Of a stretch of DNA of 34,601 nucleotides, positions 1-34,601 are shown one piece after another; positions within the stretch are counted from its first letter, which is position 1, and every line of letters begins with the position of its first letter. Source of the stretch: Bacteroidota bacterium (GTDB lineage Bacteria; Bacteroidota; Ignavibacteria; UBA10030; UBA8401); assembly GCA_030679145.1 (NCBI GenBank), contig JAUXTU010000120.1, positions 1-34,601 of the forward strand, written 5' to 3'. A program made the translations under genes and the position numbers. The notes under the pieces are model-generated. The model searched no databases and was not told the DNA's origin. It saw only the letters and a list, made by a program, of their open reading frames with translations.

Positions 1-2
1 TA

Positions 3-182
3 GAATGTTCTAAGATTTGCTTGCAAAGAGGAGTGCAATACATTCACTTTATAATACCCTTTGTTGATTTATTATATCCAGGTCAAAAAATTAATACTCG
101 ATTATTTGAAATATACTTTCAGCAAGTTTCTTCTCTTAGCAAATCCTCGTCAATGCGTTCTAAAAATAATGGTAACTTTTAA
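3..182 (+). CDS. Possible C-terminal fragment of an unknown protein, cut by the left edge
   Basis: A reading frame is open from the window edge for 59 codons and ends with TAA at 180-182. The visible residues include GVQYIHFIIPFVDLLYPGQ, which looks like a hydrophobic strand followed by a loop, so it could be the end of a real protein. There is no start codon in the window. In DNA this AT-rich, an open frame of 59 codons arises by chance a few percent of the time, so the call is tentative. I recognise no family. Confidence 0.3.
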   Translation, partial: ECSKICLQRGVQYIHFIIPFVDLLYPGQKINTRLFEIYFQQVSSLSKSSSMRSKNNGNF

Positions 183-541
183 ATGCATTCATACCTCCAA
201 TCCGAACAACTCAGAGCGTAATAAATAAAATTCAGATTTCAATCAATTAAATCGATTTCGATTGCAGACAAATTTGTCTTTAGGATTCGGCGGAAGTGTT
301 GAGTTGTAAGGATATTACATTGATGTTTTATTCATGATTGCATACCTTGTTGCACAAATAAACAATGTAAGTAGAAGTGGAAAAATACAAAATCTTTGAG
401 TCTTAATTTCTGAACTTCTAATTTCAGAAAGAAAAAAACTAAACTTACACTGTTGGAAACTGCTAGTGCAATACCCACAAACACAGAATTAAAAGTTCCA
501 TAACAAATTACAAACTATATAGTACTCCAGAGAGGTTCCAT
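183..541. other. Intergenic region, no gene seen
   Basis: This stretch is AT-rich with stops in all frames. One small hairpin is visible (TTTCTGA at 407-413, TCAGAAA at 424-430, loop of 10), but it has no adjacent T run, so I do not call it a terminator. The last 10 bases hold the ribosome binding site of the next gene. I could not place a convincing promoter. Confidence 0.6.
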
Positions 542-1246
542 ATGAGAAAAATGAACATCGTTGTGTTAATGTTATTCACCATAACAATATCAGCATGGGG
601 ACAATTAGTGTTTTCCGTAAAACCAGGACAAGCGTTGAACGGTGCATCCTTTGGGATTAAACTTGGTCCGCTTGTTCTTTCCGGCGGTCTTGATTATATA
701 AGTGTGTCTTCCACTACGGAAGTAAGCGGAACAGAAGTGCAATGGACGAGCAATTCTCAATTTATTTCTCCTTACGGATGGGTTTATACGTATGGCTACC
801 AGCTAAATCCGTACAGCGATAAGTATGAGGCTTCTGTGAACATCTATGCGCCAAGCATCAGTGTAAAACTGTTATTAGGCGGTCCTGAAAATATGGATGC
901 ATACGTTGTTGCAGCAATTTCCAAACCATTTATAAAGGCAAAAGCATCTACAAATGGCAAAGATGAAGATGTCCAAAAGTATCTTGACAATCTTAGTGTT
1001 ATGGGCTACCAATGCGGCTTTGGTGGTGAATATTTTTTCAGTGATAATTTTAGTCTTGGCGGTGAATTTGGTCTTCGATTTTTTACAACATCATATGTTC
1101 AAGAGGATACAAATACAGAAAAAGTTTATGTAGGATCATCTCAAACCGGGTATCAATATCAAGATGTTGAAACGAGAGATAAAATCGATTTAGGACTTGA
1201 TCTTGGCATTACCTATTCATTGTTGACGTTAAACTATTATTTCTGA
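542..1246 (+). CDS. Small outer-membrane beta-barrel-like protein
   Basis: This 234-residue protein begins with a signal peptide (basic MRKMN, then a hydrophobic stretch ending near AWGQ, residues 19-21). The mature part consists of alternating short polar/aromatic strands and glycine turns, and it ends in ...LTLNYYF. A terminal aromatic residue is typical of outer-membrane barrels. A ribosome binding site (GAGAGG at 530-535) sits 6 bases before the ATG at 542. I do not recognise a specific family. A porin-like or OmpW/OmpX-size barrel is an inference from composition. The gene appears to stand alone, with long non-coding stretches on both sides. Confidence 0.7.
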   Translation: MRKMNIVVLMLFTITISAWGQLVFSVKPGQALNGASFGIKLGPLVLSGGLDYISVSSTTEVSGTEVQWTSNSQFISPYGWVYTYGYQLNPYSDKYEASVNIYAPSISVKLLLGGPENMDAYVVAAISKPFIKAKASTNGKDEDVQKYLDNLSVMGYQCGFGGEYFFSDNFSLGGEFGLRFFTTSYVQEDTNTEKVYVGSSQTGYQYQDVETRDKIDLGLDLGITYSLLTLNYYF

Positions 1247-1685
1247 ACTTCTCATACTGTAATGAAGTATAGTTTTTAAATTAAAGTCGGTATCCTTAAA
1301 AAAAAATAGTTTGAAAAATACTAGAAATTAAACACCCAGCCGCATTTGGAAATAAATAAAATTGTTTGATATTCCGTTTTATATTGATTGACATAAGGGC
1401 AATTCTAAAGGTACATTTTTCAATGTTTGAAACAATAATTCATTGCAAACAAAAATTATGATTTGTATCTTTGGGAAGAAATAAAACGAGGCTTCCAACT
1501 AAATCAAATTTTAATCCGTAAGGATTGCCCTCAGTGGTCGGAGTCCTCTCTTTGATGGATTTTTAATTGTGAAGTGTTAAATATCTTCTTAGTAAACTTC
1601 TTAGTGAAGTGATATGATTTGTGGATAAAATGGTTTTTGTTCACAATAATATTTAGAAAGTGTAGAGAATTTAGTAGTTTCAATT
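1247..1685. other. Intergenic region before tRNA-Gly
   Basis: No open frame of useful length is present. It contains a 9-nt direct repeat CTTCTTAGT (1585-1593 and 1597-1605) and a small ATCC-GTAA-GGAT hairpin near 1513-1524. A promoter for the tRNA must lie in the right-hand end, but I see no good match to the TTGnnn-17-TATATT pattern used elsewhere in the window. Confidence 0.55.
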
Positions 1686-1758
1686 GCGGGTGTAACTCAG
1701 TTGGTAGAGTATTTGCTTCCCAAGCAAAATGCCGCGGGTCCGAGTCCCGTCACCCGCT
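1686..1758 (+). tRNA. tRNA-Gly (anticodon CCC)
   Basis: The full cloverleaf can be drawn. The 7-bp acceptor stem is GCGGGTG/CACCCGC. The D arm is ACTC/GAGT. The anticodon stem TTTGC/GCAAA encloses loop TTCCCAA, with anticodon CCC at 1719-1721. The variable loop has five bases, the T stem is GCGGG/CCCGT, and the discriminator is T, as is usual for bacterial tRNA-Gly. CCA is not encoded. The T loop reads TCCGAGT, with C where the nearly universal T55 is expected. Total length is 73 nt. It reads GGG codons. Confidence 0.95.
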
Positions 1759-1770
1759 CATAGAACAGTA

Positions 1771-1799
1771 AAGGAAAGCCAATTGGCTTTCCTTTTTTT
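1771..1799 (+). terminator. Rho-independent terminator after tRNA-Gly
   Basis: A perfect 10-bp stem (AAGGAAAGCC / GGCTTTCCTT) with an AATT loop is followed directly by a T run. It lies 12 bases past the tRNA end and insulates it from the response-regulator operon. Confidence 0.9.
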
Positions 1800-1803
1800 A
1801 TGA

Positions 1804-1832
1804 TGTCATTCATCCGTGAACTTTTGTATATT
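1804..1832 (+). promoter_or_regulatory. Putative promoter of the exopolysaccharide operon
   Basis: TGTCAT (1804-1809), a 17-base spacer and TATATT (1827-1832). The -10 box is strong and the -35 box weak. The predicted transcript would start only 3-5 bases before the ATG at 1843, so the mRNA would be nearly leaderless. This also argues against the upstream GTG at 1816 as the start. Confidence 0.5.
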
Positions 1833-1842
1833 TGTTCTACAT

Positions 1843-2235
1843 ATGGCAGAGAAAATTCTTGTCGTTGAGGACGACACCAATATAGAGCAGCTTGTCACCT
1901 TTAAACTTAAAAATTCCGGTTTTCAGGTTTATATTGCACACAATGGTGTTGAAGCTCTGGAATTTTTGAAGAAGAATACTGTTGATCTTGTTGTCACTGA
2001 TGTAATGATGCCGATTATGGGGGGGAAAGAGTTGGTGATTGAGTTGAAAAAAAATCCGGCAACAAAGACAATTCCTGTTGTCATGCTTACATCCCGCACA
2101 CTGGAAAAAGAAATTGTTGAAGGTTTTTCACTTGGCGTTGAAGATTATATTAAAAAACCATTCAGCCCACAAGAACTGATCGTACGGATAAAAACAGTTC
2201 TTGCCCGTAGTAAGTCCTCACCTGCAGCTCTATGA
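1843..2235 (+). CDS. Single-domain response regulator (CheY-like receiver)
   Basis: The product is 130 residues, just one receiver domain with no output domain. The acidic pair E9-D10-D11, phospho-acceptor D53 (in TDVMMP), T83 (in VMLTS) and K105 (in IKKPF) are all present, so it should be phosphorylated on Asp53 by a histidine kinase encoded elsewhere. I chose the ATG at 1843 because the in-frame GTG at 1816 adds nine residues that overlap the -10 box. The stop overlaps the next start (ATGA), so the two genes are translationally coupled. As first gene of a polysaccharide operon it probably controls synthesis or export by protein contact rather than by DNA binding; that role is inference. Confidence 0.93.
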   Translation: MAEKILVVEDDTNIEQLVTFKLKNSGFQVYIAHNGVEALEFLKKNTVDLVVTDVMMPIMGGKELVIELKKNPATKTIPVVMLTSRTLEKEIVEGFSLGVEDYIKKPFSPQELIVRIKTVLARSKSSPAAL

Positions 2236-3428
2236 CGCATTCAAAAAAGCGGTTCAATGATGCTCAGAAGATTTTGACCGCAATAGTATTGCTGTTGCTG
2301 CTTGTGTTTGTTGTTCCATTCATTGTTTGGTATTTTATTCCCACCCGCCCGATCTCAATAGTTGTTGTCGATAAAACTACAGGGAGCGATTTTCGGGAAC
2401 ACCGGTCTTTTTTTTGGCTGATGCATCACTGGAAGTATACAAAACCGGATTCACAAAACTATTACAACCACCAAGAAGATTATTACGGTTTTTTCCCTCA
2501 GGATAGTTCTTACAGCGATCCATCGCAATTACGGCTCTCGAATGCAGACCTTCTGTATATCACCGACACATACGGTGTATATACCCACCCTCTCGGATTT
2601 GAGAATTACGAAAAAATACTTTCGGATAAATATTTACCGATGCAATTAAAATATGGCGGCTTGACGAGTGCTGAACTTGATAGTATCGAAGCTTTTAAAA
2701 AGTACGGTGGAATGTCCATTGCTGAATTTAATACATTGCAAGATCCACAATCGCGTGATACTATTATACAACAACGAATCAGTTCGATCTTTGGCGTTCG
2801 ATATGCCGGTGCATTGGGGAAATATTATGATGATTTGAATGCCGCACCGCGATGGATGAAAATAAGGTATGAGGAATCCGGCAGAAAAACATGGAATTAT
2901 TCCGGCAGAGGAATCATAATTACCATTGAACGACAAATCGGTGATACGAAACCGGGGTTGATCGTGTTGGAATCATCCGATCTTCAATTGTCGCCTGTCA
3001 TATTACGGAACAGCGATTATGATCTATTGAGCAAGACGGATGACAAAGTTCCATATTTTAATTTTTTTGAATATGTCGATGTGGATCCTTCGGCAAGGGT
3101 TATAGCACAGTTTGAAATGCAGTGCACGCCTTCCGGCAATGAAAAAATACTGTCAGCCGGACTTCCATTTGTTTTTCCCGCTGTCGTTATATCCGATTCT
3201 ACCGCACACAATCTTTATTTTGCAGGGGATTTTACCGATAATAAAGTGGAGATGTTACTGACTCGGTATTGGAATGCGGAGTTTTTACTCGGTAAATTAT
3301 TCTCATTCTATATTGTATCCGACCAGACCCGATTTTTTTGGAAATTCTATCTTCCGTTGATGAAAGAAATACTGGGTCAATCTTACAATCGAACATTGGT
3401 CGAGAAACAGAGCGACCACAACAAATAA
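2232..3428 (+). CDS. Membrane-anchored periplasmic protein, possible glutamine-amidotransferase-like fold
   Basis: The protein has 398 residues with one N-terminal transmembrane segment (about 14-36) after a basic start, so the bulk should be periplasmic. The segments SIVVVDKTTG (42-51), ADLLYITDTYGVY (105-117), and GGLTSAELDSIEAFKKYGGMS (142-162, shown in part) followed by IAEFNTL (163-169) have the strand-then-turn rhythm of class I glutamine-amidotransferase-like (DUF4350/ThuA-like) folds. I see no catalytic Cys-His pair, and this fold is an inference. It overlaps the response regulator by 4 bases and runs into the HEAT-repeat gene. Its place in the operon suggests an accessory role in polysaccharide synthesis or export. 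Confidence 0.8.
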   Translation: MTHSKKRFNDAQKILTAIVLLLLLVFVVPFIVWYFIPTRPISIVVVDKTTGSDFREHRSFFWLMHHWKYTKPDSQNYYNHQEDYYGFFPQDSSYSDPSQLRLSNADLLYITDTYGVYTHPLGFENYEKILSDKYLPMQLKYGGLTSAELDSIEAFKKYGGMSIAEFNTLQDPQSRDTIIQQRISSIFGVRYAGALGKYYDDLNAAPRWMKIRYEESGRKTWNYSGRGIIITIERQIGDTKPGLIVLESSDLQLSPVILRNSDYDLLSKTDDKVPYFNFFEYVDVDPSARVIAQFEMQCTPSGNEKILSAGLPFVFPAVVISDSTAHNLYFAGDFTDNKVEMLLTRYWNAEFLLGKLFSFYIVSDQTRFFWKFYLPLMKEILGQSYNRTLVEKQSDHNK

Positions 3429-4588
3429 AAAGGAATACAGCCATTTTTTTTCTTTTTGTTCTCGTTACTACATTTTTCGCACTCTTTTTGATCGCCGTTG
3501 GATCGATTGGTTTAATTGTTTCTAAAGTTCGCTCCGCAACAATTGAAACCAAAAAGACTAAACGCGATATCGCTACTCATGCGGCGTTGAATCAATATCT
3601 CTTCACCGAAATGCCAGGGAAAGATGCATCAGGTCATGTTGAAAGTATTTCAAAACGTCTTGAGGAATTGCTTAATAACTTAAGTTTTGAACTGGATATC
3701 AAAAAGAATTCGTACAACAATACACGTCGTCATTCGTTAAAACGGGTAATGTTAAAGTTAACAACCGAAGTGACCGGCGAGACGCGATTTCGGTTAACGC
3801 TTGCATTTGAATATTTTGATTTTGTTGCGGAAGAGAACAAAGCAATGCAAGATTCACGATGGTGGCTGCGTGCAAAAGGGTGTAAAAATGCAGGATTGAT
3901 GCGAAACGAATCTTGTTTACCATTTCTTGAACGTTGTTTGGATGATGACAACGATGATGTGAGGATTGAAGCAGCGCAGTCAATGCTCGATATCGGCGGT
4001 GTGCAAACACTTTCTCCAATTCTGATGAGATTGAAAGACATGTCACCGTGGATGCAGGTTCGGCTTTCGAAATCGATTTTTGGTTTTGGTGAGCATGCTG
4101 TTGTACATCTTGTCGAGGCAATGAGGTCGCCATATCCTAAGGTCCAAGGATTCTGTGTCGAAATTTTAGGAATGCTTGGTGATGTAAAAGCTGTTCCAAC
4201 ACTGCTTGAATACATCGAGTATGCGGTTCCCTATGTGAAACACAAAAGTTTGATCGCGCTCGGAAAGATAGGCGACACAAGGAGCATTCCTATCATTCAA
4301 AAGTTCCTCCATTCACCTGATGAACAACTTCGTATCGATGCGTCGAAAGCAGCCGGAAGTCTTTCTTCTCCGTTGTTGGCATATGATCTTCATTGGATGC
4401 TTGTGAAAGATACAATGAATGTAAAACTTGCGGCGGGAGAAGCATTGGCTCGTTCCGGTGAACTGGGAGTCAAAAGTCTCCAATATGCAATAAATCTTGA
4501 AGATGAAAATGTACGAATGGTGGCGCTGCAGTTTCTACACGAAGCAGGAGTGCCAGTGCAAGCATCTCAACCTCAGGGGGAACGGTAA
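3338..4588 (+). CDS. Membrane-anchored HEAT-repeat protein
   Basis: A transmembrane segment (about 34-62) is followed by a linker and, from about residue 175 to 412, a string of roughly 31-residue helix pairs with the HEAT pattern (for example SCLPFLERCLDDDNDDVRIE, then VPTLLEYIEY and IPIIQKFLHS repeats). HEAT arrays are protein-binding scaffolds. The start is uncertain. The frame has no ATG or GTG near its beginning: a TTG at 3338 makes a 91-base overlap with the preceding gene, while an ATA at 3425 would give a 4-base ATAA overlap resembling the ATGA overlap upstream. The 3' end overlaps the glycosyltransferase start by one base (TAATG), so translation is coupled. It probably scaffolds the polysaccharide synthase at the inner membrane (inference). 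Confidence 0.85.
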   Translation: MEILSSVDERNTGSILQSNIGRETERPQQIKRNTAIFFLFVLVTTFFALFLIAVGSIGLIVSKVRSATIETKKTKRDIATHAALNQYLFTEMPGKDASGHVESISKRLEELLNNLSFELDIKKNSYNNTRRHSLKRVMLKLTTEVTGETRFRLTLAFEYFDFVAEENKAMQDSRWWLRAKGCKNAGLMRNESCLPFLERCLDDDNDDVRIEAAQSMLDIGGVQTLSPILMRLKDMSPWMQVRLSKSIFGFGEHAVVHLVEAMRSPYPKVQGFCVEILGMLGDVKAVPTLLEYIEYAVPYVKHKSLIALGKIGDTRSIPIIQKFLHSPDEQLRIDASKAAGSLSSPLLAYDLHWMLVKDTMNVKLAAGEALARSGELGVKSLQYAINLEDENVRMVALQFLHEAGVPVQASQPQGER

Positions 4589-6009
4589 TGGAATTTCTTT
4601 CTGGATTGATAAATTTCTTGTTGAATGTATACTCTGAATTTATCATTGGCTTTTTTATCTTTGTCAATGTGTTCTACTTCTCCATGTACACCATTTCATT
4701 CGGCGCCATCATCACATATCTTCGCCGCCATATGTTCTGTGATTATCGCGTGATCACACAGTCAGAACTAACCCCCGCTGTTTCAATCTTGGCACCGGGA
4801 TACAACGAATCTGCCACCTGTGTTGAAAGCGTGAATTCACTTTTAAAATTGAATTATCCAACTGCAGAAGTTGTTTTCATCAACGACGGGAGTAAAGACA
4901 ATACGCTCGATGTTGTGATCAAACAATTCGATATGGTCAAGACGGAACGGGTCTATATTCAAACAATTGCAACCAAAGCTGTGCGTGGAATTTATGTTTC
5001 ACAAAACCCGCAATATCGAAATCTGATTGTTGTGGATAAGTACAATGGCGGTAAAGCTGATGCGTTGAATGTCGGCATCAATGTTTCTCGATATCCGCTT
5101 GTCTGCGCAATTGATGCAGACTCGATTCTGGAAGATGATGCGCTGTTAAAAGTGGCAAAACCTTTCTTGGATGATGAAAGTGTTATCGCGGTCGGAGGAA
5201 TTGTTCGGATTGCAAACGGATGCTCGATTGATCGCGGGAAAGTGACCGAGGTACGGCTTTCTCGAAAATTACTCCCTTCATTTCAGGTTATCGAATATTA
5301 TCGTGCGTATCTTTCAGGAAGAATGGGCTGGGGAGCAATTAACGGGCTATTGATCATTTCCGGTGCGTTTGGTCTGTTCAAAAGAGATATCGTTCTCAAG
5401 TGCGGCGGTTACAAACACGATACCGTAGGAGAAGACATGGAACTGATCGTTCGCATGCATCGGTATTGCAGAGAGAATGATATTCCGTATCGTGTGGACT
5501 TTGTCCCCGATCCTGTCTGTTGGACTGAAGCGCCTGAAACATTAAAGATTCTTGGTCGGCAGAGAAATCGATGGCATCGAGGATTATTGGATACGTTGCT
5601 GATTCATAGAAAAATGTTTTTCAATAAACGATACGGTGTTCTTGGATTGGTAAGTGTACCGTATTTTGTATTTATAGAATTATTCGGTCCGGTGATTGAA
5701 GCGGTCGGATACATTGCAGTTGGTATCGGATTTTATTTAGGCATCGTCAATCTAGAGATCTTCACATTATTTTTTGTGGTATCCGTGATATATGGTGTGA
5801 TGTTCTCCGTCAGTGCGGTGATTCTGGAAGAATTATCATTCCATCGTTATCCTCGAACTCGTGATCTGATTAAATTATTGGTTCTTGGAATAGTTGAAAA
5901 TTTTGGTTATCGGCAGATAACAGTATGGTGGAGAATCAAAGCATTCTGGGATTATTGGCGCGGCGTTACAACATGGGGTACAATGACTCGTGTCGGTTTC
6001 AAAAAATAA
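4588..6009 (+). CDS. Processive family 2 glycosyltransferase (PgaC/cellulose-synthase type)
   Basis: This 473-residue inner-membrane enzyme has an N-terminal membrane segment (about 17-46), a cytoplasmic GT-A domain and several C-terminal membrane helices (about 350-435). The nucleotide-sugar and catalytic signatures are visible: D100 in INDGS, the D176-A-D178 metal site, E282-D283 in GEDME, and Q325/R328/W329 in RQRNRW, the Q-x-x-R-W acceptor motif of processive synthases. Such enzymes polymerise sugars from UDP- or GDP-sugars and thread the chain across the inner membrane. The overall shape is closest to poly-N-acetylglucosamine synthases, but the sugar cannot be read from sequence. It sits between a HEAT scaffold and an outer-membrane barrel, which fits a synthesis and export unit. 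Confidence 0.93.
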   Translation: MEFLSGLINFLLNVYSEFIIGFFIFVNVFYFSMYTISFGAIITYLRRHMFCDYRVITQSELTPAVSILAPGYNESATCVESVNSLLKLNYPTAEVVFINDGSKDNTLDVVIKQFDMVKTERVYIQTIATKAVRGIYVSQNPQYRNLIVVDKYNGGKADALNVGINVSRYPLVCAIDADSILEDDALLKVAKPFLDDESVIAVGGIVRIANGCSIDRGKVTEVRLSRKLLPSFQVIEYYRAYLSGRMGWGAINGLLIISGAFGLFKRDIVLKCGGYKHDTVGEDMELIVRMHRYCRENDIPYRVDFVPDPVCWTEAPETLKILGRQRNRWHRGLLDTLLIHRKMFFNKRYGVLGLVSVPYFVFIELFGPVIEAVGYIAVGIGFYLGIVNLEIFTLFFVVSVIYGVMFSVSAVILEELSFHRYPRTRDLIKLLVLGIVENFGYRQITVWWRIKAFWDYWRGVTTWGTMTRVGFKK

Positions 6010-6103
6010 TCATCACAAGATGTGATAAACGGTGAAGCGCGCATCATCAACTATATTTTGGATATCCATTTATTTACATAAAAAAAATCGTATTGGTGAA
6101 TCA

Positions 6104-7390
6104 ATGACAAATCAACGTAAGAATAATTTTTTTTGGAAAATATCCACTGCCTTTTTTGTAATATTTTTTTCTCAAACGCTTATTTCGCAAACCGTTCTCG
6201 ATTCATTGGATTCGGAGGAGCTATTTGCTCGGGCTCGCGTACTGGCATTTAATAGCCAACGCGATTCAGCACGACAGCTTTTAATACTTGCGATGCAAGA
6301 AAGTCCAACCTACGCGGATATACGAATATTCTATGCGCGAACGCTTGCATGGGATGGAATGCGAAATGAAGCACGCAAGGAACTAAGAACGGTTTTTAGT
6401 CAAAAACCATTCAATATTGAAGCGCTTCTTTTTGCAATAGATGTTGAACTCTGGGATAAACAACCTACTGAAGCATTAAAGATATGCGTCACTGCATTGA
6501 GAAAATTTCCAAATAACGAAGAATTCCTTATTCAAAAAGCAAAAACTCTTCAAGCACTGAATCGTGAGGAAGATGCATTGGTCACGTTGAGCATCTTAGA
6601 AGATATTAATCGGTCAAATCCGGAAATTCCAAAGATCCGGGAATCAATAAAATCACATTCTATCATGCAAGGGATTGAGGTAAGCGAAAAATATGATGGA
6701 TACAATAAATATTATGGTTCCAATCATCTGCTTACGATTCAATACAATCGTTCTACATATCTTGGTGCCATTATCGGGCGTTTGAATTATCGCAACACAC
6801 AAGGTAGGGATGGATTCCAAGTTGAAGTAGATGCCTATCCACTCATCCTCAACGGTATCTACGGCTATGTCAATTATGGCTTTGCGGGTTCAGCATCGTC
6901 ATCATTGTTTCCTGAACATCGAGCAGGTTTAGAAGTATTTTTTAAACTGCCTTCAAGTTTTGAAAGCTCATTTGGCGGACGCTATTTAAATTTTGGTCTT
7001 GGAAATGATATTGCGATCTATACTGGATCACTTGAGTATTATTATGAGGATTTTTGGTTTTCTCTGCGACCATATATAACATCCAACAATATAAGTTTTT
7101 CCCGTTCATTGAATATAACATCGCGCTGGTACTATGGAGGAACTGCGGAAGAGTATGCATCGATGAGAGCCGGCACTGGCTTCTCTCCCGACGAGCGAAA
7201 TTATGATCCATCAAATGGAAAAGTCTATTTTCTTAATGCTCAATCGTTTGGTGTGGGATGGCAAAAGCCATTTGGAATTTATTCGCTGTTGACAATTGGT
7301 TTAGATTACACTAAACAAGAAGTGGCATTTAAATTAGGTGATTATGTTCAGATGTATTCTGTCCTTGTTGGTTATCGGTATAAGTTTTGA
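6104..7390 (+). CDS. TPR plus outer-membrane beta-barrel protein, YaiO-like
   Basis: From the ATG at 6104 the protein has 428 residues. It has a signal peptide (basic start, hydrophobic core, ending near LISQ), tetratricopeptide helices at about 38-170, and a barrel from about 190 to the C-terminal ...VLVGYRYKF with alternating aromatic strands. This is the layout of YaiO-family proteins and resembles the TPR-plus-porin design of PgaA and BcsC. I prefer 6104 over the GTG at 6032 because only the later start gives a proper signal peptide. As last gene of the operon it is the likely outer-membrane exit for the polymer made by the neighbouring synthase (inference from architecture and context). 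Confidence 0.88.
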   Translation: MTNQRKNNFFWKISTAFFVIFFSQTLISQTVLDSLDSEELFARARVLAFNSQRDSARQLLILAMQESPTYADIRIFYARTLAWDGMRNEARKELRTVFSQKPFNIEALLFAIDVELWDKQPTEALKICVTALRKFPNNEEFLIQKAKTLQALNREEDALVTLSILEDINRSNPEIPKIRESIKSHSIMQGIEVSEKYDGYNKYYGSNHLLTIQYNRSTYLGAIIGRLNYRNTQGRDGFQVEVDAYPLILNGIYGYVNYGFAGSASSSLFPEHRAGLEVFFKLPSSFESSFGGRYLNFGLGNDIAIYTGSLEYYYEDFWFSLRPYITSNNISFSRSLNITSRWYYGGTAEEYASMRAGTGFSPDERNYDPSNGKVYFLNAQSFGVGWQKPFGIYSLLTIGLDYTKQEVAFKLGDYVQMYSVLVGYRYKF

Positions 7391-7397
7391 TTAGAAG

Positions 7398-7555
7398 CCA
7401 TCTCAAAAATTCCTGATCAATGTCATTTCGATCCCGCTTTAGCGGGAGAGAAATCTCAGTTTTGTCTTCAATTGATAAAACGAGATTCCTCACTCCCGCC
7501 TGACCGCTGGCGGGCAGGTCGTTCGGAATGGGCATAAAATTTATTTTTGAGATGG
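7398..7555. repeat. Inverted-repeat element (158 bp) with nested hairpins
   Basis: Perfect 13-bp outer inverted repeats (CCATCTCAAAAAT at 7398-7410, ATTTTTGAGATGG at 7543-7555) enclose a TCCCGCTTTAGCGGGA hairpin (7432-7447) and a CCCGCC/GGCGGG hairpin (7495-7514). Imperfect GTCATTTCGA/TCGTTCGGAATG boxes lie between. It fills the gap between two genes almost completely, starting 7 bases after one stop codon and ending 13 bases before the next start. No coding capacity. It looks like a miniature element or REP-type repeat. Confidence 0.75.
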
Positions 7556-7568
7556 ATTTTAGTCGTCA

Positions 7569-8399
7569 TTGAAGAAAGAAATATTTCCATTGCAAGAGCT
7601 TACCCTACATCCTATCGGAGTTATCCATACGCCGTATCAGGAAAAATATCATGCACCGCGCCAGCCGGGAGTTGATAAAAAAGAAATCATCGGTACAATA
7701 GAACTGTATCCAGATAAAAATTTCGATCAAGCATTGGAATATCTTGCAGGATTTGAACGCGTGTGGATCATTTCATGGTTTCACAAAAATAATGACTGGA
7801 AACCAAAAGTATTGCCGCCGCGAAGCGGAAGAACAAAGCGCGGAGTTTTTGCAACACGTTCACCTCATCGTCCCAACCCGATCGGTCTGTCGTTATGTAA
7901 ATTGATTGATGTGAAGGGAAGAATTATCCGTGTTGAAAATCCCGATCTGCTTGATGGAACGCCCATTCTTGATATCAAGCCGTATATTCCGTATGCCGAA
8001 GCATTTCCTGATTCTGAAATTGGATGGCTGGCAGAAATTGAGAATATGGATGAAACCCCATATAATATTGAAGTTTCTAACAGTGCCAACGAGCAGGCAG
8101 CATGGCTGCAAAATGAATATGATATTCATCTCATCGATCGTGCGATTGATATTCTTTCGTTCGATCCGTTACCTCATTCGTACCGAAGGATCATGAGTGA
8201 TGAGAATGGGGGATTTGTCATGGCGATCAAATCGTGGCGTTTACGATATACCATCACAGGAAAAAATGTATTGATTTTCGCGATCGAAAGCGGATATCCA
8301 AAGGAAGTTATTGATTCAATCGATTTTACAAAAGAACCGTTGCATGACCAGGAAGCACATATACAATTTCATGGACGCTGGATGAAAGATATGGCATGA
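7569..8399 (+). CDS. trmO: tRNA (adenine-37-N6)-methyltransferase TrmO (TsaA family)
   Basis: The protein has 276 residues, the long form with an N-terminal beta-barrel domain and a C-terminal helical domain. Family signatures include PIGVIHTPY (15-23), the strongly conserved SPHRPNPIGLS (98-108) and DIKPYIPYAE (135-144). TrmO uses S-adenosylmethionine to N6-methylate t6A37 (giving m6t6A) in threonine tRNAs. An in-frame TAG at 7560-7562 leaves the TTG at 7569 as the first usable start. It has no clear ribosome binding site and lies just after the 158-bp repeat. The 3' end overlaps the next gene by 4 bases (ATGA), although the two products seem unrelated. Confidence 0.93.
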   Translation: MKKEIFPLQELTLHPIGVIHTPYQEKYHAPRQPGVDKKEIIGTIELYPDKNFDQALEYLAGFERVWIISWFHKNNDWKPKVLPPRSGRTKRGVFATRSPHRPNPIGLSLCKLIDVKGRIIRVENPDLLDGTPILDIKPYIPYAEAFPDSEIGWLAEIENMDETPYNIEVSNSANEQAAWLQNEYDIHLIDRAIDILSFDPLPHSYRRIMSDENGGFVMAIKSWRLRYTITGKNVLIFAIESGYPKEVIDSIDFTKEPLHDQEAHIQFHGRWMKDMA

Positions 8400-9211
8400 A
8401 TTATTTTCTCTTTTCTCTTTTCTTTTTTCTCTTCATCAAAACTGCTTCAGCACAATTCATCGAACGAATCCATTTCTTTCCGGAAACAACGTATGTTTCA
8501 CCCTTTGCAGCAGATGGTCATGCCCATCGTGTGAATGTTGAAAACATCCTTTTCACAAAAAATGTCCGCACGACAATGGGAGGGATGTTTCCGTTAGTGA
8601 ATATTGATTTGTTTGGAGCGAAAACTCAGGCGGCTATCAGCGGATCGATTCATTTCGAATTAAATCCTTATGGACAAGTACATGTTATTTCAAATGATTA
8701 CTATGTTGATTTTGTGACACTCGATGTTCCTGTGTCTGAACAATATTTTGCACGCGGTGTTGCCGGACATACAAGCCATCATCTTAGTGACAATTGGTAT
8801 GAACAAATGAAATTAACCGCTGCCGTTCGTTATTCACGTGATTACCTGAAACTATTTTTAATCCGTGAATCGGGAATGAACGATCAACTCTATATTGGTG
8901 CAGATTTTGCATATATTTTTACCGTTAACGGTCAGCGGACAAATAAACGGTGGACTTTTCAAACAGGCGGGAAAATAACGTTAGCTGAATTATATTCCGG
9001 TTTTATTCTTTATGCCGCGGCTGATTGTAAAATACGTCAGGAAGCGGAGTTTGCTGCAACGAATTCCATCCAATGTGGGATTGCTACACGAATGCAAAAA
9101 GGGAAAATACTTCGAGTATCATATCAATTGAGAACCGGATTAGATGAAAGAGGACAATTCTATCCGCATCATAGAATGATTAATACAATAGGATTTGCGA
9201 TTGAGCTGTAA
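8396..9211 (+). CDS. Secreted outer-membrane protein, possibly DUF1207-like
   Basis: The protein has 271 residues with a signal peptide ending near TASAQ (residues 16-20). The mature part alternates strands and turns as in a beta-barrel. The order 'early FPETTYVSPFAADGH, then MGGMFPLVNIDLFG, then DYYVDFVTLDVPV, then the HTSHHLSDN motif' parallels DUF1207 proteins, whose equivalents include a conserved HxSSHLGD motif. The similarity is by eye and distant. It overlaps trmO by 4 bases, so both are probably made from one transcript. Function unknown. Confidence 0.75.
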   Translation: MNYFLFSLFFFLFIKTASAQFIERIHFFPETTYVSPFAADGHAHRVNVENILFTKNVRTTMGGMFPLVNIDLFGAKTQAAISGSIHFELNPYGQVHVISNDYYVDFVTLDVPVSEQYFARGVAGHTSHHLSDNWYEQMKLTAAVRYSRDYLKLFLIRESGMNDQLYIGADFAYIFTVNGQRTNKRWTFQTGGKITLAELYSGFILYAAADCKIRQEAEFAATNSIQCGIATRMQKGKILRVSYQLRTGLDERGQFYPHHRMINTIGFAIEL

Positions 9212-9226
9212 CAATTATTTTGTTGA

Positions 9227-9255
9227 TTGCTGATAACAAATAATCAATCTATATT
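9227..9255 (+). promoter_or_regulatory. Putative sigma-70-like promoter of the TPR sensor gene
   Basis: TTGCTG (9227-9232), exactly 17 bases, TATATT (9250-9255). It would give a 5' leader of about 50 bases before the ATG at 9314. Confidence 0.5.
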
Positions 9256-9313
9256 GAGTCAAATAATATTTCAATCCTCAAAACTTTCGATACCAAAATC
9301 AAATTTAAAGTAG

Positions 9314-10846
9314 ATGAAAAAAATTCAAATTTGTTTATTCTTTTTTATTCTGGTTATTGCCAACGCACAGACGAGACAACTTGACTCACTGAAAAAAATA
9401 CTTCCTACTGTAAGCGGCAAATCCCAACTTGACGTATTGTTTGCTCTTTCAAATCAACTAGAAGGGATATATCCGAAACAAGCATTGGAATTCGGTCGAG
9501 AAGGTGTATTAATCGCAAAACAATTAGGTGACTCAACATCATTAGCAACGTTGTATTCATCCCTGGCATTCAGTTCCAGCGAACTTGGAGATTTTGCACA
9601 ATCATTAAAATATGGAACTCAATCACTTGAAGTAAGTACGGTAATTAATAATAAAACTAAGATTGCAAGTGCCAATAGCACGCTTGGTATCACCTATGTT
9701 TATTTAGGTCAATACAGCAAAGCACTTGAACATCATCTAGAGGCGCTTCGTATTCGTGAGGAATTGGGACTGACCCTTCCGTTATCGAGAACATTAAACA
9801 ATATTGGAATTGTTTATCATAATATCGGCCAATATGATAAAGCGATCGAATATTACAAACGCGCTCAGGATATGCAACAACCATTTTTAAACGGGCAGAA
9901 TAATGTACGATTTCTTACGAATATCGGTTATTCCGAATTCAAGCGAGGAAATTTTAATGAGGCGATGAGTTACCATACGAAAGCACTTGCCATAGCAGAA
10001 TCTACACAGTATGTGGGCGGGTTAGCATATATCTATTTCAATCTTGGCATTATGCATTCCGAAAAAAAAGAATACGAAAAAGCTCTCGGCTATTTGCACC
10101 ATTCGTTAAAGAGCTATGAAGAGCTTGGGCAAAAATATGGTATTCTGCAATTACTGAATGCTCTTGGAACAATGTATTTTAAAACAGAACAATATAAAAA
10201 ATCAAATCAATATCTTGAGCGCGCCGTGGAATTGGCAAAACAGATCAATGCTCCGGATCAATTAAAAATTAGCTACGAAATGCTCTATTCTATTTATGAT
10301 AAGACAGGACCTCTAAAGAAAGCGTATCAATATTACCAGTTATATTCTGAAGCAAAAGATTCATTGATGAATTCTAATGAGTCAAAAAAAATTGCCGAGA
10401 TCGTCATTAATCATGAGGTAGATCAAAAACAACGAGTGATTGCACTGTTAAAGAAAGAAAAAGTTATTTCAGATTTAAGTCTTGAAAAACAGAGTATTCA
10501 ATCTAAAATCCTTTATGCGAGTATTTTTTTGTCAGTCGTCGTCATAGGATTTCTCTTCTATGTCAACCGCCGAATCCAGCAGAATAAAAAAATTGTTGAA
10601 CAAAAGAATGACGAATTGAAATTATTGAATAATGAATTGAACCTTAAGGTAAGCGAAATTCAGCTTTTGAGCGGACTGCTTCCGATCTGTGCCAATTGCA
10701 AAAAGATCAGGGATGATAACGGAGCGTGGGAACAGTTAGAAGAATATATTACAAACCATAGTGAGGCTAAATTTTCCCACGGAATCTGTCCGGATTGCAT
10801 GAAATCATTGTATGGTAATGTTCTTTCTAAGTTCAAAGAGCAATAA
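9314..10846 (+). CDS. TPR-transmembrane-coiled-coil protein with a Cys4 tail
   Basis: The 510-residue product has a signal peptide (ends near ANAQ), at least seven tetratricopeptide repeats over about 50-370, one transmembrane helix (about 399-418), a short coiled coil (about 420-450) and a terminal module with C459-x-x-C462 and C492-x-x-C495 (LLPICANCKKIRDD, then SHGICPDC). The N-terminal layout is that of TPR-type sensor histidine kinases of Bacteroidota, but the kinase is missing. The Cys4 module usually trails PAS, GGDEF or receiver domains in signalling proteins and probably binds a metal. So this is a sensor-like membrane protein with a small, possibly metal-binding, cytoplasmic output (inference). 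Confidence 0.88.
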   Translation: MKKIQICLFFFILVIANAQTRQLDSLKKILPTVSGKSQLDVLFALSNQLEGIYPKQALEFGREGVLIAKQLGDSTSLATLYSSLAFSSSELGDFAQSLKYGTQSLEVSTVINNKTKIASANSTLGITYVYLGQYSKALEHHLEALRIREELGLTLPLSRTLNNIGIVYHNIGQYDKAIEYYKRAQDMQQPFLNGQNNVRFLTNIGYSEFKRGNFNEAMSYHTKALAIAESTQYVGGLAYIYFNLGIMHSEKKEYEKALGYLHHSLKSYEELGQKYGILQLLNALGTMYFKTEQYKKSNQYLERAVELAKQINAPDQLKISYEMLYSIYDKTGPLKKAYQYYQLYSEAKDSLMNSNESKKIAEIVINHEVDQKQRVIALLKKEKVISDLSLEKQSIQSKILYASIFLSVVVIGFLFYVNRRIQQNKKIVEQKNDELKLLNNELNLKVSEIQLLSGLLPICANCKKIRDDNGAWEQLEEYITNHSEAKFSHGICPDCMKSLYGNVLSKFKEQ

Positions 10847-10890
10847 TTATCCATGTTTGCCATTAGGTAAATATAATTCTCTCTTTTTTG

Positions 10891-10919
10891 TTGAAATGCA
10901 CGAACATAACGGTTATCTT
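10891..10919 (+). promoter_or_regulatory. Putative promoter of the hexosaminidase-dinB operon
   Basis: TTGAAA (10891-10896), 17 bases, TATCTT (10914-10919), followed by a leader of about 20 bases that contains AAAGGA. Confidence 0.5.
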
Positions 10920-10945
10920 TTGTCTGTCAATAACAAAGGATGACC

Positions 10946-13462
10946 ATGAAGCTGATCTGTTCCATTCTTTTTCTCTCGACCTTGGTTTCTGCTCAAATTC
11001 CGCAGATCATACCCACGCCGCAAACGATTGTTGAAAAAAACCTGTCATTCAAAATAACATCGTCAACAAAGATCGTCATCGGAAATGACGATCAAGCGGA
11101 ACAATTCATCGCTCAAGAATTGAACAATGAACTTTCCGTTCAGAAAGAAATACCGTTGAAAGTTGTGGATGAAAAATCAGTGAGGAAACTGACATCGAAT
11201 TTCATTTTCATCGGGAAACCGACCACAGAATACGGCAAGAAATTTCTTTTGGGGCGAAAAGGGAAACTGATTTCGGAGATGAAATCCGAAGGATATTTTT
11301 TGGATGTTGATGCAAAAGGTATTGTCATTATTGCAGAATCAGACAAAGGTTTGTTCTACGGGGTGATGTCGCTGCTTCAACTGCTTCGAATTGATAAACG
11401 GAGTTTATTGGTTTCCGGAGTGACGATCCATGATTTTCCTTCCCAAAAGATACGCGGAATTACGGATGACATCAGCCGGGGACAAATTTCAACGATGGAG
11501 AACTTTAAGAAGATCATTCGATTTTGTGCTTCACAAAAAATGAATGTCTATTCGCCGTATATCGAGGATGTTTTTCAATTCAAAAGACATCCGGAGATCG
11601 GAAAAAACCGCGGCGCATTGAGTACTGCGGAATGTAAAGAACTTGATGCATATGCAAAGAAGTATTTCGTTGAGATCATTCCCATATTTGAAACACTTGG
11701 TCATTGGGAAAATATTCTCATCCATCCGGACTACGAAAAGTTTGGAGAATTTCCCGGTGCACATACAGTGAACATTTCAGATGAAAAAGTATATTCAATG
11801 CTTGATGAAATGATCGGTGAGATCGCATCCTGTTTCAGTTCGCCCTATTTCAATATTGCCGCGGATGAATCGTGGGATGTTGGATTGGGTGTAAACAGAG
11901 AGCGTGTGGCGAAAAGCGATCTTGCAACAGTTCATGCGGAACATTATAAACGGATTTTCACGATCGTAAAGAAATATGGAAAGAAACCGATAATGTACGG
12001 CGACATTATTTTGAATCATCCCGATATTCTCAAAAAGATCCCGCGTGATGTTATTATTGTGGATTGGCAGTATGGAGCCAAATTTGATTATTCAAGTCCG
12101 GAGGTATTTAAGAATGCGGGTTTTCCGTATATCGTCTCTCCTGCGGTTTGGAGTTTTACAGGTCCGTTTCCGAATTACCTGAATACATTTCTCAATATCC
12201 AAAATTTTAATCTCGATGGATTCACCAATGGATCGCAGGGATTATTATGTTCCGGTTGGAATGATTTTGGCGGGGAAGCATTGCGTGAATTACATTATTA
12301 TGGATACGCGTGGACAGCGGAGTGTGCATGGAATCCGATGAAGGCGGATGTTCGATTATTCGACGAGAAATATTTTCCACACTTCTTCGATCATAAGCAA
12401 AATGAATTGCGCACTGTATATACTATTCTCACAAATCCGGCTAATCAATTTCATTGGTACGAATTATGGCGCCATCCAATGCTCTCAAACCGCGAGGATA
12501 TGGTGTGGGAAAAACGCCTGCCGTTGATACAACGAATGCAAAGCATTCGTTCGTCAATGCCGTTTGTTCAACAAATATTGAACGAAGCAAAAGGAAAAAT
12601 CATCAAGAACAATGATCATCTGCAGTATTTGATGTTCATTACAAAATTAAATCTTTGGTTTGCTGACAAAATTGAAGCACAGGAAAAAATAAAATTATTA
12701 TTAAAGGACACTATTAAAACAAGAAATGAGATTGTATCACAATGCTTATTATTGTGCAAAAATATTATTGATGAACTGGCTTCCGTTCGAACTGAATTTG
12801 AAAAAGTATGGCTTACAACAAACAGACCGCAGGGTCTTGACCGCCTATTATTGAGATATGAACGTCAAGCATCATACTGGAATGAATTGGCAGAACAAAT
12901 TCAGCGCGGTGATTCTGTCATTTCACCGCAACTTAAAAGTTTGTGGATTTATCATCCCAATGTTCAAACAGGCGTAAAAGATTCATCCCAACAATCGAAA
13001 GCATATTTTAGAAAGAATATTACAGTACCGAAAAATATTAGATCTGCAAAAGTGCAATTGCTTGGCGATACGTGGACAAAATTATATGTAAATAGTAAAT
13101 TTGTCGGCGAGGTCTCTGCGCGAGGTTCTCTTTCATTAATGGTAGAGATGGAACGTGCAAAGATATTTGATATTCTTCCATTTCTCAACGATTCTTCAAA
13201 CATTGTGGCAGTTGAATCGCAAAACTTTCAAGAAAAAGGTTTTGCAGGCGTCAATATTATGGGTGAGATTATAGGACAAGATGGGACGATACAAAATATA
13301 ATAACAGATACTACGTGGATTGTTTCCGATGCTGTATTAAAAGGGTGGAACTTACCGACATACAAAGCAGATACATGGATCACGGCGGCTACAAAAAACT
13401 ATGGCGTTCCAGTGGTTGCCCCCAACCTTTCCACAAACAGAACAAGCTGGTTTGAACGATAA
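10946..13462 (+). CDS. Secreted glycoside hydrolase, family 20-like (beta-N-acetylhexosaminidase)
   Basis: A signal peptide (ends SAQ) precedes an N-terminal alpha/beta domain beginning IPTPQ, a TIM-barrel with the GH20-type acidic pair D307-E308 (ADESWDVG), and a C-terminal helical region followed by a galactose-binding-like beta-sandwich. The DFPSQKIRGITDDISRGQ opening strand and the ETLGHWENI segment match the barrel of this clan. GH20 enzymes release terminal N-acetylhexosamine by substrate-assisted catalysis using the Asp-Glu pair. I start at 10946 because the AAAGGA at 10935-10940 overlaps the alternative ATG at 10940 and is correctly spaced for 10946. Substrate unknown; chitin fragments, glycans or peptidoglycan sugars are all possible. 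Confidence 0.82.
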   Translation: MKLICSILFLSTLVSAQIPQIIPTPQTIVEKNLSFKITSSTKIVIGNDDQAEQFIAQELNNELSVQKEIPLKVVDEKSVRKLTSNFIFIGKPTTEYGKKFLLGRKGKLISEMKSEGYFLDVDAKGIVIIAESDKGLFYGVMSLLQLLRIDKRSLLVSGVTIHDFPSQKIRGITDDISRGQISTMENFKKIIRFCASQKMNVYSPYIEDVFQFKRHPEIGKNRGALSTAECKELDAYAKKYFVEIIPIFETLGHWENILIHPDYEKFGEFPGAHTVNISDEKVYSMLDEMIGEIASCFSSPYFNIAADESWDVGLGVNRERVAKSDLATVHAEHYKRIFTIVKKYGKKPIMYGDIILNHPDILKKIPRDVIIVDWQYGAKFDYSSPEVFKNAGFPYIVSPAVWSFTGPFPNYLNTFLNIQNFNLDGFTNGSQGLLCSGWNDFGGEALRELHYYGYAWTAECAWNPMKADVRLFDEKYFPHFFDHKQNELRTVYTILTNPANQFHWYELWRHPMLSNREDMVWEKRLPLIQRMQSIRSSMPFVQQILNEAKGKIIKNNDHLQYLMFITKLNLWFADKIEAQEKIKLLLKDTIKTRNEIVSQCLLLCKNIIDELASVRTEFEKVWLTTNRPQGLDRLLLRYERQASYWNELAEQIQRGDSVISPQLKSLWIYHPNVQTGVKDSSQQSKAYFRKNITVPKNIRSAKVQLLGDTWTKLYVNSKFVGEVSARGSLSLMVEMERAKIFDILPFLNDSSNIVAVESQNFQEKGFAGVNIMGEIIGQDGTIQNIITDTTWIVSDAVLKGWNLPTYKADTWITAATKNYGVPVVAPNLSTNRTSWFER

Positions 13463-13965
13463 TGATTACAACTCCTTTGCACGGCGACACCGAACGCTAT
13501 TTTATTGAATGCTGCCGAACTAAATTGAAGAAAGAATATCTCCAGAAGATCGAAGATTGTTTATCGATCCTCACCGATGAAGATATCTGGTGGAGAGCGC
13601 ACGAGACGAACAACAGCATCGGGAATCTTGTTCTTCATCTGTCAGGGAATATCAGACAATGGATATTTCATCACCTTGGCGGAAATGAATTTGAGCGGGA
13701 ACGGGATAAGGAATTTGCTGAACGAAATCATATTTCCAAAGCAGACCTCATTCACCAATTACAGAATTCTATAGCTGATGTTGATTCTGTACTTGAACAA
13801 TTTCCCACCATAAAATTACGGAATCTATACACTATTCAAGGATATTCCGTCACCGGACTTGAAGCAATCCTTCATATTACCGAACATTTTTCTTATCATG
13901 TAGGGCAAATTGTTTATATAACAAAAATGCGAACAGGAAAAGATTTGAAGTTTTATAATTTATAA
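13462..13965 (+). CDS. DinB-fold putative metal-dependent protein (DUF1572-like)
   Basis: The 167-residue product has the four-helix DinB pattern. H59 is in the first conserved helix (LVLHLSGN), and H142 and H146 are in the terminal HITEHFSYHVGQI segment, together forming the usual His3 metal site. Many DinB-superfamily proteins transfer or ligate small thiols, but the activity of this one is unknown. Its ATG shares a base with the stop of the hydrolase (TAATG), so it is translationally coupled to it. The pairing gives no obvious functional link. Confidence 0.88.
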   Translation: MITTPLHGDTERYFIECCRTKLKKEYLQKIEDCLSILTDEDIWWRAHETNNSIGNLVLHLSGNIRQWIFHHLGGNEFERERDKEFAERNHISKADLIHQLQNSIADVDSVLEQFPTIKLRNLYTIQGYSVTGLEAILHITEHFSYHVGQIVYITKMRTGKDLKFYNL

Positions 13966-13979
13966 CACATGCAGTATTG

Positions 13980-14009
13980 TTGAAGACGGAATGTATTGTC
14001 TGATACAAT
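13980..14009 (+). promoter_or_regulatory. Putative promoter of the DUF454 gene
   Basis: TTGAAG (13980-13985), 18 bases, TACAAT (14004-14009), about 30 bases upstream of the ATG at 14040. The spacer and -10 also contain an imperfect TGTAT...ATACA dyad. Confidence 0.4.
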
Positions 14010-14039
14010 TCTTGTAATCATCAAATCAATACTTAATCT

Positions 14040-14456
14040 ATGCAGAATGAAGAATTAATTTCAGAAATTAAAATATCACACAGACCGTATGTTCGGTGGA
14101 CATTGATGTTTGCCGGAACCGTACTTGTCGGTATCGGCATTCTTGGTATATTTTTACCGCTGTTACCAACGACCGTGTTCTTTTTAATGGCTGCGTGGTG
14201 TTATGCCCGCAGTTCGAAGAAGTTCTACGACTGGCTTCACCATAACAAAGCCTTCGGAAAATATCTGAAGAATTATCGTGAAGGGAATGGTATAACAACA
14301 TCCGGTAAGATTTCTATAATCGTGATATTGTGGGGGGGGATTCTTTATTCTATAATCGTAACACAATCACTTATCGTGCAATTATTGTTGGCGGTGATTG
14401 CCATTGGTGTTACTATTCACATCGTGGTCATTCCAACAAATAAGAGCACTCAATAA
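14040..14456 (+). CDS. DUF454 (YbaN-type) small inner-membrane protein
   Basis: The 138-residue protein carries the family core: a first membrane helix (about 20-42) ending in PLLPTTVFFLMAAWCYARSS, then the FYDWLHHNKAFGKYLKNYRE segment (shown whole, 20 residues), and two more membrane helices near the C-terminus. The family is widespread and of unknown function. No ribosome binding site is evident. A bidirectional terminator follows, separating it from the convergent gene on the other strand. Confidence 0.92.
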   Translation: MQNEELISEIKISHRPYVRWTLMFAGTVLVGIGILGIFLPLLPTTVFFLMAAWCYARSSKKFYDWLHHNKAFGKYLKNYREGNGITTSGKISIIVILWGGILYSIIVTQSLIVQLLLAVIAIGVTIHIVVIPTNKSTQ

Positions 14457-14489
14457 TGTCTGTTCAATTTTTGCTTACAAGAATTATCA

Positions 14490-14523
14490 AACAAAAAATC
14501 CTACTTAAGTAGGATTTTTTGTT
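14490..14523. terminator. Bidirectional terminator between convergent genes
   Basis: A perfect 34-bp palindrome centred on CTTAAG. It has A runs on its left arm and T runs on its right arm, so the U-tract works on both strands. It ends the DUF454 gene (plus) and the T9SS gene (minus, stop at 14546). Confidence 0.9.
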
Positions 14524-14545
14524 CTGTTATGGTTAGAAATAAACA

Positions 14546-17368
14546 TTATCTCAAAAGAAGCATTTTCTTTGTTTGAGTAAAAAAGCCTGATTGAAGACGG
14601 TAAAAATAAACTCCGGAAGCGACCGCTTGGTTGAACTTATTCTTTCCATTCCATACTTCTGAATACACACCTTGGGGAAGTTCCTCATCTATCAACGTTT
14701 GTACTTCTCGCCCGATAGCATCAAATATTCTCAGCGTTGTCTGTCCGGGATGAGCAAGTGAGAATTGTATTTTGGTTTCAGGGTTAAATGGGTTTGGATA
14801 ATTTTGTTCAAGTGAAAATTCTCGCGGAGTTTGCTCATTTTTAGATATCAATGTTGGTTTTCCAAATTTAGCATCTGCCGTAAATTCAAAAACGTCATTA
14901 GATGTAAATGAACGAGTTGTTCGGGCATAATAGATGGTTCCCTTAGGAAGAGAATATGAATTTAGTACGTTTACGGGTTTAAAAATAATTCCTGCATGAG
15001 CATTATTACTAGAAATGCGGAATTGAGGTGGTGTCAAAATTATAATTTCTTCACCAATATCCCATCGCAATTTCTTTCCTGTGGCCGGTGAATCTCTTAC
15101 TAATAACTGGAGTGATGTTGAATCACCAATAATTGAAACCTTAAAAGGCAATTTGACATTTTTTGTTGTAGGACTATTTGTTCCCGCACTATCCAGCGGA
15201 GTGATATAATCACCCGTAATTGTTGTATCCATTGAGCCAAATTCAACTTTCAGATCAATTGGCGTATAAAAAATTGTACCAACCGTTGGATTTTGCAATG
15301 TTGCCGAAATATTGTTTACTGTGGAGGCAAAACCGCTATGTGCAGTATCAAGTCCGAGCCGATCATTTCTAAACCAAATTCTCAAACCGTCAACAAGAGT
15401 GCCGCTTCCTGTAATTGCTGTCAAAGGCTCTTCAGTTAGCTTTATTTGATTTGTCGTTAGGTCTTTAAGATTATATCGCAGACTCCCATTCAAAGAATCA
15501 AACAATACTTGATAAGTATTCCCCGTCAATGCCGTACTGTCTGCAATTCCCGGGAACACCATTCCTGTTCCACTTCCGGATAAATGTTTGTGTGTTGTTG
15601 TATCAGTTAATGCAAAAAAGAAATTTGTAATACGGAAAGTTTTTGTTTCGACAAAAGAAGATTTTCCATTTGCAGCAGCTTCAAGTTTCAGTTTAGCCAA
15701 TGGAGTATTTGCAACTTTTTTAGTGTCAAAGGAATATGATCCTGTATTTGCAACTTGATCCAGCAAGCTATATGAACTCCCGTCATTGTCACTAAAATAA
15801 ATTTTTATTGTTACCGGATCGCCTTCTGCATCACCAGCGATCCACTGAATAGGTATAGTTTTGGAGACTGAATAGATGTTTTTCGGATTTGTCAAATAGA
15901 TTTCCGGAGAGGCATCACCGGGTTTATCAATGGTGAAGTTACCATTTGTTGAGTCATACGAAAGCGATTCATTCTTTTGATTGAGAATATGGATTTTATA
16001 GAAAATACCGTCGGGTAAAGATGATATATCCCAAGAATATGTTCCGGAATTTGGAACTGCCGTTGCAATTAATTTCCAACCTTCATTTCCTGTATTGGAA
16101 TAATACAAACTGACTGATGTATCGTTATCAAGCGTTTGGGTGTTCCATTTTATCTGAACTGAAGCGGTTTGAATTTTATCGCCGGCGGAAGGTAAAGTAA
16201 TTGTAATGGGATCTCCTTTTAAAGAGAAACGGAGCTTGTATTCACGCATTGTGATATCCGCTCTTTCAAGAAGCGATGGTAATTCCGGAGCAAACAAATA
16301 CGCTATTCCAATTTCTTCCGATTGGTTTGGATTAAGGGAGTAAAATCCAGTTCCAAGCATTGTAACAAAATCTCCCACAATATTTTGATTTGTTGAGTAT
16401 AAATATGTTGTGTCATAATTTCCTTCTACAAGACAGTTATACATTAGATTATCGTTCTTTGGTCGATTTGCCCCGCCAAAAGCCATTGCCCTATAACTAG
16501 TAACCCCTTTTTCATTTGGAGTTTTGCACATCATCATTCCAAAATATCCTGGTGAGAGATTGGGAATACCACTTATGTTATCAGGATCCCAGCTATATAA
16601 AATATTTCTCCCTTTGTTAAAACCATTTGCATCATCAGCGTAATCACTTGGTCCGCCAATATGCGGATCGCCAAACATACCAGAAACCATCTTTGTTAAA
16701 GGTTTATCGCTTACATTGGTGATAGTATAAAATGTGTACAGCACATCTTCGATATTTGGATGTGAAAATTGGTAATATCGTACTTCCATTTTTAACCCCA
16801 AACCTCTGTGTAATGAATCGTTTGGGAATGGATAATATGAAAATTCAGCATCGGTAGCATCATCTACTTCATAAACTAATTCCATATCTGCAATTGGTTC
16901 TCCAAATTTTCCTTGCCAATGCGACCAAGTTGGATGCCACGAAGCAGGGTTTTGATTATTTGCAATATCTTTTGTTGAAGAATTTGTAAATTGATCCGTT
17001 GGCAGCCAGCCCCATTTTATTATTCCATCAGGAGCAAAATCACCGTCAGCTGTTGACTTATTTGATCCACCAAAACCATCGATTATTATGTTTAAGGAAT
17101 CGAGCGGATTAAGAGCAGAAGGAACTTTTGCTCCTACTAAAAAACCAAATTCATACCCATAACCAAGTCCATTCCATGTTAAATCCAGAACATTACCTTG
17201 CACACCTGGATAGCTGATTGAACCGGTATTATATAAAATTGTTTTGATCTTGTTTGAACTGATAATCAAACTCTTCACATTTTTTTGATCGCCGCTAAAA
17301 CTGAATTGTACAAAACAGAATAAAGTGAGAAGGGCAAAGAGGTTTTTCGTCAGACGAATAAAATCCAT
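14546..17368 (-). CDS. Large secreted protein with type IX secretion C-terminal sorting domain
   Basis: I start at 17368, where GGAG precedes the ATG by about 5 bases and a normal signal peptide follows (ends FSFSG); longer upstream frames lack both. The protein is 940 residues. The N-terminal half is a large domain that I do not recognise. The middle has two Ig/fibronectin-like units with repeated 'GTYSWDISSLPDG' / 'TGSYSFDTKK' endings. The last roughly 85 residues are a type A sorting domain, with NYPNPFNPE, the IFDAIGREVQTL strand, and ASGVYFYRL near the end. Such tails direct export through T9SS and attachment to, or release from, the cell surface. It lies immediately downstream of the cytochrome operon on the same strand, past a palindrome, and may be co-regulated with it. 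Confidence 0.9.
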   Translation of the reverse strand: MDFIRLTKNLFALLTLFCFVQFSFSGDQKNVKSLIISSNKIKTILYNTGSISYPGVQGNVLDLTWNGLGYGYEFGFLVGAKVPSALNPLDSLNIIIDGFGGSNKSTADGDFAPDGIIKWGWLPTDQFTNSSTKDIANNQNPASWHPTWSHWQGKFGEPIADMELVYEVDDATDAEFSYYPFPNDSLHRGLGLKMEVRYYQFSHPNIEDVLYTFYTITNVSDKPLTKMVSGMFGDPHIGGPSDYADDANGFNKGRNILYSWDPDNISGIPNLSPGYFGMMMCKTPNEKGVTSYRAMAFGGANRPKNDNLMYNCLVEGNYDTTYLYSTNQNIVGDFVTMLGTGFYSLNPNQSEEIGIAYLFAPELPSLLERADITMREYKLRFSLKGDPITITLPSAGDKIQTASVQIKWNTQTLDNDTSVSLYYSNTGNEGWKLIATAVPNSGTYSWDISSLPDGIFYKIHILNQKNESLSYDSTNGNFTIDKPGDASPEIYLTNPKNIYSVSKTIPIQWIAGDAEGDPVTIKIYFSDNDGSSYSLLDQVANTGSYSFDTKKVANTPLAKLKLEAAANGKSSFVETKTFRITNFFFALTDTTTHKHLSGSGTGMVFPGIADSTALTGNTYQVLFDSLNGSLRYNLKDLTTNQIKLTEEPLTAITGSGTLVDGLRIWFRNDRLGLDTAHSGFASTVNNISATLQNPTVGTIFYTPIDLKVEFGSMDTTITGDYITPLDSAGTNSPTTKNVKLPFKVSIIGDSTSLQLLVRDSPATGKKLRWDIGEEIIILTPPQFRISSNNAHAGIIFKPVNVLNSYSLPKGTIYYARTTRSFTSNDVFEFTADAKFGKPTLISKNEQTPREFSLEQNYPNPFNPETKIQFSLAHPGQTTLRIFDAIGREVQTLIDEELPQGVYSEVWNGKNKFNQAVASGVYFYRLQSGFFTQTKKMLLLR

Positions 17369-17437
17369 AAAAACTCCAGTAAGTATTTTTGTTTTACCTT
17401 TGAATAATAATACGGAAAATAGGATGGGATGTAAATG

Positions 17438-17463
17438 ACAAACTCCGCTTAAGCGGAGTTTGT
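17438..17463 (-). terminator. Palindrome at the end of the cytochrome operon, possible terminator
   Basis: A perfect 26-bp palindrome with a CTTAAG centre lies 5 bases past the stop codon of the last cytochrome gene. On the minus strand it is followed by a poor U-tract, so termination may be partial and allow read-through into the T9SS gene. Confidence 0.6.
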
Positions 17464-17468
17464 TGTCT

Positions 17469-17837
17469 TCAATTATCTTTTGCCCCTTGATCGATCCATC
17501 GTTTGAACAGATCAACATCTTCTTCAGACAATTTCTTTTTAGAGAAGATCGGCATCTGCGCTCCTTTAGGAGGATTTGGTAACAATTTCAATATGAGATA
17601 GCTTTTTGCGCCATCTCCTGGTATAACAATATTCTTTGTCTTGCCGCTCGTACGCATGAGTGAAACATTATCCATTGCATAATTGTTTGGATTCTCATCG
17701 TCTTTCTCGTGGCACTTTAGACATTTTGATTTGAGAATAGGATAGAGATTTTTTGAAAATGATACTTCATCTTTATCTTGAGCAGTAGTCCGTCCCAACA
17801 AAAATAATAGTGTACCACAAAGGAGTATGTATTTCAT
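17469..17837 (-). CDS. Small periplasmic monoheme c-type cytochrome (PSCyt1-like)
   Basis: This is a 122-residue secreted protein. Its signal peptide ends near TTAQ. The heme site is C39-L-K-C42-H43, and a methionine in the GAQMP segment is a candidate sixth ligand. The end, RWIDQGAKDN, matches the typical close of PSCyt1-type domains. AGGA lies 7 bases before the ATG. The gene is 15 bases downstream of a close paralogue in the same operon. It is probably a periplasmic electron carrier. It is covalently hemylated only if cytochrome maturation genes exist elsewhere, since none are in the window. Confidence 0.92.
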   Translation of the reverse strand: MKYILLCGTLLFLLGRTTAQDKDEVSFSKNLYPILKSKCLKCHEKDDENPNNYAMDNVSLMRTSGKTKNIVIPGDGAKSYLILKLLPNPPKGAQMPIFSKKKLSEEDVDLFKRWIDQGAKDN

Positions 17838-17852
17838 TAAAAATTCCTGCGA

Positions 17853-18218
17853 TTAATTGTTCTTTGCGCCTTGATCGATCCATGTTGAGATCATCTCGAT
17901 TGTTTCATCATCCAGCGGAGTTTTCCCTCTCGGCATTTGTTTGCCAAACTTCGCGGTTCCTTTCAATTTCATGATCAATATACTTTCTTGACCGTTTCCA
18001 GATTTAATTACGGGACCATGCTTGCTGTCGCCTTTCATTAATTCCTTATAATCATCTAAATACAGACCGCTTGGTCCTTCATCTTCAGTGTTATGGCATC
18101 CCATACATTTTTTTATGAGCACGGGCATAATTTCTTTTTTGAAAGATACTTTCGTTTTTTTTTCTTGAGCAACAACAAATGATGATAATACTAAACAAAC
18201 AACAATTAAATTTCTCAT
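17853..18218 (-). CDS. Small periplasmic monoheme c-type cytochrome (PSCyt1-like), paralogue
   Basis: From the ATG at 18218 it is 121 residues, with a signal peptide ending near VVAQ and heme motif CMGCH (C38, C41, H42). The GKQMPRG segment offers a methionine ligand, and the end is TWIDQGAKNN. A TTG two codons upstream (18224) sits at a better distance from the AAAGGA ribosome site, so the true start may be there; the mature protein is the same. It shares the overall pattern KCxxCH...GP(V)I...S.LI.KL...MP...WIDQGAK with its two neighbours, which points to tandem duplication. Confidence 0.92.
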   Translation of the reverse strand: MRNLIVVCLVLSSFVVAQEKKTKVSFKKEIMPVLIKKCMGCHNTEDEGPSGLYLDDYKELMKGDSKHGPVIKSGNGQESILIMKLKGTAKFGKQMPRGKTPLDDETIEMISTWIDQGAKNN

Positions 18219-18241
18219 AGACAACGATAATCCTTTCGTAA

Positions 18242-18904
18242 TTAATTATTTTTTGCGCCTTGATTGATCCAATCAACAATCTTTTGTAAATCAGCATCGC
18301 TTACCTGGCTTGTTGCTCCGAATGGCATACGTGCGCCGAATGGTAAGGTGGCAGTACGTAATTTCTTAACAAGGATACTGCCCGAAGCGTTTCCGACAAT
18401 TATTACGGGACCGTTAATGCTGTTACCTGCCATTACTTGTGGATATGATTCCAGAAACAAATTATTCTGTCCTCCATGGCATCCTGTACAGCCGTATGTT
18501 GTGGTAAACAGTGGGAGCACGTCGCTGTCAAAACTCACTGCTGGAACTGTTCCGAGCACTGTAAATTGTTTTCCTGCACTTGAAAGTCCATTTACTTTTA
18601 CGCTAACGTTCCCGGTGGCCGCATTTACTGGAACGATTGTCTTAATCAGTGTATCACTCCAAGGGCCAATTGATGTTGCCGCAACCGAGCCAAACGAGAT
18701 TGTACTTGATCCCTGTACACTTCCAAACTTTGTTCCTTTGATCGTAATCGTATCACCAACAGAACCGGATGCCGGTGACAACGATACAATCGTTGGAGCA
18801 TTTGAAGGAGGGTCAATTGGGGGAGCCAAAACTCCTTGATCATCACATGCAGAGATGAAAAACATTGCAGATACAATTATTGTTGATACGATTTTCATAT
18901 TCAT
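18242..18904 (-). CDS. Lipoprotein with IPT/TIG domain fused to a monoheme cytochrome c domain
   Basis: From the ATG at 18904 (AGAGGA 8 bases upstream, overlapping the stop region of the preceding gene) the product has 220 residues. A lipobox ends in ISA-C20, so the protein is lipid-anchored. Residues 37-116 form an IPT/TIG immunoglobulin-like domain (PTIVSLSPASGSVGDTITIKG at its start, longer than quoted here is avoided). Residues 122-220 form a PSCyt1-like heme domain with C139-T-G-C142-H143, a GARMPFG methionine and an end of WINQGAKNN. The fusion presents one heme on an anchored stalk. It is 13 bases downstream of the porin-cytochrome gene, so the two are surely co-transcribed. It could pass electrons between the outer-membrane porin and the small cytochromes (inference). 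Confidence 0.92.
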   Translation of the reverse strand: MNMKIVSTIIVSAMFFISACDDQGVLAPPIDPPSNAPTIVSLSPASGSVGDTITIKGTKFGSVQGSSTISFGSVAATSIGPWSDTLIKTIVPVNAATGNVSVKVNGLSSAGKQFTVLGTVPAVSFDSDVLPLFTTTYGCTGCHGGQNNLFLESYPQVMAGNSINGPVIIVGNASGSILVKKLRTATLPFGARMPFGATSQVSDADLQKIVDWINQGAKNN

Positions 18905-18917
18905 TGTACAAGTCCTC

Positions 18918-20090
18918 TTACAAATAGAAATGGAACATAACATGCAGTTCATTGTTTTTGAAATCGGTTGGATTTTCCTGATTGATGCGATAGAGCGGAC
19001 GAATCTCAACTCCTGTTAAAGGGAACAGCTCTGCACCAATTGTGTAGCGAGTTGCACTTCCATCTTTTCGGTTAAGGTTTGGATCGTAAAATTCATAACC
19101 GAATTTTAGATCGATTCCGTTTGAAAGAAGATAGTTTGCTTCCAGATACAAGATATTTCCAGTGACAAGTCTGTTCAACGGAGCTGAACTATTATGCGTT
19201 GTGATCATATCGTATTCACCCTGCAATGTCAAATTGTTGTCATACGAGATAACTCCGAACGCGCCAAGGATCTGTGTTTTTCCTGGTCCTCCGTCGGTTG
19301 GTAAATTATATACCGAACCGCCGATATTGAAGTTCACAACATCGGTTTGGATATTTGCATCGGCTCTTACAACCACAGCTTTGGTTTGTTTGTCAACGGC
19401 TCCGCCTCTTCCGCCGTTCATTCCATTGAATACGCCAATATTGATTGTGAAAATACTTGGATTAAAACCAACTTCAAGACCTGTATCTTCATTACCTTGT
19501 CCGAATCCGAGTCCTTTCGGATAATTGAGTCCTGTAGCCGATGCACCGATTCCTTGAATCACTCCCGGATTGGTTGAATATTCCTGACCGCTGCGAGTAA
19601 ACAATGTATGGTCGTCCATTTTCAATCCGTACGACGGAACAAAGTTTCCGATTTTAACATATCCATCTAATGGAAGTACTTTTGCAAGGCCGAACACTTC
19701 GAAACCGGAATACAATCCTTTATCAATATAGATACGGAATTTTTTATTTAAACGAAGGTCGAGATACAGATCCCCCTGCATTTGGAAGAAGCTGGATGAC
19801 GAACTTTGTTCGCGATAAAAGAAGAGTGTTCGGTAATCCATTCCAACAGTGAAAAAATCATTCAATGCCGGAGAGTACTCGTCGATATCGGTGGCTTCTT
19901 TATATGAAGCCATAGGAAGTTCTTCGCGTCCATACGTAGACCCGAATGTACTTCGCATACCTTTTCCCGTGGGATTGATATGACAGGATTGACATTTAGC
20001 TCCCTGACGCGTCGCAAATTTCGGCAATGCTTCGGAGAACTGGAATGCAAGAATAATGAATGAAATTAGAAACAGCGGTGAGCGTTTCAT
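18918..20090 (-). CDS. Outer-membrane porin with an N-terminal c-type heme motif (Cyc2-like architecture)
   Basis: This 390-residue protein starts with a signal peptide (ends near SEALP). Directly after it comes a heme-attachment motif, C33-Q-S-C36-H37, inside FATRQGAKCQSCHINP. The remaining roughly 340 residues are amphipathic strands with aromatic girdles, ending ...LHVMFHFYL, as in a beta-barrel porin of around 16 strands. A single heme at the N-terminus of a porin is the plan of Cyc2, the outer-membrane iron oxidase, but the barrel sequence differs and I do not claim the same substrate. A strong GGAGGAG site precedes the ATG. It heads an operon of four heme proteins with a promoter at 20135-20163. 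Confidence 0.88.
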   Translation of the reverse strand: MKRSPLFLISFIILAFQFSEALPKFATRQGAKCQSCHINPTGKGMRSTFGSTYGREELPMASYKEATDIDEYSPALNDFFTVGMDYRTLFFYREQSSSSSFFQMQGDLYLDLRLNKKFRIYIDKGLYSGFEVFGLAKVLPLDGYVKIGNFVPSYGLKMDDHTLFTRSGQEYSTNPGVIQGIGASATGLNYPKGLGFGQGNEDTGLEVGFNPSIFTINIGVFNGMNGGRGGAVDKQTKAVVVRADANIQTDVVNFNIGGSVYNLPTDGGPGKTQILGAFGVISYDNNLTLQGEYDMITTHNSSAPLNRLVTGNILYLEANYLLSNGIDLKFGYEFYDPNLNRKDGSATRYTIGAELFPLTGVEIRPLYRINQENPTDFKNNELHVMFHFYL

Positions 20091-20134
20091 TGAACTCCTC
20101 CAAGGATAAAATAAATTTCAATTTAATCTACGGT

Positions 20135-20163
20135 AATGTATAACTATCGGATGTAATTTGCAA
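20135..20163 (-). promoter_or_regulatory. Putative promoter of the cytochrome operon
   Basis: Read on the minus strand: TTGCAA (20163-20158), 17 bases, TACATT (20140-20135). The leader would be about 38 bases and contains GGAGGAG. This separates the cytochrome operon from the upstream VWA gene. Confidence 0.5.
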
Positions 20164-20206
20164 TATTATGCGCCGACGACGTGAGGAAAGTCATATTTCT
20201 TTCTAT

Positions 20207-21298
20207 CTAGAATTTTTTCCGTCGATTGCGGATATAATCCACGAATAAAAACTGCCCAAGGTTATTTAAAGATGAATAATATGCGCGACCCTTATTTGCT
20301 TTGGTTAATTCTTCAATGAAGTTGATAAGGTATGGATCTTGAGCAATCATGAACGTGCTAATCGTAATCTTCTCGCGCCGGCACTGGACTGCTTCATCCA
20401 ATGTTTTATTAACGATCTTCGGGTCTAGCCCAAACGAATTTTTATATAATCGCCCCGAATCATCGAACATTGCCGATGGTTTACCGTCTGTAATCATGAA
20501 TATCTGCTTGTTTACATTTCCACATTTACGCAAAAGATTTCGTGCCATTTGTAATCCGGCGCGCGTATTTGTGTGGAATGGTCCGACTTGTAAGAATGGA
20601 ATCTCCGCCAGACTGATCAAGCTAGCGTCATCACCAAAGGTCAAACACGCTAGAAAATCTTTCGGAAATTTTGTCTGGATCAATTCTGCAAGAGCAAGGG
20701 CAACTTGTTTTGCTGGTGTAATCCTGTCTTCACCATACAATATCATGCTGTGGGAAATATCTATCATTAATACAGTTGCACAGGAAGAAAGATTTTCGGT
20801 TTCATACACTTCCAGATCGTCTTCCTGTAGATTGAAATTATCAATGCCGTCACGCTTTAGTGCATTGGTCATTGTGGAAGTGAGATCGATGTCTGTAGAT
20901 CTATCGCCAAAGTTCCATTTTTTTGTTTCACTCAATCGCTCGACGCCACTGCCGGTATTTGGAGTTTCATGATTTCCCATCGGATTTTTCTTCAATGACG
21001 AGAATATTTCTTTCAGAGCGTCTTGTCTGATTTTCTGAACACCCTTTGTTGTCAGTTCAAAATTGTTCTTTACTTCTTCAATGATTCCCATCTCTTTTAA
21101 TTTCTCAACAAGGTCATCAATGGACATTTCTTCGTCAAAAATGCCGTACTCTTTGGCAAGTTGTCGAAGCCATTCGAGTGCTTCCTCAACATCACCGCTC
21201 GTTTGCAGAACAAGATAATTGAATAACTTTGTCAGTTGTTCAAGCCGTTGTTCATCGGTCGCGGAATTTTCATTCCATTTGCTGTAAAGAAACTTCAT
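20207..21298 (-). CDS. VWA (von Willebrand factor A) domain protein, partner of an AAA+ ATPase
   Basis: The protein has 363 residues and no signal peptide, so it is cytoplasmic. The N-terminal half is helical and acidic. The C-terminal half is a VWA domain with a MIDAS metal site, D180-I-S182-H-S184, plus a later MITDGKPSAMF segment giving the acidic ligand. It follows an AAA+ gene on the same strand, the usual MoxR/chelatase-VWA pairing in which the VWA protein recruits a client and the ATPase remodels it, often for metal or cofactor insertion. The client is unknown. A 160-bp inverted-repeat element sits between the two genes. The adjacent cytochrome operon is a conceivable client set, but that is speculation. 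Confidence 0.9.
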   Translation of the reverse strand: MKFLYSKWNENSATDEQRLEQLTKLFNYLVLQTSGDVEEALEWLRQLAKEYGIFDEEMSIDDLVEKLKEMGIIEEVKNNFELTTKGVQKIRQDALKEIFSSLKKNPMGNHETPNTGSGVERLSETKKWNFGDRSTDIDLTSTMTNALKRDGIDNFNLQEDDLEVYETENLSSCATVLMIDISHSMILYGEDRITPAKQVALALAELIQTKFPKDFLACLTFGDDASLISLAEIPFLQVGPFHTNTRAGLQMARNLLRKCGNVNKQIFMITDGKPSAMFDDSGRLYKNSFGLDPKIVNKTLDEAVQCRREKITISTFMIAQDPYLINFIEELTKANKGRAYYSSLNNLGQFLFVDYIRNRRKKF

Positions 21299-21323
21299 TC
21301 TTAATTGAAAATTGACGATGGAT

Positions 21324-21483
21324 AATTATTAACTGATGTTACGCAGAAATATTAACCGCTTAACAAAGTAAAGTCGTCATGCCCGAATGCCTTAGTCGGG
21401 CATCCATCATTTAGATTCCCGCTTAAAACGTGCGGGAATGACGATTGGTTTTTTTTGGTTTTGCGTAACATCAATTAATAATT
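21324..21483. repeat. Inverted-repeat element (160 bp) between the AAA+ and VWA genes
   Basis: Outer arms of 22 bp with one mismatch (left 21324-21345, right 21462-21483; core GATGTTACGCA / TGCGTAACATC) enclose a three-way junction. A 7-bp TCGTCAT/ATGACGA stem (21374-21380 / 21438-21444) holds two hairpins, GCCCGA/TCGGGC (21381-21401) and CCCGC/GCGGG (21418-21436). The right arm ends 4 bases from the stop codon of the ATPase gene. It is non-coding and looks like a miniature element or REP-type repeat. Confidence 0.8.
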
Positions 21484-21487
21484 GCTT

Positions 21488-22990
21488 TTAGTCATAATCT
21501 TCAAATTTTCCTTTATTCGAAAAAATACTTCCAACCATATCTTTATAATGTGTGATATGATCGACTTCATCTTTTGCGATCTTTGAATTTTGATGCAAGC
21601 CGTCCAAAACAAATTCCATTGCCGAAGCAAGATCGAATTGATTGTTTGGATCCAATTTAAAATATTTTTGCGTTACGGCATAAAGATTCGGAACGCGGTT
21701 GAGTTCGGTATAATATGCAATGAAGGGCATATCATCAGCAACTTCAATAGAATTTCCCCCTTCAAACCACTGAACGATCTTTGAATATTCGCTTGTATCT
21801 TTTGGCTCTTGTCCTTGTGGTACTCGTTTTGGTTTTTGCAGCGGATCGGGAAAATATTTTTTGAACACTTCGCGTGTGGCTTTTCCCAGCAATGCTTTAC
21901 CCACTTTGTTTGCTCCTTCTTGTTCACCTTCGAAGACCAATTCCACTTTTCCAGTTACACCCGGAAGAGCATGGGGGAGATCGCACATTCTTGGAACGAT
22001 ATCTTTTTCACTCATGACAATTGCTCTTCGTTCAGCATTGCTCACAAGATTTTCCATCGCAGCAATTGTCAATCGCGCGCTAACGCCCGACTTTTGATCG
22101 ACAAATTCACTTTTACGTGCTTCGAACGCAATATTCTCAACGATCTCCTTGAAATAGTACGGCATATGCAATTGCAGTCCATCGCGTTCCACCCATGCTT
22201 CTTGATTAGTAATTTCGATTGCATCTTCCAACGAACGAGGATAGTGAGTAAGAATTTGGGAATCAATTCTGTCTTTTAATGGAGTGATGATGCTTCCACG
22301 ATTCGTATAATCTTCCGGATTTGCTGTGAAGACAAGAAATACATCCAGTGGAATTCGAATATTGAATCCTCGTATCTGCACATCTTTTTCTTCAAGAATA
22401 TTAAAGAGACCGACTTGAATGCGCGGCTGAAGATCTGGCAATTCGTTGATCGCAAAAATTCCTCGATTGCTTCGCGGTATCAATCCAAAATGAATAGCGC
22501 CTTCGTGTGAATAATGTAATCGCTGCGTTGCTGCTTTGATCGGATCAATATCGCCGATTAAGTCTGCGATGGTCACATCGGGAGTTGCTAATTTTTCACT
22601 GAACCGTTGTGAGCGATGGATCCATTCGATCTCAGTTTCATCTCCGAATTTTGCAATTTGATCGGCTCCGAATTTGCTCACCGGTAAGAACGGATTGTCG
22701 TTGATCTCACTTCCTTTTATCGTAGGAATGTATTCATCCAGCAATGCAGGTAACTGCCGAATCAGTCTTGTTTTCGCCTGTCCACGCAGACCAAGAAGTA
22801 TGATATCGTGTTTTGCCAATATTGCATTGATCAGTGCCGGAATTACTGTTGATTCGTAGCCGATAATTCCCGGAAACAATTGTTCCTTTGTTCGTAATTT
22901 TTTTATAAGGTTTACCCTGATCTCATCCTTCACAGAAAGAACCTTGTATCCGATATTCTTTAATTCACCGAGCGTTTTGGCGTTCTTCAT
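21488..22990 (-). CDS. AAA+ ATPase of the magnesium-chelatase/MoxR type
   Basis: The protein has 500 residues, with Walker A G67-LRGQAKT74 and a Walker B-like strand ending in IFAINELPDL, where the usual Asp-Glu is replaced by Asn-Glu. Downstream are the FTANPEDYTNRG sensor region and an arginine-rich lid. The length and these motifs fit the chelatase-I/MoxR clade, whose members act as hexameric remodelling machines with a VWA partner. The start is supported by AAGGAAG before the ATG and by a promoter at 23014-23042. The VWA gene follows on the same strand. Likely role: ATP-driven activation or cofactor loading of a client protein (inference). It is not a dedicated chlorophyll enzyme as far as the context shows. 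Confidence 0.9.
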   Translation of the reverse strand: MKNAKTLGELKNIGYKVLSVKDEIRVNLIKKLRTKEQLFPGIIGYESTVIPALINAILAKHDIILLGLRGQAKTRLIRQLPALLDEYIPTIKGSEINDNPFLPVSKFGADQIAKFGDETEIEWIHRSQRFSEKLATPDVTIADLIGDIDPIKAATQRLHYSHEGAIHFGLIPRSNRGIFAINELPDLQPRIQVGLFNILEEKDVQIRGFNIRIPLDVFLVFTANPEDYTNRGSIITPLKDRIDSQILTHYPRSLEDAIEITNQEAWVERDGLQLHMPYYFKEIVENIAFEARKSEFVDQKSGVSARLTIAAMENLVSNAERRAIVMSEKDIVPRMCDLPHALPGVTGKVELVFEGEQEGANKVGKALLGKATREVFKKYFPDPLQKPKRVPQGQEPKDTSEYSKIVQWFEGGNSIEVADDMPFIAYYTELNRVPNLYAVTQKYFKLDPNNQFDLASAMEFVLDGLHQNSKIAKDEVDHITHYKDMVGSIFSNKGKFEDYD

Positions 22991-23013
22991 TTATTTCTTC
23001 CTTTGTTTTATTC

Positions 23014-23042
23014 AATATAGTTCTGCCACATGCAAAAATCAA
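23014..23042 (-). promoter_or_regulatory. Putative promoter of the AAA+-VWA operon
   Basis: Read on the minus strand: TTGATT (23042-23037), 17 bases, TATATT (23019-23014), followed by a leader of about 17 bases with AAGGAAG. Confidence 0.55.
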
Positions 23043-23081
23043 TTTCTTGGAATTGGAGGAATGTTACGTTATTTTTATCAT

Positions 23082-23201
23082 AGTAGGTCAGACCTGCCCG
23101 CCGCTTCGCTTTGGCAGGCGGGCATTGTTCTCTGGCCATTAACGTTCATAATATTGACAGACATTTGGCAAAGAGATAGCTTCACCAAATTCTGTCCTAC
23201 T
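23082..23201. repeat. Inverted-repeat element (120 bp) containing a promoter
   Basis: Outer arms AGTAGGTCAGA (23082-23092) and TCTGTCCTACT (23191-23201) match with one mismatch. Inside is a GC-rich segment with two mutually exclusive stems: CCTGCC/GGCAGG (23093-23098 / 23113-23118) and GCCCGCC/GGCGGGC (23096-23102 / 23117-23123). The right arm ends 8 bases before the ATG of the heptosyltransferase gene. Confidence 0.65.
23154..23182 (+). promoter_or_regulatory. Putative promoter of the heptosyltransferase gene, inside the repeat
   Basis: A perfect TTGACA (23154-23159), 17 bases, TAGCTT (23177-23182). The leader would be about 20 bases. The -10 box is weak. Confidence 0.45.
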
Positions 23202-23209
23202 TTACTTAA

Positions 23210-24262
23210 ATGGCACTCACGTTACCTAATAAAACACTTGTATTGCGACTTAGTTCCATTGGAGACATTATTCTTTCATCTCCGCTGATTCGAGTATTAA
23301 GAAAATCTGTGGGTAATGCAGCGCGGGTGGATTTTGTCGTGAGAAAAGAATATGCAGAACTGGTTCGTTACAGCCACCATCTTTCAATTGTTTATGAATA
23401 TGATATTGCAACAGGATACAAAGGTTTGCAAGAGCTTGCGCGTCAACTTCGCACAGAAAAATATGATCTTGTGGTAGATATTCACGACAGTATTCGTACC
23501 AAACTATTGCGGGCAGCGTGTAAAGCAAATGATGTTGTTGTGATGGACAAGAGAAAATTTGAACGATGGCTTCTGGTCAATCTAAAACGAAATGCGTATA
23601 ACGACAATCTTACGGTTGCCGAACGCTATATTGAGACTGTTGAAGAGTACGGAATAAAGGATGATGATAAAGGTCTTGAAATTTTCATTCCGGATTCGAT
23701 ATTGTTTGAGATCTCCGGAAAAATGGGAAAACTAAAACTGAATCAATTCGAAAAAGTGATCGGTATTTGCCCCGGTTCTAAACATTTTACCAAACGTTGG
23801 CAGAAAGAGAAATTTGCAGAAGTAGGTGCGAGGATCGCGAAAGAATTCAATGCTAAGATTCTTCTGTTTGGCGGAGAAGGTGAACAAGCTGATTGCACAT
23901 TTGTCCGCGATGAGATCGCTCGTCGTGTTTCAGAGCAATCAGTGTCAAACTTTGCCGGAGAATTTTCTCTTCTTGAATCCGCTGCCGCACTTGAGTTTTG
24001 TGATGTGGTTGTTACCAACGACAGCGGTTTGATGCACCTTGCCGCAGCAAAACAAAAGAAGATCGTAGCGATCTTTGGTTCAACAGTAAAGGAATTTGGT
24101 TTCACTCCTTATGGAACCGATGCTGTTGTTATAGAGAACAACAATCTTGACTGCAGACCCTGCACTCATATCGGGAAAAAAGATTGTCCCAAAGGACATT
24201 TTAAGTGTATGGAGGAGATTGGAGCAGAGGAAGTATATGCGGCGGTGAAGAAATTTCTTTAA
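23210..24262 (+). CDS. waaF: Family 9 glycosyltransferase, lipopolysaccharide heptosyltransferase II type
   Basis: The 350-residue protein has the GT9 double-Rossmann plan. The N-terminal VLRLSSIGDIILSSP is the acceptor-domain signature. ICPGSKHFTKRWQKEKF marks the nucleotide-binding half, and NDSGLMHLAAA is the conserved donor motif. The cysteine-containing end CRPCTHIGKKDCPKGHFKCM is typical of the WaaF (heptosyltransferase II) branch. It would add a heptose to the inner core of lipopolysaccharide at the cytoplasmic face of the inner membrane. It stands alone here, without other core-biosynthesis genes, so the exact sugar and acceptor are not certain. Confidence 0.9.
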   Translation: MALTLPNKTLVLRLSSIGDIILSSPLIRVLRKSVGNAARVDFVVRKEYAELVRYSHHLSIVYEYDIATGYKGLQELARQLRTEKYDLVVDIHDSIRTKLLRAACKANDVVVMDKRKFERWLLVNLKRNAYNDNLTVAERYIETVEEYGIKDDDKGLEIFIPDSILFEISGKMGKLKLNQFEKVIGICPGSKHFTKRWQKEKFAEVGARIAKEFNAKILLFGGEGEQADCTFVRDEIARRVSEQSVSNFAGEFSLLESAAALEFCDVVVTNDSGLMHLAAAKQKKIVAIFGSTVKEFGFTPYGTDAVVIENNNLDCRPCTHIGKKDCPKGHFKCMEEIGAEEVYAAVKKFL

Positions 24263-24351
24263 GAAAATTCCCGACAAATTTTGAATAAGCAAGACCAAAC
24301 AGTCGATAAAGATGCTGTCAATAGCCCTTTTATCGGCTGTTCTGTTTTCCG

Positions 24352-24380
24352 TTGCAATTCGTTCACTCATCTTCTATATT
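24352..24380 (+). promoter_or_regulatory. Putative promoter, strong match
   Basis: TTGCAA (24352-24357), 17 bases, TATATT (24375-24380). It predicts a leader of about 12 bases before the ATG at 24399 and no ribosome binding site, which supports that start over the in-frame ATG at 24312. Confidence 0.6.
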
Positions 24381-24398
24381 AGCCCACGTTTTAGACCT

Positions 24399-24815
24399 AT
24401 GATTCTTAGCCAACATACCAAAACATTGCTATCTACGATCAATGATGCTTCCGGAAAAACATTGAAGCGTTCAATGGATATTGGCACATTGATCGAGATA
24501 GCTGAACAACATTCCATGCAGGATCAGCTGGATGATCTTGCTTTTTCCTCGAAATTCATTGTTAAATCATTTGAGCTGATGCAGCGTATCGGCAAAGATG
24601 GTAACGGATACGAAAAACTTTCTAAAGAATTTTCTGATCAAATACAAAAAGCTCAAGCATTGATAAAACAATTTCTTGACCGTGCCGATGGGATGACCAA
24701 AGCGCACTTTGCAGGGAATTATCTTGAGATGAATACACTGACGATGCAGAACTTGATGCAGCTCTTTCACGACTTAGGCTGGTACAAGAACTATCAAATA
24801 GATCAACGAAACTAA
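24399..24815 (+). CDS. Small helical cytoplasmic protein, unknown
   Basis: From the ATG at 24399 it is 138 residues, almost entirely predicted helix, without signal peptide or membrane segment, and with heptad-like spacing in ELMQRIGKDGNGYEKLSKEF and the following segment. An earlier ATG (24312) would add a hydrophobic N-terminus, but that stretch contains the promoter. I recognise no family. It lies between a heptosyltransferase and glutamate dehydrogenase, which gives no clear hint. Confidence 0.72.
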   Translation: MILSQHTKTLLSTINDASGKTLKRSMDIGTLIEIAEQHSMQDQLDDLAFSSKFIVKSFELMQRIGKDGNGYEKLSKEFSDQIQKAQALIKQFLDRADGMTKAHFAGNYLEMNTLTMQNLMQLFHDLGWYKNYQIDQRN

Positions 24816-24907
24816 CGAAAGTACTTACAAGCAGAGATCACTGAGGTTGCATTAAAAACTTCTCAAGTTCCTCTCTGTAGAAAGAATGTTTTTCGAAAGG
24901 AAGTTGT

Positions 24908-26329
24908 ATGGCGAAGAAGTCAAAAAAACGCGCAGTAAAAAAATCCAAACCTAAAGTACAAAAAAAGAAAACAATTGTACGTCGGACAAAGAAACAACGG
25001 CGTGTTAAAAAAATTTCCCGAACACCCGCGCACATATCTGTATCGACAACGCAACCATCTGCGAGACAATCTTTGATATCAGAGAAATCGACTAAGCATA
25101 ACGCTTACCTTGATGTTCTCCACAATTTTGAACTTGCCGCGAAGAAGATCAATCTTAACGAAGAACTTGCAATGCTCATCCGCACGCCGGACAGGGAACT
25201 GCGTGTTGAACTTCCCGTAATGATGGATGATGGTAAACTTCATTCTATTATTGGTTACCGTGTCCAGCATAATAATGCGCGCGGACCATATAAAGGTGGA
25301 ATCCGTTATCATCAAGAAGTTGACCTTGATGAAGTGCGAGCGCTTGCATCGTTGATGACATGGAAAACTTCCATCGTCGATATTCCTTTCGGTGGCGCAA
25401 AGGGGGGCGTAACAATCGATCCGACAAAACTTTCTTTAGGAGAATTGGAAAGACTAACCAGAGCATTCACATCAAAGATCGATCTTATCATCGGACCATC
25501 GGAAGATATTCCAGCGCCGGATGTGAATACGAATGCACAGACGATGGCTTGGATGATGGATGAATACAGTAAATCGCACGGCTACTCACCTGCAGTTGTT
25601 ACGGGAAAGCCGATCGAACTCGGCGGATCATTAGGACGTGAAGAAGCGACCGGACGTGGAGTTTGTATTGCATTGCGCGAAGCAGCAAGAACATATCATT
25701 TAGATCTAAAAAAGATCACTGTTGCAGTTCAAGGTTTCGGGAATGTTGGTTCAAATACAGCGCGAATTTTGGAACAAGAAATGGGAGTAAAAGTTGTTGC
25801 AGTGAGTGACGTAAAAGGAGGAGTGTATAATCCACGCGGAATTCGTTACGCCGATGCTGTAAATCAGATAAAGAATACAGGAAGTGTGCTGGGGCTTAAA
25901 GGTGGCGTAAAATTGACGAACGAAGAACTACTTGAATTAAAATGCGATGTGTTGATTCCTGCCGCATTAGGAAATCAATTGCGTAGTGATAATGCAAATA
26001 ATGTAAAAGCTAAATTGATCGTTGAAGCGGCGAACGGACCGACAACATACGAAGCAGATGAAATATTTTTATCGCGAAACATCCAAGTCATTCCTGATAT
26101 TTATGCAAATGCCGGTGGAGTGACTGTCAGTTATTTTGAGTGGGTACAGAATGTGCAGCGCTTTCGCTGGGATTATGCACGCGTGATGGCTGAACTCGAA
26201 AAAACCATGACATCAAGTTATTCCGCAGTTCTTCACACATCAGAAAAATATAAAGTGCCGATGCGTATTGGCGCATTTATTCTTGCAGTAGAACGAGTTG
26301 CAAAAGCGGCAAAGTTGAGAGGAATCTAA
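24908..26329 (+). CDS. gdhA: Glutamate dehydrogenase (Glu/Leu/Phe/Val family) with a basic N-terminal tail
   Basis: The catalytic body begins near residue 62 and has all key residues: K129 (GPYKGGIRYH), K153, K165 (FGGAKGG) and D205 (PAPDVNT). Each is offset by exactly 40 from the clostridial reference numbering K89/K113/K125/D165. The Rossmann motif QGFGNVGSN binds the nucleotide. It catalyses reversible oxidative deamination of glutamate to 2-oxoglutarate and ammonia, or acts on a related amino acid. Unusually, the first roughly 58 residues lack any acidic residue, and 21 of the first 39 are Lys or Arg (MAKKSKKRAVKKSKPK at the start), like histone H1 tails. The AAAGGAAG site at 24896-24903 places translation at this ATG, so the tail seems real. 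Confidence 0.93.
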   Translation: MAKKSKKRAVKKSKPKVQKKKTIVRRTKKQRRVKKISRTPAHISVSTTQPSARQSLISEKSTKHNAYLDVLHNFELAAKKINLNEELAMLIRTPDRELRVELPVMMDDGKLHSIIGYRVQHNNARGPYKGGIRYHQEVDLDEVRALASLMTWKTSIVDIPFGGAKGGVTIDPTKLSLGELERLTRAFTSKIDLIIGPSEDIPAPDVNTNAQTMAWMMDEYSKSHGYSPAVVTGKPIELGGSLGREEATGRGVCIALREAARTYHLDLKKITVAVQGFGNVGSNTARILEQEMGVKVVAVSDVKGGVYNPRGIRYADAVNQIKNTGSVLGLKGGVKLTNEELLELKCDVLIPAALGNQLRSDNANNVKAKLIVEAANGPTTYEADEIFLSRNIQVIPDIYANAGGVTVSYFEWVQNVQRFRWDYARVMAELEKTMTSSYSAVLHTSEKYKVPMRIGAFILAVERVAKAAKLRGI

Positions 26330-26390
26330 AACATAATTCTTTTTATCATATGACTCGAATGTATTGTAAAAAACTCATTGAGGATTTCTT

Positions 26391-28691
26391 ATGGAGGTCT
26401 TTCTAGTTTTTCTGCTTCTGGCCTTTGCTGTTGTTGTGGTCGTAAAAGTGGTTGATCATTCGTCGCAACTACAGAATATTAAATGGCAAATTAAAAATCT
26501 TCCTAATCTTACCCGAAGAATTGAAGAACTTGAATTAGAACTTCAACAACTGAAGAACCCTGCTTCTTCAAAAGAAAAAGAAATTATTCCTTTCAAAGTA
26601 ATTTCAGCCGAAACAAAACAAACGATCATAACTTCTCCTGTTATTCTTACTGATAGTCCTCAACCGAATATTTCTGCAAAGATTTTTGAAGAGCCAAAAC
26701 CTTCGCGAACGCGCGAAGAATGGGAATCTCTTATTGGGGGCAAGCTGATGAATCGGATCGGTTCGTTGGCGTTGATTATTGGTGTTGGGTTCTTTCTAAA
26801 ATATGCGTTTGATAATAATTGGATCAGTGAAACAGTACGGGTTCTCATTGGTGCAGCTTTTGGATTGATTTCTGTTGTGGGTGGATATTTGACCAACAAA
26901 AGAGGTTTTGCCATTTTTGCGCAAGGATTGGTCGGTGCAGGGATTTCGATACTTTATCTTTCTGTTTATGCGTCATACAATTTCTATCATCTCGTACCGC
27001 AATGGGCTGCATTTGGACTTATGTTCTTGATAACTGCTTTTACTTTTGCAAATGGATTGTTCTATGATTCGCTAGCCGTCGCATTGCTCGGGTGGGCCGG
27101 CGGATTTCTAACGCCGATATTATTGAGTTCGGGCGAAGCAAATGAAATTGGTTTGTTCAGCTATATTTCTATTCTAGATATCGGACTCGTAGCTTTGATT
27201 GTCAAAAAGAGGCGTTGGAATATCCTTGAACCATTGACCTTTATTGGAACGTGGCTGATGTTTTTTGCATGGTATCAGGAATACTATGCAAAGCAGGATC
27301 TATTTCTGACCGCATTCTTTGTTAGTCTATTCTGGGGAATATTTCTTTTTCTTGATATCTATCGCTCAAAGTCATCGGTATCGACAGAGATTATCAATCA
27401 TATCGTGCCGGGATTGAATATTCTTATTTATTACTCTGTAGTATATCTTATTGTTAATGAACAGTATCATCAATGGATGAGTACTATTACGATTGCAATT
27501 GGCGGAGTCTATCTGCTAATGTTTCTGTCGTTCCATCGATCCGGTACATTAACTGAAATTATTCGTATTCGATATACTCTGACATCCGTAATACTTCTTG
27601 TCCTTGCAACATCAATTCAATTCGATGATTTCAATACGGTCATTTGCTGGTCAATTGAAGCCGCATTATTAATTTTTTATGCGGTACGTTGGAAATTAGC
27701 CTACCTCAGGCAAGCAGCTTTGGTGCTGTTCGGTATTGGCGTATTTAAGCTCCTTTTATTTACAAAAGGAGCTTACGGTTATATCCCACTAGATGAATTT
27801 TTATTGATTGTGAATCAACGGGCGGCATCTTTCGTAATACTTGCAGGATGTTTGCTGTACAGCGCCGTGACTCTGAAAAAATTGGGAGAACATAAACAAA
27901 ATGAAATTTCAATTGTCCATTTTATATGGATCGCTATCATTTTTTTATTGTTAACCATTGAAACAAATGATTTTTATCAGTTAAAAGAATTAAGAGGTGG
28001 AGATGTCGAGAAGGTATCGTTAGAGTTCACCCGAATGATAGTTTTTAGTGTTGTGTGGATGGTTTATTCCATAGTGTTGATATGGTTTGGTCTTTTGAAG
28101 AAGATAATACCAATGGTTTTATCAGGCTTGTTTATTGCATCGATTGGTGCGTTATTTGGATCCATTAAAGGCATTGCATTTGATCCCGTTGAACAATTTA
28201 CATTTATTCTGAATATCCGCTTTTTTTCGTTAGTGCTCCTTGTCATTGGTTTGGCAATTCACTCTAAGATGTTTAGAAGTTCGGAAGTATTGCTTGAATG
28301 GAAGGATGACATTGTTAATATCATTAATGTTGCAGCTGTCATTCTTGTGTTGGTGTTGCTTACCGGTGAAACGAGAGATTATTTTCAAAAAGATATAGTT
28401 TCAACAACTGACAAAAGTAATCTGGTGAATCTTCAACAACTTTCCATTTCGGGTATTTGGTTAACATATTCTGTCATACTTATGTCGTTTGGAATTTGGC
28501 GCAGGCTCCGCGGATTGAGGTTTGTTGCAATATTCGTATTTGGAATTACAATTCTGAAAATTTTTATATATGACCTTTCATTTTTGGAAACACTATTCAG
28601 AATATTTTCTTTTATGGGATTGGGTTTCATTCTGCTTGCTGTTTCATTTGTCTATCAGAAATTTAAGGATATCATACTCGGGAAAAACTGA
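26391..28691 (+). CDS. DUF2339 multi-pass membrane protein
   Basis: The 766-residue product has an N-terminal membrane helix, a coiled-coil stretch (about 25-60), a soluble linker, then the conserved entry WESLIGGKLMNRIGSLALII at about 110-130 and some twenty membrane helices to the end. That entry sequence and the layout define DUF2339, a family of large membrane proteins of unknown function, sometimes annotated as putative O-antigen or acyltransferase-like proteins without proof. GAGGA lies 7 bases before the ATG. The small L7/L12-like gene follows after 32 bases and is probably co-transcribed. Confidence 0.92.
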   Translation: MEVFLVFLLLAFAVVVVVKVVDHSSQLQNIKWQIKNLPNLTRRIEELELELQQLKNPASSKEKEIIPFKVISAETKQTIITSPVILTDSPQPNISAKIFEEPKPSRTREEWESLIGGKLMNRIGSLALIIGVGFFLKYAFDNNWISETVRVLIGAAFGLISVVGGYLTNKRGFAIFAQGLVGAGISILYLSVYASYNFYHLVPQWAAFGLMFLITAFTFANGLFYDSLAVALLGWAGGFLTPILLSSGEANEIGLFSYISILDIGLVALIVKKRRWNILEPLTFIGTWLMFFAWYQEYYAKQDLFLTAFFVSLFWGIFLFLDIYRSKSSVSTEIINHIVPGLNILIYYSVVYLIVNEQYHQWMSTITIAIGGVYLLMFLSFHRSGTLTEIIRIRYTLTSVILLVLATSIQFDDFNTVICWSIEAALLIFYAVRWKLAYLRQAALVLFGIGVFKLLLFTKGAYGYIPLDEFLLIVNQRAASFVILAGCLLYSAVTLKKLGEHKQNEISIVHFIWIAIIFLLLTIETNDFYQLKELRGGDVEKVSLEFTRMIVFSVVWMVYSIVLIWFGLLKKIIPMVLSGLFIASIGALFGSIKGIAFDPVEQFTFILNIRFFSLVLLVIGLAIHSKMFRSSEVLLEWKDDIVNIINVAAVILVLVLLTGETRDYFQKDIVSTTDKSNLVNLQQLSISGIWLTYSVILMSFGIWRRLRGLRFVAIFVFGITILKIFIYDLSFLETLFRIFSFMGLGFILLAVSFVYQKFKDIILGKN

Positions 28692-28723
28692 ACGCTCAAA
28701 GAACCATATTAATCAATATAATT

Positions 28724-28996
28724 ATGGAAACCGAAAAAATAGAAATACCATCCAACGCAATTGCTGCGCTTGAAATGGGAAACAAGATCGAAGCGATCAA
28801 AATAGTCCGTGCCGCAAAAGGTTTGGATTTGAAAGATTCCAAGGATATGGTTGAAGCATATCTTCGTGGTAATCCGGGATTGGAACAACGATTTAAGGAT
28901 AAACAATCCCAAAATAATCACTCTGGAAAGCTTTTGTTCATTCTTATTGTAATTGGTCTTATTGCCTATGTAATTTTCTCAAGACGATTATATTAA
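28724..28996 (+). CDS. Tiny membrane protein with a ribosomal L7/L12 C-terminal-like domain
   Basis: This 90-residue protein has, at about 8-48, the fold signature of the L7/L12 C-terminal domain (NKIEAIKIVRAAKGLDLKDS, then KDMVEAYL), where the K-x-V-R-x-x-x-G-L-x-L-K pattern normally contacts translation factors. A short linker leads to a single C-terminal membrane helix (69-87) and a basic end, so it is a tail-anchored protein with its domain in the cytoplasm. Small proteins of this type exist in other bacteria, usually without known function. It may dock translation or another complex at the membrane (inference). Confidence 0.88.
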   Translation: METEKIEIPSNAIAALEMGNKIEAIKIVRAAKGLDLKDSKDMVEAYLRGNPGLEQRFKDKQSQNNHSGKLLFILIVIGLIAYVIFSRRLY

Positions 28997-29008
28997 TTTC
29001 AAACAAAA

Positions 29009-29023
29009 CAGTTCATTGAACTG
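29009..29023. promoter_or_regulatory. Dyad upstream of namZ
   Basis: CAGTTCATTGAACTG is a 15-nt perfect dyad (7-bp arms, one central base) 13 bases after one stop codon and 87 bases before the next start. There is no T run, so it could be an operator or a weak terminator hairpin. Confidence 0.3.
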
Positions 29024-29109
29024 CTGTTGCATAATCGTTGCCCTGCAAGAAATCTCTTTTCCTGTTAATCAATTTTTCCCTACCTTAGTGCACTGAAAGG
29101 AATTTTCCT

Positions 29110-30342
29110 ATGAAAAATCTATTACGCTTTTTTTTCTTAAGTATCATTGCTTGTTTAATTCTACTCAGTCAAACAAAACCGGGAATTGAAGTTCTTGCTG
29201 AATCCAATTTCCAACTTTTGCAAGGCAAACGTGTTGGCCTGATCACAAATCCAACAGGAATTACATCGAATTATATTTCAACAGTTGATATACTTGCAAA
29301 AGCAAATGGCTTCAATCTTGTTGCATTGTTTGGTCCCGAGCATGGCGTGCGGGGTGATGTTACTGCCGGCGGGAAAGTGGATAATTTTATAGACACAGCA
29401 ACCGGGCTTCCGGTCTATTCATTGTATGGAAAAACGCGCAAAGCAACCCCTGAAATGTTGAAAGGAATTGATGTTCTTGTGTATGACATTCAAGATATTG
29501 GTTCGCGTTCATACACATTCATCAATACTATGGCATTAGCGATGGAAGCGGCAGCAGAAAATAATATTGAATTCATCGTTCTCGACCGTCCGAATCCGCT
29601 GAACGGAAACAGAGTAGAAGGAAATGTACTCGACTTGAAATTCAAATCGTTTGTCGGACAATACCCAATTCCATATGTGTACGGAATGACGTGCGGAGAA
29701 CTTGCCGAACTTTTGAACAACGAAGGATGGCTGGAAGACAAAAAAAAATGTAAACTAACGGTCATCAAAATGGAGAACTGGAAACGATGGATGCATTGGG
29801 ATAACACAAAACTTCCATGGGTGCCGACATCGCCGCATATACCAAATTCACAAACGGCATTATTCTATTCTGCAATTGGAATGCTGGGAGAACTGGAAAC
29901 GATTAATATCGGCGTTGGTTATACAATGCCGTTCCAGCTTGTAGGACAGGAATGGATCAACGGTGCTCAGCTTGCAGAGGTCCTTAACACTAAAAAACTT
30001 CCGGGAGTTATTTTCAGACCGCTTTCATTTAAACCGTATTATGGAAAACAGATTGGGAAACAACTTTCGGGAGTGCAAATCCATATCACCGATAATGCAA
30101 AGGTCAATCTAACAAATATTCAAGTGCATGTGATCGAAGCACTCATAAAATTATACCCTGATAAGAATCCATTTATAATCGCGGATTCAGACCGTAACGG
30201 TATGTTCGATAAAGTTGCAGGAACCGATGACGTTCGGAAGAAATTATCGGATGGTAGTGCAGCATCAACGATCATTGCATCATGGCAGAACAATGTTACA
30301 GAATTTATGAAAGTTCGAAAGAAATATTTGTTATATGATTAA
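29110..30342 (+). CDS. namZ: Exo-beta-N-acetylmuramidase NamZ (DUF1343 family)
   Basis: The 410-residue protein has an N-terminal signal sequence (hydrophobic 8-20) and the family body: GKRVGLITNPTGI (39-51), the conserved GPEHG (75-79, with E77) and DIQDIGSRSYTF, followed by LDRPNPLNG and, near the C-terminus, FIIADSDRNGMFDKVAGTD. NamZ enzymes (GH171) remove N-acetylmuramic acid from the non-reducing end of peptidoglycan fragments during cell-wall recycling. AAAGGA is just upstream of the ATG. The window also encodes a GH20-like hexosaminidase, which could supply or use the complementary sugars, but the genes are 15 kb apart. Confidence 0.93.
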   Translation: MKNLLRFFFLSIIACLILLSQTKPGIEVLAESNFQLLQGKRVGLITNPTGITSNYISTVDILAKANGFNLVALFGPEHGVRGDVTAGGKVDNFIDTATGLPVYSLYGKTRKATPEMLKGIDVLVYDIQDIGSRSYTFINTMALAMEAAAENNIEFIVLDRPNPLNGNRVEGNVLDLKFKSFVGQYPIPYVYGMTCGELAELLNNEGWLEDKKKCKLTVIKMENWKRWMHWDNTKLPWVPTSPHIPNSQTALFYSAIGMLGELETINIGVGYTMPFQLVGQEWINGAQLAEVLNTKKLPGVIFRPLSFKPYYGKQIGKQLSGVQIHITDNAKVNLTNIQVHVIEALIKLYPDKNPFIIADSDRNGMFDKVAGTDDVRKKLSDGSAASTIIASWQNNVTEFMKVRKKYLLYD

Positions 30343-30387
30343 ACGGTTTTATAGTCAGGTAAGAACTGATTGTTTTTATTCCGTTCG

Positions 30388-30416
30388 TTGAATACTGCAC
30401 GATAACTTCTTATCTT
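30388..30416 (+). promoter_or_regulatory. Putative promoter giving a leaderless mRNA
   Basis: TTGAAT (30388-30393), 17 bases, TATCTT (30411-30416). The next ATG (30423) is at the position where transcription should begin, so the first gene of the operon probably has no 5' leader. Confidence 0.55.
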
Positions 30417-30422
30417 CAATCC

Positions 30423-30935
30423 ATGGAAAATTCAAGATCGAAATTCTTTCTTATCATCTTTACGCTGAGTGCAATATGCTGGCTCGGTGCAGGAATCATG
30501 AAGAATATTCAAATCGGAAATCTTCTTGAATTTGGAACTGTAGAGCTTAAACAGACACTTACTGTTGAAGTTGAACGAACTGCATACGATACGATTGCAA
30601 AGTTATCGGTCATTATTTTTATTTTCTATCCGTTCGTGCTCATCGCAGGAATCAGTTATTTAAAGACGACGCAGAGAACAATGAAAAATGAGGGCTGGTT
30701 GTTAATGTGCACCATCTTGCTGTTTATGTTTGTACCGGTTGAAATTTATTGTTTTTGGCTCGACTGGAAAATTGTGGGACTGAATTATTGGGGAGAATGG
30801 CCGCTTGAAGAATTCCGCAAAGCATTTGTACTTCGGTTGACTGCATTTGCTGGACTTCCATTCATTGGCCAGTTATGCTATTATACTATTCCGATTTTAG
30901 TTATCTTTAAGCCATTTAGAAAATCAACATTATAA
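30423..30935 (+). CDS. Small polytopic membrane protein, unknown
   Basis: The 170-residue protein has about four membrane helices (roughly 8-27, 60-80, 95-118, 138-163), with an extracytoplasmic loop after the first. There are no recognised motifs. It is the first gene of a tight operon: 2 bases to the next gene, then 8 to aroQ and none to the HAD gene. No Shine-Dalgarno is seen, in line with a leaderless transcript. Confidence 0.82.
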   Translation: MENSRSKFFLIIFTLSAICWLGAGIMKNIQIGNLLEFGTVELKQTLTVEVERTAYDTIAKLSVIIFIFYPFVLIAGISYLKTTQRTMKNEGWLLMCTILLFMFVPVEIYCFWLDWKIVGLNYWGEWPLEEFRKAFVLRLTAFAGLPFIGQLCYYTIPILVIFKPFRKSTL

Positions 30936-30937
30936 CC

Positions 30938-31198
30938 ATGAATGCAGAAGATTATTTACCGGATTTAGAAGAACTTGCCGCCGAAATGGGAATGAGAATC
31001 CGCTATGAAAAAGGAGATTTTGACGGTGGGTACTGTATTTTAAAAGATCAGCAGATCATTGTTGTGAATAAAAAATTGCATCCATCGCGTAAGGCAGGTG
31101 TTATTGCTCTTGCGCTTGGTGAAATGGGCATTGAGAATCTGTTTGTGAAACCGAACGTGCGGATGTTTATTGAAGACGAAATGGTGCGGGTACGCTAG
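30938..31198 (+). CDS. Small conserved-looking protein upstream of aroQ, unknown
   Basis: The product is 86 residues, soluble, with an acidic helix at the start (EDYLPDLEELAAEMG), a beta hairpin around GGYCILKDQQIIVVNKKL and a C-terminal helix and strand. The order of strands and the phrase RKAGVIALALGE recall small metal-free relatives of peptidase-like or antitoxin-associated domains, but I recognise no family with confidence. It is locked in an operon with aroQ. Confidence 0.8.
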   Translation: MNAEDYLPDLEELAAEMGMRIRYEKGDFDGGYCILKDQQIIVVNKKLHPSRKAGVIALALGEMGIENLFVKPNVRMFIEDEMVRVR

Positions 31199-31206
31199 AA
31201 ACCATT

Positions 31207-31641
31207 ATGAATATACTTATCATCAACGGACCTAATCTAAATCTTCTCGGTACCCGCGAACCGCACATCTACGGTTCACAAACGCTTGCTGATATTCAGA
31301 ATGAATTGACCGAAAAATACCCCAAAGCATCGCTCACGTTCTTTCAATCCAATCACGAAGGAGCAATTGTTGATGCCCTGCAATCCACTATCGGAAAAGA
31401 TTTTCACGGTATCGTGATCAATGGAGGTGCATTCACTCATTATTCTTATGCTATCCGTGATGCGATCTCGATGTTGACTATTCCAACCATTGAAGTGCAT
31501 ATTTCCAATATCCATTTGCGTGAAGAATTCCGTCGTCATTCCGTTACTTCACCGGTGTGTGTTGCTCAGTTATCAGGTTTTGGTTCGAGTGGATATTCCC
31601 TTGCTGTTGAAATGTTACTCAATCGTAAGAGCAGCGCATAA
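31207..31641 (+). CDS. aroQ: Type II 3-dehydroquinate dehydratase
   Basis: The 144-residue protein is the normal length. It begins ILIINGPNLNLLGTREPHIYG with R17 and catalytic Y22, and carries FFQSNHEGAIVD, INGGAFTH and EVHISN with H98. It dehydrates 3-dehydroquinate to 3-dehydroshikimate, the third step of the shikimate pathway to aromatic amino acids; the family acts as a dodecamer. It is followed at once by a HAD gene, whose ATG directly follows the aroQ stop codon. Confidence 0.97.
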   Translation: MNILIINGPNLNLLGTREPHIYGSQTLADIQNELTEKYPKASLTFFQSNHEGAIVDALQSTIGKDFHGIVINGGAFTHYSYAIRDAISMLTIPTIEVHISNIHLREEFRRHSVTSPVCVAQLSGFGSSGYSLAVEMLLNRKSSA

Positions 31642-32331
31642 ATGATCAAAGCAGTCATTTTCGATCTTGATAATACCCTTGTTGATTTTATGGCGATGAA
31701 ACGCCAGGCAATTGGTGCGGCGATCAATGCAATGATCGATGCTGGATTAAAATTGAATCGCGAAGAGATTCAGATGCGTATCGATAAGATATATAAGGAC
31801 AACGGAATAGAATTCCAAAATGTCTTTGATCAGTTATTATACAACGAGTTTCAAAAAGTAGATTACAAAATTCTCTCCGCCGGTGTCATCGCATATCGAA
31901 GAGCACGCGAAGCGGCATTGTTTCCTTATCCACACGTGTATAAAACATTAATGGAACTGGTGAAGATGGGATTAAAACTCGGGGTTGTTTCTGATGCTCC
32001 TGCAAAGGAAGCGTGGCTGCGATTGTCATATTTAAATCTTCATCATAGTTTTGACAATGTTGTTACATTTGAAGATACCGGAATTCGAAAGCCTGATCCA
32101 GCTCCGTTCGTAAAAATTCTTTCGCTACTAGATGTGAAACCATACGAAGCGTTGATGATCGGTGATTGGGCGGAGCGGGATATGGTTGGCGCTTCAAAAG
32201 TAGGGATGAAAACAGTCTTCGCACGGTACGGCGATACGTTTGGCACGATCGAAACAAATGCTGATTACGAAGTGAATGATATTGCAGAGTTGATTGATAT
32301 TGTGATGAACGAAAATAAAATTAAGATTTAA
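31642..32331 (+). CDS. HAD-superfamily hydrolase (subfamily IA phosphatase)
   Basis: The 229-residue product has motif I FDLDNT with D8 and D10, a helical cap domain (about 18-90), motif II VSDAP, motif III with the lysine in GIRKPDPAPF, and motif IV MIGDWAERD. These proteins dephosphorylate small phosphorylated metabolites through an aspartyl-phosphate at D8. The substrate cannot be told from sequence. The start follows the aroQ stop without a gap, so it is translationally coupled to aroQ. Confidence 0.93.
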   Translation: MIKAVIFDLDNTLVDFMAMKRQAIGAAINAMIDAGLKLNREEIQMRIDKIYKDNGIEFQNVFDQLLYNEFQKVDYKILSAGVIAYRRAREAALFPYPHVYKTLMELVKMGLKLGVVSDAPAKEAWLRLSYLNLHHSFDNVVTFEDTGIRKPDPAPFVKILSLLDVKPYEALMIGDWAERDMVGASKVGMKTVFARYGDTFGTIETNADYEVNDIAELIDIVMNENKIKI

Positions 32332-32342
32332 GTTTGCAATAG

Positions 32343-32362
32343 ATTAAAAAATATTTTTTAAT
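32343..32362. terminator. AT-only palindrome, possible bidirectional terminator
   Basis: A perfect 20-bp palindrome of A and T only lies 11 bases past the HAD stop codon, with T runs in both orientations. The stem is weak because it has no G or C pair. Confidence 0.4.
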
Positions 32363-32423
32363 AGATCAGTGTAATCAGTGGCAAAAAATAAAAAAGTCTC
32401 ACAATGACAATTGAACTATCATT

Positions 32424-32798
32424 ATGATCTCCGGCATCGGCATCGACATTATCGAAATTTCACGCATTGAACATTCCATTGCTCAATACGGCGATATTTT
32501 TTTGAAAAAACTTTTCACCGAAAACGAGATACTATATTGTAAATCCAAACAATTTCCTACGCAGCATTTTGCGGCGCGATTTGCAGCGAAAGAAGCATTC
32601 AGCAAAGCAGTTTCAACAGGATGGTCAGGTGAATTTGAATGGAAAAATGTTGAAGTGAAGAACGATCCTGCTGGGAAGCCAGATTTTATTTTGTATGGAA
32701 AAACCGCCGAAACACTTCAAGGATATTCTATTTTCCTTTCCATGTCCCATTCGGACACAAGCGTGATTGCATTCGTTGTGATCGAGAAGCAGAGCTAA
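32424..32798 (+). CDS. acpS: Holo-[acyl-carrier-protein] synthase
   Basis: The 124-residue protein has the full AcpS signature, GIGIDIIEISRIE with Mg-binding D8, and FAARFAAKEAFSKA with E57 as second metal ligand, plus the late SMSHSDTSVIAFVV strand. It transfers 4'-phosphopantetheine from coenzyme A to a serine of acyl carrier protein, activating fatty-acid synthesis. Length is normal and no ribosome binding site is obvious. It is the last chromosomal-looking gene before the cassette-like segment. Confidence 0.96.
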   Translation: MISGIGIDIIEISRIEHSIAQYGDIFLKKLFTENEILYCKSKQFPTQHFAARFAAKEAFSKAVSTGWSGEFEWKNVEVKNDPAGKPDFILYGKTAETLQGYSIFLSMSHSDTSVIAFVVIEKQS

Positions 32799-32824
32799 AT
32801 TACTGCTGCTGACGTGTGAACCGC

Positions 32825-32907
32825 TCTACGAGTCGTAGACCGCCGCGCCTTGAATTGAAAATTGAGTTTTCTAAATATCAGCCAGAGGTTGATGCGCCTT
32901 TGGCGCA
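32825..32907. repeat. Intergenic hairpins after acpS
   Basis: Two compact hairpins are present: TCTACGAGTCGTAGA (32825-32839) and TGCGCC-TTT-GGCGCA (32893-32907). Neither has a T run. The rest of 32799-32950 has no open frame. The stretch may be a remnant of an earlier inserted segment. Confidence 0.5.
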
Positions 32908-32952
32908 CACAACTTATGATACGACGACATTTTCAAATTAAAAAACAATTTC

Positions 32953-32994
32953 AACGCGCTGGAACGTTACCACGCAGCTTAATTCCAGTCCGTT
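32953..32994 (+). other. attC-like imperfect palindrome
   Basis: The order AAC (32953-32955), GCG, CTGGAA (32959-32964), an 18-base loop, TTCCAG (32983-32988), TCC, GTT (32992-32994) gives two symmetric arms separated by unpaired 3-base spacers. This is the R-box / unpaired spacer / L-box / loop order of integron attC sites. The loop and right arm read CAGCTTAATTCCAG, followed by TCCGTTAG, close to the CGGCTTAATTCAAGCGTTAG end of classical attC sites. The core boxes deviate from RYYYAAC/GTTRRRY at one position each. Confidence 0.45.
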
Positions 32995-33004
32995 AGAACA
33001 CACA
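32992..33004 (+). repeat. Left copy of a 13-nt inverted repeat around the TlpA-like gene
   Basis: GTTAGAACACACA. Its exact reverse complement occurs at 34289-34301, on the other side of the gene. The left copy starts at the GTT of the attC-like palindrome. Confidence 0.85.
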
Positions 33005-33047
33005 AAACAATTTAAGGCGATAATCCAAAAACGGAGAGGTGAATAAG

Positions 33048-34259
33048 ATGCCAACCCTATCGTTAATACAAATATTTATAATGCTACTCAATTACAGTAA
33101 TGGAAGTAGCAGTGATTCGCTTTATACTGGTAATACTGGTGCGCCTGTTATCTTTGAATCAGCATCAACAAACTTGGCTCTGTCCGAAGACGAATATAAT
33201 AAACTTGCGGACAAGCGGTCTAAATTTAAATTTTTTGTAAGAATATCTCAAAAACCGATACATTTGAGTGCAAATGCTCGATTTGGTTTTGGTTTAGTTT
33301 TTGGAGGTTTCAATCGGGGTTGGATATTAGATGGGGATGAAAAGAAAGGATACATTCTTTATGCTGACCTTAATGCGAATGGCGATCTAAATGATGATTC
33401 CCCGTTAAAATTTAATTATGTAAACGGAAAATATTCTGTAATCTTACATACCGATGTAACCAAAAATAATGATGGAAACGAAGAAACATATCCAGTCCAA
33501 ATAAAATTAGAAGTTACCCGTGTTGTTTCATCAGGAAAAACAGAAGAACAACTTGCATTGATAGATTATTCTATCACTCAACGCAATGGCGTTATTCAAA
33601 TTGGAAAAAAGAAAATATTCTTTACTTTAACAGGAGACCAGGGAATTTATAATTCCGATTTAGATCGAGTATCTTTTGATTTTAACGAAGATGGTAAATA
33701 TAGTTCGTCAGAAAGTTATGCTGTTAGTGAAAATTACGTAAATATTGGAGATAGCAGTTATGGGTTTCATATTGACCGTTATGGACGAAGTTTAACTCTA
33801 AAACTTCTTTCAGAACATTTGTTGGGGAGACCAAGTCTGGAAATGGGAAGTCAAGTTCCTGAATTTAGTTTTAAAGATTTAAATGGGCAGTTGCATCATT
33901 TATCTGATTATCGAGGTAGAATTTTGTTATTGGATTTTTGGGGATACTGGTGTGGTCCTTGCGTAGAAGAAGTACCAATATTTGTTTCTACTTACAAAGA
34001 TTTTCACTCCAAGGGGTTTGAAATTATTGGAATTCATAGTGGGAATGATTCTGCAATAGTCAGAAAATTTATTTCTGAACACGATATGAATTGGAATCAA
34101 ATCATCGAGAGTGAAGATGGAGTTATCCAAAAATTATTTCGAATCAAACAATATCCTACACACTTTCTTATTGGACAAGATGGTACTATTATTTCAAAAA
34201 GTTTTGGACAAGGAGAAAATATTGCAAAAGAAATTATTACACAATTCAAAACGAATTAA
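33048..34259 (+). CDS. Secreted thioredoxin-like protein (TlpA/ResA type) with a large N-terminal domain
   Basis: From the ATG at 33048 the protein has 403 residues. GGAGAGG (33033-33039) is 8 bases upstream of that ATG, while the GTG at 33039 overlaps the site itself. A short signal-like hydrophobic stretch (5-15) is followed by a roughly 245-residue beta-rich domain rich in Asp/Asn turns, which I do not recognise. From about residue 266 comes a TlpA-type thioredoxin fold with W301-C302-G303-P304-C305 and the cis-proline loop KQYPTHFLI. It should reduce or exchange disulfides outside the cytoplasm, perhaps in cytochrome maturation or oxidative stress. It is noticeably more AT-rich than acpS, and the flanking 13-nt inverted repeat suggests it arrived as a unit. 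Confidence 0.9.
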   Translation: MPTLSLIQIFIMLLNYSNGSSSDSLYTGNTGAPVIFESASTNLALSEDEYNKLADKRSKFKFFVRISQKPIHLSANARFGFGLVFGGFNRGWILDGDEKKGYILYADLNANGDLNDDSPLKFNYVNGKYSVILHTDVTKNNDGNEETYPVQIKLEVTRVVSSGKTEEQLALIDYSITQRNGVIQIGKKKIFFTLTGDQGIYNSDLDRVSFDFNEDGKYSSSESYAVSENYVNIGDSSYGFHIDRYGRSLTLKLLSEHLLGRPSLEMGSQVPEFSFKDLNGQLHHLSDYRGRILLLDFWGYWCGPCVEEVPIFVSTYKDFHSKGFEIIGIHSGNDSAIVRKFISEHDMNWNQIIESEDGVIQKLFRIKQYPTHFLIGQDGTIISKSFGQGENIAKEIITQFKTN

Positions 34260-34288
34260 TCCAAATGTGTTAACTCTAATATCTACCG

Positions 34289-34301
34289 TGTGTGTTCTAA
34301 C
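34289..34301 (+). repeat. Right copy of the 13-nt inverted repeat
   Basis: TGTGTGTTCTAAC, the exact reverse complement of 32992-33004, 30 bases past the TlpA-like stop codon. It is followed by a small GTCAA-G-TTGAC dyad (34306-34316), but I cannot complete a full attC stem here. Confidence 0.85.
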
Positions 34302-34352
34302 CAGTCGTCAAGTTGACCGCATTATGTGTGAGGCATCCTTCCGGATTTTTTG

Positions 34353-34460
34353 AAACCGTTAAAACGGTTTAGATTTGAACTTTGTGCATATAACCCACGA
34401 CTTAAGTCGTGGGTTAGCACAACGAAACACAAATATATCCAGTCGTTTTAACGACTTTTT
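34353..34460. repeat. Cluster of three palindromes between convergent genes
   Basis: AAACCGTT-AA-AACGGTTT (34353-34370), a perfect 26-bp palindrome with arms TAACCCACGACTT and centre CTTAAG (34391-34416), and AGTCGTT-TT-AACGACT followed by a T run (34441-34460). The last can act as terminator of the TlpA-like gene. The set resembles dispersed REP-type palindromes seen in many genomes of this group (recollection, not a search). Confidence 0.75.
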
Positions 34461-34481
34461 AAAACGGTCAACCTGAGTAAA

Positions 34482-34601
34482 TTATTTTTCTAAAATCTTT
34501 GCAGATTTTCCTTCGTAATTCAGTTCAATCATCGTTCCTGTTTTTTTCAGCATTGAAGATTTGAATGTAACGTCGTCATCCATCCTCTGTCTTGAGATCT
34601 C
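34482..34601 (-). CDS. C-terminal end of an unknown gene entering from the right edge
   Basis: On the minus strand a frame is open from the window edge for 39 codons and ends with TAA (34484-34482). The visible residues, including MDDDVTFKSSMLKKTGTM and ELNYEGKSAKILEK, look like short beta strands with charged turns. Too little is present to name a family. It converges on the TlpA-like gene, with the palindrome cluster between the two stop codons. Confidence 0.6.
   Translation of the reverse strand, partial: EISRQRMDDDVTFKSSMLKKTGTMIELNYEGKSAKILEK

Follow-up and report, generated by a model that had tools for sequence, protein, structure and literature searches.

We report an operon of four genes, each encoding a product with a single heme site, which on balance we take to form a one-heme electron conduit across the outer membrane that works like Cyc2, probably with the oxidation of a donor in solution, for example Fe(II). 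The operon spans positions 17469-20090 on the minus strand of the window (the whole stretch of DNA analysed, 34,601 nucleotides). Its porin belongs to a widespread family that is separate from Cyc2 and seems to function in the same manner; this family extends over Ignavibacteria, Nitrospirota, Zixibacteria and other groups. The conduit, which the original prediction had also envisaged, is backed by the conservation of the gene block, a heme domain homologous to that of Cyc2, an OprP-like barrel and the presence of cytochrome c maturation (Ccm) genes; electron transport itself we infer, as we do heme attachment, heme position, direction, substrate and lipoprotein placement. The features of the operon and its borders are as follows.

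20091-20206, minus strand: leader of 116 bp separating the porin from the VWA gene, the expected (predicted) promoter location
18918-20090, minus strand: fused cytochrome-porin, 390 aa, with a heme domain at about residues 20-70 and a 16-strand barrel at 80-389
19980-19994, minus strand: porin heme site CQSCH (residues 33-37), within ALPKFATRQGAKCQSCHINPTGKGMR, invariant in 85/85
19779-19781, minus strand: codon of Met104, the second of the two invariant candidate ligands (85/85), in strand 2
19608-19610, minus strand: His161 codon (KMDDH, in the long loop that follows strand 5); invariant in 85/85 and a candidate for the second heme ligand or for a metal site
18242-18904, minus strand: lipoprotein with an IPT/TIG stalk and a C-terminal monoheme cytochrome domain, CTGCH at 18476-18490
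17853-18218, minus strand: cytochrome B, small monoheme protein of PSCyt1 type, CMGCH at 18093-18107
17469-17837, minus strand: cytochrome A, small monoheme protein of PSCyt1 type, CLKCH at 17709-17723
17438-17463, minus strand: perfect palindrome directly past the last stop codon, without a T-run, a possible terminator or 3' end stabiliser

The four genes were found where the original prediction had placed them, and the intergenic gaps of 13, 23 and 15 bp (in the order porin to cytochrome A) and the exactly one CxxCH per product likewise agree with it. In the alignment with its stalked relatives the lipoprotein-cytochrome is shown with one residue ahead of its ATG. Export signals of the products were judged by eye, and cytochromes A and B are probably exported. 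The claim of a single promoter, on the other hand, is unsupported, as the 10 promoter-like sites found lie within the range of shuffled sequence (8.7 +/- 3.3). The palindrome said to close the operon is real (perfect arms of 13 nt, fold z -5.9), but it lacks a T-run and the terminator scan scored nothing there. The upstream AAA (21488-22990) and VWA (20207-21298) genes were not counted as operon parts, because one or both lie close to the porin in 11 of 40 loci surveyed for this, all from the same genus or family. The downstream gene for a T9SS-secreted protein (14546 to about 17371) is likewise outside the operon, as it has its own start and signal and lies beyond the palindrome.

Conservation of the block was assessed in porin-bearing relatives (40 besides G000, minus G006), which provided 40 loci from 39 genomes. 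Five loci were left out of the neighbour count: L037 and L043, where 153 and 245 bp of contig remained, L047 and L069, which lie at a contig end, and L060, whose frame enters a masked stretch; the genome of L069 was retained via L070. Among the 35 assessable related genomes, 32 carry a heme-bearing PSCyt1-type cytochrome at most 700 bp downstream of the porin on the same strand; it is the very next gene, no more than 36 bp away, in 28, three such cytochromes are present in 6, and no heme cytochrome was found nearby in 3. In the 4 of 32 with a non-adjacent cytochrome, it lies 695 bp away past a 219-aa gene (L053), behind a heme-less lipoprotein (L061 and L063), or at 330 bp with a broken frame (L070). 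The expectation that the genes would recur together in relatives is thus borne out, to a degree that exceeds chance. A coarser tally of 75 loci drawn from several phyla, which includes contig ends and losses from ORF picking and has many contigs in common with the 35-genome count, gave a cytochrome in 36, a cupredoxin in 4, another gene in 18 and none in 17. In those 4 loci the plastocyanin-like protein takes the place of the cytochrome and carries the motif in every case (cupredoxin identity was confirmed by Pfam in the one locus tested), a swap that is expected if the partner of the porin is an electron carrier. The Cyc2 of Acidithiobacillus also has both kinds of partner, the small cytochrome Cyc1 and the cupredoxin rusticyanin; the partner cytochrome here differs in being of PSCyt1 type.

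The resemblance of the porin to Cyc2 is clearest in the heme domain. In both proteins a signal is followed by an N-terminal domain with one heme, in which an AxPxFA-like lead precedes CxxCH at the same spacing, and a profile-profile comparison gave a match of 98.7% (E 4e-16) over 329 columns. It is the heme domain that accounts for this match, since the barrel alone matched the Cyc2 barrel no better than an unrelated barrel did (28.6% vs. 24.9%, three sequences); against a taxonomically closer Cyc2-type set (four sequences) it gave 5.4%, and reversed-barrel controls gave 0.6% or less. Full-length homology to Cyc2 was therefore dropped. Membership in Cyc2 was likewise rejected, by signature, tree and blastp, despite the homologous heme domain. 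The published signature is AXPXFAR[Q/K][T/Y] ahead of CXXCH, and its PXFAR[Q/K][T/Y] part was found in 0 of 71 aligned porin-family proteins, the window porin having ALPKFATRQGAKC; its presence in 12/12 Cyc2-type reference proteins is circular, because that set was chosen by the same motif. PXL about 4 residues past CXXCH (counted 3-6 residues beyond its His) occurs in 0/71 porin-family proteins vs. 6/12 of the Cyc2-type set, and unlike Cyc2, 67/71 of the family carry CHxNPxG. In blastp comparisons with 12 Cyc2-type proteins of the same phylum, which stood in for the queries of the published screen, 0/71 reached E <= 1e-5 at a database size of 2e11 letters; at the raw small-database size 37/71 pass, the window porin at 6e-6 over 37 residues. 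In a midpoint-rooted heme-domain tree built from 59 columns only, 13 Cyc2-type and 71 porin-family rows split across one branch (100/99), and the family rows nearest to Cyc2 (L126, L127 and L129) join at a weak fork (53/84). Of the remaining Cyc2 criteria, the window porin has a single CXXCH in 390 aa (at least 365 aa is asked for) and, in the predicted model, a 16-strand OprO/OprP-like barrel. The original statement that no named system matches the set is hence too strong, as the porin has the Cyc2 plan, although it stands insofar as the published signature fails. Our literature search found no name for the family, and no purified or tested member was found among the matches listed.

Searches with the porin matched no family in Pfam or NCBIfam, no credible relative in PDB by sequence (best E 0.36) and none by family profile up to E 0.1. 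The predicted model (pLDDT 84, pTM 0.83) has 16 strands, and its best VIA-align matches were OprO/OprP (Z 25.1-25.3, 2.5-2.6 A over 283-286 residues), followed by other porins at Z 21.5-23.6; these alignments cover residues 73-390 of the model and barely sample the heme domain by fold. Keffer et al. (PMC8406198) report 16 strands and an OprO/OprP fold for Cyc2, so that the likeness extends, here by prediction and not by experimental structure, to the barrel behind the heme domain. His161 and Met104, whose placement in the loop and strand was read from the model, are invariant in this family, and neither is among the invariant positions of the Cyc2-type alignment. That two invariant residues are candidates for the second ligand points to a six-coordinate heme of the transfer type and not to an open one. 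This, and the fact that the neighbours in the 35-genome set are small cytochromes and not an enzyme, makes it very improbable in our view that the porin is an outer-membrane enzyme whose heme acts on peroxide, NO, hydroxylamine or another small molecule of that kind, even though two Nitrospiraceae relatives adjoin a triheme protein, a cytochrome P460 by Pfam at L120 and a 542-aa protein with three CxxCH at L123. Alternatively, no current would cross the membrane: the heme could sense redox or gate an OprP-like channel through which a small anion or metal passes, and the cytochromes would serve to reset it. Phosphate porins are indeed the closest barrels, K146, D159, D160, H161 and R166 are conserved in or before the loop after strand 5, and CxxCH sensor kinases lie upstream of the porin in 3 of the 75 loci (L103, L110, L131); nevertheless, up to three cytochromes per gate seems excessive and it is with an iron oxidase that the heme domain shares homology, and we consider such a role improbable.

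With regard to the partner proteins, stalk and anchor of the lipoprotein agree with the lipid-anchored IPT-cytochrome of the original prediction: its IPT/TIG domain (PF01833) scored 49.3 against a cut-off of 20.9 (E 5e-13), and 13 stalked relatives share its lipobox Cys without exception. The assignment of PSCyt1-type domains (Planctomycete cytochrome C, PF07635; cut-off 22 bits) holds for cytochromes B and A, which scored 27 and 23.7 bits, but not for the lipoprotein, whose cytochrome domain fell under the cut-off for all three cytochrome families matched (PSCyt1 15.8). Unlike PSCyt1 in general, cytochromes A and B are small single-domain proteins sharing an operon with a porin, and the third cytochrome sits on an IPT stalk. 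PDB sequence searches with A and B returned no relative up to E 0.1, and the best 50 Foldseek matches listed for the lipoprotein model align to its Ig-like/IPT part, with no fold support among them for the cytochrome domain. All 14 stalked cytochromes have a Met near the C-terminus, and this Met is almost invariant among the small cytochromes too, the alignment of which also includes four heme-less lipoprotein fragments; in the lipoprotein, Met-Pro close to the C-terminal end is the likely second heme ligand.

His/Met cytochromes usually have a high potential, which suits accepting electrons, and the cytochromes of this operon are likely to be of the His/Met kind. This speaks against a conduit run outwards, from the periplasmic cytochromes to the porin heme (and the lipoprotein, if outward-facing) and on to a soluble acceptor outside the cell (chelated Fe(III), humics or an electrode shuttle, for example), as do the cbb3 oxidase found in the same genome and the description of Cyc2, the nearest characterised relative of the heme domain, as an Fe(II) oxidiser (PMC8406198). 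An octaheme T9SS cytochrome encoded elsewhere in the genome would fit outward flow, and the sequence does not fix direction; all in all, we think this reading unlikely. The Ccm genes, without which the original proposal could not hold, were found in the same genome. A separate porin, this one of Cyc2 type, is also encoded there, so the window porin may do something else, and the window itself holds no hint of a substrate.

We therefore return to the inward, Cyc2-like conduit, which could operate as follows. The short N-terminal c-type heme domain would sit at the periplasmic mouth of the barrel or plug its pore; a small dissolved donor, Fe(II) being the first candidate, would enter the pore and pass its electron to the porin heme; should the conserved Asp-Asp-His loop fold into the barrel, it might hold or gate the donor. 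From the porin heme the electron would travel via the two soluble periplasmic PSCyt1-type cytochromes to the cbb3 oxidase. An additional heme, that of the lipid-anchored IPT cytochrome, would be held at the membrane next to the porin. More tentatively, and with rather less confidence, we speculate that one-heme metal oxidases of the outer membrane comprise a second family, these porins, which became specialised independently and in which the invariant His of the Asp-Asp-His loop binds metal or heme in the pore and electrons leave to PSCyt1 cytochromes or cupredoxins. If true, many supposed heterotrophs would take in electrons lithotrophically by a route overlooked in motif-based screens for Cyc2. 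Few marker genes for metal oxidation exist besides Cyc2 and the multiheme systems. A widespread family built on the same plan, with both a conserved partner cytochrome and two invariant candidate ligands, would add to the bacteria regarded as capable of taking up electrons from outside. One porin with one to three single-heme proteins also makes a small system that can be expressed and tested.

MtrCAB, PioAB/MtoAB and Geobacter Pcc resemble this operon in combining an outer-membrane barrel and c-type cytochromes in one operon. A multiheme porin-cytochrome complex of the Mtr/Pio/Pcc kind was rejected, as the block holds no multiheme gene and each product has one CxxCH. MtrCAB, MtoAB and PioAB are described as a 26-strand barrel holding a decaheme cytochrome (PMC8406198), whereas here 16 strands are predicted and one heme is fused to the barrel.

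The minus strand carries a tandem run of four genes from 17469 to 20090, separated by 13, 23 and 15 bases. In transcription order they are:

18918-20090, minus strand: fused cytochrome-porin (hereafter the porin), 390 aa, first
18904-18242, minus strand: IPT-stalked lipoprotein bearing a cytochrome domain, second
17853-18218, minus strand: cytochrome B, 121 aa, third
17469-17837, minus strand: cytochrome A, 122 aa, fourth

Each product carries exactly one CxxCH, and the coordinates, gaps and motif counts thus agree with the original prediction of a closely spaced (13-23 bases), same-strand block with a single heme site per product. Pfam assigned IPT/TIG to the lipoprotein (E 5e-13) and placed cytochromes B and A above the PSCyt1 cut-off, whereas neither Pfam nor NCBIfam gave a match to the porin at E 0.1 or below; the export signals of the four products were read by eye. 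Of the single promoter and single palindrome also proposed, the palindrome (17438-17463) is perfect and folds well, albeit with no T-run and no score there in a terminator scan, while the promoter was not borne out, the scan result not exceeding that for shuffled sequence. A gene pair upstream of the porin (20207-22990) encodes a ChlI/MoxR-like AAA-ATPase and a VWA protein, by appearance functionally unrelated; an AAA and/or VWA gene was close to the porin in 11 of 40 loci, all from the same genus or family.

In a sample of 60 genomes (the window's own, its genus, family and order), the porin was present in 41, the window's own included. Neighborhoods were taken from 39 of the other 40, giving 40 rows, five of which were unjudgeable owing to a contig end or masked stretch. 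Of the 35 judged, 32 had a heme-bearing cytochrome of PSCyt1 type in the 700 bp downstream, on the porin's strand; in 28 it was the next gene, its end or start no more than 36 bp from the porin. Two of the 35 (G040 and G050) had no downstream cytochrome, and a third (G057) had a heme-less lipoprotein only. Three downstream cytochromes were seen in only 6/35, all from the same genus or family; judged by its length, the first of the three is a stalked form in G001, G003 and G018, a short one in G002 and G015 and a broken one in G010. The conserved core is therefore the porin with a monoheme cytochrome, and the four-gene form, expected to be the conserved block, is a local version of it.

An AlphaFold2 model of the porin based on a 71-sequence alignment (pLDDT 84, pTM 0.83) consists of a helical N-terminal part followed by 16 strands (residues 80-389). 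Foldseek matched it to porins, the best TM-score by query length among the matches listed being that of OprP (0.59), and in VIA-align OprO/OprP ranked top (Z 25.1-25.3, 2.5-2.6 Å over 283-286 residues; other porins at most 23.6). His161 and Met104 are the only invariant His and Met residues outside the CxxCH, in 85/85 sequences (the 71 plus 14 more distant ones); His387 (60/71), Met45 (68/71) and Lys146 (70/71) are less strictly conserved. His161 lies with Asp159 (60/71) and Asp160 (53/71; Glu in 12) in a long loop after strand 5, which would be the third extracellular loop if strand 1 points outwards; in classical porins this loop folds into the pore. His161 may serve as a heme ligand or form a metal site.

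Criteria for Cyc2 in Keffer et al. 2021 (PMC8406198) include a single CXXCH with AXPXFAR[Q/K][T/Y] ahead and PXL behind, and a length of at least 365 aa, and the Cyc2 barrel is described there as 16-stranded and OprO/OprP-like. We compared the porin with 12 proteins of the same phylum bearing the AXPXFAR[Q/K][T/Y] motif. The heme domains align gap-free up to the CxxCH (ALPKFATRQGAKCQSCH in the window porin vs. AIPAFARKYNMSCQTCH), and a profile-profile comparison matched the two types at 98.7% (E 4e-16). The barrel alone scored no better against Cyc2-type (28.6%) than against an unrelated barrel (24.9%); against a four-sequence Cyc2-type set it reached 5.4%, and against reversed barrels 0.6% or less. 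Neither PXFAR[Q/K][T/Y] nor PXL after the CxxCH occurs in any of the 71 window-type porins, 67 of which instead have CHxNPxG. In a heme-domain tree of only 59 columns, one branch (100/99) split 13 Cyc2-type from 71 window-type rows, with window-type L126, L127 and L129 nearest to Cyc2 at a weak fork, and blastp against the 12 proteins (E 1e-5) recovered 0/71 at large database size vs. 37/71 at raw small size. The heme-domain match, taken with the failed signature, the tree and the large-database blastp, indicates from sequence a porin that would work like Cyc2 and is related to it in the heme domain, and that falls outside Cyc2 by the published criteria testable here. The claim that no named system matches thus holds for the Cyc2 signature and fails for the Cyc2-related heme domain and OprO/OprP-like barrel. 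The porin is a divergent fused cytochrome-porin with a partner set of its own, and no description of the family or operon was found in the titles or abstracts listed from open-licence literature.

A profile search of 296 genomes from the phylum gave a match in 101; of 20 such loci opened, 11 carry Cyc2-type proteins, to which the match was weak and fell within or close to the heme domain. A tblastn search over an 84,980-species collection returned 260 relatives, and the 80 kept are assigned by record title, nearly all being MAGs, to Ignavibacteria/Bacteroidetes/Chlorobi, Nitrospirota, Zixibacteria, Eisenbacteria, Krumholzibacteria, Gemmatimonadetes, Terriglobia and Deltaproteobacteria. In two loci titled Nitrospiraceae (L120, L123) a triheme protein directly precedes the porin relative; in L120 Pfam identifies it as cytochrome P460. 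Another monoheme family (IPNG..CxxCH..P.GG..RN.FG, about 220-548 aa) occurs in L190, L191, L192, L203, L204, L205 and L208, directly adjoining the porin relative in the last four. Upstream of the porin in L103, L110 and L131 lie a histidine kinase with CxxCH and a sigma-54 response regulator (by Pfam in L110), joined in L110 and L131 by an ECF sigma factor, an arrangement that suggests redox-responsive control. In a deep-mine FeGenie survey (PMC8478452), Cyc2 is reported as the dominant iron-oxidation gene and belongs at most sites to 'cluster 3'; Ignavibacteriales and Zixibacteria are listed there as carrying iron-oxidation genes. Some of these genes could belong to the window-type family.

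The small cytochromes keep the CxxCH, mostly keep W-I/V-x-x-G-A, and nearly always have a Met ahead of the C-terminal helix (Leu in L075, Ile in L116). In 14 aligned stalked lipoproteins the lipobox Cys, heme motif and Met194-Pro195 are all kept, the motif being longer than CxxCH in L086, L087 and L126; CX4CH replaces CxxCH in the stalked lipoprotein-cytochromes at L086:7126-7842 and L085. A heme motif with a Met towards the C-terminus, as kept in the small and the stalked proteins, is typical of His/Met class I cytochromes. The lipoprotein model has an Ig-like region (39-120), the only part covered among the Foldseek matches listed, and then four short helices. In four Ignavibacteriales/Bacteroidetes loci (L115, L116, L118 and L121, isolate names with 'Sed') the cytochrome's usual place directly after the porin is taken by a gene for a plastocyanin-like protein, whose copper motif is Cys-x-x-His-x-x-Met; the one scanned gave Pfam Copper-bind at 21.6 vs. 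21.2 bits. The partners of Acidithiobacillus Cyc2 reportedly also comprise a cytochrome and a cupredoxin. That one type of electron carrier can stand in for another is the strongest individual argument that electrons are transferred here. We regard an electron conduit, in whichever direction, as likely; that the porin is a gate or sensor seems improbable, and that it is an enzyme more improbable still. Inward flow is, on balance, the direction we favor, outward flow being unlikely. In an inward conduit, most likely a dissolved one-electron donor would enter the pore and reduce the porin heme, and the electron would then reach the oxidase via cytochromes A and B, with the lipoprotein contributing an extra heme at the membrane.

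The cytochrome c maturation genes expected in the genome are present: CcmE (truncated by a contig end), a CcmC-like protein, CcmB and an ABC ATPase in CcmA's place form one cluster, and CcmF is on another contig. A separate block encodes a cbb3 oxidase (fused COX1-FixO, FixP), a FixG-type protein and a heavy-metal ATPase. Together, the Ccm genes and oxidase indicate that the cell is probably able to make c-type cytochromes and to respire oxygen. The same genome (contig C102, locus L218) also encodes:

L218:5859-7484: octaheme cytochrome with a T9SS tail
L218:7905-9236: Cyc2-type porin, 444 aa (WARKTGMNCNACHTVFPRLN)

The latter, which follows the octaheme cytochrome, falls with Cyc2 in the heme-domain tree, and a second outer-membrane route may therefore exist. 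Elsewhere in the class, Cyc2-type porins with a FARKY motif directly follow a protein with four CxxCH (L186, L193 and L194).
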